Positions 1 to 50,237 of a stretch of 50,237 bases of DNA are shown in pieces. A program made the position numbers and the translations under genes. Origin of the DNA: Ferrovibrio sp. (lineage in GTDB: Bacteria; Pseudomonadota; Alphaproteobacteria; Ferrovibrionales; Ferrovibrionaceae); NCBI RefSeq assembly GCF_029255545.1, contig NZ_JANLJJ010000051.1, positions 1 to 50,237 of the forward strand, in the 5' to 3' direction. Positions within the stretch are counted from its first letter, which is position 1. Each line of letters opens with the position of its first letter. The notes under the pieces are model-generated. The model made no database searches. It was not told the origin of the DNA and worked only from the letters and a program-made list of their open reading frames with translations.

Positions 1-2
1 CC

Positions 3-269
3 TTCTCGTTCAAGCGCGTGCGGGTGCCGCGCGACTATGTCGGCCTGGTGCTGCTGGGCGTCGGCCTGCTGGTCGCCGCCTTGCTGAACCAGCCCTGGTA
101 CACGCTGGCCGCCATCGAGCTGGCCTATCTCGGCTCGATCCCCTTCTCGGTGAAGGCGCATGAACGCCTGCGCCGCGCGGATAGCAGCCACCCGGCGGCT
201 CCGGTCGCCGCCGACGGCATCCGGCCACCCGGGGATGACGGCGAGCCGCCGCATACCGTGCTGCATTAA
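3..269 (+). CDS. pssA: CDP-diacylglycerol-serine O-phosphatidyltransferase, C-terminal fragment
   Basis: The reading frame is open from the window edge to a TAA, giving 88 residues of a protein whose start lies upstream. Two hydrophobic segments are visible (around VGLVLLGVGLLVAALL and TLAAIELAYLGSIPF), separated by a short NQPW turn. This pattern, ending with an IPFS motif and a basic stretch, is what I recognise as the C-terminus of bacterial PssA, the integral membrane enzyme that makes phosphatidylserine from CDP-diacylglycerol and serine. The CDP-alcohol phosphotransferase motif that would prove it lies outside the window. The last 30 residues are hydrophilic and Pro/Asp-rich. The next gene is convergent, 17 nt away. 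Confidence 0.62.
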   Translation, partial: FSFKRVRVPRDYVGLVLLGVGLLVAALLNQPWYTLAAIELAYLGSIPFSVKAHERLRRADSSHPAAPVAADGIRPPGDDGEPPHTVLH

Positions 270-286
270 GGATCGCCCCGCCGCCA

Positions 287-643
287 CTAGTGGCTGCGGC
301 GTTTCTGCTCTTCCAGCTTGGCCTTCAGCTTGGTGGCGAAATCGCCGCCATCCTGTTTCTGGGCCAGGAACAGTTCAATCGCCAGGGTGGCGCGCTCCTG
401 GTCGGTGACCGGCGGGCCTTTTTTCGCCAGCTTCTCGACGACCCGCAGCAATTGCGGGTTCAGCTTGGCGCGGATCGCCTTGATCTGCTGGGCCAGAACC
501 TGGCGCGGATCCTTGGCCGGCCCGGCATACTGGCGTTGCGGCGGCGGTTTGGCCGGCGCCTCGGCGCCGAACAGCCGGGCCAGAAGGCCGGGCTTTTTTG
601 CCGTTTTCCGGGATTTATCCCCGCTGGACTGGGTCAGGGCCAA
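287..643 (-). CDS. Small basic protein of unknown function (118 aa)
   Basis: I do not recognise this protein. It has a Lys/Ser/Thr-rich N-terminus (TQSSGDKSRKTAKKPG), a short hydrophobic patch LLARLFG, a Pro-rich linker, and then a helical, charged C-terminal two thirds (KDPRQVLAQQIKAIRAKLNPQLLRVVEKL) ending in a basic tail. No signal peptide or membrane segment is evident, so it is probably cytoplasmic. Codon use looks like that of neighbouring real genes and the opposite frames give only low-complexity products. It is divergent from the gene at 740, with an inverted repeat in the 96-bp gap. Confidence 0.6.
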   Translation of the reverse strand: MALTQSSGDKSRKTAKKPGLLARLFGAEAPAKPPPQRQYAGPAKDPRQVLAQQIKAIRAKLNPQLLRVVEKLAKKGPPVTDQERATLAIELFLAQKQDGGDFATKLKAKLEEQKRRSH

Positions 644-697
644 GCTTCCTTCGCGTAAAAGGTTTGGTTGATTCGATATTAACCACCTTTGGAAATA

Positions 698-718
698 ATA
701 TCGCTTGTCAAGCGTTAT
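698..718. promoter_or_regulatory. Inverted repeat in a divergent intergenic region
   Basis: The core CGCTTG-T-CAAGCG (702-714) is a perfect inverted repeat. Beyond one mismatched pair (701/715) the symmetry continues for three more pairs to 698 and 718. It sits between two divergently transcribed small genes, a typical place for an operator. A stem-loop in RNA is the alternative. No regulator can be assigned. Confidence 0.4.
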
Positions 719-739
719 ACCCCATCATACATCTGAAAC

Positions 740-1045
740 ATGAGCTTTTTGGTCCCACCGATCACGGTTCTGCCGCAGACCCAGGCGCCGTCCGCCGCCC
801 ACGGGCTTGCCCAGCAGAACCAGGCCCCCAACGCAGCCCAGGCGGCCGCGGCGGTGACGGCCGTGCCGGTGCGGGCCGAGACGCGCATGGCGGCCACCGC
901 CTCGGGCAATTCCGGCGGCTCGGATCGCGCCAAGGGCCAGAAGGGCAAGAACAGCGACAATGGCGCCGCCGCCACCGAGGCCAAGACCGACCGCGCCGGC
1001 AGCCGGCCGCGCGGCATGGGCCGCAACGCCGACCTGAGCGTCTGA
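740..1045 (+). CDS. Low-complexity Ala/Gln/Gly-rich small protein (101 aa)
   Basis: This frame encodes a protein that begins MSFLVPPITVLPQTQ and then becomes rich in Ala, Gln, Asn, Gly and Lys (for example AQAAAAVTAVPVRAE and KGQKGKNSDN), ending in NADLSV. It has no recognisable domain and is predicted to be largely disordered. No strong ribosome-binding site precedes the ATG, so the start and even the coding status are uncertain. An overlapping minus-strand frame is also long, but it is Arg-rich with the look of a shadow frame. It lies divergent from the 287-643 gene. Confidence 0.45.
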   Translation: MSFLVPPITVLPQTQAPSAAHGLAQQNQAPNAAQAAAAVTAVPVRAETRMAATASGNSGGSDRAKGQKGKNSDNGAAATEAKTDRAGSRPRGMGRNADLSV

Positions 1046-1207
1046 GCGCCTCTCCCTAAAATCCGCCTCTTTCCGTTGCCGCGCTTTCGCCAGCGTCCTG
1101 CGGCGCATGCCCCTCTTGAATCCGGCGCGCCGCCTGCCAAAATTTTTCATGGCCGGCGCGACCGCGCCGGCCTCGCATGCGGCCTGACGGAAGAGAGGAG
1201 GAAAGCC

Positions 1208-1474
1208 GTGCACCGCCCAAATCAGAGCGCCATCAGTCAGATCACCCTGGAAACCCGAGGCTATGGGGCAAAGCAGTTCTTTGTCCGCGATGTCCAGCCG
1301 CTGGTGTTGGAAGCCTGCCGCCGCAACGGCATCCGTTTCGAGGATTACGCCGCCAAGCTCGGCGTTACCCGCGCAGCCCTGGTGCTGATCCTCAAGGGCC
1401 ACGATCCGGTGCCGCGACACATGCTCGACAGCCTGCAGCACTTCACCGGCGAGATGCAGGGCGCCGCGGCCTGA
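1208..1474 (+). CDS. Small helix-turn-helix protein (88 aa)
   Basis: A GTG start at 1208 is preceded by a very strong ribosome-binding site (GAGAGGAGGAAA, 1192-1203), which decides the start although the frame is open further upstream. After about 25 residues comes a region resembling a lambda-repressor/XRE-type helix-turn-helix (residues about 32-80): ACRRNGIRFEDYAAKLGVTR, then a recognition-helix-like AALVLILKG and a third helix MLDSLQHF. This suggests a small DNA-binding protein, but such short HTH matches are weak evidence. There is no sensor or dimerisation domain. The gene stands alone, followed by another small gene on the same strand after about 90 nt. Confidence 0.62.
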   Translation: MHRPNQSAISQITLETRGYGAKQFFVRDVQPLVLEACRRNGIRFEDYAAKLGVTRAALVLILKGHDPVPRHMLDSLQHFTGEMQGAAA

Positions 1475-1564
1475 GCGGTTCAGCCGCGGCTCTCAGGTTT
1501 TGTTAACCATGCCGACCGCACTCTCCCTCGGGTCATGAGTGATTCGCCTGAGGGGGAGAAGGAC

Positions 1565-1717
1565 ATGCCGGGTCGTATACGGCACCTGCGCGCTATACTC
1601 GCGTCGATCAACGAACAACTGCTGCAGGATGACCTTCGGCCCGAAGCGCGATCCTATCTGGAGCGGACGGCCGATGCCTGCCGCTCGGCGATCCGCGATC
1701 TGGCGATGAGGCTGTAG
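1565..1717 (+). CDS. Very small helical protein of unknown function (50 aa)
   Basis: The ATG at 1565 follows a good ribosome-binding site (GGGGGAGAAGG), so I prefer it to the in-frame ATG 30 nt upstream. The product is a single charged amphipathic helical unit (RHLRAILASINEQLLQDDL then EARSYLERTADACRSAIRDLAMRL). It resembles the many short alpha-helical proteins of unknown function in alphaproteobacteria that look like partner or anti-regulator peptides, but I cannot name a family. It is convergent with the DMT transporter. Confidence 0.5.
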   Translation: MPGRIRHLRAILASINEQLLQDDLRPEARSYLERTADACRSAIRDLAMRL

Positions 1718-1748
1718 CAGTCTATCCCGCGCGTCTATCCTGCCCGTC

Positions 1749-2633
1749 TTATCCCACCAGGGCCGGCCGGCGCAGCCAGCGGGTCAGCAGGCCGGCATTC
1801 ACCATCAGTCCGAGCAGGATCAGCGCCGAGCCGGCCAGCTCGGGCGCGGATGGCGTTTCGTCCAGCACCAACGCCGCGCTGGCCAGGCCGAAAACCGGCA
1901 CCAGCAGGGTGAAGGGCGCCACCAGAGATGCCTTGTATTGCCGCAGCAGGAAACTCCAGGCGGCGAAGCAGGCGGTGGTGGAGAGCAGGCCGATATAGAG
2001 CACGGCGAGCATGCCTTTCGCATCCAGCCCGGCGATGGCCTGCGCGATCGCCGCCTCGCCCTCGAAGATCCACGACAGGCCCAGCATCGGCAGCGGCGGC
2101 ACCGCGCTGACCCAGACCATGAAGGCGAGCGGCTGTTTCGCCGCGGCGCGGCGCGTCAGGATATTGGCAAAGCCCCAGCAGGCCGCGGCCGCGATCAGCA
2201 TCAGGAAAGCCAGCAGCGGCGTGTCGACGCCGAGATCGCTGCCGATCACCACCAGGCCGGCGGCGGCGATGCCCAGTCCGATCCATTGCACCGGGCCGGG
2301 CCGCTCGCTCAGCAGCAGGGCGGCGAAGGCCACGCTGAACAGCGCCTGGGCCTGCATCACCACCGAGGCCAGGCCGGCCGGCATGCCATGGGCCATGCCG
2401 AGGAACAGCAAGCTGAATTTCGCCACGCCCAGCACCAGCCCGGTGCCGATCACCCAGCGCCATTTCACGCCAGGATGACGGAACAGCAGCAGGAAGGGCA
2501 GCGAGGCCACGGCAAAGCGCAGGCCGTTGAACAGGAAGGGCGGGAAGCTGTCGAGCCCGATGCGGATGACAACGAAGTTGAAGCCCCAGATCGCGGCGAT
2601 CAGGACGGCAAGGGCAATATGGGGAAGCGGCAT
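1749..2633 (-). CDS. EamA-family (DMT superfamily) transporter
   Basis: This is a 294-residue inner-membrane protein with about ten hydrophobic segments arranged as two EamA repeats: the first begins IALAVLIAAIWGFNFVVIRI and the second around AAACWGFANILTRRAA. Internal duplication, the tryptophan-glycine motif at the start of each half and the length fit drug/metabolite exporters of the EamA type, which usually export amino acids or metabolites. Substrate cannot be read from sequence. I placed the start at MPLPHIALAV because the frame upstream of it has no membrane character; no strong ribosome-binding site is seen. The divergent neighbour is a PLP enzyme 136 nt away, so an exporter plus amino-acid enzyme pairing is possible but is inference. 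Confidence 0.85.
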   Translation of the reverse strand: MPLPHIALAVLIAAIWGFNFVVIRIGLDSFPPFLFNGLRFAVASLPFLLLFRHPGVKWRWVIGTGLVLGVAKFSLLFLGMAHGMPAGLASVVMQAQALFSVAFAALLLSERPGPVQWIGLGIAAAGLVVIGSDLGVDTPLLAFLMLIAAAACWGFANILTRRAAAKQPLAFMVWVSAVPPLPMLGLSWIFEGEAAIAQAIAGLDAKGMLAVLYIGLLSTTACFAAWSFLLRQYKASLVAPFTLLVPVFGLASAALVLDETPSAPELAGSALILLGLMVNAGLLTRWLRRPALVG

Positions 2634-2769
2634 CGGGCAGGCTTTTTTGTTATCAGGGCCGGCAATCTGCGCCGCCGCCGCAGGCGATGCCAGCAAAAAA
2701 ATTGTCGGGGTGCATTTCTGCGCCGATCCGGGCACTGGCGGGCCGGAGCGGCGCCGCTAAGCTCGGGCC

Positions 2770-3933
2770 ATGACCGCACAGATCCCGCCCCGGCTTCTCC
2801 CCCCGCAACGCGCCCTCTTCGACATCCCCGACGACGTCGCCTACCTGAACTGCGCCTACATGTCGCCGCTGGCCAAATCGGTGGTGGCGGCCGGCGAGGC
2901 CGGCGTGGCGCGCAAGGCGCGGCCCTGGCTGGTGACGCCGCAGGATTTCTTCACCGACACCGAAATCGTGCGCGGGCTGTTCGCCCGGCTGGTCAATGCC
3001 ACGGCCGAGGATATCGCGCTGGTGCCGGCGGCCTCCTATGGCGTGGCGGTGGCGGCCCATGCCCTGCCGCTGCAGGCGGGCCAGAGCGTGCTGACGCTGG
3101 CCGAGCAGTTTCCCTCCAATGTCTACCCCTGGATCGAGAAGGCGCGCGCCGCCAACGCGGCCCATGTGCAGGTGCCGCGCCCAGCCGATGATGACTGGAC
3201 CTCGGCCACGCTGGCCCGCATCGATGCGCGCACCGCCATCGTCGCGCTGCCGCATTGCCACTGGACCGATGGCGGCCTGCTCGATCTGGTGGCGATCCGC
3301 CGCGCCTGCACCAAAGTCGGCGCCGCGCTGGTGATCGATGCCACGCAGTCGCTCGGCGCGCTGCCCTTCGACGTGCAGGTCATCGACCCGGATTTCCTGG
3401 CCGTCGGCGGCTACAAATGGCTGATGGGGCCGTATTCCCTCGGCTATCTCTATGCCGCAAAACGCTGGCAGCAGGCGATGCCGTTCGAGCAGAACTGGAT
3501 CGCGCGTAAGGATTCGGAAAACTTCGCCGGCCTGGTGGATTATAAAAGCGAATACCAGCCCGGCGCACGCCGCTTCGATGCGGGCGAACGCAGCAACTTC
3601 GCCCTGATGCCGGCGGCGAAAGCCGCGCTCGAGATGCTGCTGGGCTGGGGCGTGGACAATATCCAGGCGACGCTGGCGTCCCGCACGGCGGCGATAGCGG
3701 CTCACGCGCAAGAGGAGCTCGGCCTCGGTTCGGCGCCAGTTGAGAAACGCGCCGGGCATTTCCTCGGCCTGCGCTTCAAAGATGGCGTGCCGGCGGCACT
3801 GCCGGCGAAGCTGGCGACGGAAAACGTGTTTGTCAGCGTGCGCGGCCAGTCGATGCGGGTGACGCCGCACCTCTACAACACCGATGCCGATGTCGAGCGT
3901 CTGTTCCGGGTGCTGAAAGGCGCGCTGGGCTGA
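2770..3933 (+). CDS. Class V aminotransferase-fold PLP enzyme
   Basis: This is a 387-residue fold-type I PLP enzyme of the class V family (NifS / isopenicillin-N-epimerase / kynureninase-like). Visible landmarks are the N-terminal YLNCAYMSPL substrate loop, the cofactor-ring Asp at D190 in VIDATQS, and the Schiff-base lysine K216 in AVGGYKWLMGP. The C-terminal small domain ends with RVTPHLYNTDADVERLF, typical of the family. The cysteine that defines desulfurases (in an RxGxHCA-like motif) is not evident, so aminotransferase, lyase or epimerase chemistry is more likely than sulfur mobilisation. Substrate unknown. It stands between a divergent DMT exporter and a convergent PAS_5 gene. Confidence 0.85.
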   Translation: MTAQIPPRLLPPQRALFDIPDDVAYLNCAYMSPLAKSVVAAGEAGVARKARPWLVTPQDFFTDTEIVRGLFARLVNATAEDIALVPAASYGVAVAAHALPLQAGQSVLTLAEQFPSNVYPWIEKARAANAAHVQVPRPADDDWTSATLARIDARTAIVALPHCHWTDGGLLDLVAIRRACTKVGAALVIDATQSLGALPFDVQVIDPDFLAVGGYKWLMGPYSLGYLYAAKRWQQAMPFEQNWIARKDSENFAGLVDYKSEYQPGARRFDAGERSNFALMPAAKAALEMLLGWGVDNIQATLASRTAAIAAHAQEELGLGSAPVEKRAGHFLGLRFKDGVPAALPAKLATENVFVSVRGQSMRVTPHLYNTDADVERLFRVLKGALG

Positions 3934-3940
3934 AAGCCGC

Positions 3941-4522
3941 TCACGCCACCATGGCGGCGGCGCGTTCGGTGCTGGCGGCGCGTTCGGCGGCGGTGACGCG
4001 AAGCGGGTAGAGCCGTTCGCGCTCGATGCTGGTCCGCACCGGGCCCTGGCCATGGCCGGCGCGGCTGCTGAACACCGAAATTCCCAGCACATGGCGGATG
4101 GCGCCGGCATCGTCGCAGAGCGGCAGGGCCAGGCGGTGGAACGGCACGGTGAAACTGCGGTTGGTCGGCAGGCTGTGGGCCTGTTGCAGCAGGATCGCCG
4201 GCGTCTCGCTCACCTGCCGCACCATGTTCAGGATCAGCGGCAGCATGTCGGCATTGTATATCTCGCTCAGCCGCAGGCCCTTGAGGCAGCGGCCGAACCA
4301 GTCCGCCAGCGTTTCGCCGGCCAGATGCACGCGCGGCATGCCGTCGTCATGCAGGTCGAGAATCCAGATATCGGACAATGCCTGGCCCAGCTGCAGGGCG
4401 TCGACCGCGCGCAGGCGGGGAATCCCGCCGCCCGCGTAATGCAGCGTCATCCAGTGCCGCGCCACGGCCTGCAGCTTGGCATCGGGCATGTCCACGATCA
4501 GGGAGGCAAGGCCGTGTTCCAT
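3941..4522 (-). CDS. PAS_5-type sensory protein, copy 1
   Basis: This 193-residue protein matches the alphaproteobacterial PAS_5 architecture: a leading helix with a conserved tryptophan (HWMTLHYAGG, IPRLRAVDALQL), then a PAS core (DIWILDLHDDGMPRVHLAGE), the F-G-x-x-L-x-G-x-x-L turn (WFGRCLKGLRLSEIY) and a C-terminal beta part (FHRLALPLCDDAG). Such proteins have no effector domain and are presumed small sensory or adaptor modules; ligand unknown. The C-terminus is an Ala/Arg/Glu-rich extension absent from copy 2. It is a paralogue of the next gene on the same strand, 61 nt upstream, so a tandem duplication is likely. Confidence 0.8.
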   Translation of the reverse strand: MEHGLASLIVDMPDAKLQAVARHWMTLHYAGGGIPRLRAVDALQLGQALSDIWILDLHDDGMPRVHLAGETLADWFGRCLKGLRLSEIYNADMLPLILNMVRQVSETPAILLQQAHSLPTNRSFTVPFHRLALPLCDDAGAIRHVLGISVFSSRAGHGQGPVRTSIERERLYPLRVTAAERAASTERAAAMVA

Positions 4523-4583
4523 GCCGGCACGGTAGAAAGCCTGCCGTCGAAAAGGAAATTACAAAGCTGTAATGCAGACGAAT

Positions 4584-5123
4584 TTAAATGGCGGCCGAAA
4601 CGGCGTACCAGTAATCGGCGTCGACCACGGCGGCCTTGCCGCCCCTGCCGTGGTCTGCCTCGCCCAGGAACAGCGTGGCGCCGACCAGGTGGCGCACCCG
4701 GCCTTCGGCATCGGCCAGCGGAAGCGCCAACCGTTCAAAAAAAGCCGGCACCGTCCAGTCGGGGATCGTCGTATGCATGCGGTGATAGCAGATGGCGGGG
4801 TCGCCGACCACGCGGCGCGACTGTTCGGTGACGATGGGCAGGATGGCTGGGGCGAAGAGCTCCTCGTAATACCGGCCCTTCGGATTGAAGCCATACCAGC
4901 TCACCAACGTCTCGCCCGACAGGCGGATGCGGAAACGGTCGCCGTCTTCGGCATCGACGATCCAGCTGTCGGCCAGCGCCTTGGCGAAACGGATCGGGTC
5001 GAGCGCGCTCAAGGGCGGCACGCGCTGGCCATGGCTCTGGTAGAGGTCGAGCCAATGTTCGGCGAGCTGCAGGTGACCCGGCAGCCGCAGATCGGACAGC
5101 AGGATGTTCAGCGGACGATCCAT
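4584..5123 (-). CDS. PAS_5-type sensory protein, copy 2
   Basis: This 179-residue protein has the same order of motifs as its neighbour: EHWLDLYQSHGQRVPPLSAL, then DSWIVDAEDGDRFRIRLSGE, WYGFNPKGRYYEEL, and FFERLALPLADAEGRVRHLVG. The shared LALPL...DA-G--RH-LG block makes the paralogy clear by eye. It lacks any output domain and any predicted membrane segment. The spacing of 33 nt from the fabI stop makes readthrough from the fab operon possible, but no coupling is evident. Ligand and partner are unknown. Confidence 0.8.
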   Translation of the reverse strand: MDRPLNILLSDLRLPGHLQLAEHWLDLYQSHGQRVPPLSALDPIRFAKALADSWIVDAEDGDRFRIRLSGETLVSWYGFNPKGRYYEELFAPAILPIVTEQSRRVVGDPAICYHRMHTTIPDWTVPAFFERLALPLADAEGRVRHLVGATLFLGEADHGRGGKAAVVDADYWYAVSAAI

Positions 5124-5156
5124 GGTGGTGAATCCAGGAACCGCGCCGCCGTGGCG

Positions 5157-5987
5157 TCAGCCTTCGCCGTTGCCGTTCCCATTGCCGTTCAGGTCGGCCG
5201 GGTTGGGCATGCCGAGCGCGTGGAAACCCGAATCGACATGCACGATTTCGCCGGTGACGCCGGCGCCCAGGTCGGACAGCAGGAACAGCGCGGCGCCGCC
5301 CACTTCCTCCAGCGAGGCATTGCGGCGCAGCGGGCTGTGCTGGGCGGTGAACTTGAAGGTGGCCCGCGCCGAGCCGATCGCCGAGCCGGCCAGGGTGCGC
5401 ATCGGGCCGGGCGACACCGCGTTGACGCGGATATTCTGCGGGCCGAGATCGACGGCGAGGTAACGCACGCTGGCTTCCAGCGCCGCCTTGGCCACGCCCA
5501 TCACGTTGTAGTTCGGCATCACCCGCGTCGAGCCTTCATAGGTCAGCGTGATCAGCGCGCCGCCCTTCGCCATATAGGGCGCCGCCAGCCGCGCCACCTC
5601 GGTGAAGGAATAGCAGGAGATCAGCAGCGAACGGCTGAAATTGCCGCGCGTGGTGTTGAGGTAGCGCCCCTTCAGCTCTTCCTTGTCGGAATAGGCGATG
5701 GCGTGCACCACGAAGTCGATCTCGTTGCCGAACGCGGCGGCGACCGTCTCGAAGGCCTGGCGCATCGAGGTTTCGTCCTCGACGTCGCAGGGCACCACGG
5801 CCTTGGCGTTCACGCTCTCGGCCAGCGGCCGCACGCGGCGCTCGAAGGCCTCGCCCTGGAAGGTGAAGGCCAGCTCGGCGCCATGCCTGTGCAGCATGTC
5901 GGCAATACCCCAGGCGATCGAGTGGTCGTTGGCGACCCCCATGATGAGGCCGCGCCTGCCACTCATCAACGCGCGCATATCGGTCAT
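5157..5987 (-). CDS. fabI: Enoyl-[acyl-carrier-protein] reductase (NADH), FabI type
   Basis: FabI catalyses the last reductive step of each fatty acid elongation cycle in the cytoplasm. The 276-residue product is an SDR with the N-terminal nucleotide loop GVANDHSIAWGIA and the FabI catalytic signature: Y150, Y160 and K167 (PNYNVMGVAK). The substrate-loop region VSPGPMRTLAGSAI follows. I chose the ATG at 5985-5987 because it gives the usual FabI N-terminus; no strong ribosome-binding site precedes it. The C-terminus carries a short Asn/Gly repeat (NGNGNGNG) that is unusual and probably disordered. It is the third gene of fabA-fabB-fabI, 49 nt after fabB. Confidence 0.95.
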   Translation of the reverse strand: MTDMRALMSGRRGLIMGVANDHSIAWGIADMLHRHGAELAFTFQGEAFERRVRPLAESVNAKAVVPCDVEDETSMRQAFETVAAAFGNEIDFVVHAIAYSDKEELKGRYLNTTRGNFSRSLLISCYSFTEVARLAAPYMAKGGALITLTYEGSTRVMPNYNVMGVAKAALEASVRYLAVDLGPQNIRVNAVSPGPMRTLAGSAIGSARATFKFTAQHSPLRRNASLEEVGGAALFLLSDLGAGVTGEIVHVDSGFHALGMPNPADLNGNGNGNGEG

Positions 5988-6036
5988 ATCGGAATCCGGA
6001 AAGGAAGGAGTTATTGTTATGGGCGGGCTGGCGCGA

Positions 6037-7269
6037 TCAGGCTTCGTAGCGCTGGAACACCAGCGACGCATTGGTGCCGCCGAAGCCGAAGGAATTCGAC
6101 ATCACGCGGTTCAGCGTCACGTTGTCGCGGCGTTCGCGCACGATCGGGAAGCCTTCGGCGCCGGGGTCGAGATTCTCGATATTGGCCGAGGCGGCGATGA
6201 AGTTGTCGCGCATCATCAGGATCGAATAGATCGCTTCCTGCGCGCCGGCGGCGCCCAGCGAATGGCCGGTCAGCGACTTGGTCGAGCTGATCGCCGGCAC
6301 GGTTTCGCCGAATACCTCGCGGATCGCCTTCAGCTCGGTGATGTCGCCGGCCGGCGTCGAGGTGCCATGGGTGTTGATATAGTCGATCGGCGCGTTGCTG
6401 CCGCGCGCGCTTTCGGCCAGCGCCATCTGCATGCAGCGCACCGCGCCCTCGCCGGACGGCGCGACCATGTCGGCGCCATCGGAAGTGGCGCCATAGCCGA
6501 CCAGCTCGGCATAGATTTTGGCGCCGCGCGCCTTGGCATGCTCCAGCTCTTCCATGATGACGATGCCGCCGCCGCCGGCGATCACGAAACCGTCGCGATC
6601 CTTGTCATAGGCGCGCGAGGCGCGTTCCGGCGTGGCATTGTAGGCCGAGCTCATCGCCGGCATGGCGTCGAACAGGCAGCTGAGCGTCCAGTCCAGCTCC
6701 TCGCCGCCGCCGGCGAAGATGACATCCTGCTTGCCCAGCTGGATCAGCTCCGCGGCATTGCCGATGCAATGCGCCGAGGTCGAGCAGGCCGAGCTGATCG
6801 AGTAATTCACGCCCTTGATCTTGAAGGCGGTGGAGAGCACGGCCGAGCAGGTGCTCGACATCGTGCGCGGCACCATGAAGGGGCCGATCTTCTTCGGGCC
6901 GCCCTTTTCGCGCACGATATCGGCGGAAGCGACCAGATTCCTGGTCGAGGCGCCGCCGGAGCCGACGATCAGCCCGGTGCGCGGATTGATGATGTCGCCC
7001 GGCTCCAGGCCGCTATCGGCGATCGCCTGCTCCATGGCGAGATAGGCATAGGCCGCGCCATCGCCCATGAAGCGCTTCTGGCGCCGGTCGATGGCGGCGT
7101 CGAGGTCGATCTTGACGGTGCCATGCACCTGGCTGCGGAAGCCGAGCCTGGCATATTCCTCGGAAAAGACGATGCCGGAACGGCCGGCCTTCAGGCTGTC
7201 GGCCACGTCCTCGACGTTGTTGCCGATGGACGAGGTGATGCCGATACCGGTGACGACGACGCGACGCAT
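6037..7269 (-). CDS. fabB: 3-oxoacyl-[acyl-carrier-protein] synthase I, FabB type
   Basis: This is the condensing enzyme needed to elongate the cis-3-decenoyl intermediate made by FabA, so it is required for anaerobic-type unsaturated fatty acid synthesis. The 410-residue thiolase-fold protein shows the nucleophile C162 in [14 protein letters not shown], the first catalytic His in [11 protein letters not shown] and the second in [13 protein letters not shown]. The start at [10 protein letters not shown] has a GAGGAG ribosome-binding site about 10 nt upstream; the frame continues 11 codons further without support. It lies between fabA and fabI on the same strand, as in many alphaproteobacteria. 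Confidence 0.95.
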
Positions 7270-7372
7270 GGGCGTGAGACTCCTCAAATGCGGGCCGGAC
7301 AATGCCGGGCCGCAATCATACCGCAGGAACCGTTACAGTTTGCAGCGGCAGATGTTGTGATCAGGCCGCGGC

Positions 7373-7897
7373 TCAAGCAGCAGCAGGCGCCATGCCGTCG
7401 GGGAACACACCGACGCGCATGTCCTTGCATTCATAGGCCGGTTTGCCGTCGATATACATCGTGCCGTCGGCAATCGCGATGCCGAACTTGCGCAGCAGCA
7501 GCTTCTTGATGTCGATCTTGAAGGTGATCTTCTTGGCGGCCGGCGTGACCATGTCGGAGAATTTCACCTCGCCGACGCTCAAGGCGCGGCCCTTGCCGGG
7601 CGCCTTCATCCAGCCGAGGAAGAAACCAACCAGCTGCCACATGGCATCCAGGCCGAGGCAGCCCGGCATCACCGGGTCGTTTTCGAAATGGCAGGGGAAG
7701 AACCACAGGTTGGGCTTGATATCCAGCTCGGCCTCGATCTCGCCCTTGCCGTATTTGCCGCCGTCGCTGACGATTTTCACGATGCGGTCGAGCATCAGCA
7801 TGGGCGGCAGCGGCAGGCGGGCATTGCCCTCGCCGAACAGCTTGCCATGCGCGCAAGCCAGCAGATCCTCGTAGCTGTAACTGTTCTTCTGTTCCAC
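7373..7897 (-). CDS. fabA: 3-hydroxydecanoyl-ACP dehydratase/isomerase FabA
   Basis: FabA introduces the cis double bond at the C10 stage and branches the pathway toward unsaturated fatty acids. The 174-residue single hot-dog protein has the catalytic His70 in [14 protein letters not shown] and Asp84 in [12 protein letters not shown], both in the expected spacing. The start is GTG, preceded by a GAGGG ribosome-binding site. It is the first gene of fabA-fabB-fabI; 103 nt separates it from fabB. Directly upstream, in its leader, are three 18-bp tandem repeats. Confidence 0.95.
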
Positions 7898-7920
7898 GTT
7901 GGGAAACCCTCAACCCCGTT

Positions 7921-7974
7921 GTCACGCTCGATGCCGGTGTCACGCTCGATACCGGTGTCACGCTCGATACCGGC
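7921..7974. repeat. Three 18-bp tandem repeats in the fabA leader
   Basis: The unit GTCACGCTCGATACCGGT occurs three times in direct head-to-tail order (7921-7938, 7939-7956, 7957-7974); copy 1 has G for A at position 12 and copy 3 has C for T at position 18. A fourth, strongly decayed copy may follow toward fabA. The array lies 24-77 nt upstream of the fabA start codon. In one minus-strand frame it would read DTGIER repeats, but that frame has no supported start. Confidence 0.9.
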
Positions 7975-8099
7975 CTGTCGCGCCCAGTGACGGGCGCCGC
8001 CTGATATGGCTGGCGATCCTCCCGGCGGCCTGCCCCTGCATGCCCGGATGTCTGCTCCCGGGGCCATAAGTTGCGGACCGGCCTTCGCCTTCCGGGGAC

Positions 8100-8127
8100 A
8101 ATGTAGTGATCCGGGGCCCAGTCGCAA
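8100..8127 (-). promoter_or_regulatory. Possible sigma70-type promoter for fabA
   Basis: On the minus strand TTGCGA (8127-8122) is followed after 16 nt by TACATT (8105-8100). The fit is moderate. It would give a leader of nearly 200 nt that contains the 18-bp repeats. No better candidate was seen between the repeats and irr. Confidence 0.3.
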
Positions 8128-8260
8128 CAGTTTCGTTGCACTTTGTTACATCTGTGCCATCGCCCGCCGGGCCGGTGCCGGGATCACTATCGGGCGGGAA
8201 AAACGGCCGGGAACGGCCAAGTATGACATTCCTGTGGCCGACGTCGCTGTCCTGCTATAT

Positions 8261-8689
8261 ATGCAGATCATGACCAGGGTGATCGAACCACGCTTCAGGG
8301 CCGCTGCCGAGCAGCTGCGGGCCGCCGGCCTGCGCACCACGCGGCAGCGTCTGGTGCTGGCCGATATCCTGTTCGAGCGCGGCAACCGCCATGTCACGGC
8401 GGAAAGCCTGTTCAGCGAGGCCGCCGAGCGCGGCGCCCGCCTGTCGCTGGCCACGGTCTATAACTGCCTGCACCAGTTCACCGCAGCCGGATTGCTCCGT
8501 ATGGTGACGGTCGATGCCGGCCGGGCCTATTTCGACACCAACCTGTCGGCCCACCATCATTTCTATTACGAGCGCACGGGCGAGTTGCGCGACATCCCGG
8601 AAGCCGATGTGGCGGTGGCGCGTCTGCCGGCCGCGCCCAATGGCGCCAAAATCGCCCGGGTCGACGTGATCGTCCGCCTGGAAGACTGA
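8261..8689 (+). CDS. irr: Fur-family iron response regulator Irr
   Basis: Irr is the alphaproteobacterial Fur paralogue that controls haem and iron genes in response to haem status. The product (142 residues from 8261, or 139 from the in-frame ATG at 8270; neither has a clear ribosome-binding site) has the Fur winged-helix region LRTTRQRLVLADILFERG and LATVYNCLHQFTAAGLL, and the Irr-type three-histidine stretch SAHHHFYYERTGE in the dimerisation domain. The C-terminal CxxC zinc motifs of true Fur are absent, which favours Irr. No N-terminal Cys-Pro haem regulatory motif is seen, so haem sensing may rely on the histidines. It is divergent from fabA and followed by an ICE-controlled rubrerythrin. 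Confidence 0.87.
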   Translation: MQIMTRVIEPRFRAAAEQLRAAGLRTTRQRLVLADILFERGNRHVTAESLFSEAAERGARLSLATVYNCLHQFTAAGLLRMVTVDAGRAYFDTNLSAHHHFYYERTGELRDIPEADVAVARLPAAPNGAKIARVDVIVRLED

Positions 8690-8707
8690 AGCCAGGCCTG
8701 GCCGACG

Positions 8708-8728
8708 GACGGGTTTTAGCGACCCGTC
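8708..8728 (+). terminator. Stem-loop downstream of irr
   Basis: GACGGGT (8708-8714) and ACCCGTC (8722-8728) form a perfect 7-bp stem with a 7-nt loop, 19 nt after the irr stop. No T-run follows, so it is not a standard intrinsic terminator. Confidence 0.4.
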
Positions 8729-8733
8729 ACTAA

Positions 8734-8750
8734 ATTAGAATAATTCCAAA
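8734..8750. promoter_or_regulatory. Iron control element (ICE / Irr box)
   Basis: ATTAGAATAATTCCAAA matches the published Irr-binding consensus TTTRGAAYNRTTCYAAA at 16 of 17 positions (only the first T differs) and is a near-perfect inverted repeat centred on 8742. It ends 5 nt before the -35 hexamer of the rubrerythrin promoter and lies just downstream of the irr gene itself. Position upstream of the -35 is compatible with activation or with repression by occlusion. Confidence 0.85.
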
Positions 8751-8755
8751 AAATC

Positions 8756-8783
8756 TTGACACGTCCCGGACGCGGTCCATAAT
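8756..8783 (+). promoter_or_regulatory. sigma70-type promoter of the rubrerythrin operon
   Basis: A perfect -35 TTGACA (8756-8761), a 16-nt spacer and -10 CATAAT (8778-8783; five of six). Transcription would start near 8790, giving a leader of about 115 nt. Confidence 0.85.
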
Positions 8784-8811
8784 CCGCTGCGTCCCGAATC
8801 TCTGTCCCGCT

Positions 8812-8834
8812 GCCCCCCATTGGCAGTGGGGGGC
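8812..8834 (+). other. GC-rich hairpin in the rubrerythrin leader
   Basis: GCCCCCCA (8812-8819) pairs with TGGGGGGC (8827-8834) as a perfect 8-bp stem with a 7-nt loop, about 22 nt into the predicted transcript. A second short GGGGCG/CGCCCC palindrome follows within 30 nt. It may stabilise the mRNA or attenuate transcription. Confidence 0.55.
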
Positions 8835-8905
8835 CAGAGCGGGGCGCCCGCCCCGGGGCCAACCCGGCTCCGGCGGTTTGCAGGGAAGCACTAGGAGGAC
8901 CAGCC

Positions 8906-9325
8906 ATGCCCGCACTCAAAGGTACCAAGACCCACGGCAACCTGAAGGATGCCTTCGCCGGCGAAAGCCAGGCGAACCGCCGCTACCTGTATTTCGCCCA
9001 GAAGGCCGACGTGGAAGGCTACAACGACGTCGCCGCCGTGTTCCGCTCCACCGCGGAAGGCGAGACCGGCCATGCCCATGGCCATCTCGAATTCATGGCT
9101 GAAGTCGGCGATCCGGCCACCGATCTGCCGATCGGCCCCACCGCCTCCAACCTGAAGGCCGCCGTTGCCGGCGAGACCCACGAATATACCGACATGTATC
9201 CCGGCATGGCCAAGACCGCCCGCGAGGAAGGCTTCGACGAAATCGCGGAATGGTTCGAGACCCTGGCCAAGGCCGAGAAGAGCCATGCCGGCCGTTTCCA
9301 GAAGGCGCTCGACACGCTCGGCTGA
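8906..9325 (+). CDS. Rubrerythrin-family diiron protein without rubredoxin domain
   Basis: Rubrerythrins reduce hydrogen peroxide at a diiron site in a four-helix bundle. The 139-residue product has the ligand pattern E20, E53-x2-H56, E90/E93 and E124-x2-H127 (motifs [41 protein letters not shown]). The chain ends after the bundle, so the C-terminal rubredoxin domain that normally delivers electrons is missing and an external donor is needed. A strong ribosome-binding site AGGAGG precedes the ATG. It is the first gene of a set with a GlpC-like Fe-S protein and DUF3501, and is controlled by a promoter with an Irr box. Confidence 0.9.
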
Positions 9326-9353
9326 TCGCCGCGCGTTTCACTGGTGACGTACC

Positions 9354-9379
9354 ACCCGGAGTCCGTCTGGACTCCGGGT
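9354..9379 (+). terminator. Strong intergenic stem-loop after rubrerythrin
   Basis: ACCCGGAGTCC (9354-9364) and GGACTCCGGGT (9369-9379) form a perfect 11-bp stem with a 4-nt loop GTCT. Only a short pyrimidine stretch (CTTC) follows, so it is more likely a partial terminator or an mRNA-stabilising processing hairpin than a full stop. It separates rubrerythrin from the downstream genes by 91 nt. Confidence 0.65.
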
Positions 9380-9416
9380 CTTCGACGTAGACGCACCCGC
9401 ATTCCCGGAGACGACC

Positions 9417-10781
9417 ATGCGCGAAGGCAGCCTCGAGGCGCCGACCCGGCATCCGCTGGACTGGCAGAATCCCGATTTCTACGATCTGGAAAAGCTCGAC
9501 GCCGAAATGCGGCGCGTGCTCGACATCTGTCATGGCTGCCGCCGCTGCTTCAATCTCTGTGATTCCTTCCCGCGCCTGTTCGATCTGGTCGACGCCTCGC
9601 CCACTGGCGAGCTGGACGAGGTCGAGTCGAAGGATTTCAAGCCGATCGTGGATGCCTGCACGCTCTGCGACCTGTGCTACATGACCAAGTGCCCCTATGT
9701 GCCGCCGCACGAGTTCAATCTCGATTTCCCGCATCTGATGCTGCGCTACCGCGCGGCCGAACGCGCGCAGGGCCACAAGGATGCGATCGGCGACCAGCTG
9801 TCGCAGACCGACCGCAACGGCAAGCTGGCCGGCCTGGTGGCGCCGATCGCCAACTGGGCGTCCGCGCGCGGCAACGGCGTGACCCGTCCGATCATGGAAG
9901 CGGTGGCCGACATCCATCACGACGCCGAGCTGCCGAAATTCAACGCCAAGACGCTGGTGGCGCGCGCCAAATCCGAGCCGGCCGCGATCAACACGACGGC
10001 GCCGGCCTATGGCAAGCGCAAGGCGGCGATCTACGCCACCTGCTTTGGCAACTACAACAACCCCGATATCGGCGTGGCGGCGCAGAAGATCCTGAGCCAT
10101 AACGGCGTCGAGCTGCGCGTCGAATATCCCGGCTGCTGCGGCATGCCGCGGCTGGAGCAGGGCGACATCGCCGATGTGGCGAAAAAGGCCCGCGTGGTGG
10201 CCGAAGCCTTCGCGCCGCTGATCGACCAGGGTTACGACATCGTGGCGCTGGTGCCGAGCTGCGCGCTGATGCTGAAATTCGAGTGGCCGCTGATCCTTCC
10301 CGATGATCCGCTGGTGAAAAAGCTGGCCCAGGCCACCTTCGACATCTCGGAATACATCGTCGACATCGCCAGGAAGGAAGGCCTCGCGCCCGGGCTCAAG
10401 CCGCTGGACGGTGGCGTCACCCTGCATCTGGCCTGCCATGCCCGCGCGCAGAATATGGGCGCCAAGGCCACCGAGCTGATGAAGCTGATCCCGGAGATGA
10501 AGCCGGGCCAGGATCTCGCCGTGATCGAACGCTGCGCCGGCCATGGCGGCTCATGGGGCGTGCGCAAGGACTTCTTCGAGGTCGGCATGAAAGTCGGCAA
10601 GCCGGTGGCGCGGACGGCGGTGAAGGAAAACAAGGCGCATATCGCCTCGGAATGCCCGCTGGCGGCGATCCATATCCGCCAGGGCATGGAACGTGAAGGC
10701 AAGGATGCAGCCGGCTTCAAGCTGCCGGCCAAGGCTGATCATCCGGTCGAGCTGTTCGCCCGCGCCTATGGCCTGATCTGA
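9417..10781 (+). CDS. GlpC/HdrD-like Fe-S oxidoreductase with CCG motifs
   Basis: This 454-residue protein has two ferredoxin-type clusters near the N-terminus: C38-x2-C41-x2-C44-x3-C48 and C81-x2-C84-x2-C87-x4-C92. The C-terminal half contains cysteine-rich CCG-type regions ([14 protein letters not shown] around residue 240 and CAGHGGSWG near 380), as in GlpC and heterodisulfide-reductase D subunits. These transfer electrons between flavoproteins, quinones or disulfides. No GlpA/GlpB partners are near, so it is not the glycerol-3-phosphate enzyme. Its place between rubrerythrin and DUF3501 suggests that it feeds electrons to rubrerythrin (inference). A GGAG ribosome-binding site supports the ATG. 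Confidence 0.85.
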
Positions 10782-10834
10782 GAAGTGTTTTTTGCTGAAG
10801 GGGCGGAGGGGCTTCGCGCTTTCGGAAGGATGAC

Positions 10835-11431
10835 ATGTACATGACCCTGAAGACCACGATCACCCACGCCGATATCCTGCCGCTGGACGAGTTCGTGAAG
10901 GTGCGCAAGGACAAGCGCGCCGAAGTGGTGGCCATCAAGAAGAACCGCCGCGTCGGCGTCGGCCCGTTCTGCACCTTCTATTTCGAGAATTACGCCACCA
11001 TGTGGTGGCAGATTCAGGAAATGCTGTTCATCGAGAAGGGCGGCGCCGAGCAGCTGGAAGACGAGCTGCGCGCCTATGAGCCGCTGATCCCGAAGGGCCG
11101 CGAGCTGGTCGCCACCTTCATGATCGAGATCGAGGACGCGGTGCGCCGGCCCGTCGTGCTGGCTCAGCTCACCAATATCGACCAGACCGTGATGCTGGAA
11201 TTCGCCGGCCACAAGATTCGCGCCGTGCCGGAAGACGATGCCGAACGCAACCGCGAGGACGGCAAGACCTCTAGCGTGCATTTCCTGCGCTTCCCCTTCA
11301 CGGCCGAGCAGGTCGCCGAATTCCGCAAACCCGGCACCCGCGTGCTGCTGGCGGTCGAGCATCCCCATTACGGCCATATCGCCGTGGTGCCGGACGCCGT
11401 GCGCGAAAGCCTGGCAAAGGATTTCGCCTAA
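10835..11431 (+). CDS. DUF3501 family protein
   Basis: I recognise this 198-residue protein as DUF3501, a family of unknown function found next to rubrerythrin and GlpC-like genes. Characteristic stretches are LKTTITHADILPLDEF, RKDKRAEVVAIKKNRRVGVG, FYFENYATMWWQIQEML and VLLAVEHPHYGH. The mid-region with invariant-looking Tyr/Trp/Gln (YATMWWQIQEM) and the His-Pro-His near the C-terminus could bind a cofactor or metal, but no known motif fits. No signal peptide or membrane segment. GGAAGG precedes the start, 53 nt after the Fe-S gene, so the three genes are probably one operon. Confidence 0.85.
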   Translation: MYMTLKTTITHADILPLDEFVKVRKDKRAEVVAIKKNRRVGVGPFCTFYFENYATMWWQIQEMLFIEKGGAEQLEDELRAYEPLIPKGRELVATFMIEIEDAVRRPVVLAQLTNIDQTVMLEFAGHKIRAVPEDDAERNREDGKTSSVHFLRFPFTAEQVAEFRKPGTRVLLAVEHPHYGHIAVVPDAVRESLAKDFA

Positions 11432-11508
11432 ATTCGCCTTATCCTTTGGATCGAATCTGGCCGGCGCGCGTTCATTGCAGCAGGGTCCATGCTCCGAAGG
11501 AGGCGAAT

Positions 11509-11940
11509 ATGCAGTTTCACCGCGGCCGCCTGATCGACCATGTTCAGCTCGTGGTGCGCGATCTTGCCGTATCGCGCCGTTTCTACGAAGCCGCCTTCGG
11601 TGCGCTCGGCCTGAAGGTCGAGGGCGAGGGGGCGGGCTTTTTCTTCTGCGACGAGCTTTACGTCAGCAGCCCGGAGGCGCACGAGGATTTTCATCTGACC
11701 GGCCGGACCCATCTCGCTTTCCAGGCTGGCGACCAGGCGATGGTGCAGCGGTTTCATGCTGCCGTGCTGGCCGCCGGCGGCAGGGATAACGGTGCGCCGG
11801 GGGTTCGCGAGAAATACCATCCGGGCTACTACGCGGCCTTCGCCCTCGATCCCGATGGCAACAACATCGAGGCGGTGTTCCATGGTCCGGCCACCCGCTC
11901 CGCGCCCAGCGTGGTGATCGTGCCACATCCGAAAGCTTAA
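11509..11940 (+). CDS. VOC-superfamily (glyoxalase-fold) protein
   Basis: The 143-residue product has the paired beta-alpha-beta-beta-beta modules of the vicinal-oxygen-chelate fold: IDHVQLVVRDLAVSRRFYEAAF opens the first and HLAFQAGDQAMVQRFHAAVLAAGG with YAAFALDPDGNNIEAVFHG the second. Metal-ligand positions are suggested by the His in IDHVQ, the His in RTHLAF and the Glu in NIEAVF. Family members are lyases, dioxygenases or resistance proteins; substrate cannot be assigned. The ATG at 11509 has an AAGGAGG site 5-6 nt upstream, which overrides the in-frame upstream start. Confidence 0.85.
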   Translation: MQFHRGRLIDHVQLVVRDLAVSRRFYEAAFGALGLKVEGEGAGFFFCDELYVSSPEAHEDFHLTGRTHLAFQAGDQAMVQRFHAAVLAAGGRDNGAPGVREKYHPGYYAAFALDPDGNNIEAVFHGPATRSAPSVVIVPHPKA

Positions 11941-12006
11941 ACCTCGCGCGTCGCAGCATGACAGCGCGGGCCTCGTGGCGGTACACTCGCCGCAAAGGAG
12001 CCCGCC

Positions 12007-12615
12007 ATGTCCGTCCTCGACTCAGACTCCGCCCTGCGCGACTGCTATGCCCAGCCCATCGAAATGGTGCAGAAGAAAGTCCTGCGCCGCCTCGACAAAC
12101 ACGCGCGCGCCTTCATCGCGCTGTCGCCTTTTGCGGTGCTGGCGACGCATGGCCCGGACGGCAGCGATGCCTCGCCGCGCGGCGATGCGCCGGGCTTCGT
12201 GCAGGTGGTGGATGATGTCACCCTGCTGCTGCCCGACCGGCGCGGCAACAACCTGATCGACAGTCTACGCAATGTCGTCGCCTCGCCCGACGTCGGGCTG
12301 CTGTTTCTGCTGCCAGGGATCAACGAGACCCTGCGCGTCAACGGCACGGCAAGGGTGATCACCGATGCGGAAAAGCTGCAGCCGCTCACGGCGCAGGGCA
12401 AAGTGCCCACGTCAGCGCTGGAGATCAGCGTGCGCGAGGTCTATTTCCATTGCGGCAAGGCGCTGATCCGCTCGGATCTGTGGAACCAGCAGAAGCAAAT
12501 CGCGCGTGAAAACTTTCCGACGCTCGGCCGCATCATCGCCGACCAGGTCGCAGGCATCGATGCCGAAGCGGCAGACGCGAACCTGCAGGAAAGTTACCGA
12601 TCGCGGCTTTACTAG
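12007..12615 (+). CDS. Pyridoxamine 5'-phosphate oxidase-family flavoprotein
   Basis: A 202-residue protein with the split-barrel FMN-binding core: FIALSPFAVLATHGPDGSDASPRGD, then FVQVVDDVTLLLPDRRGNN, VASPDVGLLFLLPG and LRVNGTARVITD. This is the pattern of the PPOX-like proteins often annotated as the MSMEG_1061 type, not of the vitamin B6 enzyme PdxH. It presumably binds FMN or F420-like cofactor and reduces an unknown small molecule. An AAAGGAG ribosome-binding site supports the ATG. Its stop overlaps the convergent TetR stop by 4 nt. Confidence 0.82.
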   Translation: MSVLDSDSALRDCYAQPIEMVQKKVLRRLDKHARAFIALSPFAVLATHGPDGSDASPRGDAPGFVQVVDDVTLLLPDRRGNNLIDSLRNVVASPDVGLLFLLPGINETLRVNGTARVITDAEKLQPLTAQGKVPTSALEISVREVYFHCGKALIRSDLWNQQKQIARENFPTLGRIIADQVAGIDAEAADANLQESYRSRLY

Positions 12616-13202
12616 CCTCGCTGCAACAGGCGGGAGACAAGCTCCGCCAGCACGGAGATGGTTTCGCGTCGGAATGCGCGGCGCGGCGCGGCGAGCTGCC
12701 TGAACACCAAACCGATCAGCGCGGAGACGAAAAGCTCGGCGTGACGTCGCGGATCGGATGAGCCGGCCGCAGCAAGCGCCAACTGAGCGCTGCGGCGCCA
12801 GGTTTCGAACCACTCCTCCACGACAAGCCGATAATGCGGTGTTCTGGCTGCCGCCAGGAAAGCCTCGTAGCAGGCGATATGCATCTCGGCATCGGCTTTC
12901 AGTTCCCGGTCATACCAGACCACCAGGGACTCGATCCAGGCATCCACGTTGATGGCCTTGTCCTGAAGGCCCAGCGCAAGCGCACGGAGCCGGCCGGTCT
13001 CGCGGGCGAGAGCATGGCGCAGAGCTGCCTCGATCAGCGCATCGCGCGATCTGAAGTGATGGGTGACAGCGCCCAAGGATGTCTTCGCCTCGGCCGCGAC
13101 CGCCCTGTGGGTCACGCCATCCAGGCCGCGGCGGCCGATGAGGCGCAGGGTGGCCTCCATCAGCGGCCGCTGGCGCGCGGTGATCTCGTTGCCGTCGTTC
13201 AT
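12612..13202 (-). CDS. TetR/AcrR-family transcriptional regulator
   Basis: The 196-residue protein starts with the TetR DNA-binding domain: ATLRLIGRRGLDGVTHRAVA, then AEAKTSLGAVTHHFRSRDAL, with the typical Tyr/His-Phe of the recognition helix end. The remaining two thirds are helical with no sequence-level ligand clue and belong to the TetR_C_6-like type. It is divergent from a GST gene, and a perfect 12-bp palindrome lies in the 69-bp gap. By analogy with other TetR repressors it probably controls itself and the GST; the 3' overlap with the PPOX gene is convergent and probably not regulatory. Confidence 0.9.
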   Translation of the reverse strand: MNDGNEITARQRPLMEATLRLIGRRGLDGVTHRAVAAEAKTSLGAVTHHFRSRDALIEAALRHALARETGRLRALALGLQDKAINVDAWIESLVVWYDRELKADAEMHIACYEAFLAAARTPHYRLVVEEWFETWRRSAQLALAAAGSSDPRRHAELFVSALIGLVFRQLAAPRRAFRRETISVLAELVSRLLQRG

Positions 13203-13221
13203 GTCCTATGGACTCCATACG

Positions 13222-13233
13222 GAACATATGTTC
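13222..13233. promoter_or_regulatory. Palindromic operator candidate between tetR and GST
   Basis: GAACATATGTTC is a perfect 12-bp palindrome in the 69-bp region between the divergent TetR and GST start codons, 19 nt from the TetR start. TetR proteins bind such inverted repeats, so it is the best operator candidate here. Confidence 0.6.
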
Positions 13234-13271
13234 TTATTTATGGATCAAACGTTCTTAACGCGGAGATGTCA

Positions 13272-13940
13272 ATGCCCGCTTATCGCCTCCATTACTTCCC
13301 GGAATCCGGCAACAGCTACAAGCTGGCGCTGATGCTCATCTTCTGCGGCCAGGAATTCGAGCCGGTCTGGACCGATTTCGGCGGCGGCGTCACGCGCACG
13401 CCGGAATGGCGCGCCAGTGTCAACGCGATGGGCGAGATTCCGGTGCTGGAGGAAGACGGCGTCAAGCTGACCCAGACGGCGCCGATCCTGCTCAGGCTTG
13501 CCGAACGCTATGGCAGGTTCGGCGGCGACACGGCGGCGGAGAAGTATGAGGTGTTACGCTGGCTGTTCTGGGACAACCACAAGCTCACCGGCTACATGGC
13601 GACCTACCGGTTTCACCGCAGCTTCACGCCCAAGCCCAATCCGCAGGTGCTGACCTATTTCCGCCGGCGGCTCGACGATTTCCTCGCCATCCTGGAACAG
13701 CATCTTCAGGCTTCGGCCTTCGTGGTCGGCGCGCGCCCGACGGTGGCCGACTTTTCGATGATGGCCTACCTGCATTATCCGAACGACGAGACCGGCTACG
13801 ATTTCGGCGCCAGCCATCCCGCGATCCGGGCCTGGCTCGATCGCATCGCGGCTCTGCCTGGCTGGAAACCGGCTTATGCGATGCTGCCCGGCAAGCGGCT
13901 GACGCATTACGCGAAAGATGCCGCGCCGGCGCATGCCTGA
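13272..13940 (+). CDS. Glutathione S-transferase family protein
   Basis: The 222-residue product has an N-terminal thioredoxin-like domain (YRLHYFPESGNSYKLALMLI with a Ser at the usual catalytic position, then NAMGEIPVLEEDGVKLTQTAPILLRLAERYG, which holds the cis-Pro and the glutathione-binding region) and an all-helical C-terminal domain with the N-capping motif PTVADFSMMAYLHY. GSTs conjugate or reduce electrophiles with glutathione in the cytoplasm. The start at 13272 is preferred because CGGAG lies 6 nt before it; an in-frame ATG 6 nt earlier is too close to that site. The divergent TetR is the likely regulator. Confidence 0.9.
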   Translation: MPAYRLHYFPESGNSYKLALMLIFCGQEFEPVWTDFGGGVTRTPEWRASVNAMGEIPVLEEDGVKLTQTAPILLRLAERYGRFGGDTAAEKYEVLRWLFWDNHKLTGYMATYRFHRSFTPKPNPQVLTYFRRRLDDFLAILEQHLQASAFVVGARPTVADFSMMAYLHYPNDETGYDFGASHPAIRAWLDRIAALPGWKPAYAMLPGKRLTHYAKDAAPAHA

Positions 13941-13942
13941 GA

Positions 13943-14446
13943 TCAGCCGCGCGCCGGCTCGCTCCGCACCGGTCCGAGCCAGTCGGGCAGCTCGCCGCGG
14001 CTGAACTGCACGCCCTGCAGCAGCGAGGCGGCGATCTTCTGCGCGCGATCCTCGAACAGGGCGGCAGCGGCCGGCGGGCAGCGTTCCTGTACTGTCGCGC
14101 GGAACAGCTCCAGCCAATGGGCGAAATGCGCATCGGACAATCCGGTGCCCTGCCCGACATCGATGCGGATATGCGCCGGCATCGGCCGGCCGTCGTAACG
14201 GCCGGTCATCAGCAGTACCGACGACCAGAAATCGCACATCTTGGCCAGGTGGTGATCCCAGTTGTCTTTGATCACGCCCTCGAAGATCGGCCCCAGCACG
14301 GCATCGCTGCGGATGCGGCCGTAGAAGGCATGCACCACGTCATGCACCATCGCTTCCGTCACGCCGGCGGCGTGGCCGGGCGCAAGCTGGGCGCGACGGG
14401 CCTGGCGTTCAGCCAGGGTGGTATCGGTTTCGTCCTGATGGGCCAT
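13943..14446 (-). CDS. Group III truncated haemoglobin
   Basis: This 167-residue protein carries a group III (P-type) 2-on-2 globin domain: VTEAMVHDVVHAFYGRIRSD for helices A-B, LGPIFEGVIKDNWDHHLAKM with the helix-F histidine region, then CDFWSSVLLMTGRYDGRPMP and HFAHWLELFRATV. Such globins bind NO and O2 and are linked to nitrosative stress. Residues before VTEAM and after DWLGPVR are extensions beyond the usual 130-140 residue fold. It follows nnrS on the same strand after 43 nt and probably belongs to the NsrR-controlled fdxA-nnrS unit. Confidence 0.88.
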   Translation of the reverse strand: MAHQDETDTTLAERQARRAQLAPGHAAGVTEAMVHDVVHAFYGRIRSDAVLGPIFEGVIKDNWDHHLAKMCDFWSSVLLMTGRYDGRPMPAHIRIDVGQGTGLSDAHFAHWLELFRATVQERCPPAAAALFEDRAQKIAASLLQGVQFSRGELPDWLGPVRSEPARG

Positions 14447-14489
14447 GGCGATGACTATATAGGGGATGGAAGGGAAGGAAACGAGTCGG

Positions 14490-15692
14490 TCAGCCCGGTT
14501 TGCGGTCGATGCGCGGCCGCAGCAGGATCGGCAGGTAGCGCAGCAGGAACAGGCCGAAAGCGGCCTCCCAGGCAATGCCGGCCGCCAGCAGCAAGGGCCA
14601 TTGCAGCGCGGGATGCGCCAGCGCGCAGAACCGCAGCAACGCGGCCAGCGTGATGGCGGCATAGATGCCGAGCTCCACCGGCCCGGCCTTCAGTGGCCGT
14701 CCGGTATGGCCCAGCGCGCTGCGCGTCATCATCGCCAGCATCAGGCCGGCCATGGCGCCGACACCCAGCGCATGATCGGCCATGGCCCGCGTTACCATGT
14801 CGCTCCATGCGCTGGTGGCGCGCAGGGCGAAGGCCAGCGGCAGCCAGAGATAGGCGATGTGGAGGATGGCCAGCAGCGGCACGCGGCGTGCCGACCAGCT
14901 CTGCCATTGCTGCAGCCGGCTGGCATGCAGCAGGGCGGCGGCGGCGTTGGCGGCCACCAGCAGCAGGGGCGGCAGCGTCCACAGCACGGCCGCCACATCC
15001 AGCGCCACGGCCAGAACCAATACGATCAAAGCGATGCGGTCGCGCCGCAGGGCGGCCGGAATGAAAACGCCGGCGCCCGACATGGTGAAGCTGGGCACGA
15101 TGCGCGCCGCGATCACGCTGATCAGGATGGCGACCACACCAAGCGCCAGATGGCGGCTGAAAACGATGCCCTCAGCCCAGAAACCCAGCGCGCCAGCATG
15201 ATGCAGCAGGTTGGCGATGGTCAGCAGGCTCAGAACCACCAGCGGCAGCCAGGGCCGCTGCGAAGCCTTGCGCACGCGCATCAGAAAGATCGGCGGCGCC
15301 AGGGCGACGGCCAGGGCGGGCAGGAAGGCCAGGTCGACCAGCGCGCCGGGCCAGCCGGGCAGCACAAGCATGGCAAGGCGGCCGGCCAGCCACAGCAGCA
15401 TCAGCAGGGCGAGCGGCGTGCCGGTCGGGGTATCATGGCCGGTCCAGTTGCGCACCGCCGTCAGCAGGAAGCCAGCGATGATCGCCGCGCCGAAGCCGAA
15501 CAGCATCTCATGGCCATGCCAGGCGAGCGGATCGGATAGCGGCAACGCAAGATGGCCGCCATAGACGGCGAGCCAGAGCGGCAGGATCAGAAACGCAAAA
15601 GCGGCGCCGGCCAGATAGAAGGGCCGGAAGCCGAGCGCGAACACCGCCCAGCCCTGGCGGGGCGCCGCTGGATGCAGGGCGGCGGCGGTCAT
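14490..15692 (-). CDS. nnrS: NnrS family haem/copper membrane protein
   Basis: NnrS proteins are polytopic inner-membrane haem-copper proteins that lessen damage from nitric oxide in denitrifying or NO-exposed bacteria. This one has about 400 residues and roughly twelve hydrophobic segments, with the N-terminal [17 protein letters not shown] and the His-rich [20 protein letters not shown] motif characteristic of the family; further histidines occur in WTGHDTP and MADHALGVG. Its ATG overlaps the fdxA stop as ATGA, so translation is probably coupled. With fdxA, the truncated globin and divergent nsrR it forms a nitrosative-stress module. Confidence 0.92.
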
Positions 15693-16030
15693 GGCTGGGC
15701 CTTTCCGGGTTCGGGCGAGAAGAAGCGGCTGAACTTGCCTGCGACGCCCTTCCAGGTGTCGGCGTCGGCGGGTGGCTCGCCCTTGCGGGTGATGTTTGGC
15801 CACTTGGCGGCGTAGTCGCGGTTCATCTCGACCCAGCTCTCGGCCCGGTTATCGGTGTCGGGCAGGATCGCCTCGGCCGGGCATTCCGGCTCGCAGACGC
15901 CGCAATCAATGCATTCGTCGGGATTGATCACCAGCATGTTCTCGCCGACATAAAAACAGTCGACCGGACAGACCTCGACGCAATCCATGTACTTGCACTT
16001 GATGCACTGCTCGGTCACGACGTAGGTCAT
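15689..16030 (-). CDS. fdxA: Seven-iron ferredoxin FdxA
   Basis: The 112-residue product has the [3Fe-4S][4Fe-4S] ferredoxin pattern: C9, C12, C17 and C21 in [20 protein letters not shown], and C40, C43, C46 and C50 in [15 protein letters not shown]. The [11 protein letters not shown] and [15 protein letters not shown] stretches are typical of FdxA. It carries electrons in the cytoplasm. The start at 16030 gives the usual [13 protein letters not shown]-terminus; the frame extends upstream without support. A promoter with an NsrR-like operator lies just upstream, so its expression is predicted to follow NO. Confidence 0.93.
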
Positions 16031-16058
16031 CGGCGCCTCAAAACAGTATTCCAGATGC

Positions 16059-16086
16059 ATGATATTGTGCGCCGGCCTTATATCAA
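16059..16086 (-). promoter_or_regulatory. sigma70-type promoter of fdxA-nnrS
   Basis: On the minus strand TTGATA (16086-16081), a 16-nt spacer and TATCAT (16064-16059) make a good promoter. Transcription would start near 16052, about 20 nt before fdxA. Confidence 0.7.
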
Positions 16087-16102
16087 GTAAATAAAATGCA
16101 TA
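16084..16102. promoter_or_regulatory. NsrR-type operator candidate
   Basis: CAAGTAAATAAAATGCATA fits the NsrR consensus gATGyATTTnAAATRCATc at about 13 of 18 defined positions, with the right half AAATGCAT perfect. It overlaps the -35 of the fdxA promoter by 3 nt and lies 43 nt before nsrR, so it could control both. Another half-site, GATGCAT, covers 16054-16060 near the fdxA start point. Confidence 0.6.
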
Positions 16103-16144
16103 TTTTGTCGCACCCCAGCCCCACAGATTACGGACGCCCTGGCC

Positions 16145-16588
16145 ATGCATCTGACGCTGCATACCGATTACGCCCTGCGCATGCTGATGTATCTGGCGCT
16201 GAATCCCGCCCGCCGCTGCACCATCGAGGAAATCGCCGAGCAGTATGACGTGTCGCGCCATCACCTGATGAAGGTGGCGCTGACGCTGGCGCAGGCCGGC
16301 TTCGTCGACAGCCTGCGCGGCCGCAATGGCGGGCTGCAGCTCGGCCGCGATGCGGCCGCGATCAGCATCGGCGCCGTGGTGCGCGCCACCGAGGACAATT
16401 TCAACCTGGTGGAATGCTTCGACGGCGCGGCCAACACCTGCTGCCTAGCCCCGGCCTGCCAGCTCAGGCAGCCCTTTACCGAGGCCGTGAAAGCGTTTCT
16501 CGCCGTGCTCGACCGTTACAGCCTGGCCGACATGCTGGGCAGTCCGGCAACGATGCGCAGCCTGCGTCGCCTGCTCGGCGCGGCCTGA
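16145..16588 (+). CDS. nsrR: Rrf2-family NO-sensing repressor NsrR
   Basis: NsrR binds an iron-sulfur cluster that NO destroys, relieving repression of NO-detoxification genes. The 147-residue protein begins [19 protein letters not shown], the NsrR-type N-terminus with Asp8, followed by a winged helix ([31 protein letters not shown]) and the cluster region with C91, C99, C100 and C105 ([17 protein letters not shown]). IscR would have a different Cys spacing and context. Divergent fdxA-nnrS and the downstream truncated globin agree with the NsrR assignment. Confidence 0.88.
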
Positions 16589-16600
16589 AACCGCCGCAGG

Positions 16601-16891
16601 TCAGTCCGGATTCTCGCCGGCCTCGGCCAGCAGGCGCTGCTTGGTGGCAGCGTCGATACTGGTCCAGTGGGTTCCGTTCAGCGCCGCATAGAGACCCCAG
16701 AGCGCATTGCGGCTGACCAGCCGCGGGTTCCAGTGTTTCAGCCGGCGATAGGCCGCGACCGCGCCGATGGCGCGCAGCTCGGCTTCGCTGGTGATGCCGA
16801 CTTCGTTCAGCCAGACGATGCTTTTCGGCCCCAGCCCCGGCAGCAGGCGCAGCGGCCGGTCAGCCGGAGATTTCTCAGTCAAAGGTTTCAT
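16601..16891 (-). CDS. TfoX C-terminal domain protein
   Basis: This 96-residue protein matches the stand-alone TfoX/Sxy C-terminal domain: LRLLPGLGPKSIVWLNEVGI, AELRAIGAVAAYRRLKHW and ALWGLYAALNGTHWTSI. The domain is a helix-hairpin-helix-like unit; in Haemophilus Sxy it is part of a competence activator, but alphaproteobacterial free-standing copies have no demonstrated role. The start codon lies inside the end of the SH3 gene (17-nt overlap), indicating co-translation. It is convergent with nsrR, 12 nt away. Confidence 0.85.
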   Translation of the reverse strand: MKPLTEKSPADRPLRLLPGLGPKSIVWLNEVGITSEAELRAIGAVAAYRRLKHWNPRLVSRNALWGLYAALNGTHWTSIDAATKQRLLAEAGENPD

Positions 16892-17429
16892 TCGGGTAAA
16901 GGCCCCAGAGATGGCTGCGCGGAATCCAGCCGCGCGTGCCGGCGATTTCCACCTGGCACCAGGCCAGGTCAGGGCATTTGCGCAGGCGGGCCTGCACGCC
17001 GGCCTCGGCGGTCAGCAGCACGTCGGCGGCGGTGTCGGGCTTCTTGAACAGATTGCGCAGAGTGCCATCCACCACGGCAAAACGTTTGCCCGAAGTCAGG
17101 TTCTTGTGCACCCAGGTCTCGGTGCCGTCGTGGTCGCGGATGCGGCGCCAGTATTCATATTCCGCCACCACCTCGACCGGCAGGCCGCGGCGCTGGTACT
17201 GCCAGGCGATCGGATAGCGTGAGCCGGGGCCGGTGCGGGCATTGACCTTGTCGGCGGCAAGGCTGACGAAGCGCGGCAGGGGCAGGCCGGAATCGGCGCC
17301 TTTTTCCGTCACCGGCGAAACGTCATCGGCGGCCCGCGCCACGGCCATGGTGAACCTGTTGGCAAACCCCAGGGGCAGGTTCAGGGCAACCAGCGGCAGA
17401 AGCAGGACCAGGACGAAACGCGACAGCAT
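16875..17429 (-). CDS. Secreted protein with bacterial SH3-like domains
   Basis: The 184-residue product starts with a long signal-peptide-like segment (FVLVLLLPLVALNLPLGFANRF, then AVARA) and then has two SH3_3/SH3_4-like modules: DKVNARTGPGSRYPIAWQYQ with VEVVAEYEYWRRIRDHDG, and the C-terminal LFKKPDTAADVLLTAEAGVQ with WCQVEIAGTRGWIPRSHLWG. Such modules bind peptidoglycan or mediate envelope interactions in the periplasm. The start is the only ATG that gives a signal peptide. It overlaps the downstream TfoX-C gene by 17 nt. Of the 119 nt between it and cobB, 17430-17548, I see only weak GC-rich inverted repeats. Confidence 0.82.
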   Translation of the reverse strand: MLSRFVLVLLLPLVALNLPLGFANRFTMAVARAADDVSPVTEKGADSGLPLPRFVSLAADKVNARTGPGSRYPIAWQYQRRGLPVEVVAEYEYWRRIRDHDGTETWVHKNLTSGKRFAVVDGTLRNLFKKPDTAADVLLTAEAGVQARLRKCPDLAWCQVEIAGTRGWIPRSHLWGLYPNETFD

Positions 17430-17548
17430 GCAGCGGGACTAGCCTAAAGCGGCAAAGGAAGGGTTAATCCGGCCACGAATCGGGCCGTTCCGGCGGATCG
17501 TAACAGGCCGCCCGCGCCGCGCAATTGGCGTGGTTTCGGCTTTTCCGG

Positions 17549-18877
17549 TCAGCTTTCCCGGTCGATCAGGTGCAGGTAGCTGCCGAATACGCTGCCCTGG
17601 CGGCAGCCGGCAGGGCCAGCCTCGGCGCCGCCGGCATCGCTGGCGGCAAACAGCGGCGCGGCGGCGTCATGGCCGGCGGTCTGCACCGAGTAATGGAATT
17701 CATGGCCGCGGAAGCGGCTGCCCTTCGGGCCGAGCGGGGTATCGGCCAGGCTTTCGATGCGGCGATAGCCCATCCGGCGCTCGCGCTGGGCGAAGCTGGT
17801 CTCGACCGGCAGCAGGCCGGCCATGGCGTGCCGGTTGCCATCGGCATCGGTCAGGCCGCGGCCCAGCAGCATGAAGCCGCCGCATTCGCCATAGAGTGTC
17901 GCCTGGCGCGCCGCCGCCGCGCGCAGGCCCTGCAACGCGGTGCTGCTGGCGGCAAGCCGGCCCGCATGCAGCTCCGGATAACCGCCGGGCAGGAAGACCG
18001 CGTCGCAATCCGCCGCCGGCGCTTCGTCGGCCAGCGGCGAGAAGAAACTTAACTGCGCGCCCTGGGCCAGCCAGCCCTGCAGCAGATGCGGATAGGCGAA
18101 GGCAAAAGCCTGGTCGCGCGCCACGGCGATGCGCTGGCCAAGCGGCGGCAGGGCGGCCAATGTTGCCGGTCGGCTGACCTGCAGAACCTGCGGCAGCTGT
18201 TCGAAGGCGGCGCGGTCAAGATGGCGGTGCAGCCAGTCGGCCGCCGTATCGAGAAAATAATCGAGGCCGTCGCGCTCTTCCGCCTGCACCAGGCCGAGAT
18301 GCCGGCTCGGCATGTTCAACTCGCCCTCCGGCGGCAGGGCGGCCAGCACCGGCAGGCCGAGCGGCGCCAGGGCATTGCGCAGCAGCATTTCATGCTTCAC
18401 TGACGCCACGCGGTTGAGGATAACGCCGGCCAGCGCCACGTCGTCGCGGAAACTGCGGAAGCCATGCACCAGGGCGGCGATCGACTGGCTCTGGCGCGCC
18501 ACGTCGATCACCAGCACGACCGGCAGGGCCAGCTTTGCCGCCAGATCGGCGGTGCTGCCCTCGTTGCTGACGGCGCCGTCGAACAGGCCCATCACGCCTT
18601 CGATCACCACGATCTCGGCGCCGGCGCTGCCGTAATCGAGCACGCCGGCGAGCGTCGCGGGCCGCATGGCGAAAAGATCGAGATTATAACAGGGCCGCCC
18701 GGCGCTGGCGGCGCGGTGAAAGGCACCGTCGATGAAATCAGGCCCGGTCTTGAACGGCGCCACGATGCGGCCCTCGCGGGCCAGCAGCCGCAGCAGGGCC
18801 AGGGTCACGGTCGTCTTGCCGCTGGCCGAGGCCGGCGCGGCAATGACGATGCCGCGGGTCAGATGGCGATCGGGCAT
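17549..18877 (-). CDS. cobB: Cobyrinic acid a,c-diamide synthase (CobB/CbiA)
   Basis: CobB amidates the a and c carboxyls of the corrin ring using glutamine and ATP. The 442-residue protein has an N-terminal dethiobiotin-synthetase-like P-loop domain (IVIAAPASASGKTTVTLALL, PFKTGPDFIDGAFH, VIEGVMGLFDG) and a C-terminal class I glutamine amidotransferase domain with nucleophile C332 in LYGECGGFMLLG and GHEFHYS near residue 392. The His/Cys order and length fit CobB. Whether it acts on cobyrinate (early-cobalt route) or hydrogenobyrinate (late-cobalt route) cannot be read from sequence. Its start overlaps the end of cobA by 19 nt. Confidence 0.95.
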   Translation of the reverse strand: MPDRHLTRGIVIAAPASASGKTTVTLALLRLLAREGRIVAPFKTGPDFIDGAFHRAASAGRPCYNLDLFAMRPATLAGVLDYGSAGAEIVVIEGVMGLFDGAVSNEGSTADLAAKLALPVVLVIDVARQSQSIAALVHGFRSFRDDVALAGVILNRVASVKHEMLLRNALAPLGLPVLAALPPEGELNMPSRHLGLVQAEERDGLDYFLDTAADWLHRHLDRAAFEQLPQVLQVSRPATLAALPPLGQRIAVARDQAFAFAYPHLLQGWLAQGAQLSFFSPLADEAPAADCDAVFLPGGYPELHAGRLAASSTALQGLRAAAARQATLYGECGGFMLLGRGLTDADGNRHAMAGLLPVETSFAQRERRMGYRRIESLADTPLGPKGSRFRGHEFHYSVQTAGHDAAAPLFAASDAGGAEAGPAGCRQGSVFGSYLHLIDRES

Positions 18878-19674
18878 GGCGGCGCGAGACTGGCCTGCAG
18901 GTCGCTGCTGCCGAACAGCGCGTGCAGGTCGACCACCTCGCCGACCACCAGCAGGGCCGGCGGCTCGATTCCCGCGGCAGCGGCATCCGCCGTGATGCGG
19001 CCGAGGCTGCTGCGCAGCACGCGCATCTGCGGCAGCGTCGCGTGGCTGACCAACGCAGCGGGACGCTGCTCGTCCAGCCCGGCATGGCGCAGCTTGGCGA
19101 CCAGGATGTCCAGATGCTTGATCGCCATGTAGATCACCAGCACCGGCGAAGCGCGCACCATGGCGGCCCAGTCGACGCTGTCGGGCACTTCGCCGCTGGC
19201 ATTGTGGCCGGTCAGGAAGGTGACGCAGGAATTGGTATCGCGATGGGTCAGCGGAATGCCGGCATAGGCCAGGCCGCCGATGCCGGCCGATATGCCGGGA
19301 ATGACGCGGAAGGGAATGCCGGCTTCGCGCAGGGACAGGGCCTCTTCGGCGCCACGGCCGAACACGAAGGGGTCGCCGCCTTTCAGCCGCAGCACGCGCT
19401 TGCCCTGGCGCGCCAGCTCGACCAGCCGCAGGGAAATGTCACGCTGTTTCGGCGAGGGCTTGCCGCCGCGCTTGCCGGCATATTCCAGCACCGCGCCGGG
19501 CCGGGCGCAGGCCAGGATTGCCTCGCCGACCAGGGCGTCATAGATCACCATATCGGCCTGGTTCAGGGCATTCACCGCATGCAGGGTCAAAAGCCCCGGA
19601 TCGCCAGGCCCGGCGCCGGTCAGCCAGACCCAGCCGGGTGGGAAAACCGGCATTTGCAGAGATGGCAATTGCAT
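18859..19674 (-). CDS. cobA: Uroporphyrinogen-III C-methyltransferase (SUMT)
   Basis: CobA makes precorrin-2 by methylating uroporphyrinogen III at C2 and C7, the entry to the corrin and sirohaem branches. The 271-residue tetrapyrrole methylase has WVWLTGAGPGDPGLLTLHAV, the SUMT motif LRLKGGDPFVFGRGAEEA, and VIPGISAGIGGLAYAGIPLTHR. There is no CysG dehydrogenase or ferrochelatase domain. The ATG at 19674 is the longest supported start; MPVFPPG 21 nt later is possible. It is divergent from cbiD with only 46 nt between start codons and overlaps cobB. Confidence 0.95.
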   Translation of the reverse strand: MQLPSLQMPVFPPGWVWLTGAGPGDPGLLTLHAVNALNQADMVIYDALVGEAILACARPGAVLEYAGKRGGKPSPKQRDISLRLVELARQGKRVLRLKGGDPFVFGRGAEEALSLREAGIPFRVIPGISAGIGGLAYAGIPLTHRDTNSCVTFLTGHNASGEVPDSVDWAAMVRASPVLVIYMAIKHLDILVAKLRHAGLDEQRPAALVSHATLPQMRVLRSSLGRITADAAAAGIEPPALLVVGEVVDLHALFGSSDLQASLAPPCPIAI

Positions 19675-19720
19675 GGCGGCAAGGTACACCCGACCGGCAG
19701 ATGTGTATACTTGCCAGCCC

Positions 19721-20821
19721 ATGTCGGATGTGATCCCGGATAGCAGCCTGTTGCGCCGTGGCTGGACCACGGGTGCCTGCGCCACGGCGGCGACCGCCGC
19801 CGCGTATCAGGCCCTGCTGACCGGCGCATTTCCCGATCCGGTCACCATCACGCTGCCGAAGGGCGAGACGCCGAGTTTCGCCCTGGCCCGTGAAGCGCTT
19901 GGCCCCGACTGGGCCGAGGCCGGCATCATAAAGGATGCCGGCGACGATCCCGATGTCACCCACCAGGCCCTGATCCTGGCGAAAGTCCGTCGCGGCGACC
20001 GTGGCAGCGGCATCGTGTTCCGTGCCGGCGAGGGCGTCGGCATGGTCACGCGCGCCGGCCTGCCGATCCCGCCGGGCGAGCCGGCGATCAATCCGGTGCC
20101 GCGCCGCATGATGGCTGAGGCCGTGTTGGCGCTGGCGACCCGCCATGGCGAAGCCGGTGACGTCGAAATCGAGATAACCGTGCCCGGCGGCGCCGAGCTG
20201 GCCAGGCGCACTTGGAATCCGCGGCTGGGCATCGTGGGCGGTTTGAGCATCCTGGGAACCACCGGCATCGTCGTGCCGTTTTCCTGTTCGGCCTGGATCC
20301 ATTCGATCCATCGCGGCGTCGATGTGGCGATTGCCGCCGGTCTCGATCATGTCGCCGGCTGCACCGGCTCGACCTCGGAGGCTGCCGTGCAGTCGCTGTA
20401 TGCCCTGCCCGAAATCGCCTTGCTCGACATGGGCGATTTCGCCGGCGCGCTGCTGAAATACCTGCGCCGGCATCCGCTGCCGAAACTCACCATCGGCGGC
20501 GGCTTCGCCAAGCTGGTGAAACTGGCGCAGGGCCAGATGGACCTGCATTCCGGCCGCAGCCAGGTCGACAGGGCCGTGCTGTCGCAATGGCTGGGCGAGT
20601 GCGGCGGCGATGCCGCGCTAGTCACTCGTGCCGCCGAAGCCAACACCGCGCTGGAAGTGCTGCAGATGGCACGGCAGGCGCATCTGCCGCTGGGCGATCA
20701 TGTGGCGCGGCTGGCATGCGAGACAGCCAAGCGCATTGCGGCACCGGCGCACATCGACATCGATGTGGTAGTGGTGGACCGCGCCGGCGATATCGTGGGC
20801 CGCAGCACGGGGACAATGTGA
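19721..20821 (+). CDS. cbiD: Cobalt-precorrin-5B C1-methyltransferase CbiD
   Basis: CbiD methylates C1 of the corrin macrocycle in the oxygen-independent route and replaces CobF of the aerobic route. The 366-residue product has the N-terminal LLRRGWTTGACATAATAAAY, then PKGETPSFALA, IIKDAGDDPDVTHQALI, EGVGMVTRAGLPIPPGEPAI, NPRLGIVGGLSILGTTGIV and KLTIGGGFAKLVKLAQG, all characteristic. The ATG at 19721 gives the usual N-terminus. The stop overlaps the cobK start by 1 nt (TGATG). Presence of CbiD marks an early-cobalt-type step in this locus. Confidence 0.95.
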   Translation: MSDVIPDSSLLRRGWTTGACATAATAAAYQALLTGAFPDPVTITLPKGETPSFALAREALGPDWAEAGIIKDAGDDPDVTHQALILAKVRRGDRGSGIVFRAGEGVGMVTRAGLPIPPGEPAINPVPRRMMAEAVLALATRHGEAGDVEIEITVPGGAELARRTWNPRLGIVGGLSILGTTGIVVPFSCSAWIHSIHRGVDVAIAAGLDHVAGCTGSTSEAAVQSLYALPEIALLDMGDFAGALLKYLRRHPLPKLTIGGGFAKLVKLAQGQMDLHSGRSQVDRAVLSQWLGECGGDAALVTRAAEANTALEVLQMARQAHLPLGDHVARLACETAKRIAAPAHIDIDVVVVDRAGDIVGRSTGTM

Positions 20822-21594
20822 TGGCGCGCAAACGCAACCTGCTGCTGCTGGGCGGCACTGGCGAAGGCCTGCGGCTGGCGCGCGAGCTGGAGCATCATCC
20901 GAAGATCCGCTGCATCTCCTCGCTGGCCGGACGCACCGAGAATCCGGAACAGCCGCCGGGCGAGGTGCGCATCGGCGGCTTCGGCGGCGTGGCGGGCCTG
21001 AGCGAGTATCTGGTGAACGAGAAGATCGACCTGGTGCTGGATGCCACGCATCCTTTTGCTGCCCAGATGGCGCGCCATGCCTTCGAGGCCTGCCAGGCAT
21101 TGGGCATTCCGCGCGCCAAGCTGGTGCGGCCACCCTGGGTGCCCTCGCCGGGCGACCGCTGGACCATGATGCCGAGCGTGACGGCGGCGGCGGTGTTCCT
21201 GCGTTTCCATCCGGCGCAGCGCATTTTCCTCACGCTAGGCCGGCAGGAGCTTGGCCCCTTCGTGCCGCTCGGCCGCGAGGACAAGCCGCATGGCAATCGA
21301 CGCTGGTTCCTCACCCGCATGATCGATCCGCCGGCCGATGGCGTCACGCTGCCGCCGGGCGAGCTCATCCTCGGACGTGGGCCGTTCCGGCCGGAAGACG
21401 AACGCGCGCTGATGCAGCGGCATCGCATTGATCTGCTGGTGACCAAGAATTCAGGTGGTGCCGCGGCCAAGATCGCCGCCGCCGCCGAATTGCATACCCC
21501 CGTGCTGATGATCGAGCGCCCGCCCTTGCCGCCGGGCGAGACGCTGGATTCGGTGGGCGCCGCGCTGGCCTGGGCGAATCTCAGCGCGGTTTAA
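20821..21594 (+). CDS. cobK: Precorrin-6A reductase CobK/CbiJ
   Basis: The enzyme reduces the macrocycle of (cobalt-)precorrin-6A with NADPH. The 257-residue protein has the N-terminal LLLLGGTGEGLRLARELE, the LVLDATHPFAAQMARHAFEA motif, FLTLGRQELGPF and LLVTKNSGGAAAKIAAA near the C-terminus, as in CobK and CbiJ. It is translationally coupled to cbiD through the TGATG junction. Its stop is 3 nt from the convergent stop of the chagasin-like gene, so the two transcripts may overlap. Confidence 0.93.
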   Translation: MARKRNLLLLGGTGEGLRLARELEHHPKIRCISSLAGRTENPEQPPGEVRIGGFGGVAGLSEYLVNEKIDLVLDATHPFAAQMARHAFEACQALGIPRAKLVRPPWVPSPGDRWTMMPSVTAAAVFLRFHPAQRIFLTLGRQELGPFVPLGREDKPHGNRRWFLTRMIDPPADGVTLPPGELILGRGPFRPEDERALMQRHRIDLLVTKNSGGAAAKIAAAAELHTPVLMIERPPLPPGETLDSVGAALAWANLSAV

Positions 21595-21597
21595 GCG

Positions 21598-22029
21598 TCA
21601 GCGGATCTCGAAATTGTAGATCGCCTCGCGCGCCGCCGGGCCGTTTGGCTCAAAGGGCCGGCGATAAACGAAATACAGGATGGTCGGCCCGGTGCCGGTG
21701 GCGCGGAAATGCCACACTTCAGTGCCGCCGCGGCCGGGCATCGTGCCCTCGGCGATATAGGCGGGCTCCTCGGCCAGGCTCAGCACTTCAACGCCTGGCG
21801 CCTCGTTCACCATGCTCCAGCGATAGCCGGTGGTGCGGTTGGACGGCAGCCGGATACGCACCTCCTCGCCCTGGAGCAGGACAAAGCGGCCGCCGGATTG
21901 CGGCAGTTCGAGGGTGAAATCCTGCGGCAGAGATTTGACCGGCGCCTTGTCGACGACAGCGCAGCCGGCCAGCAGGCCGCAGAGCAGCAGAACGGTAATC
22001 GTGCGCCAGGTCGCCATGGTCAGCCTCAT
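21598..22029 (-). CDS. Chagasin-like (I42) protease-inhibitor lipoprotein
   Basis: The 143-residue product begins with a lipoprotein signal (ITVLLLCGLLAGC, lipidated C23) and is then an immunoglobulin-like beta domain with the three chagasin/ICP inhibitory loops: N64-RTTGYRW, G99-RGG102 with TEVWHF, and R123-RPF. Chagasins inhibit papain-type cysteine proteases; bacterial versions are usually secreted or lipid-anchored and their targets are mostly unknown. Its ATG overlaps the cobM stop as ATGA, the same arrangement as the cob genes before it, so it appears to be the last gene of the riboswitch-controlled operon. Two in-frame ATGs exist; the first gives the overlap. Confidence 0.85.
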   Translation of the reverse strand: MRLTMATWRTITVLLLCGLLAGCAVVDKAPVKSLPQDFTLELPQSGGRFVLLQGEEVRIRLPSNRTTGYRWSMVNEAPGVEVLSLAEEPAYIAEGTMPGRGGTEVWHFRATGTGPTILYFVYRRPFEPNGPAAREAIYNFEIR

Positions 22030-22820
22030 CGTTTCGCTGCCTTGGCCTTGCCTTTGGCTTTCGGGCCGGGCCGCAGCACATGTACGTGATTCGGATCGTA
22101 CAACGCGCTGTCGCTGAAATCAGCAGCCTCGTCCAGCACCCGGCCCACCAGGATCAGGGCGGTGCGGGTGATCTTGGCGGCGCGCACCTTGGCGGCGATG
22201 TCGGAAAGGCAACCGCGGATGATCTGCTGGTCCGGCCAGGTGGCGCGCACCACCACGGCCGCCGGGCAGTCGGCGCCATAATGCGGCGTCAGTTCCGCCA
22301 CCACGTGGCGGATGTTGCGGATGGAAAGGTGAATGGCCAGCGTGGCGCCCGTGCGGCCGAAATTGGCCAAAGTCTCGCCTGCCGGCATGTCGGAGGATTT
22401 CATCGCCGTGCGGGTCAGGATCACCGACTGGGCGATATCGGGCAGGGTCAGCTCGGTCTGCAGCGCGGCGGCGGCGGCGGCGAAGGCCGGCACGCCCGGC
22501 GTGATCGTGTAGGGGATATCCAGTTTCTTCAGGCGGCGGATCTGCTCGGCGATGGCGCCATAGAGCGAGGGATCGCCGGAATGCACGCGCGCCACGTCCA
22601 GGCCTTGTTCATGCGCCGCCACGATCTCGGCCATGATCTCGTCCAGGTTCAGCGGCGCGGTATCCACGACGCGCGCGGTCTTCGGCGCCAGCTTCACGAT
22701 TGCCTCGGGTACCAATGAGCCGGCATAGAGACAGAGCTTGCAACTTTTGATCAGCTTCGCGCCGCGCAGGGTGATCAGGTCGGGCGCGCCGGGGCCGGCC
22801 CCGATGAAGTGGACGGTCAT
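22026..22820 (-). CDS. cobM: Precorrin-4 C11-methyltransferase CobM
   Basis: CobM adds the methyl group at C11. The 264-residue tetrapyrrole methylase opens with VHFIGAGPGAPDLITLRGAK and has CKLCLYAGSLVPEAIV, VARVHSGDPSLYGAIAEQ and ITPGVPAFAAAAAALQTELT, which identify the CobM/CbiF type. The C-terminus has a Lys/Ala extension (GPKAKGKAKAAKR) beyond the family core. It overlaps the upstream CbiG-CobJ gene and the downstream inhibitor gene by 4 nt each (ATGA). Confidence 0.95.
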   Translation of the reverse strand: MTVHFIGAGPGAPDLITLRGAKLIKSCKLCLYAGSLVPEAIVKLAPKTARVVDTAPLNLDEIMAEIVAAHEQGLDVARVHSGDPSLYGAIAEQIRRLKKLDIPYTITPGVPAFAAAAAALQTELTLPDIAQSVILTRTAMKSSDMPAGETLANFGRTGATLAIHLSIRNIRHVVAELTPHYGADCPAAVVVRATWPDQQIIRGCLSDIAAKVRAAKITRTALILVGRVLDEAADFSDSALYDPNHVHVLRPGPKAKGKAKAAKR

Positions 22821-24631
22821 GACCAGAACTTCTTTTCGTAGCCGCGCGGCGTATAGGCGAAACGGCGACCATTCTGCAATGCGATGCTGCGGCTGGCGCT
22901 GGAACCCACCAGCACGACGGTCAGCATGTCCACCTGCTCGACATCCAGCTCGCCCAAAGTGGTATGCGTCACCCGCTCGCCCTCGCGGCCCAGGTTGCGC
23001 GCCAGCACCACGGGCGTCTCGCGCGGCCGGTGCTGCAGCAGGATGTCTTTCGCCATGGCAAGCTGGGTGCGGCGGCGCTGCGACACCGGATTGTAGAAGG
23101 CGATGACGAAATCGGCTTCGGCCGCCTTCTTGATGCGCAGCAGGATCATGTCCAGCGGCGTCAGCAGGTCGGACAGCGAAATCGTGCAGAAATCATGGCC
23201 CAACAGCGCGCCCGAGCGTGCGGCGGCTGCCTGCAAAGCCGAGATGCCGGGCGCGACGGTGATCGCTACACGCTGCCAGTCTTTTCGGTGTGGTTCCTGC
23301 TCCAGCAGGGCAAAGACCAGCGTCGCCATGGCATAGATGCCGGGATCACCTGAGCAGACCAGCGCCACGCGTTTGCCCTGCGCCGCCAGGTCGAGGGCAG
23401 CGCGCACGCGCTTTTCCTCCTCGCCCAGCTCAAACCGGTGCTGCACCTTGCCTGTGGCCAGTTCGGGATAGAGGTCAAGATACAGGCCATAACCAACCCA
23501 GTCGGTGGCTTCCGCCAGCGCGATGCGCGCTTCCGGCGTCAGCCATAACGCATCGCCCGGTCCGGTGCCCACCACATGCAGTTCACCACGTGGCTTGCCG
23601 CGCGATGCGCCATCGAAGGGCAACGGGGAGAGCGCGATGGCGCAGGTGGCGCGTTCGGATTTCACCTTCGGTACGATCAGCGTGGCTTCCGGCCCGGCGG
23701 CGGCCAGGGCCGCGCCTTCCGAAACGCCATGGCAACCGACTTCGGCAAAAACCGCGTCGGATGGGTTGGCCAGGCGCGGCGTTTCGGCCTCCAGCCTGGC
23801 GGCATCGAAGACGCGGAAGGGCACGCCCAGCCAGCGCGCCAGTTCCTGCATGGCCGGCTCGTCGGCTTTCAGGTTCAGCGAGTACACGCCGGCGATACTG
23901 TCGCGCGCGATGCCGTGATCAGACAACGTGGCCTGCACCAGGCGGATCAGTTCCACCGGCTTGGTGTTGCGTTCGCAGCCGACGCCGATGGCAATGTTGC
24001 GTGGATGGTAGATCAGGTGGTCCGGGCTGCCGTCGGCGGTGCGATGGGTGACTTCGATCACCATGGGGCCATCGGCGCTGAGCGGCAGGTTGCTGTCGGC
24101 CAGCCAGGGCGCATTGCCTTCGATGCGCAGGCCACCACCGCGCAGCAGGTTCGCCATCAGGCCCTTGGCATCTTGCGGATTGGCGAGCGTGTAGCCTTCG
24201 GGTGGTTCGTCCAGCCCGAGGCCGAAGGCGAGGTCTCCGGCGGTGGTGATCGCCGGAATACCCTGCAGCACGCTGGCGATGCGGCGGCTGAGCAGGTTGG
24301 CGCCGTGATGGCCACCCAGCAACGGCACCACGGACGAGCCGTCGGCCGCCACCGCGATCAGTGGCGGTTCGCCGTGTTTGTCGGAAAGCTGCGGCGCCAC
24401 GGCGCGGATCAGGATGCCGGCGGCGCAGATGCCAATCACCGGCCGGCCGGCCGCAAATAACCGCGCGATGGTATCGGTCGCCTTGCCGCCCGATGGCGAT
24501 AGGGGGAGGGCATGCACCAGCGCGGCATCGTCGGGCGCGTAAACCTCCCAGGCCGGGAAGGCGGTCATCAATGCCTGCGCCACGCCGCGCGCGTTGGGAG
24601 TCAGTAAAACCAGGGCCGGCTTTCCACTCAT
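22817..24631 (-). CDS. cobJ: CbiG-CobJ fusion (cobalt-precorrin-5A hydrolase / precorrin-3B C17-methyltransferase)
   Basis: This 604-residue protein joins two enzymes. Residues 1-335 are CbiG: ARLFAAGRPVIGICAAGILI, VPLLGGHHGANLLSRRIAS in the N-terminal and central parts, and IGVGCERNTKPVELI with GVYSLNLKADEPAM in the C-terminal domain. Residues 350-600 are CobJ/CbiH, a C17-methyltransferase causing ring contraction: LHVVGTGPGDALWLTPEA, VALVCSGDPGIYAMATLVF and AFYNPVSQRRRTQLAMA. CbiG opens the delta-lactone in the cobalt-early route, so the fusion implies that ring contraction here follows the CbiG-type chemistry. ATGA overlaps join it to cobI and cobM. Confidence 0.94.
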   Translation of the reverse strand: MSGKPALVLLTPNARGVAQALMTAFPAWEVYAPDDAALVHALPLSPSGGKATDTIARLFAAGRPVIGICAAGILIRAVAPQLSDKHGEPPLIAVAADGSSVVPLLGGHHGANLLSRRIASVLQGIPAITTAGDLAFGLGLDEPPEGYTLANPQDAKGLMANLLRGGGLRIEGNAPWLADSNLPLSADGPMVIEVTHRTADGSPDHLIYHPRNIAIGVGCERNTKPVELIRLVQATLSDHGIARDSIAGVYSLNLKADEPAMQELARWLGVPFRVFDAARLEAETPRLANPSDAVFAEVGCHGVSEGAALAAAGPEATLIVPKVKSERATCAIALSPLPFDGASRGKPRGELHVVGTGPGDALWLTPEARIALAEATDWVGYGLYLDLYPELATGKVQHRFELGEEEKRVRAALDLAAQGKRVALVCSGDPGIYAMATLVFALLEQEPHRKDWQRVAITVAPGISALQAAAARSGALLGHDFCTISLSDLLTPLDMILLRIKKAAEADFVIAFYNPVSQRRRTQLAMAKDILLQHRPRETPVVLARNLGREGERVTHTTLGELDVEQVDMLTVVLVGSSASRSIALQNGRRFAYTPRGYEKKFWS

Positions 24632-25347
24632 GCGCCGAACTCCATGAAATGCTGCTGCCCTTTGCGATGCACCACGATCATGGCGAAATAGGGAATGGCA
24701 GTGGGATCAACCTCCGACAGCGGCAGGATGCGCTGCTCGGCCATGGTGGCGCGTTCGATGTAGCGGGCGCGATCCGCCAGATGCAGGCGGTTGAGCAGCT
24801 CAATCACGCGGGGCCCGTGGCGGCCGAGTTTGAGGATCGCGGCGGCATCGGTATGCAGCAGCTTATGCGCGATGGTCTCGTCGTCCAGCGGCGCGGGAAT
24901 CACCGTCAGCACGTCGTTGCGCGAGACCAGCGGATACTGCAAGGCTGCGGCGCAGGCGGTGAGCGACGACACACCCGGCACGATCTCGACCGGGAATTCC
25001 TCGCTCAGCCGGCCGAACAGATACATGAACGAACCATAGAGAAACGGGTCGCCCTCGCACAGAACCGCCACGTTGCGACCTGCCTTAAGATGTGCAGCGA
25101 GATCGCCGGCGGCCTGCTCATATACCGCCTGGGCCGGAAACCGCGCCACGCTGAGCGGCATGCGGATGGCCAGCTCGGTCTGGCCGCCGCTTAAATGCGG
25201 CGCCACGATGCGGCGCGCCAGGCTGTCGCCCTGCTCGGGCGCGGGATAGGCGACCACGTCGGCGGCCTGCAACAGGCGCAGGGCTTTCAGGGTGATCAGG
25301 TCGGGGTCGCCCGGGCCGATGCCGAGGCCATACAGAGTGCCGCTCAT
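24628..25347 (-). CDS. cobI: Precorrin-2 C20-methyltransferase CobI
   Basis: CobI methylates C20 of precorrin-2. The 239-residue tetrapyrrole methylase has LYGLGIGPGDPDLITLKALR, VVAYPAPEQGDSLARRIV, VAVLCEGDPFLYGSFMYLFG and VEIVPGVSSLTACAAALQYP, characteristic of CobI/CbiL. It follows cobL after 10 nt and overlaps the CbiG-CobJ gene by 4 nt, so it is inside the same operon. Length is normal. Confidence 0.95.
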   Translation of the reverse strand: MSGTLYGLGIGPGDPDLITLKALRLLQAADVVAYPAPEQGDSLARRIVAPHLSGGQTELAIRMPLSVARFPAQAVYEQAAGDLAAHLKAGRNVAVLCEGDPFLYGSFMYLFGRLSEEFPVEIVPGVSSLTACAAALQYPLVSRNDVLTVIPAPLDDETIAHKLLHTDAAAILKLGRHGPRVIELLNRLHLADRARYIERATMAEQRILPLSEVDPTAIPYFAMIVVHRKGQQHFMEFGA

Positions 25348-25357
25348 TCCGGGAAAC

Positions 25358-26560
25358 TCATTCCTTGGTTACGCTCCACTGCGTCACCGGCATCATGGCA
25401 TGCCAGCCATGGAATCGGCCGACCGGTTCGGCGCGATAGACACTGAAGCGGCCGAGATCGCCGCCATAACTCTGACGCGCCTGCACCACTTTCGCTTCGC
25501 CTTCCAGCGTCACGACGTTGGCCACCAGCCGGCCACCGGGTTTCAGCGCCTCCAAGCAGCGTGCGATCAGGCCCTCGGCCATGATGCCGCCGCCGATGAA
25601 AATGGCATCGGGTGCGGGCAGACCGTCGAGTGCCGCCGGCACGCTGCCGGCCACGATCTCCAGATGCGGCACGCCCAGCGCCAGGGCATTCTGCGCGATC
25701 ATGCCACGCCGGCCTTCGCGTGCCTCGATGGCAATCGCGCGGTTGCGCCGGTCGGCGCGCAGCCATTCGATGCCGATCGAACCCGAGCCGGCGCCGACAT
25801 CCCACAGCAGCTCGCCGGCAAAGGGCGCCAGTCTGGAGAGCGTGACGGCGCGGATCTCGCGTTTGGTGATGTTGCCGTCATGCAGGAACAGGTCGTCATC
25901 CAGGCCGGCCAGGCGGCTCAGACCCGGACCATCGTGCAACTGCACGGCCAGCGTGTTGAAGTCGGCGCAATCGGCGATGCTCCAGCTTTTCGCCACGCCG
26001 TCATGCCGGCGTTCCGCCGCGCCACCCATATGTTCCAGCACGGTGATCTCGGCGATGCCGAAACCGCGTTTGGCCAGGAAGGCCGCCACCTGCGCCGGCG
26101 TCTGGCCATTGTCGGAGAGGATCAGCAGTTTGGCATTGGGCTGCAGATGGAGGCCCAGCAGATCGAGCGGACGTCCGTGCAGCGTGAGGCAGTCGCAGGC
26201 ATCCACGGCCCAGCCCATACGCGCGGCAGCCAGGCTGAAGGCGCTGACATGCGGGAAGATGCGCATCTCAGCGGCGGGGACGCGTCTGGCCAGGGTCACG
26301 CCGATGCCGAACCACATCGGATCGCCGGTGGCCAGGACGCAGACACGGCGGCCACGATAATCGGTGATGCGTTCGACCAGGTCGAGCAGCGGCCGCGTCC
26401 AGGTCATGCGCGTCTGGTTCGGCAGCTCGGGCAGCAGGGCCAGATGGCGTTCGCCGCCGATCAGGATTTCCGCATCCTCGGCCAGTGCGCGCGCCGCCGG
26501 CGCCAGGCCATTCAGTCCGTCTTCGCCGAGGCCGACCACCGAAAGCCAGGGCAGGGTCAT
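25358..26560 (-). CDS. cobL: Precorrin-6Y C5,15-methyltransferase CobL (CbiE-CbiT fusion)
   Basis: CobL methylates C5 and C15 and decarboxylates the ring-C acetate. The 400-residue protein has an N-terminal CbiE domain (LSVVGLGEDGLNGLAPAARA, VCVLATGDPMWFGIGVTLAR, residues about 5-200) and a C-terminal CbiT domain with the methyltransferase motif LLWDVGAGSGSIGIEWLRAD near residue 251 after HDGNITKREIRAVTLSRL. The ATG at 26558-26560 is supported by the 4-nt overlap with cobH. The C-terminus fits the family length. Confidence 0.95.
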   Translation of the reverse strand: MTLPWLSVVGLGEDGLNGLAPAARALAEDAEILIGGERHLALLPELPNQTRMTWTRPLLDLVERITDYRGRRVCVLATGDPMWFGIGVTLARRVPAAEMRIFPHVSAFSLAAARMGWAVDACDCLTLHGRPLDLLGLHLQPNAKLLILSDNGQTPAQVAAFLAKRGFGIAEITVLEHMGGAAERRHDGVAKSWSIADCADFNTLAVQLHDGPGLSRLAGLDDDLFLHDGNITKREIRAVTLSRLAPFAGELLWDVGAGSGSIGIEWLRADRRNRAIAIEAREGRRGMIAQNALALGVPHLEIVAGSVPAALDGLPAPDAIFIGGGIMAEGLIARCLEALKPGGRLVANVVTLEGEAKVVQARQSYGGDLGRFSVYRAEPVGRFHGWHAMMPVTQWSVTKE

Positions 26561-27240
26561 GGCGCCACCTTTTCCTTTGCCGGCGCGTCTTTCGCTGGTT
26601 CCCATGTGGCCAGCGCATTGATCGCGGCAGCTGCCATGGCGCTGCCGCCGCGCCGGCCTTTCAGGGTGGCGAAGGCGACGCCTTCCGGCGCGGCGTCGAT
26701 CAGGGCCTGCTTGGATTCCGCCGCGCCGACAAAACCGACCGGAAAGCCGAGGATCGCCGCAGGCTTCGGCGCGCCCTCGTCCAGCAGCTCCAGCAGGCGG
26801 AACAGGGCGGTCGGCGCGTTGCCGATCACCACAACGGCGCCGGCCAGATGCGGCAACCACAATTCCACGGCCGCCGCCGAACGGGTGATCTGCTTGGTGC
26901 GGCCGATCTCGCGCGCTTCCGGCGTATTGAGAAAACTTAAGACCGGATTGTTTGCCGGCAGGCGCGAGCGGATCACGCCATAGGCCACCATGTCGACATC
27001 GCTCAGGATCGGTTTGCCGGCGCGCAGCGCATCATGCACGGCCAGCGGCAGATCCGCCGTCCACACCAGGTCGGGCAGGATGTCGGGCATGGCGCTGGCA
27101 TGGATCAGGCGCAGGGCCAGCTCGTCGATGCCCGGCGGCAGGTGCGACAGGTCCACCTCGTCGCGGATCATCTGGAACGACAGGCGATAGATCGCGTCGG
27201 GATCGCGCAGGTAATCGTATGTCGGTTTGCCGGTCATCAC
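26557..27240 (-). CDS. cobH: Precorrin-8X methylmutase CobH
   Basis: CobH moves the methyl from C11 to C12, giving (hydrogeno)byrinic acid. The 227-residue product has the catalytic His47 in ALRLIHASAMPDI, then ILSDVDMVAYGVIRSRL, VVIGNAPTALFRLLELL and ILGFPVGFVGAAESKQAL, diagnostic for CobH/CbiC. It overlaps cbiX upstream and cobL downstream by 4 nt each. No anomaly in length. Confidence 0.96.
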   Translation of the reverse strand: MMTGKPTYDYLRDPDAIYRLSFQMIRDEVDLSHLPPGIDELALRLIHASAMPDILPDLVWTADLPLAVHDALRAGKPILSDVDMVAYGVIRSRLPANNPVLSFLNTPEAREIGRTKQITRSAAAVELWLPHLAGAVVVIGNAPTALFRLLELLDEGAPKPAAILGFPVGFVGAAESKQALIDAAPEGVAFATLKGRRGGSAMAAAAINALATWEPAKDAPAKEKVAP

Positions 27241-28286
27241 TTGGTCAGCGTCTTGGGGCCGAGCGGATGGTCGGCATGGGGATAGGGGTGGTGGCCATGA
27301 TTGTGGTCGTGGCCATGCCCGTGATCGTGCCCGTGGTCATGACCATGATCGTGGTCGTGATGATGGTGGCCGTGGTCATGCTTTCCGGTGCCGATGCCCT
27401 CCACATGGTGGTGATGGCTTTCCTGTGCCAGGCCGACCTCGTCCTCGAAACCCAGAACTTGCGCACGGTATTTGCACATCTGGCAGTTCATGTTGTTGGT
27501 GCCGGCCAGGATTTCCTGCAGCCGGTCTTCGAATACCTCCAGCACCAGCGGATGGTCGTTCAGGTAGCCGGCCTTGACGAATTCGATTTCCGGATGGGCG
27601 GCGGCCACGCGGTCGGTATGTTCGTAGATGCGTTCGACCAGAATGCCGGTGAACAGGAAATACGGAAACACGATCACGCGCCGGTAGCCGAGCTTTGCTA
27701 CATGCTCCAGTGCGGGCTGCACCAGCGGGAAGGTGACGCCGGAATAGGCGGTCTCGGCCCAGCCGAAGCCGAAGCCTTCCCACAGCATGCGCATCACCTT
27801 GGCGATGTTGGAATTGGCATCAGGATCCGAGGTGCCGCGACCCACTACCACCAGGGCCGTCTCGTGGCGGCCGACATGGTCGCCCGCGGCATCCAGCGCC
27901 TGCTGCACGCGTTCGCCGGCGGCGCGCAGCATCTTCAGGTCGATGCCGAGATCGCGGCCATACTGGATGCTCACATCGGGATGTTCGGCCTGGTAGCGGT
28001 TGAGCACGCTGGGGATGTCGTTCTTGGCGTGGCCGGCGGCGAACAGCATGCCGGGCAGGGCCAGGATCCTGGTGTTGCCCTTGGCGCGCAGGGCATCCAG
28101 GCCGTCGCGGATGATCGGCGTGGCGAATTCCAGGAAACCGAAATCGACATCGTATTGCGGCAGGCGGCGTTTCATATGCCCGGCCAGCGCGGTGAACTCG
28201 GCCACGGCGCGCGCGTCGCGGCTGCCATGGCCGCACAGCATGACGCCGGTTTTCTGGAAGGGATTGGTAAGCAGGGGGCTGTTCAT
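27237..28286 (-). CDS. cbiX: Cobaltochelatase CbiX with His-rich tail
   Basis: CbiX inserts cobalt into sirohydrochlorin at an early step. The 349-residue protein shows metal-site residues H20 in VMLCGHGSRDARAV and H86 in LFAAGHAKNDIP, and duplicated chelatase halves (second half near VVVGRGTSDPDANSNIAKV and VFPYFLFTGILVERI). A CxxC motif, C268 and C271 (NNMNCQMCKYR), suggests the Fe-S-bearing long CbiX type. Residues 291-340 contain 24 histidines in HDHGHDHGH-type repeats, probably a cobalt or nickel store. It lies between ridA (9 nt gap) and cobH (4-nt overlap). Confidence 0.92.
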   Translation of the reverse strand: MNSPLLTNPFQKTGVMLCGHGSRDARAVAEFTALAGHMKRRLPQYDVDFGFLEFATPIIRDGLDALRAKGNTRILALPGMLFAAGHAKNDIPSVLNRYQAEHPDVSIQYGRDLGIDLKMLRAAGERVQQALDAAGDHVGRHETALVVVGRGTSDPDANSNIAKVMRMLWEGFGFGWAETAYSGVTFPLVQPALEHVAKLGYRRVIVFPYFLFTGILVERIYEHTDRVAAAHPEIEFVKAGYLNDHPLVLEVFEDRLQEILAGTNNMNCQMCKYRAQVLGFEDEVGLAQESHHHHVEGIGTGKHDHGHHHHDHDHGHDHGHDHGHGHDHNHGHHPYPHADHPLGPKTLTK

Positions 28287-28295
28287 CTGGTCAAC

Positions 28296-28679
28296 TCATG
28301 CCATCGCTATGGCTTCGATTTCGAGCAGCCAGCGCGCTTCCAGCGTGGTGGCGACCATCACGGTCAGCGCCACCTTGCGATCGCCCAGGACCTCGTTGCG
28401 CACCTTGCGATTGGCCGGCACCTGCTCACGGTCCGTCAGGAAGGTCGTCACCTTCACCAAGTTGTCCAGTGTCATGCCGGCATCCTGTAATACAGCCTCG
28501 ATATTGCGCCAGACCTGGCGCGCCTGGCCTTCGAAATCCGTGGCAATGCTGCCATCGGCGGCTTCGGGAATCTGGCCGCTGACGAACAGGATGCGTTGGC
28601 CTTCGGCAACCTGGCAGCCATGGGTGTAGCCACCGACGGCGGCGCCCACGCTGGCGGGATTGTGCAGGCTTTTCTTCAT
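28296..28679 (-). CDS. RidA (YjgF/YER057c) family protein
   Basis: RidA proteins hydrolyse reactive enamine/imine intermediates and protect PLP enzymes. The 127-residue product has the family pattern GQRILFVSGQIPEAADGSI, QARQVWRNIEAVLQDAGMTL, NLVKVTTFLTDREQVPANRK and the C-terminal VMVATTLEARWLLEIEAIAM, including the conserved Arg near LEARWLLEIEA. Its start is 1 nt after the cobO stop and 9 nt before cbiX, so it is inside the corrinoid operon. No corrin-related role is known for the family. Confidence 0.9.
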   Translation of the reverse strand: MKKSLHNPASVGAAVGGYTHGCQVAEGQRILFVSGQIPEAADGSIATDFEGQARQVWRNIEAVLQDAGMTLDNLVKVTTFLTDREQVPANRKVRNEVLGDRKVALTVMVATTLEARWLLEIEAIAMA

Positions 28680-28680
28680 G

Positions 28681-29325
28681 TCAGAACTCTATTCCTTTTT
28701 GCGCCTTCACGCCGGCCTGGAAGGGATGCTTGATCTCGGTCATCTCGGTCACCAGGTCGGCGGCCTCGATCAGCTCGGGCTTGGCATTACGGCCGGTCAC
28801 CACGATATGGAGCATCGGCGGCCGCTGGCGCAGGGTTTCCACCACCTCGGCCAGATCGAGGTAATCGTAGCGCAGCACGATGTTCAGCTCGTCGAATACC
28901 AGCATGTCGTAAGCAGGGGGATTGGCGCGGCAGGCCTCGATCATGCGCTTCGCCTCGGCCCAGGCGGCTTTTGCTGCGGCGATGTCGCGGGCGCGGTCCT
29001 GGGTATCCCAGGTGAAACCCTCGCCCATGGCCCTGATCGTCACCTGCTCGGGGAATTTCTCCAGCACCGGGCGTTCGCCGGTCTGCCATTTGCCTTTCAC
29101 GAACTGCACGATGCCGACGCGGAAGCCGTTGCCGATGGCGCGCATCACCAGGCCGAAGGCGGCGGTCGACTTGCCCTTGCCCTTGCCGGTATGCACCATG
29201 AGAAGACCCTTCTCGATGGTTTTGGTCGCCAGCATGCGGTCGCGCACTTCCTTGCGCTTCTTCGCCTTCTCGTTGGCGCGGGCGTTGACCTCGTCCTCGC
29301 TCAGGCCCTGCTCCTTGATCTTCAT
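28681..29325 (-). CDS. cobO: Cob(I)yrinic acid a,c-diamide adenosyltransferase CobO
   Basis: CobO attaches the 5'-deoxyadenosyl group to the cobalt of corrinoids. The 214-residue product has a basic N-terminal helix region (NEKAKKRKEVRDRMLA), the P-loop-like MVHTGKGKGKSTAAFGLVMR, GIVQFVKGKWQTGER, and YDMLVFDELNIVLRYDYLDL. The ATG overlaps the cobN stop by 4 nt, which fixes the start, although the frame is open further upstream. It is followed after 1 nt by ridA. Confidence 0.95.
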   Translation of the reverse strand: MKIKEQGLSEDEVNARANEKAKKRKEVRDRMLATKTIEKGLLMVHTGKGKGKSTAAFGLVMRAIGNGFRVGIVQFVKGKWQTGERPVLEKFPEQVTIRAMGEGFTWDTQDRARDIAAAKAAWAEAKRMIEACRANPPAYDMLVFDELNIVLRYDYLDLAEVVETLRQRPPMLHIVVTGRNAKPELIEAADLVTEMTEIKHPFQAGVKAQKGIEF

Positions 29326-32300
29326 GCGGCCAGCATCCTTTCCAGCAGGTCGGCGGCGGAATTGGCGCGCGGCCGCCACAGGCCGCGGCGGATCGCCTCC
29401 CGGAAGCGTTCGGCGATCTCGCGCGCCGCCGCCGGATTGTTCTCCTCGATGAAACGGCGCGTCTCGGCGTCATTCAGATAGGCGTCATACAGCGCATCGA
29501 ACTGGTGGTCGCGCACCAGGCCGGTAGTGGCGGCGAAGGCAAACAGGTAATCCACCGTGGCGGCGATTTCGAAGGCGCCCTTGTAGCCATGACGTTTCAC
29601 GCCGGCGATCCATTTCGGATTGGCGGCGCGGCCCCGCACGACGCGGGCGATCTCCTCTTCCAGGCGGCGGATGCGCGGCGCCTCGGGGCGGGAATGGTCG
29701 TTGTGATAGGCGGTCGGCGCCGTGCCCGAGGCATACTGCACGGCAGCCACGGCGCCGCCCTCGAACTGGTAGTAATCGTCGGAATCGAGCAGGTCATGCT
29801 CGCGGTTATCCTGGTTCTGCACAACGGTATCTGTGCGCGCCAGGCGGCGGGTGAAGCCGGCGTAATCCTCGATGCCCTCGGCCTCGGCGCCATAGGCATA
29901 GCCGCCCCAGGCGATATAGGCCCGCGCCAGATCGTCGGTGCTGTCCCAGCCGCTTTCATCCACCAGGGCCTGCAGGCCGGCGCCATAGGCGCCCGGCCTG
30001 GCGCCGAACACGCGATAGCCGGCGCTGCGCTTCGCCGCCTCCAGCGGCAGGCCGCTGGCGACCAGCCGGTCGCTCTCGCCACGGGCATGCATGGCCAGCG
30101 GATTGAGATGGTCGGGCTCGTCCAGCGCCTGCACGGCGCGGCTGGCGGCATCGAACAAGGCCACCTGCGCCGGGAAGGCGTCGCGGAAAAAGCCGCTGAC
30201 CTTCAGCGTGACATCCACGCGCGGCCGGTCGAGCAGATCAAGCGGCACGATCTCGAATCCGGTGACGCGGCCCGAAGCGGTTTCCCAGGTCGGCCGCGCG
30301 CCGATCAGGGCCAGCGCCTGGGCGATATCGTCGCCGCCGGTGCGCATGTTGGCGGTGCCCCAGGCATTGAGCAGGATCGCGCGCGGCCATTCGCCGTGAT
30401 CCTGGCGATGGCGCTGCAGCAGGGCATCGGCCGATTGCCAGCCCAGGGTCCAGGCCGCCGGCGTCGGCAGGCTGCGCGCGTCCAGCGAGAAAAAATTGCG
30501 TCCGGTCGGCAACACGTCGGGCCGGCCGCGGGTCGGCGCGCCGCTTGGCCCCGGCGGCACATAGCGGCCATCCATGCCACGCAGCAGATTCTCGATCTCG
30601 GAGCGGCCGCAGCCCAGCACGGCCGGGCGCAATTCGTAATCCACCACCTGCAGCACCGCCTGGGTGGCGGTCCAGTGATCCTCGGGCAGGCGGCGGTCGG
30701 CGATCAGCTGCTTGGCGAGAATCTCCAGTCGCTCGACCGTGTCACCGAAGCTGCGCCACGGCGTGACGACAAGATCGGCCAGGATCGACGGCTGCGGCCC
30801 GGTCCAGTCGGCGGCATAATCGGTGCCCAGCGGATCGCAGCCGAGATTCAGGTCGCGGCTCAGCGCGCGCAGGATCGAGTCGTCGCCCGGCCGGCTGCGG
30901 CCGGTGCGGCCGCGCGGCAGGCGCACCAGGGCCACCAGCAGGTCGATCAGCTGCTCGCCCTGCGGCTTCACGCCATAGACATGCAGGCCATCGCGGATCT
31001 GCAGTTCCTTCAGGTCGCAGAGATGGTTGTCGAGCTTGAGCAGCGCGCTTTCCGTGGGTTCGCCGGGCTTGATGTCGCAATCGGCATCCAGGCCCAGCCG
31101 CCGCGCCTCGTCGATGATGCGTTCGGCCAGCAACGGCAGGCGGCGGCGGTCGAGCCCGGCGGCTTCGTAATATTCGTCGACCAGTTGCTCCAATGCCGCA
31201 AGGTCGCCGTAGATTTCCGCCCGCGTCAGCGGCGGCGTCAGGTGATCGAGGATCACGGCTGACGTACGGCGCTTGGCCTGGGTGCCTTCGCCCGGGTCGT
31301 TCACAATGAAGGGATAGAGTTGCGGCAGCGGCCCGAAGATGGCTTCGGGGAAGCAGGCCTCGCTGAGCGCCAGCGCCTTGCCGGGCAGCCATTCCAGGTT
31401 GCCATGCTTGCCGCAATGGATCACCGCGTCGGCGCCGAAGCTTTCGCGCAGCCAGGCATAGGCGGCGAGATAGTTGTGCGGCGGCACCAGGTCGGGATCG
31501 TGGTAGCTGCGCGCCGGATCGATGTTGTAGCCGCGCGCCGGCTGGATCATCACCGCCACGTTGCCAAGCGGCAGCACCGGCAGGGCGAAGCCATCGGCCT
31601 GCAGCTGCGGGTCGTCTTCCGGCCCGCCCCAGCGCGCCGTCACCGCTTCGCGGATCGCCGCCGGCAGGCTGTCGAAGAAACGGCGATACAGCGCCAGCGG
31701 ATAACTGGCGCGCACGCGGCGGGCCGATGTCTGGCTGAAATCATTGGTGACGCCCTCGGTCAGCGCGGCGATCAGGCGGTTGCCGCTGACCGGCAGGGCG
31801 TTCAGCTCATAACCGGCATCCTTCATGGCGCGCAGGATCTGCACCACGCTCTGCGGCGTATCGAGGCCGACGCCGTTGCCGATGCGGCCATCGCGGTTCG
31901 GATAATTCGCCAGCACCAGGCCGATCCTGCGCTCGACCGGCGACAGGCGCGCCAGCCGCGACCAGGCGGCGGCGAGTTTCGCGGTGAACCGGCAGCGTCC
32001 GGCATCGGCCACCAGGCGCACGATGCTGCATTCGGTGCGCCGGTCGAATACCGCTTCGGCCTTGAAGGCGACGGCGCGGGTCATGATGCGGCCGTCGATC
32101 TCGGGCAGCGCCACGGCAATCGCCAGGTCGCGGGCATTCAGTCCGCGCGTGCCGTCCTGCCACTGCTCGCGCGGGCCGGAGGCGAACACCACCTGCAGCA
32201 CCGGGCAGTCACTCTGGCCCAGTGGGTCATCGCTGCCGCCTTCGCCACGTGGATTGCCCACCGCGAAGCTGGTGGCATTCAAAATTACGTCGGGCAGGGC

Positions 32301-33080
32301 CTGTTCGATCAGCGTCGAGGCGAGATCGGCTGACAGGCGGTCTTTCAGGCTGGTGACATAGATCGGCAGCGGGCTCATGCCTTCCGCCGCCAATGCCTCG
32401 ATCAGCGCGTCGACGGCGGCGACATCGCCGGCCTGCAGCAGGGCGCGGTAGAAGACGATGGCGGCCACCGGCTGCGCGGCGCATTTCCGGTCCGTCCAGA
32501 GCTGGCGCAGGGTGTTGAGGTCGGGTTCGCTCAGGCCCGGCCAGTAGAGTCCGGCCGCCGGCAGCGGGCGCGCCGGCAGCGGGTCTTCGCTGCGGCCGAT
32601 CAGCGCCGCGGCGCAGCGCAGCATCTGGCCCAGATTGTCGATGCCGCCTTCGCGAAAATAGCTGAACAAAGTGGTGCGGGTGTCGTCGTCCAGGGTCGAA
32701 AAGCCATCCAGGCCGGGATCGGGCTGACGGTCGCCGGGCAGGAAGGCCAGCGCGATGCCCTGGGCGCGGCAGATGTCGCTCAGGCGCTCGACGCCATAGG
32801 CCCAGTAGCTCTGGCCGCCGAGCAGCCGCACGATCACCAGCCTGGCTTTGGCGATCACCTGCTCGATATAGAGATCGACGGCATAGGGATGGCTGAGCTG
32901 CAGCAGGTTGGCGAGCCGCAGGCTGGGGAAGTCGCCGGGCAGCGCGGCACAGGCCGTGCTCAGCGCGGCCAGTTCGGAATCGGCGGCACTCAACACCACA
33001 ATGTCGCCGGGCGATTGCCGCAGGTCGACGGGACTCTCCGTCGCCGCCGCGCCACCCGGTATGGCATTGAGCAGATGCAA
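29322..33080 (-). CDS. cobN: Cobaltochelatase subunit CobN
   Basis: CobN is the large subunit that, with CobS and CobT, inserts cobalt into hydrogenobyrinate a,c-diamide in the aerobic route; ATP is used by CobST. The 1252-residue length is normal. Recognisable parts are the N-terminal IVVLSAADSELAALSTAC, ARLVIVRLLGGQSYWAYGVE, SPVERRIGLVLANYPNRDGR, the YSYFREGG-like region, HNYLAAYAWLRESFGADAVI with HCGKHGNLEWLPGKALALSE, and PTGRNFFSLDARSLPTPAAW. CobS and CobT are not in the window. It follows cobW after 25 nt and overlaps cobO by 4 nt. Confidence 0.97.
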   Translation of the reverse strand: MHLLNAIPGGAAATESPVDLRQSPGDIVVLSAADSELAALSTACAALPGDFPSLRLANLLQLSHPYAVDLYIEQVIAKARLVIVRLLGGQSYWAYGVERLSDICRAQGIALAFLPGDRQPDPGLDGFSTLDDDTRTTLFSYFREGGIDNLGQMLRCAAALIGRSEDPLPARPLPAAGLYWPGLSEPDLNTLRQLWTDRKCAAQPVAAIVFYRALLQAGDVAAVDALIEALAAEGMSPLPIYVTSLKDRLSADLASTLIEQALPDVILNATSFAVGNPRGEGGSDDPLGQSDCPVLQVVFASGPREQWQDGTRGLNARDLAIAVALPEIDGRIMTRAVAFKAEAVFDRRTECSIVRLVADAGRCRFTAKLAAAWSRLARLSPVERRIGLVLANYPNRDGRIGNGVGLDTPQSVVQILRAMKDAGYELNALPVSGNRLIAALTEGVTNDFSQTSARRVRASYPLALYRRFFDSLPAAIREAVTARWGGPEDDPQLQADGFALPVLPLGNVAVMIQPARGYNIDPARSYHDPDLVPPHNYLAAYAWLRESFGADAVIHCGKHGNLEWLPGKALALSEACFPEAIFGPLPQLYPFIVNDPGEGTQAKRRTSAVILDHLTPPLTRAEIYGDLAALEQLVDEYYEAAGLDRRRLPLLAERIIDEARRLGLDADCDIKPGEPTESALLKLDNHLCDLKELQIRDGLHVYGVKPQGEQLIDLLVALVRLPRGRTGRSRPGDDSILRALSRDLNLGCDPLGTDYAADWTGPQPSILADLVVTPWRSFGDTVERLEILAKQLIADRRLPEDHWTATQAVLQVVDYELRPAVLGCGRSEIENLLRGMDGRYVPPGPSGAPTRGRPDVLPTGRNFFSLDARSLPTPAAWTLGWQSADALLQRHRQDHGEWPRAILLNAWGTANMRTGGDDIAQALALIGARPTWETASGRVTGFEIVPLDLLDRPRVDVTLKVSGFFRDAFPAQVALFDAASRAVQALDEPDHLNPLAMHARGESDRLVASGLPLEAAKRSAGYRVFGARPGAYGAGLQALVDESGWDSTDDLARAYIAWGGYAYGAEAEGIEDYAGFTRRLARTDTVVQNQDNREHDLLDSDDYYQFEGGAVAAVQYASGTAPTAYHNDHSRPEAPRIRRLEEEIARVVRGRAANPKWIAGVKRHGYKGAFEIAATVDYLFAFAATTGLVRDHQFDALYDAYLNDAETRRFIEENNPAAAREIAERFREAIRRGLWRPRANSAADLLERMLAA

Positions 33081-33105
33081 GGCCCGTTTCCCCCGTTGTC
33101 CTGCC

Positions 33106-34161
33106 TCAGGCCGCCAGCGCGGCGCGGATCGCGGCTTCGTCCAGTCCGGCCCGGCCGATCACCACCAGCCTTGTCGCGCGATGCTCGTCGCTCTGCCAGT
33201 CGCGGTCGTAATAATGCTGCAGCCGCGCGCCGACGCCCTGCAGCACCAGCCGCATGCCCTTGCCGGCGACGGCAACGAAACCCTTGATGCGCAGGATGTC
33301 ATGTGCGGCGATCAGCGGGTGCAGGCGCGCGATAAGCGCTTCCGGCGCGGCCTGTTCCGGCAGCGTGACGGCAAAGCTGGCGAAATCCTCGTGATCGTGG
33401 TCTTCCTCGGCATCGTGATGCGACTTGCGCGCCGCGATGTCGTCCTCGGCGGCGGCGGCCAGGCCAAGCAGGATGTCGGCGGCGACGTCGCCCTGGCGCA
33501 CATGCAGGCTTTTCACGCCCGGGCGCAGATGCGGGGCCAGCTCGGCCTGCACGCGTTGCAAGCCGTCATGGTCCAGCAGGTCGGTCTTGGTCAGCAGTAC
33601 CAGGTCGGCGCAGCCCAGCTGGTCCTCGAACAGCTCTTCCAGCGGGTTGTCGTGATCGAGGTTGGGATCGGCTTCGCGCTGGGCGGCCAGCGCCGCCTCG
33701 TCATCGGCGAAGCGGCCGGCGGCGACGGCGGCGGCATCCACCAGGGTGACGACGCCATCCACCGTGGTGCGCGTCCTGATGCCGGGCCAGGCGAAGGCCT
33801 GTACCAGCGGCTTGGGCAGGGCGAGGCCGGAGGTCTCGATCACGATATGCGATGGCGGGTTCGGCCGCTCCAGCAGCTTCTGCAGGGTGGGCAGGAAATC
33901 ATCGGCCACGGTGCAGCACAGGCATCCGTTGGCCAGTTCGACGATGTCGTCCTCGCCGCAATCGGGCGCGCCGCAGCTTCTCAGCAATTCGCCATCGACG
34001 CCCACCTCGCCGAATTCGTTGACGATCAGGGCGATGCGACGGCCATTGGCGTTCTGGATCAGGTGGCGAATCAGCGTGGTCTTCCCAGCGCCGAGAAAGC
34101 CGGTGACGATGGTGGCCGGGATTTTGCCGGCTGGAAACTTCTGGGTGGAACTCTTCTGCAT
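33106..34161 (-). CDS. cobW: CobW-family GTP-dependent metallochaperone
   Basis: CobW is a G3E-family GTPase that delivers cobalt for chelation. The 351-residue product has Walker A IVTGFLGAGKTTLIRHL (residues 18-34), the metal-binding C80-LCC83, Walker B-like IVIETSGLALPKPL, and the guanine motif LLTKTDLL. A His/Asp/Glu-rich loop (SHHDAEEDHDHED) follows in the C-terminal domain. The ATG at 34159-34161 gives the family N-terminus. It is the first gene after a cobalamin riboswitch and probably leads the whole operon. Confidence 0.93.
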   Translation of the reverse strand: MQKSSTQKFPAGKIPATIVTGFLGAGKTTLIRHLIQNANGRRIALIVNEFGEVGVDGELLRSCGAPDCGEDDIVELANGCLCCTVADDFLPTLQKLLERPNPPSHIVIETSGLALPKPLVQAFAWPGIRTRTTVDGVVTLVDAAAVAAGRFADDEAALAAQREADPNLDHDNPLEELFEDQLGCADLVLLTKTDLLDHDGLQRVQAELAPHLRPGVKSLHVRQGDVAADILLGLAAAAEDDIAARKSHHDAEEDHDHEDFASFAVTLPEQAAPEALIARLHPLIAAHDILRIKGFVAVAGKGMRLVLQGVGARLQHYYDRDWQSDEHRATRLVVIGRAGLDEAAIRAALAA

Positions 34162-34248
34162 GGATTCAAGCGCCCTGATCGCGTGACGCCGTCGCGGAAC
34201 AGGAATGCCGGTCCGCCGCTGCGACAGGGGAGGATGGCATAACCCGGG

Positions 34249-34270
34249 CGCCGGCACACCCCGTCCGGCG
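34249..34270 (-). terminator. Hairpin in the cobW leader, possible riboswitch expression platform
   Basis: On the minus strand CGCCGG (34270-34265) can pair with CCGGCG (34254-34249) across a 10-nt loop, directly downstream of the riboswitch aptamer and about 90 nt before cobW. It may belong to the off-state structure. No clear T-run follows. Confidence 0.35.
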
Positions 34271-34289
34271 GTTCCGCTTCGACCGAAAC

Positions 34290-34498
34290 CGATGGCAGGT
34301 CTCCGGGCTCGCGGGTCGATGCGGATCGCGCGCCTTCCCGGACGATATAGTCTTGTCCAGTGGCCTGATGCGCGCCGCTCACCGCATACCGTAGCGGGGG
34401 CTGCCGCGGCCTTGGGCAGCCTGCCTTCCGGCTGGCGGCCCGCACCGCATTCCCTTTTCATCGCCGCATCAGCGCGAGACCGATCCGGCAAACCATCG
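34290..34498 (-). ncRNA. Cobalamin (AdoCbl-type) riboswitch
   Basis: Read on the minus strand, the leader of cobW has the standard cobalamin aptamer order: GAAAAGGGAATGCGGTG (34459-34443), GGTGAGC-type segment, GGCCACTG (34364-34357), GGGAAGGCGCGCGA and the B12 box AGCCCGGAGACCTGCC (34309-34294). CGATGG (34498-34493) can pair with CCATCG (34295-34290) as the closing P1 stem. Binding of cobalamin normally turns the genes off. It sits upstream of cobW, so it is predicted to control cobW through the chagasin-like gene. Confidence 0.93.
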
Positions 34499-34504
34499 CG
34501 GCGG

Positions 34505-34533
34505 ACCGTAAGCTGCTGGTTCTGCCTTGTCAA
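34505..34533 (-). promoter_or_regulatory. Probable promoter of the riboswitch-cobW operon
   Basis: On the minus strand TTGACA (34533-34528), a 17-nt spacer and TACGGT (34510-34505). The -10 is weak, but the start point near 34498 coincides with the first bases of the riboswitch P1 stem, which supports it. Confidence 0.55.
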
Positions 34534-34580
34534 ATTGCCTACCGGGCAACCAGGCGAGGGCTCGGACTTGTCAAACCCGG

Positions 34581-34605
34581 CCCGCTTGGGCACAAAGGAA
34601 GCGGG
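34581..34605 (+). other. Hairpin in the hupE leader
   Basis: CCCGCTT (34581-34587) and AAGCGGG (34599-34605) form a perfect 7-bp stem with an 11-nt loop, ending 32 nt before the hupE ATG. It is not a cobalamin aptamer; no B12 box lies on this strand. A role in hupE expression is possible but unsupported. Confidence 0.4.
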
Positions 34606-34637
34606 TGGGTCGCAACTGCGCGCTAAGAGGGTTTCCG

Positions 34638-35255
34638 ATGTCGTTTCACCGCACGCTGACCATGTCTGCCATGCTCGCGCCCCAGGTCCTGATCCTGGTT
34701 CTGGCCGCCGGCGCCGCCTTTGCCCATCCCGGCCATCCGGGCGGCCAGCCTGCCGCTCTCGGCTTTGCCGGCGGTTTTGCGCATCCCTTTGGCGGCCTCG
34801 ACCACCTGCTGGCGATGGTTGCCGTCGGCCTCTGGGCGATCCAGCATGGCAGCCGGCGGGCGCTGTGGCTGTTGCCGCTGTCTTTCGTGCTGCCGATGGC
34901 CGGCGGTTTCCTGCTGGCCCTGGCGGGCATCGCGCTGCCGGGTGTCGAGGCGGGCATCGCCCTTTCCGTGCTGATCCTCGGTCTGCTGGTCGCTTTCGCC
35001 GTCCGTCCGCCATTGGCGGCGGCCATGGCGGTCACCGCCGTCTTCGCGCTGCTGCATGGCCACGCTCACGGTACCGAAATGGGCGATGCGTCGCAGGCCG
35101 CGCTGTATGCCGGTGGCATGGTGCTGGCCACCGCGCTGCTGCATGCCGGCGGCCTGGCCGCCGCGCGGCTGGCGCAGCAGGCTGCCCTGCCGGCCCTGAC
35201 CCGGGCCGCCGGCGCCGCGGTCGCGCTGGCTGGCATCGTCATCCTTGTCGGCTGA
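34638..35255 (+). CDS. hupE: HupE/UreJ-family nickel/cobalt transporter
   Basis: HupE/UreJ proteins are secondary permeases for nickel or cobalt. The 205-residue product begins with a signal-like hydrophobic segment ending in AAGAAFAHPGHPGG, then has the family motif FAHPFGGLDHLLAMVAVGLW, five or six further membrane segments and HGHAHGTEMGDAS. The His-rich sites suit divalent metal binding. Because it lies directly opposite the riboswitch-controlled cobW operon, cobalt is the likely substrate (inference). The ATG at 34638 has a GAGGG-like site. It overlaps the TSUP gene by 11 nt. Confidence 0.85.
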   Translation: MSFHRTLTMSAMLAPQVLILVLAAGAAFAHPGHPGGQPAALGFAGGFAHPFGGLDHLLAMVAVGLWAIQHGSRRALWLLPLSFVLPMAGGFLLALAGIALPGVEAGIALSVLILGLLVAFAVRPPLAAAMAVTAVFALLHGHAHGTEMGDASQAALYAGGMVLATALLHAGGLAAARLAQQAALPALTRAAGAAVALAGIVILVG

Positions 35256-36006
35256 GGCGTTTCTCGCCCTCATTGCAGAGCCGCGCTACTGGGCCGTGAT
35301 CGGCGCTGCGGCGCTGGCCGGCCTGGTGCGCGGCTTTTCCGGCTTCGGCGGCGCCATGATGTTCATGCCGGTCGCCGGTCTGCTCTATGAACCGAAACTG
35401 GCTGCCGTCTGGCTGCTGATCGCCGACGATGCCGCCGCCCTGCCGATGCTGCCCGACGCGCTGCGGCGCTGTGTCTGGCGCGAGGTGCTGCCGCTTGGCC
35501 TTGCCGCGGTGGCAGCGATCCCCTTCGGCGTTGCCCTGCTGGTGGTGGCCGATCCCGACGTGATGCGCTGGGTGATCTGCAGCGTGATCCTGCTGGCCGT
35601 GCTGCTGATGGCCGCCGGCTGGCGCTATCACCGGCGGCTGTCGCTGCCGGCCACGCTGGGCACCGGCGCGCTGGCGGGGTTGAGCGGCGGCGCTGCGGCC
35701 CTGCCCGGTCCGCCGGTGGTGCTGCTCTGGCTGGGCAGCCAGGCCGCCGCCGCCACGGTGCGCGCCAATCTGGTGGTGTTTTTCGGCCTGACGGCCACGG
35801 CCACCGCCGTGGCCTATTGGTGGAATGGGCTGTTCACGCTGGAAAGCCTGCTGACGGCACTGCCGCTGGTGCCGGCCTATCTGCTGCCGCTGCAATGGGG
35901 CAGCCGCCTGTTCGCGCGGGCGAACGAGCTGCAGTTCCGCCGCGTGGCGCTGGCGCTGTGCGCCTTCGCCGCCCTCAGCGGCCTGCCATTATGGAAAATG
36001 CTCTAG
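35245..36006 (+). CDS. TSUP-family (TauE/SafE) permease
   Basis: The 253-residue integral membrane protein has about eight hydrophobic segments and the TSUP repeat signature GLVRGFSGFGGAMMFMPV near the N-terminus with its second-half counterpart GALAGLSGGAAALPGPPVVL. TSUP members export sulfite, sulfoacetate or other organosulfur anions; some are found near cobalt genes without proven cobalt transport. The likely start is TTG at 35245, overlapping hupE by 11 nt; no ATG gives a full first segment. Its stop overlaps the convergent Hpt-like gene by 4 nt. Confidence 0.82.
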   Translation: MSAEAFLALIAEPRYWAVIGAAALAGLVRGFSGFGGAMMFMPVAGLLYEPKLAAVWLLIADDAAALPMLPDALRRCVWREVLPLGLAAVAAIPFGVALLVVADPDVMRWVICSVILLAVLLMAAGWRYHRRLSLPATLGTGALAGLSGGAAALPGPPVVLLWLGSQAAAATVRANLVVFFGLTATATAVAYWWNGLFTLESLLTALPLVPAYLLPLQWGSRLFARANELQFRRVALALCAFAALSGLPLWKML

Positions 36007-36500
36007 CCGGCGGTCTTGTGCCGCTCCACCGCCAGGCGCAGGGCGGTGAGCAAGTCCTTCTCGACCTTGCTGCCCTGGCCTTCGATGCGCTGCCCCATCA
36101 CGACGTAGAGCGCATCGATCTGCGCGGCGATGATGTCGAGCTGCAGCGGCGTCGGCTGATTGATTCCCTTGGTGAAATCGTTCAGCGACTTGGCGAATTC
36201 GGTCAGCAGCGGATAATTGAACATGCCGCCGGCGCCCTTGATGTCGAGCGACAGGGCGCGGATCGTACGCATCCCGCGGTCGGTCTGCTGGCTGCGGGCA
36301 ACCTCTTCCAGCGCCTCGCGCAGCTGGCGCAGCTTGTCGGCCACGTCCAGGCTCAGCGCATCCTTGGCCTTTTCGACCACTTCTTCCAGGCGGCGCAGTT
36401 CGGCCGGCTCAAGCTTGAGGCGGAATCCCTTGCTGAAATTCACCGCTTTGCGGCGAAGGTCCTGCTGCGGCGGCAGGAATTCCGGTTTTTTTCTGGCCAT
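36003..36500 (-). CDS. Hpt-like helical protein lacking the phospho-acceptor His
   Basis: The 165-residue helical protein is basic at the N-terminus. Residues 83-100 (LSLDIKGAGGMFNYPLLT) resemble the HxLKG-xx-xxxG core of histidine phosphotransfer domains, but the position of the His is Leu85, so phosphotransfer by the normal route is impossible. The rest, with heptad-like EELRRLEEVVEKAKDAL and a C-terminal bundle, agrees with a four-helix module. The likely partner is the receiver-like protein encoded 17 nt upstream in the same operon. I infer a scaffold or dead-relay role; a family name is not certain. Confidence 0.7.
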   Translation of the reverse strand: MARKKPEFLPPQQDLRRKAVNFSKGFRLKLEPAELRRLEEVVEKAKDALSLDVADKLRQLREALEEVARSQQTDRGMRTIRALSLDIKGAGGMFNYPLLTEFAKSLNDFTKGINQPTPLQLDIIAAQIDALYVVMGQRIEGQGSKVEKDLLTALRLAVERHKTAG

Positions 36501-36517
36501 CGGGGACGCGGTCCGGC

Positions 36518-37051
36518 TCAGTAGGAATCAGCCGGCAGCCGCCGTTCCGGTCCCGCATATTCATCACTGCGGCGACGGCGGCGGTCGGGGCCGAAATACT
36601 CGTCGACGCGCACGAACTGGCGCGGCCGCGCGATGGCCGAAACCAGTCGGGTGTAGAAGGCGTTCACCGTATAGGGCTTGGCGACGAATTCGGAGACGCC
36701 GCAATCGCGGGCGCGGCAGACATATTCCTCTTCCGAATTGGCGGTCATCATCACCACCGGCATCATCCGGTTCGGCGAGGCGGGATCATTGCGGATCCAG
36801 TGCACGATATCCATGCCGGTCCGGCCCAGCTTTTCGTCGCGCAGGGCCCATTCGGTGATCATCACGTCGGTGCGGCCCAGCCGCAGCACCGTCAGGGCGC
36901 TGTCATAATCGCGCGCGCGGTCGAGATACTGGGCGTCCAGCATCATCAGAACGTCGCGGACCATCTGGCCCATGACCCGGTTGGGCTCGACGATCAGGAA
37001 ATTGATCTTCGAGAAATCGATACGCTCGTGATCAGCCATGCTTTCGCTCAC
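36518..37051 (-). CDS. Receiver-domain protein with Glu in place of the phospho-Asp
   Basis: The 177-residue protein is a CheY-like receiver: beta-1 INFLIVEPNR, beta-3 DVMITEWALRDEKLGRTGMD, beta-4 VVMMTANSEEEYVCRAR and beta-5 EFVAKPYTVNAFYTRL. Thr103 and Lys125 are conserved, but the acidic pocket is E22-P23 and the phospho-acceptor position is E67, not Asp. Glu there often mimics the phosphorylated state. The C-terminus has the basic FGPDRRRRR and GPERR motifs seen in alphaproteobacterial receivers. It is co-directional with, and 17 nt before, the Hpt-like gene. A near-perfect palindrome lies 50 nt upstream. Confidence 0.85.
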   Translation of the reverse strand: MSESMADHERIDFSKINFLIVEPNRVMGQMVRDVLMMLDAQYLDRARDYDSALTVLRLGRTDVMITEWALRDEKLGRTGMDIVHWIRNDPASPNRMMPVVMMTANSEEEYVCRARDCGVSEFVAKPYTVNAFYTRLVSAIARPRQFVRVDEYFGPDRRRRRSDEYAGPERRLPADSY

Positions 37052-37099
37052 TGCTGTATCCCTCCCCTGCAGGGAACCGGATAACCGTGACAGAAACAG

Positions 37100-37120
37100 T
37101 ACTAGAAAGGCTTTTTAGTA
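37100..37120. promoter_or_regulatory. 21-bp near-perfect palindrome upstream of the receiver gene
   Basis: The repeat is centred on 37110 with arms from TACTAGAAAG (37100-37109) and CTTTTTAGTA (37111-37120). Ten of the eleven-nt arm positions pair except 37105/37115, a G-T mismatch. It lies 49 nt before the receiver start codon. An operator is more likely than a terminator since no gene ends here on the plus strand. Confidence 0.5.
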
Positions 37121-37227
37121 TGAAGCCCGCCCAGGTAGTAATTTCATGTGCATACGTGGTTAGCACGACCCTCCGGTGCGGCGCAGTTATTTCCCGGTAA
37201 TACCAACGGATGCCTGTCCGTGACCGG

Positions 37228-38631
37228 TCAGTTGCCCGGCAGCTGGAAGCTGGCCGGGGCTGGATCGATCACCCGGCTGCCGCGCCGCTGCACTTCCAGA
37301 ACGGCCAGGCCGCGCTGGACCAAGCCATTGGGCTGGAAGCGGAAAATGCCGTCATAGCCGGCAAATCCGTCGGGATTGGTGAGGGCCGCGTCGCTGAACG
37401 GCATGACGTCGGTGCGCTTGGCCAGAATGCCGACCAGGGCGGTGGTGTCATAGGCCAGGCTGGCCAGACGCACCGGCCGGCGGCCGTAACTCTGCTCGAA
37501 GCGGCGGCTGAATTCGGCAAAGCCTTCCGGCGCCGGAGCGGCATACCAGCCACCCTGCAGGGCCGGTTCGCTGCCCAGGCTGGCATCTTCCCACAGGCCG
37601 GTGCCGAGGAAACGCACGGCGCGCGGATCGATGTCGAAATACGGCAGCAGCGGCGCCAGGGCGCGCAGCTTGGCGCCGCCCTCGGGCAGCAGCAGCGCAT
37701 CGACCGGCCGGGGTAGGCTGGGATCGATGCCCTCCACCGGCGGCTCTTCCGGGCTGCGCGGCGGCAGGGCACGCAGGCTGCCTGCAAAACGCCGCACCAC
37801 CGGGGTCAGGTCGGTGGTGTCTCCGGCGTAGCGATCCTGACGCAGCAATTGGCCGCCGGCCTGGCGGGTGGCCAGTTCGGCGGCCTGGGTCACCGCATGG
37901 CCATAAGGGGAATCCGGCGCCAGCAGGGCATAGCGCGTCATGCCTTTGCCGCGGGCATAGGCGATCACCCGTTCGACCTGCTGGTCCGGGGTGAAGCCGA
38001 GCAGATAGACGCCGTCACCGGCGACCGTACGGTCGGTGGAAAAGCTCAGGACCTTGACGCCGCGCTCGCGTGCCGCCGTGCCGACAGCGGCGGCTTCGTT
38101 GGAGAATAGAGGCCCGATGATGATCTGCGCGCCTTCGGCCATGGCCTGCTGGGCTGCCGCCGCGGCTTTCTCCGGCTGGCCCTCGGTGTCGCGCGGCAGC
38201 AGGGCCAGGCGGTCGTCGGCCAGATCGAACAAGGCCAGCTGCGCGGCATCGAGCAGGGCGCGGCCGAGCCCGGCATGGGGGCCGCTCAGGGGCGCCAGGA
38301 AGGCGATGCGGATCATATTGCCCTCGCCCGGGCGGACCAGCATCGGTCCCGGCAGGGGCTGGGTCTCGATTGCCAGGGACGGTGCCGCCGGACGGGGCAT
38401 TTGGGGGGCCGGCTGGCCTGCCGGAGGGATATTGGCCTGCCCGCCGGGCGGGGTCCCGGGCTGCGGGGCCACGCGCTGCGGCGCGCCCGGGGCGATCTTT
38501 TCCAGCAGGCCGGGCAGGCCACCCTGGGCAGGGGCTCCGCTCTGGCAGGCGCCAAGCAGCAGTGGCAATGACACGGCCGCCAGCATAGACAGTGCGGAAA
38601 GGCCCGCCTTAAGGTAACGCACGCAGCTCAT
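37228..38631 (-). CDS. Penicillin-binding protein activator (LpoA-like) lipoprotein
   Basis: The 467-residue lipoprotein has a signal with lipobox SLPLLLGAC (C29), a Pro/Gly/Gln-rich disordered linker to about residue 100, and a periplasmic-binding-protein type 1 fold: IRIAFLAPLSGPHAGLGRAL, AQIIIGPLFSNEAAAV, VKVLSFSTDRTVAG and YALLAPDSPYGHAVTQAA. This is the LpoA/LppC group that activates PBP1A-type synthases from the outer membrane in E. coli. Alphaproteobacterial versions are less studied. Start 38631 is preferred; ATG at 38643 would overlap the rsmI start. Divergent rsmI, yraN and BON genes reproduce the E. coli order. Confidence 0.85.
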   Translation of the reverse strand: MSCVRYLKAGLSALSMLAAVSLPLLLGACQSGAPAQGGLPGLLEKIAPGAPQRVAPQPGTPPGGQANIPPAGQPAPQMPRPAAPSLAIETQPLPGPMLVRPGEGNMIRIAFLAPLSGPHAGLGRALLDAAQLALFDLADDRLALLPRDTEGQPEKAAAAAQQAMAEGAQIIIGPLFSNEAAAVGTAARERGVKVLSFSTDRTVAGDGVYLLGFTPDQQVERVIAYARGKGMTRYALLAPDSPYGHAVTQAAELATRQAGGQLLRQDRYAGDTTDLTPVVRRFAGSLRALPPRSPEEPPVEGIDPSLPRPVDALLLPEGGAKLRALAPLLPYFDIDPRAVRFLGTGLWEDASLGSEPALQGGWYAAPAPEGFAEFSRRFEQSYGRRPVRLASLAYDTTALVGILAKRTDVMPFSDAALTNPDGFAGYDGIFRFQPNGLVQRGLAVLEVQRRGSRVIDPAPASFQLPGN

Positions 38632-38641
38632 TCCGACGCCC

Positions 38642-39556
38642 ATGAAAAACCCGATCCAGCCGCCGCCCGAAACTCTGTTCTCCGGGGTGGATGCGGCACA
38701 ATTCATCCCCGGCTTATATCTGGTGGCCACCCCCATCGGCAACGCCGCCGATATCACGTTGCGGGCACTGGCCCTGCTGAAGCATGCCGACCTGGTGGCC
38801 TGCGAGGACAGCCGCGTCACCGCCCCGCTGCTGCAGCGTTACGGCATCCGGGCCACATTGCTGCCATACCATGAGCATAATGCGGCGAAAGTGCGGCCCC
38901 AGCTGCTGGAAAAACTGCGGGGCGGCGCCGTGGTCGCCCTGGTCTCCGATGCCGGCACGCCGCTGATCAACGATCCGGGCTACAAGCTGGTGAAGGATTG
39001 CATCGCCGCCGGTATCCATGTCACGGCCTTGCCGGGCGCCTCCGCCGTGCCCACCGCACTCAGCCTCTCCGGCCTGCCCAGCGACCGCTTCCTGTATGCC
39101 GGCTTCCCGCCGCCCAGGTCGGCGGCACGGCGGACCTGGCTGGCCGAGCTCAAGCCGGTGCAGGCGACGCTGGTGCTGCTGGAAAGCGCCCAGCGGCTGG
39201 CTGACAGCCTGGCCGACATGGCCGCCGTGCTGGGGCCGGAGCGCGAGGCGGCCGTGGCGCGTGAGCTGACCAAGAAATTCGAGGAAGTGCGGCGCGGCAG
39301 CCTGAATGATCTGGCCGCGCATTACGCCGAACATGGTCCGCCGAAAGGCGAGGTGACGCTGGTGATCGGCCCGCCGCCTGCCGCGGCCGCTCCATCGGAG
39401 GCCGATCTGGATGCCGCGCTGAACGAGACGCTGCAGCGCCTGCCGCTGCGCCAGGCGGTCGACGAGGTGGCGACCCTGCTCAACCTGCCGCGCAAGCCGG
39501 TCTATGCCCGTGCCCTGCAGCTGCGCGACCAGGGCCGCGCGGATGACGAAGACTGA
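38642..39556 (+). CDS. rsmI: 16S rRNA (cytidine-1402-2'-O)-methyltransferase RsmI
   Basis: RsmI methylates the ribose of C1402 in the 30S decoding centre. The 304-residue tetrapyrrole-methylase-fold protein has LYLVATPIGNAADITLRALA, DLVACEDSRVTAPLLQRYGI, VALVSDAGTPLINDPGYKLV and ALPGASAVPTALSLSGLPSD, all diagnostic. A C-terminal HTH_8-like segment (LRQAVDEVATLLNLPRKPVY) is present. The ATG at 38642 overlaps the possible upstream ATG of the divergent lpoA-like gene. It overlaps yraN by 14 nt. Confidence 0.96.
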   Translation: MKNPIQPPPETLFSGVDAAQFIPGLYLVATPIGNAADITLRALALLKHADLVACEDSRVTAPLLQRYGIRATLLPYHEHNAAKVRPQLLEKLRGGAVVALVSDAGTPLINDPGYKLVKDCIAAGIHVTALPGASAVPTALSLSGLPSDRFLYAGFPPPRSAARRTWLAELKPVQATLVLLESAQRLADSLADMAAVLGPEREAAVARELTKKFEEVRRGSLNDLAAHYAEHGPPKGEVTLVIGPPPAAAAPSEADLDAALNETLQRLPLRQAVDEVATLLNLPRKPVYARALQLRDQGRADDED

Positions 39557-39905
39557 GCGGAACAGCCGCTATCTGGCCGGCCGCCGCGGCGAAAGCTGGG
39601 CGGTCTGGTGGCTGCGCCTGCAGGGCTATCGCATCCTGGCGCGCAACTGGCGTCACCCCGCCGGCGAGATCGATATCCTGGCCCGCCGCGGCGGCCTGCT
39701 GGTGGCGGTGGAAGTGAAATGGCGGGCCGGCCAGGATCGGGCGGCTGAATCGATTCAGGCCGCGCAGCGCCGTCGCATTGCCCAGGCCGCTGCGGTATTC
39801 TTGGCCCGGCAGCCCGATGCCGCCGCCCTGTCGCTGCGCTTCGATGCCGTGCTGCTTGCCCCCGGGCGATTGCCGCGCCATATCCGCGATGCCTGGCGGG
39901 TCTGA
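39543..39905 (+). CDS. yraN: UPF0102 (YraN) family endonuclease-like protein
   Basis: YraN-family proteins have a restriction-endonuclease-like fold; their role is unknown. The 120-residue product has the family motifs AGRRGESWAVWWLRLQGYRI, LARNWRHPAGEIDILARRGG and LVAVEVKWRAG, with E and D of GEIDIL and E-x-K of VEVKW as the PD-(D/E)xK-like site. It starts within rsmI, 14 nt before its stop, and probably shares its mRNA. The context rsmI-yraN-BON is widespread. Confidence 0.92.
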   Translation: MTKTERNSRYLAGRRGESWAVWWLRLQGYRILARNWRHPAGEIDILARRGGLLVAVEVKWRAGQDRAAESIQAAQRRRIAQAAAVFLARQPDAAALSLRFDAVLLAPGRLPRHIRDAWRV

Positions 39906-39957
39906 GCGGAGGCCGGGGGATATCGTCTTCGCGTGATCACAGGCAGGGGAGCCATCC

Positions 39958-40572
39958 GTGCGTTCATTCACCCATCTCCGCTTCGTTCCGCTGGTTTTTC
40001 TGCTGGCCACCGCGCCGCTTCTGAACGGCTGCGTCGGCCTTGCCGTCGGTGCCGGCGCTGCCGTGGGCGTTGCCGCGGCAGAGGAACGCGGCGCCAAGAA
40101 CGCCGCCAATGACAAGGGCATCCAGCTGCTGATCAACGACAAATACCTCAAGGACAACCAGTATCTGTGGCGCAAGCTGTCGATCACCGTGGTCGAGGGC
40201 CGTGTGCTGCTGACCGGCGTGGTCGGCACCGAATTCTCGCGCGACGAAGCGACGCGACTGGCCTGGGCGGCCTCCGACCGTATCCAGGAGGTGATCAACG
40301 AAGTGCAGGTGACGAATTCGGGCGACCTGCTCGATTCCGCCAATGACAGCTGGATCACCACCCAGCTGCGCGCCAAGATCGCCACCGACAAGAACATCGT
40401 CGATATCAACTATTCGATCGAAACGGTGAACGGCACGATCTATCTGATCGGCCTGGCGCAGAGCGATGACGAAATCCAGCGCGTGACCGAACATGCGCGC
40501 ATCATCAAGGGCGTGCGGCGCGTGGTCAGCCATGTCTGGCTCAAGACCGACCCGCGCCGCCGGCCCGTGTAA
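39958..40572 (+). CDS. BON-domain lipoprotein (DolP/YraP-like)
   Basis: The 204-residue product has a lipoprotein signal (VPLVFLLATAPLLNGC, C25), a short Gly/Ala segment and two BON domains: about residues 50-120 (DKYLKDNQYLWRKLSITVVE, RVLLTGVVGTEFSRDEA, INEVQV) and 125-195 (SWITTQLRAKIATDKNIVDI, NGTIYLIGLAQSDDEIQRVT, VSHVWL). DolP binds anionic phospholipids and supports outer-membrane assembly in E. coli. The GTG at 39958 has an AGGGGAG site. Position after rsmI-yraN supports the assignment. Confidence 0.88.
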   Translation: MRSFTHLRFVPLVFLLATAPLLNGCVGLAVGAGAAVGVAAAEERGAKNAANDKGIQLLINDKYLKDNQYLWRKLSITVVEGRVLLTGVVGTEFSRDEATRLAWAASDRIQEVINEVQVTNSGDLLDSANDSWITTQLRAKIATDKNIVDINYSIETVNGTIYLIGLAQSDDEIQRVTEHARIIKGVRRVVSHVWLKTDPRRRPV

Positions 40573-40596
40573 CGCAACCGGCATGACAGGCAGGTG

Positions 40597-41421
40597 ATGG
40601 AGGACCCGGCGGCACTCGAAACGGCTCTCAAGGCTCTCGGCGCTGCGCCCGATGACGGCCTCGACATCGCCGAGGCCGCCCTGCTGCTGGCCGCGCTCGA
40701 CCGGCCTGGCCTCGATCTCGCGCCCTACCGCCGGCATCTAAGCGACATCGCCGCCGCGCTCAGTCGCATCGCGGCGGGCCCGGAAGTGGCGCCGCGCGCG
40801 ATGGCACTGGCCGGCGTGATCGGCGTTGAATTTGGCTATCGCGGCGATACCGAAACCTATGACGATCCGCAGAATGCCGATCTGCTTCGTGTCATCGATC
40901 GCCGCATGGGCCTGCCGGTGGCGCTGGGCATCCTCTACATCTATGCGGCGAAGGCCCAGGTCTGGCCGGTCTGCGGCATCGATTTTCCCGGTCATTTCCT
41001 GATCCGCCTGGAAGGCGAGGATGGCAGCCTCGTGCTGGATCCCTTCCATGGCGGCCGCATCGCGGCGCCGCCGGAGATGCAGGATCTGCTGCGCCGCCTC
41101 GGCAGTGGCGAGATCGTGGAGCCCGAGCATGTCCGGCCGATGACGGCGCGCGAGGTGCTGCTGCGCCTGCAGAACAACATCAAGGGCCGCGCCTGGCGGG
41201 CCGGCGATGTCGAGCGCACGGCGGAAATCCTGCGCCGCATGCTGCTGGTGGCGCCGAATTTCGCGCCGGCCTGGCGTGAGCTGGGCGTCGTCGAGGGTAA
41301 GCTGGGCCGCATCCGCCAGTCGATCGCCGCCACCGAGCGGTTTCTGATGCTGGCCGGCGATGAGGCGGCAAGCCTTGAGGCCGAGGCTTTCCTGCGCCAC
41401 ATTCGGCTGCAACTCAACTAG
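40597..41421 (+). CDS. SirB1-family protein with transglutaminase-like and TPR domains
   Basis: The 274-residue protein has the N-terminal [20 protein letters not shown] and [20 protein letters not shown], the central transglutaminase-like core ([26 protein letters not shown]), with Cys and His plus Asp as possible catalytic triad, and two TPR-like units at the C-terminus ([19 protein letters not shown] and [16 protein letters not shown]). This is the SirB1/Transglut_core2 pattern; its biochemical role is unknown. ATG 40597 follows a GTG 3 nt earlier; either may be used. Confidence 0.85.
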
Positions 41422-41452
41422 CGTTCCGTTCCAGAGAAAGAAGGACTGTGCC

Positions 41453-42409
41453 ATGGCCCTCAAGGTGGCGATCCAGATGGACCCCATCGAGCATATCGAT
41501 TTCGATGGCGACAGCTCCTTCATGCTCGGGCTGGAAGCCGAGCGCCGCGGCTATTCGCTGATCCACTATCTGGCCAAGGATCTGAGCTTCCGCGACGGGC
41601 GCGTGCTGGCCCGCGCCCGGTCGCTGCGCCTGCGCTACGAGCGCGGCAATCATTACACCCTGGGCGATCCTGCGCTGATCGATCTGGCCGAGATGGATGT
41701 GGTGCTGATGCGCCAGGATCCGCCTTTCGACATGGCCTATATCACCGCGACGCATATCCTGCAGCATATCCACCCCAAGACGCTGGTGGTGAACAATCCG
41801 GTCGCCGTGCGCAACGCGCCGGAAAAGCTGTATGTCACCCATTTCGACGGCGTGATGCCGCCGACGCTGATTTCCTCCGACATGGAGGCGATCAAGACTT
41901 TCCGTGAAGAGCATGGCGACATCATCCTCAAGCCGCTGTTCGGCAATGGCGGCGCCGGGGTGTTCCGTCTCCGGCCCGATGACGAGAATCTCGGTTCGCT
42001 GCTGGAAATGTTCACCAAGCTCTCGCGCGAGCCGGTGATCGTGCAGCGTTACCTGCCCGAGGTGCGCCAGGGCGACAAGCGCATCATCCTGATCGACGGA
42101 CGCCCGGTTGGCGCGGTCAACCGCGTGCCGGCGGCCGGCGAGGCGCGCTCCAACATGCATGTCGGCGGCCGGCCGGAGAAATCTATGCTCACCGATCGCG
42201 AACGCGAGATCTGCGACATCATCGGTCCGCATCTGAAACGCGAGGGCCTGATCTTCGTTGGCATCGACGTGATCGGCGGCTATCTCACCGAGATCAACGT
42301 CACCTCGCCGACCGGCATCCAGCAGATCAATCGCTTCGACGGCGTGCAGATCGAAGCCGAGATCTGGGACGCCATCGAGGATGCCCTGAAGCGGCGCGTG
42401 CTGGCATGA
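41453..42409 (+). CDS. gshB: Glutathione synthase GshB
   Basis: GshB joins gamma-glutamylcysteine and glycine with ATP. The 318-residue ATP-grasp enzyme has the N-terminal [60 protein letters not shown] with the glycine-rich ATP loop, [20 protein letters not shown] and [20 protein letters not shown], typical of prokaryotic Gsh[12 protein letters not shown] precedes the ATG at 41453. It overlaps the next gene by 4 nt (ATGA). Confidence 0.96.
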
Positions 42410-43023
42410 CCGAATCGCGCCAGCAGCATTGGCAGGAGGTCTACTCGACCAAGGACGAGGCCGAGGTGAGCTGGTTCCAGGACCGGCCGCAGACCTCGCT
42501 TGATCTGATCGCGCAGACCGGCCTGTCGCCCGATGCATCGCTGATTGATATCGGCGGCGGCGCCTCGCGGCTGGTCGACGCCCTGCTCGATGCCGGCTGG
42601 CGCGACATCGCCGTGCTCGATATCGCCGGCGCGGCCCTGGCCAGGGCGCAGGCGCGATTGGGGCCCCGCGGCGCAAGCGTTGACTGGATCGTCGCCGACA
42701 TCACCACCTGGCAGCCGCGCCGGCGATACGATCTGTGGCATGACCGCGCCGTGTTCCACTTCCTCACCACGGCCGCAGACCGCGTCGCCTACAAGGCGGC
42801 CTTGCGCGCGGCGGTGGCGCCGGGCGGCCATGTCGTGATCGGCAGTTTCGCGCCGGATGGCCCGGAACGCTGCAGCGGCCTGCCGGTGCAGCGCTACAGC
42901 CCCGAAAGCCTGCAGGCCGAACTCGGCGGCGATTTCCTGCTGCAGCAGGCGCTGCAGGAGGATCACCAGACGCCAGCCGGCCGGGTGCAGCATTTCCAGT
43001 TCAGCCGGTTCCGGCGCGTGTAG
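42406..43023 (+). CDS. Class I SAM-dependent methyltransferase
   Basis: This 205-residue protein has the SAM-binding motif I as [20 protein letters not shown], motif [21 protein letters not shown] and the post-[22 protein letters not shown]. The N-terminus [20 protein letters not shown] with a Trp-Phe is found in thiopurine/tellurite-type or TPMT-like class I methyltransferases of bacteria. The substrate is not known. Its 4-nt ATGA overlap with gshB indicates co-translation, so a thiol-related substrate is one idea (inference). Confidence 0.85.
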
Positions 43024-43239
43024 GCCGCGTCATGCCGGATAAGCGATTGAATCTCTGTCCGGCGCCTGGGTTTCGTGCAGCCGCTGGCTGCATACGAAAG
43101 TAAATCGTTCTTCGCACAGTAAGGTTTGCCGCAGTTACCGGCCATCGCCGGTCGCAGCGGCGGCAACATTTGGTCGTGACATTTCGCCGTCCTTTGCTAT
43201 TGTCCGCCGCCAACATCGGGCCGCGGGGGCAGGATTTCG
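43024..43239 (+). other. Intergenic region before the DUF2336 gene
   Basis: The 216 nt between the methyltransferase and DUF2336 hold a 7-bp stem (TGCAGCC / GGCTGCA, near 43076-43092) without a T-run, a promoter at 43176-43203, and nothing else that I can assign. No tRNA or small gene is evident. Confidence 0.5.
43176..43203 (+). promoter_or_regulatory. Probable promoter of the DUF2336 gene
   Basis: GTGACA (43176-43181), a 16-nt spacer and TATTGT (43198-43203). Start point near 43210, about 30 nt before the GTG start of the DUF2336 gene. Confidence 0.5.
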
Positions 43240-44370
43240 GTGTCAGACGGGGCGTTTCTCAGCATTCAGGATGTCGAGCGGCTGCTGGCGGATCCATCGC
43301 CGGTGGCCCGCGCCGACACGGCCACGAAAGTCGCCAGCGCCTATAGCCGCCGCGCGCTGAACGCCACCGAACGCGAGCTGGCCCAGGCCATCATCGCCGC
43401 GCTGGCCCGCGACGCGGAAGCCAGCGTGCGCCAGGCCCTGGCCGAACATCTCAGGCAGAGCGACGACCTGCCGCGCAGTCTTGCTCTGCGCATGGCGCGC
43501 GACATTGCCGCGGTCGCCACGCCGCTGCTGCAGCATTCGCCGGTTTTCACCGATGCCGACCTGATCGATCTGCTGCAGGCCGTGTCGCCGCAGCACCAAT
43601 CGGCGATTGCCGGCCGCGCCGCCGTTTCATCCGAGCTGGCCGATGCGCTGATCGCCCATGCGGCCGAGCCGGCGGTGGTGGTGCTGATCGGCAACCGCGG
43701 CGCCCGGCTCGGGCCGTCGCAAATGGGATCCGCGCTGGATCGGTTTCCAGACAGTCGTGGCGTCGGCGATGCGCTGGCCCGCCATCCCGATCTGCCGCCG
43801 AAATTCGCCGCCCGCCTGATCGCCCAGGTGTCCGATGCGCTGCGCGAGGCGCTGATCGCGCGTTATCACATTCCGCCTGCCATGGCGGCCGACACCATGA
43901 TGCAGCTGCGCGAGCGCACATTGCTCGGCCTGCTCGGCGACGGCGCCGAGCCGCCGGCGCTGGCCGATCTGGTGGCCGACTTGCAGAAACGCGGCCAGCT
44001 TGGCAGCACGCTGGTCCTGCGTGCGCTCTCTGGCGGCGACCTGGTCTTTTTCGAGCAGGCGCTGGCCCAGCTGGCCGGCATCTCGCTGGCCAATGCCCGC
44101 CTGCTGATTCACGATCCCGGCCGGCGTGGCCTGGCGGCGATCTATCAGCGCTGCCGCCTGCCGCAGGATTATTTCAAGATGACCGAAGCGGTGGTCGAAC
44201 TGGCCCGCGGCTTCGACTTCGTGCGCGGCGCCGCCGAGCGCGCCGAATTCGCCGAGATGGTGACCGCCATGATGCTAGCCGATTACGCCGCCCTGTGGGA
44301 CCCGCAGGAACAGCGCTGGCTCAGTCGCCGGCGGTCGCGGGCCCAGGCGGCGCAGCGGATGGTGGCCTGA
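43240..44370 (+). CDS. DUF2336 domain-containing protein
   Basis: The 376-residue all-helical protein matches the alphaproteobacterial DUF2336 family: an N-terminal HEAT-like part (DVERLLADPSPVARADTATK, VRQALAEHLRQSDDLPRSLA), LLQHSPVFTDADLIDLLQAV, a middle block HQSAIAGRAAVSSELADALI, and a C-terminal ALSGGDLVFFEQALAQLAGI and AIYQRCRLPQDYFKMTEAVV. Function is unknown; no signal or membrane segment. The GTG start has a GGGGCAGG site. It is followed after 15 nt by an alpha/beta hydrolase. Confidence 0.88.
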   Translation: MSDGAFLSIQDVERLLADPSPVARADTATKVASAYSRRALNATERELAQAIIAALARDAEASVRQALAEHLRQSDDLPRSLALRMARDIAAVATPLLQHSPVFTDADLIDLLQAVSPQHQSAIAGRAAVSSELADALIAHAAEPAVVVLIGNRGARLGPSQMGSALDRFPDSRGVGDALARHPDLPPKFAARLIAQVSDALREALIARYHIPPAMAADTMMQLRERTLLGLLGDGAEPPALADLVADLQKRGQLGSTLVLRALSGGDLVFFEQALAQLAGISLANARLLIHDPGRRGLAAIYQRCRLPQDYFKMTEAVVELARGFDFVRGAAERAEFAEMVTAMMLADYAALWDPQEQRWLSRRRSRAQAAQRMVA

Positions 44371-44385
44371 GCAGAACCCGCTGAC

Positions 44386-45201
44386 ATGATCGCTGCGCCG
44401 GCCAACAGTCTTCCCAGCGAAACCCTCACGATCCCCAGCCGTGTTGCCGATCCGGCGCTCGGCCGCCCGTTAACCATACAGGCCACCTATTACCCGGCAC
44501 GGCTTCGGGATGCCCGGCCAGTTCCGGCGCCGCTGGTGATCTTCAATCATGGCTCCACCGGCCAGGGCGCCGAACGTGGCCGCATCCCGCGCGAGGCGGT
44601 GCTGCGTTATGAAAACCAGGCCCGGTATTTCCATGCCCGCGGCTTCGCCTTCCTGGCGCCGATGCGGCGCGGCCGCGGCGGCTCGGAAGGCGATTATCTG
44701 GAAAGTTATAACTGGGACGCGCTGAAGCTGGCCGAGGGCCTGCAGCATGCGCTGGACGATGTCGAGGCGGTGGTGGAGTTCATGCGCCGCCAGCCGGAGA
44801 TCGATGGCCGCCGCATTCTGGTGGCCGGTCATTCGCGTGGCGGCCTGCTCAGCGTCGCCTATGCCGGCCGGCAGCCATCCGGCGTGATCGGCAGCATCAG
44901 CTTTGCCGGCGGCTGGATTGCCGAGCAGGGCATGATGGAGGATTTCAACCGCGACGCCTTCGTGCGCGCGGGCGCCGGGGCTGTGGCGCCGTCGCTATGG
45001 CTGTATGCCGAGAATGATCGCCATCATACGATGCCCGCGATCCGCCGCTGGCATGACGCCTATACCGGTGCCGGCGGCAATGCCGAGTTGTATCTGTTCG
45101 GTCCGGTCGAGGATGATGAAGGCCACCAGCTGCTGGAACGCCCCGGCCTGTGGCAATCGGCGGTGGACGCCTTCCTGCACCAGCTCGGCTTTTTCTGGTG
45201 A
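44386..45201 (+). CDS. Alpha/beta hydrolase (dienelactone-hydrolase-like)
   Basis: The 271-residue protein has an alpha/beta-hydrolase fold with nucleophile elbow VAGHSRGGLLSVAYAG, an oxyanion-type strand LVIFNHGSTGQG, a probable catalytic Asp in LWLYAENDRHHTMP and a His in EDDEGHQLLERPGL. These features agree with the prolyl-oligopeptidase/dienelactone hydrolase group. No signal peptide; a cytoplasmic esterase or peptidase is likely. Substrate unknown. It is 15 nt after the DUF2336 gene and ends 3 nt from the convergent histidine kinase. Confidence 0.85.
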   Translation: MIAAPANSLPSETLTIPSRVADPALGRPLTIQATYYPARLRDARPVPAPLVIFNHGSTGQGAERGRIPREAVLRYENQARYFHARGFAFLAPMRRGRGGSEGDYLESYNWDALKLAEGLQHALDDVEAVVEFMRRQPEIDGRRILVAGHSRGGLLSVAYAGRQPSGVIGSISFAGGWIAEQGMMEDFNRDAFVRAGAGAVAPSLWLYAENDRHHTMPAIRRWHDAYTGAGGNAELYLFGPVEDDEGHQLLERPGLWQSAVDAFLHQLGFFW

Positions 45202-45204
45202 GGC

Positions 45205-47001
<1,797 letters not shown>

Positions 47002-47067
47002 CGGCAGATGTTTTCCCCCAGCCAACTCAACCGGAAAAGGCGTCCGCCCTGCAACCTATCTTTTCGG

Positions 47068-48222
47068 TTACCAGCCGTTTACCCGGTCCCATTCGGCGAT
47101 CACGGCCGGATTGAGCGCCGCGTCATTGCCGCCCTCGACCACGTGATAGCGCTCATACATCGCGCCGGTCATGCAGACATGGTTGGGCAGCACGCGCAGG
47201 CGGCTGCCGGGCGGATGGGCGGCGAAATCCACCGGTTCATTCTGACCTGTGCCCACCAGCCCATGTTCCTGGTGTACATCATGCACGGCAAGGTCGGGCA
47301 GCGGCAGTTCGCCGCCGGGCTGGCAGACCCGGCCATAGCCGGTGCCCGGCGCGTGTTCGTTGGCGCCGGTATCCTTCGACAGGGCGAGGCCGCCGGCATC
47401 GATCAGCAGATGGTTGCGGCCATGGTGATGGCTCACCACGCTGGCCAGCACGCTGACCGCGATATCCTCCATGCCGCAACAGCCCAGGCCGGCCTGGAAC
47501 AGGTCGAAGAACACGAAATTGCCCGGCCGCATCTCGGTCACGCCGTCCAGCGTCTTCGCGAACAGCGCGGTCGGTGTGGCGCCGACCGAGACGATGGCGC
47601 AATCCTGCCCGGCCGCGCGCAGGCGGCTGGCTGCCAGCAGCACGGCCTGGCGCTCTTCCTCGGCGATGCGCGTGATCTCGGCAATGCTTTTGGCATGGTA
47701 GGAATGACCGGCATGGGTCAGCACGCCGGCGAGACGGGCGCCCGGTTGCGAGAGCGCGTCTGCCAGCGGCAGCAGCAATTCGGATTCCGGCGCGATGCCG
47801 GCACGACCCAGGCCACAATCGATCTTGATCAGCACGGCAAAGGTCACGCCCAGCGCGCGGCCCTGCTCGGCCACGGCGCGCGCCACGGCGATATTATCGG
47901 TGATCAGCTTCAGGCCCGGCGCATCGCGCATGATGGCGGCGGCCTGGGTCAGCTTGGCCGGCGCCATCGGCACGGCATAGGTGATATCGGTGAAGCCTGC
48001 CCTGGCGAAATACGCCGCCTCGGCCAGCGTCGAAACGGTGAGCGGGCCAGCTTTGCCCACGGCCAGTTCGGCCACCTTCGCCGATTTCGCCGTCTTCAGA
48101 TGCGGCCGCAGGATGACGCCCAGGTCGCGGGCGCGGGCCTGCATGCGGGCGATGTTGTTCAGCAGCCTTTGCCGGTCGAGGATCAGCGACGGCGTGGGCA
48201 GGTCGGCAAGGGTGATTGTCAT
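47068..48222 (-). CDS. DSD1-family PLP enzyme (D-threonine aldolase / D-serine dehydratase type)
   Basis: The 384-residue fold-type III PLP enzyme has the cofactor Lys43 in LRPHLKTAKSAKVAEL, an alanine-racemase-like barrel (VLIKIDCGLGRAGI, LTHAGHSYHAKS, IVSVGATPT, RPGNFVFFDLFQAGLG) and a C-terminal metal site of the type HxC in LPNHVCMTGAMYERYHVVEG. The family contains metal-dependent D-threonine aldolases and D-serine dehydratases; which reaction this one does is open. It is followed upstream by a thioesterase 12 nt away and likely co-transcribed. Confidence 0.88.
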   Translation of the reverse strand: MTITLADLPTPSLILDRQRLLNNIARMQARARDLGVILRPHLKTAKSAKVAELAVGKAGPLTVSTLAEAAYFARAGFTDITYAVPMAPAKLTQAAAIMRDAPGLKLITDNIAVARAVAEQGRALGVTFAVLIKIDCGLGRAGIAPESELLLPLADALSQPGARLAGVLTHAGHSYHAKSIAEITRIAEEERQAVLLAASRLRAAGQDCAIVSVGATPTALFAKTLDGVTEMRPGNFVFFDLFQAGLGCCGMEDIAVSVLASVVSHHHGRNHLLIDAGGLALSKDTGANEHAPGTGYGRVCQPGGELPLPDLAVHDVHQEHGLVGTGQNEPVDFAAHPPGSRLRVLPNHVCMTGAMYERYHVVEGGNDAALNPAVIAEWDRVNGW

Positions 48223-48234
48223 CGGTCTGGCATA

Positions 48235-48639
48235 TTATGCGCGTGGCGCCAGCACAAGCTGCGTCTGGGTCACGATGGCGGCGAGCTTGCCGTCGGCACG
48301 GCTGATTTTCGTCTGCCAGACCTGGGTGGTGCGACCGCGATGGATCGGCGTGCATTCGGCATGGGCGGTCTCGCCGGCCGGGATGGCGGCCAGGAAGTTG
48401 GTTTTGCTTTCGATCGTGGTGGTGCCCCAGCCCTCGCCCAGATTGGCCTTCAGCCAGGCCATGGTGGCCACCGCGCCCAGCGTGTCGGCGAAGGCCATCA
48501 CCGCGCCGCCATGCAGTACGGCGGGCCGGGTGCATAGCTCGGGCCGCACCGGCAGTTCGGCAGTGACCTTATCAGGCGAGATCGCCGTGATCTTCAAGCC
48601 CATCAGTTCGGCGAAGGGCAGGCCATGCAAGTCGGACAT
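48235..48639 (-). CDS. PaaI-family hot-dog thioesterase
   Basis: The 134-residue protein has the PaaI-type hot-dog motif LHGGAVMAFADTLGAVATMA following ELPVRPELCTRPAV and the second strand set GWGTTTIESKTNFLAAIPAG, AECTPIHRGRTTQVWQTKIS. Family enzymes hydrolyse acyl-CoA thioesters. The start at MSDLHGLPFAEL has an AGAGAG site and matches family length; an in-frame ATG 24 nt further upstream is less well supported. It is probably co-transcribed with the DSD1 gene. Confidence 0.86.
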   Translation of the reverse strand: MSDLHGLPFAELMGLKITAISPDKVTAELPVRPELCTRPAVLHGGAVMAFADTLGAVATMAWLKANLGEGWGTTTIESKTNFLAAIPAGETAHAECTPIHRGRTTQVWQTKISRADGKLAAIVTQTQLVLAPRA

Positions 48640-48754
48640 CAGGCTCTCTCGCGCTTCATACATGCATATGCACGAAGCTTGGAGAAGAATGAATCCCTAT
48701 GCAAGACACGGAATTCTTTTTGGTGTTGATAGGGGCATGACATAAAATATTAGC

Positions 48755-49369
48755 ATGATCCGATCCCAGCTTTGTGCCACCATTTTTCTAGTGCTGTTTT
48801 GCGGCATCGCAGAGGCACAGACAAAAAAAGCTATCGATCCGGATCTGCCGGCGGCCGACCCCAAGAGCAAGTGGCGCGACATCCATCAGACCGGGCCTCT
48901 CCCTGCCTGTGTCGGCGATCTGAGCAGTCCGGTTTGCGCCGTCCATACGATGATGGCCTGCCTCGCCCGTGCCGGGGATTATTGCCGCATGGCAATCGCA
49001 CCGAATCCGCCTCTGGATAGCGATGGAAAGCCGCACGGCCCCGACCATGTCGAGACGGCGGAAGACTTTGCAGGCATGAGGCCTGTGCCGACCAAATTCC
49101 GGCGGTACCGCATAGCTGGCTCTAAGCGGGTGCGCGGCGAGGCGGATATGTGGATTCATGGTTACAACGTCGTGCGCCTGCCGCGCGAAAACGGCGACAT
49201 CGTGATCTCGGTGCAATGGATGAACTGCTATCGCGAGGACAAGGGCGATTTTTGTACGCGCCCAATGGATAGCGACAATCCCGAAAACAGTCCGACCGAA
49301 TACACATTGCGCCGTCAACCCGATGGCGCTTGGCGTGTAGTCAACTGGTATACGATCGAAAGGGGCTGA
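48755..49369 (+). CDS. Secreted cysteine-rich protein of unknown function
   Basis: The 204-residue product begins with a signal peptide (SQLCATIFLVLFCGIAEA, cleavage near residue 21). The mature part has six cysteines (in PACVGD, PVCAVH, MACLAR, DYCRMA, MNCYRE, DFCTRP), which could form three disulfides. Around residues 60-110 a MMACLARAGDYCRMA helix-like segment precedes YRIAGSKRVRGEADMWIHGY and VVRLPRENGDIVISVQWMNC, a beta-rich part. I do not recognise a family. The 5' part of the gene is clearly less GC-rich than the rest of the window, suggesting transfer. The stop is 1 nt from the convergent gene. Confidence 0.72.
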   Translation: MIRSQLCATIFLVLFCGIAEAQTKKAIDPDLPAADPKSKWRDIHQTGPLPACVGDLSSPVCAVHTMMACLARAGDYCRMAIAPNPPLDSDGKPHGPDHVETAEDFAGMRPVPTKFRRYRIAGSKRVRGEADMWIHGYNVVRLPRENGDIVISVQWMNCYREDKGDFCTRPMDSDNPENSPTEYTLRRQPDGAWRVVNWYTIERG

Positions 49370-49370
49370 G

Positions 49371-50096
49371 TCAGCGGTAGCGGTCGTAACGAGGCTTTTC
49401 CTTTTCTCCCCCTCGCTCTTTGCGCAGTTCAGCCAGGGCGCCACGGAACAGCGCCCCATAGCCGGCTTCGCCAAGCTGGCGTAATTGCCGCAGGGTTTCT
49501 TCCGGACCGGTGCTGTCGCCCAGGTCGGGCAGTTTCAGGCTGGCTCGCACATCTTCGGGTAAAGCTTTCTTTGCCTCACTCACGGCATCGCGGATTGCCT
49601 TGGCACCGTCATTTTGGCCATGGCGAAACTGCGTATCGACAATGGCGGCCACCGTGCCGTCGTGATTGAGGCGGGCCAGGGCCTCGAAGCCGCCATAGCG
49701 CCGCGCGCCGGCGGCCATGGTGGTGGCGTAGATGCGGGCGATCTGCTCATCGGTCAGCCCCTCCCCCAGCGTCAGGCCACCCAGCGCGGGGTCGCGCTTC
49801 TGGGCTTCCGCCAAGGCCGCCTGCTGGATGCCGGCATAGGCGCTGCGGCTGCCGTTCCAGCGTCGCCCGCCTTCCTCGGCATAAAGCCGAGACGCCACGT
49901 ATTGCTGCAGCCGGTCGGTCCCGTCCAGGGCAGCAAAGGCATCGTTGAAGCGCTGCCAGTCCTGTTGATCGATCAACTGGTTCTTATGCTCTGGCACATA
50001 GGGCGATGGGGAGAGGCCGGTGAACGACCAGTCATCGTGATCGGGATCGTGCCTAGGTGAAGAGACGCGGGGCAGAGAGAAATAGGGATCGGCCAT
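49371..50096 (-). CDS. Uncharacterised protein with faint lysozyme-like helical region
   Basis: This 241-residue protein has no signal peptide. An N-terminal Pro/Asp/His-rich tail of about 40 residues precedes a helical region with YAEEGGRRWNGSRSAYAGIQ, GLTDEQIARIYATTMAAGAR and AAIVDTQFRHGQNDGAKAIR. The last pattern resembles the D-x-x-x-x-H-G helix of some phage muramidases, but the match is too weak to name a function. The C-terminus is charged (LRKERGGEKEKPRYDRYR). I chose the ATG at 50096; a TTG 21 nt upstream is possible. Promoter lies at 50138-50166. Confidence 0.62.
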   Translation of the reverse strand: MADPYFSLPRVSSPRHDPDHDDWSFTGLSPSPYVPEHKNQLIDQQDWQRFNDAFAALDGTDRLQQYVASRLYAEEGGRRWNGSRSAYAGIQQAALAEAQKRDPALGGLTLGEGLTDEQIARIYATTMAAGARRYGGFEALARLNHDGTVAAIVDTQFRHGQNDGAKAIRDAVSEAKKALPEDVRASLKLPDLGDSTGPEETLRQLRQLGEAGYGALFRGALAELRKERGGEKEKPRYDRYR

Positions 50097-50137
50097 CTGA
50101 ATTTGGTGCTCTTGCAATGAAAATAGAATATATGAAG

Positions 50138-50166
50138 AACATAGGAAATAAAACTTATTTTGTCAA
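50138..50166 (-). promoter_or_regulatory. sigma70-type promoter for the last gene
   Basis: On the minus strand a perfect TTGACA (50166-50161), a 17-nt spacer and TATGTT (50143-50138), in an AT-rich stretch. The start point would be about 35 nt before the ATG at 50096. Confidence 0.7.
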
Positions 50167-50237
50167 GCCGGCCGGCTGGAAGAAATTATGGCGGAATCCG
50201 GGCAAGGCTCCCTTGACGGGGCGGGGTAGGCTGCTTA

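Follow-up and report, generated by a model that had tools for sequence, protein, structure and literature searches.

A recurring rubrerythrin, RFO and DUF3501 gene unit in Ferrovibrio with a predicted Irr box at its promoter

Rubrerythrins without a rubredoxin domain are known from an aerobic-type system, defined by Cardenas et al. 2016 (PMC5114695), in which the rubrerythrin (RBR), a CCG/Fe-S oxidoreductase (RFO) and a DUF3501 protein are co-localised and co-occur. The accessible text of that paper finds the complete trio in 185 genomes and RBR-DUF3501 in 25, describes DUF3501-RFO fusions, reports that Thermoproteales have DUF3501 with RBR and no RFO, and offers the hypothesis, as of 2016, that RFO makes up for the lost rubredoxin. 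The trio is restated in the accessible parts of PMC7050145, PMC7852563, PMC7465337 and PMC7760498, the first of which adds that it reaches the mitochondria of some protists. The original prediction for the locus described here, made from the DNA alone, had taken the three genes for an under-described system; as the trio, its co-occurrence and the RFO-for-rubredoxin idea were in print in 2016 and were taken up by the later papers, that view is not sustained and no novelty is claimed for the trio itself. The trio is widespread, and the literature searched yielded no biochemical or expression data on it.

The window analysed here is a whole stretch of 50,237 nucleotides from Ferrovibrio sp., in which positions 8906-11431 carry the genes for RBR, RFO and DUF3501 in that order on the plus strand. 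The rbr gene (8906..9325) encodes an aerobic-type rubrerythrin of 139 aa (PF02915, 106.7 bits, cut-off 22.8), rfo (9417..10781) a protein of 454 aa (CCG domain PF02754, 42.7 bits vs 20.6; Fer4_17, 22.7 vs 22.2), and the third gene (10835..11431) a DUF3501 protein of 198 aa (PF12007, 206.4 bits, cut-off 25). With no rubredoxin, an RBR resembling 4DI0 and sulerythrin, a DUF3501 protein and a co-localised RFO, the window genes can be assigned by sequence to the aerobic-type rubrerythrin system. In an even sample of 299 genomes across the phylum, DUF3501 occurs in 17, the window's genome included, and the trio is contiguous in all 17; RBR at 78-100% identity is found in precisely those genomes and in none besides, the next-closest RBR having 57% identity and the remainder 55% or less (E limit 1e-20). 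The recurring neighbourhood that had been predicted is thus borne out, and the observation named beforehand as counting against it, DUF3501 mostly away from rubrerythrin, did not materialise. A second set, drawn from genome contigs, holds the best 80 of 577 loci, which as top scorers are close relatives and are nearly all titled as Alphaproteobacteria, Proteobacteria or groups of these. In this set the trio is ordered on one strand in 74/80 loci, RBR is present in 75/80 and RFO in 77/80; four of the six loci outside the ordered trio are contigs that end within 1.6 kb upstream, as are four of the five loci without RBR. These counts support the three genes as one recurring unit. The fifth locus without RBR, L079, is a true exception, with DUF3501 and neither RBR nor RFO within 8 kb. 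L053, from a record titled Roseomonas, has an RBR-DUF3501 pair with RFO missing, and in L061 (2468-3918) RFO lies in two overlapping reading frames, from a frameshift or an assembly error.

In agreement with the predicted absence of a rubredoxin, RBR contains no cysteine at all, and its Rubrerythrin domain covers residues 12-134. The seven residues that we take to be the di-iron ligands (E20, E53, H56, E90, E93, E124 and H127) are kept in 96/96 aligned RBR rows, and the site would reduce H2O2 to water, as is established for the family. The published RBR of H. thermophilus (ferriperoxin) is said to use a different electron donor. The best PDB matches of the window protein are 9onm, 4di0, 8fuh, 9onr and the sulerythrins, and the classical rubrerythrin 1b71 is a much weaker match (E 1e-27); the accessible text of PMC5114695 places 4DI0 and 1J30 in the RBR group that is nearest to the window protein as judged by these PDB matches. 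Two more rubrerythrin-domain genes are present in the same genome (C17:37757-38215 and C115:54627-55019, both over the Pfam cut-off).

The DUF3501 protein has no conserved cysteine column among 81 aligned rows, the best column being Cys in 13/81, and a role as Fe-S or thiol carrier was rejected on this ground. Many polar residues are invariant in it (R38, E51, Q59, E62, E77, R105 and H176). The model (pLDDT 94) has a lone clear match, the solved DUF3501 structure 3fjv of unknown function (Foldseek E 2e-19, VIA Z 25.5). As all remaining matches (CrdA, adaptin ears) have Z scores of 7.3 or below, in the unspecific range of the tool, the fold is named a beta-sandwich and no further, with helical additions and at best an Ig-like character. 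Because cofactor motifs are absent, and from the company that the gene keeps, DUF3501 would most likely act as a docking or assembly partner of RBR, and of RFO where RFO exists.

Viral copies bear directly on this assignment. In IMG/VR, 418 of 426 pattern matches encode an RBR relative, and the best 80 of these 418 were analysed with flanks of up to 8 kb, some of them cut. In this best-scoring set the seven presumed ligands are intact in all 80 proteins, none of which has a pair of CxxC motifs; DUF3501 adjoins RBR in 20/80, nearly all family-invariant residues being kept in these 20 proteins, and neither RFO nor Irr is found in the available flanks of any of the 80. As DUF3501 is paired with RBR in 20 and RFO in none of these best 80 of 418 loci, DUF3501 appears tied to RBR itself, and the phage RBR-DUF3501 pairs argue for RBR as the protein on which DUF3501 acts and for an RFO that can be supplied from elsewhere. 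Since phages and a few bacterial loci such as L053 have RBR-DUF3501 without RFO, RFO cannot be the sole donor. The viral RBR loci comprise L121-L124, L202-L218, L237 and L277, all on IMG/VR contigs; L123 (6283-7293) is assigned to a T4-like phage because it carries a T4-type sliding clamp, a clamp loader, a translation repressor and an endolysin, and the larger viral contigs hold scattered phage-type genes only. A rubrerythrin is annotated in the isolate Pelagibacter phage Mosig, with no DUF3501 next to it, and the accessible phage literature on rubrerythrin offers one viral rubrerythrin, in silage, with DUF3501 unmentioned. The company of DUF3501 and RBR without RFO, in viral loci and in Thermoproteales (PMC5114695, accessible text), would also suit a factor that matures the di-iron site of RBR or loads it with metal, with RFO alone as the reductase, and the invariant polar residues could handle metal; we regard this as unlikely, however, given that no known metal-site arrangement is recognised in DUF3501, that 3fjv is untitled as to function, and that the DUF3501-RFO fusions in the accessible text of PMC5114695 link DUF3501 to RFO too.

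Upstream of the trio lies irr (8261..8689, plus strand), which encodes a Fur-family iron response regulator (PF01475) that passes the cut-offs of both NF045678 IrrA (195 bits, cut-off 150) and NF045677 Irr (183.1, cut-off 170); its start codon is either the ATG at 8261 or that at 8270, and the profile scans took 8252-8686. The HXH heme motif of Irr (PMC7762939) is present as HHH, and the window protein shows no heme regulatory motif of the CP type at its N terminus. Divergent from irr, fabB and fabA occupy 6037-7888 on the minus strand. Between irr and rbr we find a predicted Irr box, TTAGAATAATTCCAA (8735..8749), with one mismatch to TTAGAA-N3-TTCTAA, and 6 bp below it a sigma-70-like promoter, TTGACA-16-CATAAT (8756..8783, plus strand), with 11/12 consensus matches. 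The same layout, with the box 6-7 bp above the rbr -35 element, is seen in 9/9 congeners that have the trio, and according to the accessible text of PMC6956336 the Irr of R. sphaeroides bound a site much like this box, TTAGAAATATTCTAGA, in a gel shift. At the level of sequence, the operon in this alphaproteobacterial genus would thus be served by one promoter; as the box stands directly above the -35 element, Irr most likely represses the operon, and would do so until iron/heme or peroxide removes it.

TTAGAA-N3-TTCTAA ranks first in a blind count of dyads upstream of 96 rbr genes. Within one mismatch the box is found upstream of rbr in 42/65 cases with Irr near (the other 23 have none) and in 7/31 without, against 15/1920 random windows, which were taken from the same loci and may in part overlap true boxes, and 3/1920 shuffles. 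The genome-contig loci overstate the linkage to Irr because they are the best 80 of 577 and nearly all carry alphaproteobacterial or proteobacterial titles; among the 16 loci of the evenly drawn phylum sample, the window's genome apart, four have Irr near the trio. A search of open papers found none that links Irr to rubrerythrin or to katG, ahpC or dps, and the apparent Irr control of this otherwise known trio is described in none of the papers searched.

Within the genus the boxes keep a distinct company. The window's genome has three within one mismatch, at the rbr promoter, in the ahpC/oxyR-like gap and at the start of dps, the latter two being L141 and L142 (C36:20300 and C39:10714). Across 10 genus genomes there are 29 boxes, of which 25 adjoin rbr (9), ahpC/oxyR (5), dps (5), katG (4) or a VIT-family gene (2). 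A reversed-pattern control gives 17 sites in the genus, so that the count of 29 is little above it and the location alone is striking, as 0/15 of the control sites retrieved adjoin any of these genes. The VIT-family membership is Pfam-confirmed; katG is above the curated cut-off in 3/4 loci, as partial proteins, the fourth (L165, partly masked) being matched by phmmer; and the AhpC-, OxyR- and Dps-like proteins score under the NCBIfam equivalog cut-offs, with those families as their best or near-best matches. At dps the box and the start codon are no more than about 60 nt apart, a spacing that suits repression by Irr. The remaining four boxes are at L162, with no family assigned, at L164 and L171, loci of two congeners whose Irr-box-like site stands where a gene for an M3 oligoendopeptidase begins, with no clear peroxide or iron link, and at L183, in the gap between genes for a FecA-like receptor and a molybdopterin-binding protein. 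G307, a genus genome that is 72% complete, has neither box nor DUF3501. The company of katG, ahpC/oxyR and dps is consistent with the trio as a peroxide reductase.

The box might instead be bound by another Fur-family regulator, PerR or Fur, with the adjacent Irr a coincidence. Bacillus PerR boxes resemble TTAGAA-N3-TTCTAA, the distal genes of the box set are PerR-like, and the 7/31 rbr upstreams with a box and no Irr near could be explained in this way. We nonetheless consider it quite improbable, for the neighbouring protein passes both Irr cut-offs and reaches only 65.4 of 200 with the PerR models, and the box is closely similar to the one that Irr binds according to the accessible text of PMC6956336. 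Irr thus remains our preferred regulator, possibly exchanged for another where it is not near: a fourfold ATAG/CTAT site resembling that of OxyR, with no more than 4 of its 16 positions mismatched, is present in 14/31 rbr upstreams without Irr near and in 0/65 with it, compared with 10/1920 random windows. These 14 loci are L061, L069, L086, L101, L111, L120, L127, L128, L129, L132, L139, L140, L123 and L124, the last two being viral contigs that are near-identical to each other.

RFO was correctly predicted as an Fe-S protein with two cubane motifs and CCG regions, although the second CCG motif proves degenerate. The ferredoxin motifs are C38-x2-C-x2-C-x3-C and C81-x2-C-x2-C-x4-C (eight Cys), the first CCG motif comprises C209, C240, C241 and C282, and the second C340, C373-[S/A]-G and C413; these 15 cysteines are invariant in 91/91 rows, an alignment that leaves out three loci in which RFO is truncated or split. 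The model (pLDDT 91.8) matches LutA with Z 23.8 over 230 residues and the HdrB chains with Z 18.7-19.7 over 239-243 residues, which assigns it the CCG-domain fold; its best full-length match is M. smegmatis EtfD (Z 22.3, 373 residues, nearly the full length). A single, distant RFO relative (27% identity) is present in the window's genome. The original prediction had also noted the lack of a GlpA/GlpB partner, which we confirm to this extent: neither lies beside the trio, and GlpB has no match over cut-off anywhere in the genome. With scores of 180.2 of 278 (NF008369) and 107.5 of 279.9 (TIGR03379), RFO falls under both GlpC cut-offs, and its identification as GlpC was rejected.

A supply of electrons by the pool of quinones or thiols had further been proposed. 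It would parallel the relatives of GlpC or HdrB/HdrD, and the sequence kinship of RFO to the GlpC and LdhH models and its fold kinship to HdrB and LutA lend themselves to such a view. The HdrB-type motif consists of two complete CX31-39CCX35-36CXXC units, against which RFO has C-x30-CC-x40-CxxM and C-x32-C[S/A]G-...-C, that is, a second motif without CC and no closing CxxC in either. The RFO model contains no membrane helix, the highest 19-residue hydropathy (1.64) lying within the CCG domain; together with the sub-threshold GlpC scores this led us to reject a quinone-linked membrane role, and with the incomplete HdrB-type cysteine set the quinone or thiol pool is left unsupported as a source and, in our judgement, improbable. 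We favour RFO as a soluble protein which, through its two-cluster ferredoxin-like domain and one complete CCG motif, would deliver the electrons otherwise supplied by a rubredoxin domain. The EtfD-like fold would also be compatible with a flavoprotein as donor, and this is our first guess for the donor to RFO.

The gap between rbr and rfo contains a hairpin (9354..9379, plus strand) with an 11-bp stem and a 4-nt loop. Stems of at least 9 bp occur within 100 nt downstream of rbr in 67/99 distinct gaps, compared with 16/95 before rbr, 12/117 after DUF3501 and 18/287 random stretches. The hairpin sequence varies between loci and the T run is often missing; with four T in the next 6 nt for 11/67 stems, a plain terminator was rejected, and a terminator scan of the window gave none at this position. 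We take the hairpin for a weak terminator or an element that stabilises the message, in either case favouring RBR, and it would probably leave more rbr message than rfo-DUF3501 message.

Taken together, we think it rather probable that the trio is a peroxide reductase repressed by Irr, with RFO as electron donor, DUF3501 as docking or assembly partner and the hairpin favouring rbr. The three-part peroxide reductase of the original prediction is retained to this extent, the recurring unit and the katG, ahpC/oxyR and dps company of the Irr box fitting it, and its quinone or thiol donor is given up. A main role of RBR in oxidising iron, in the manner of ferritin, or in buffering it, with RFO-DUF3501 for iron release and peroxide merely the oxidant, would suit an iron regulator whose boxes are common to dps and a VIT-family gene, but is quite improbable as the same boxes mark the peroxide genes katG and ahpC/oxyR and all seven rubrerythrin-type ligands are kept. 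A broader proposal extends the peroxide reductase reading: Irr, otherwise mostly regarded as a regulator for iron and heme, may serve as a PerR-like peroxide regulator in an alphaproteobacterial branch, with RBR-RFO-DUF3501 as its most constant target and OxyR-like sites where Irr is not near, and RBR-DUF3501 may be the minimal, independently mobile unit of the system, carried by T4-like and other large phages, with RFO left for the host to provide; we see this as evenly poised between right and wrong. A dedicated regulator, a clean site, a katG/Ahp/Dps footprint and a two-gene phage version make cheap, direct tests of each part feasible.

The locus compares with known systems as follows. With the aerobic-type rubrerythrin system (PMC5114695) it shares the rubredoxin-less RBR, the GlpC-related CCG/Fe-S oxidoreductase, DUF3501 and their co-localisation; the accessible text of that paper makes no mention of Irr, the Irr box, the rbr-rfo hairpin or phage copies. 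Sulerythrin (1j30) and the Burkholderia rubrerythrins (4di0, 8fuh, 9onm) are full-length matches of RBR (E 3e-54 to 2e-69), although from other organisms. RFO shares the ferredoxin-like and CCG layout, or the CCG fold, with GlpC, LutA, HdrB and EtfD, and differs in scoring below the GlpC cut-offs, in its degenerate second CCG motif and in having no membrane part. The mitochondria-targeted version consists of the same three proteins, RFO and DUF3501 being described in the accessible text as alphaproteobacterial in origin, whereas its genes are unlinked and the products are sent to mitochondria. Finally, the Irr-controlled mbfA and ccpA of R. sphaeroides (PMC3413700, accessible text) likewise have an Irr box in the promoters of oxidative-stress genes, whereas MbfA is a rubrerythrin-like domain fused to a VIT-type exporter and is distinct from RBR-RFO-DUF3501.
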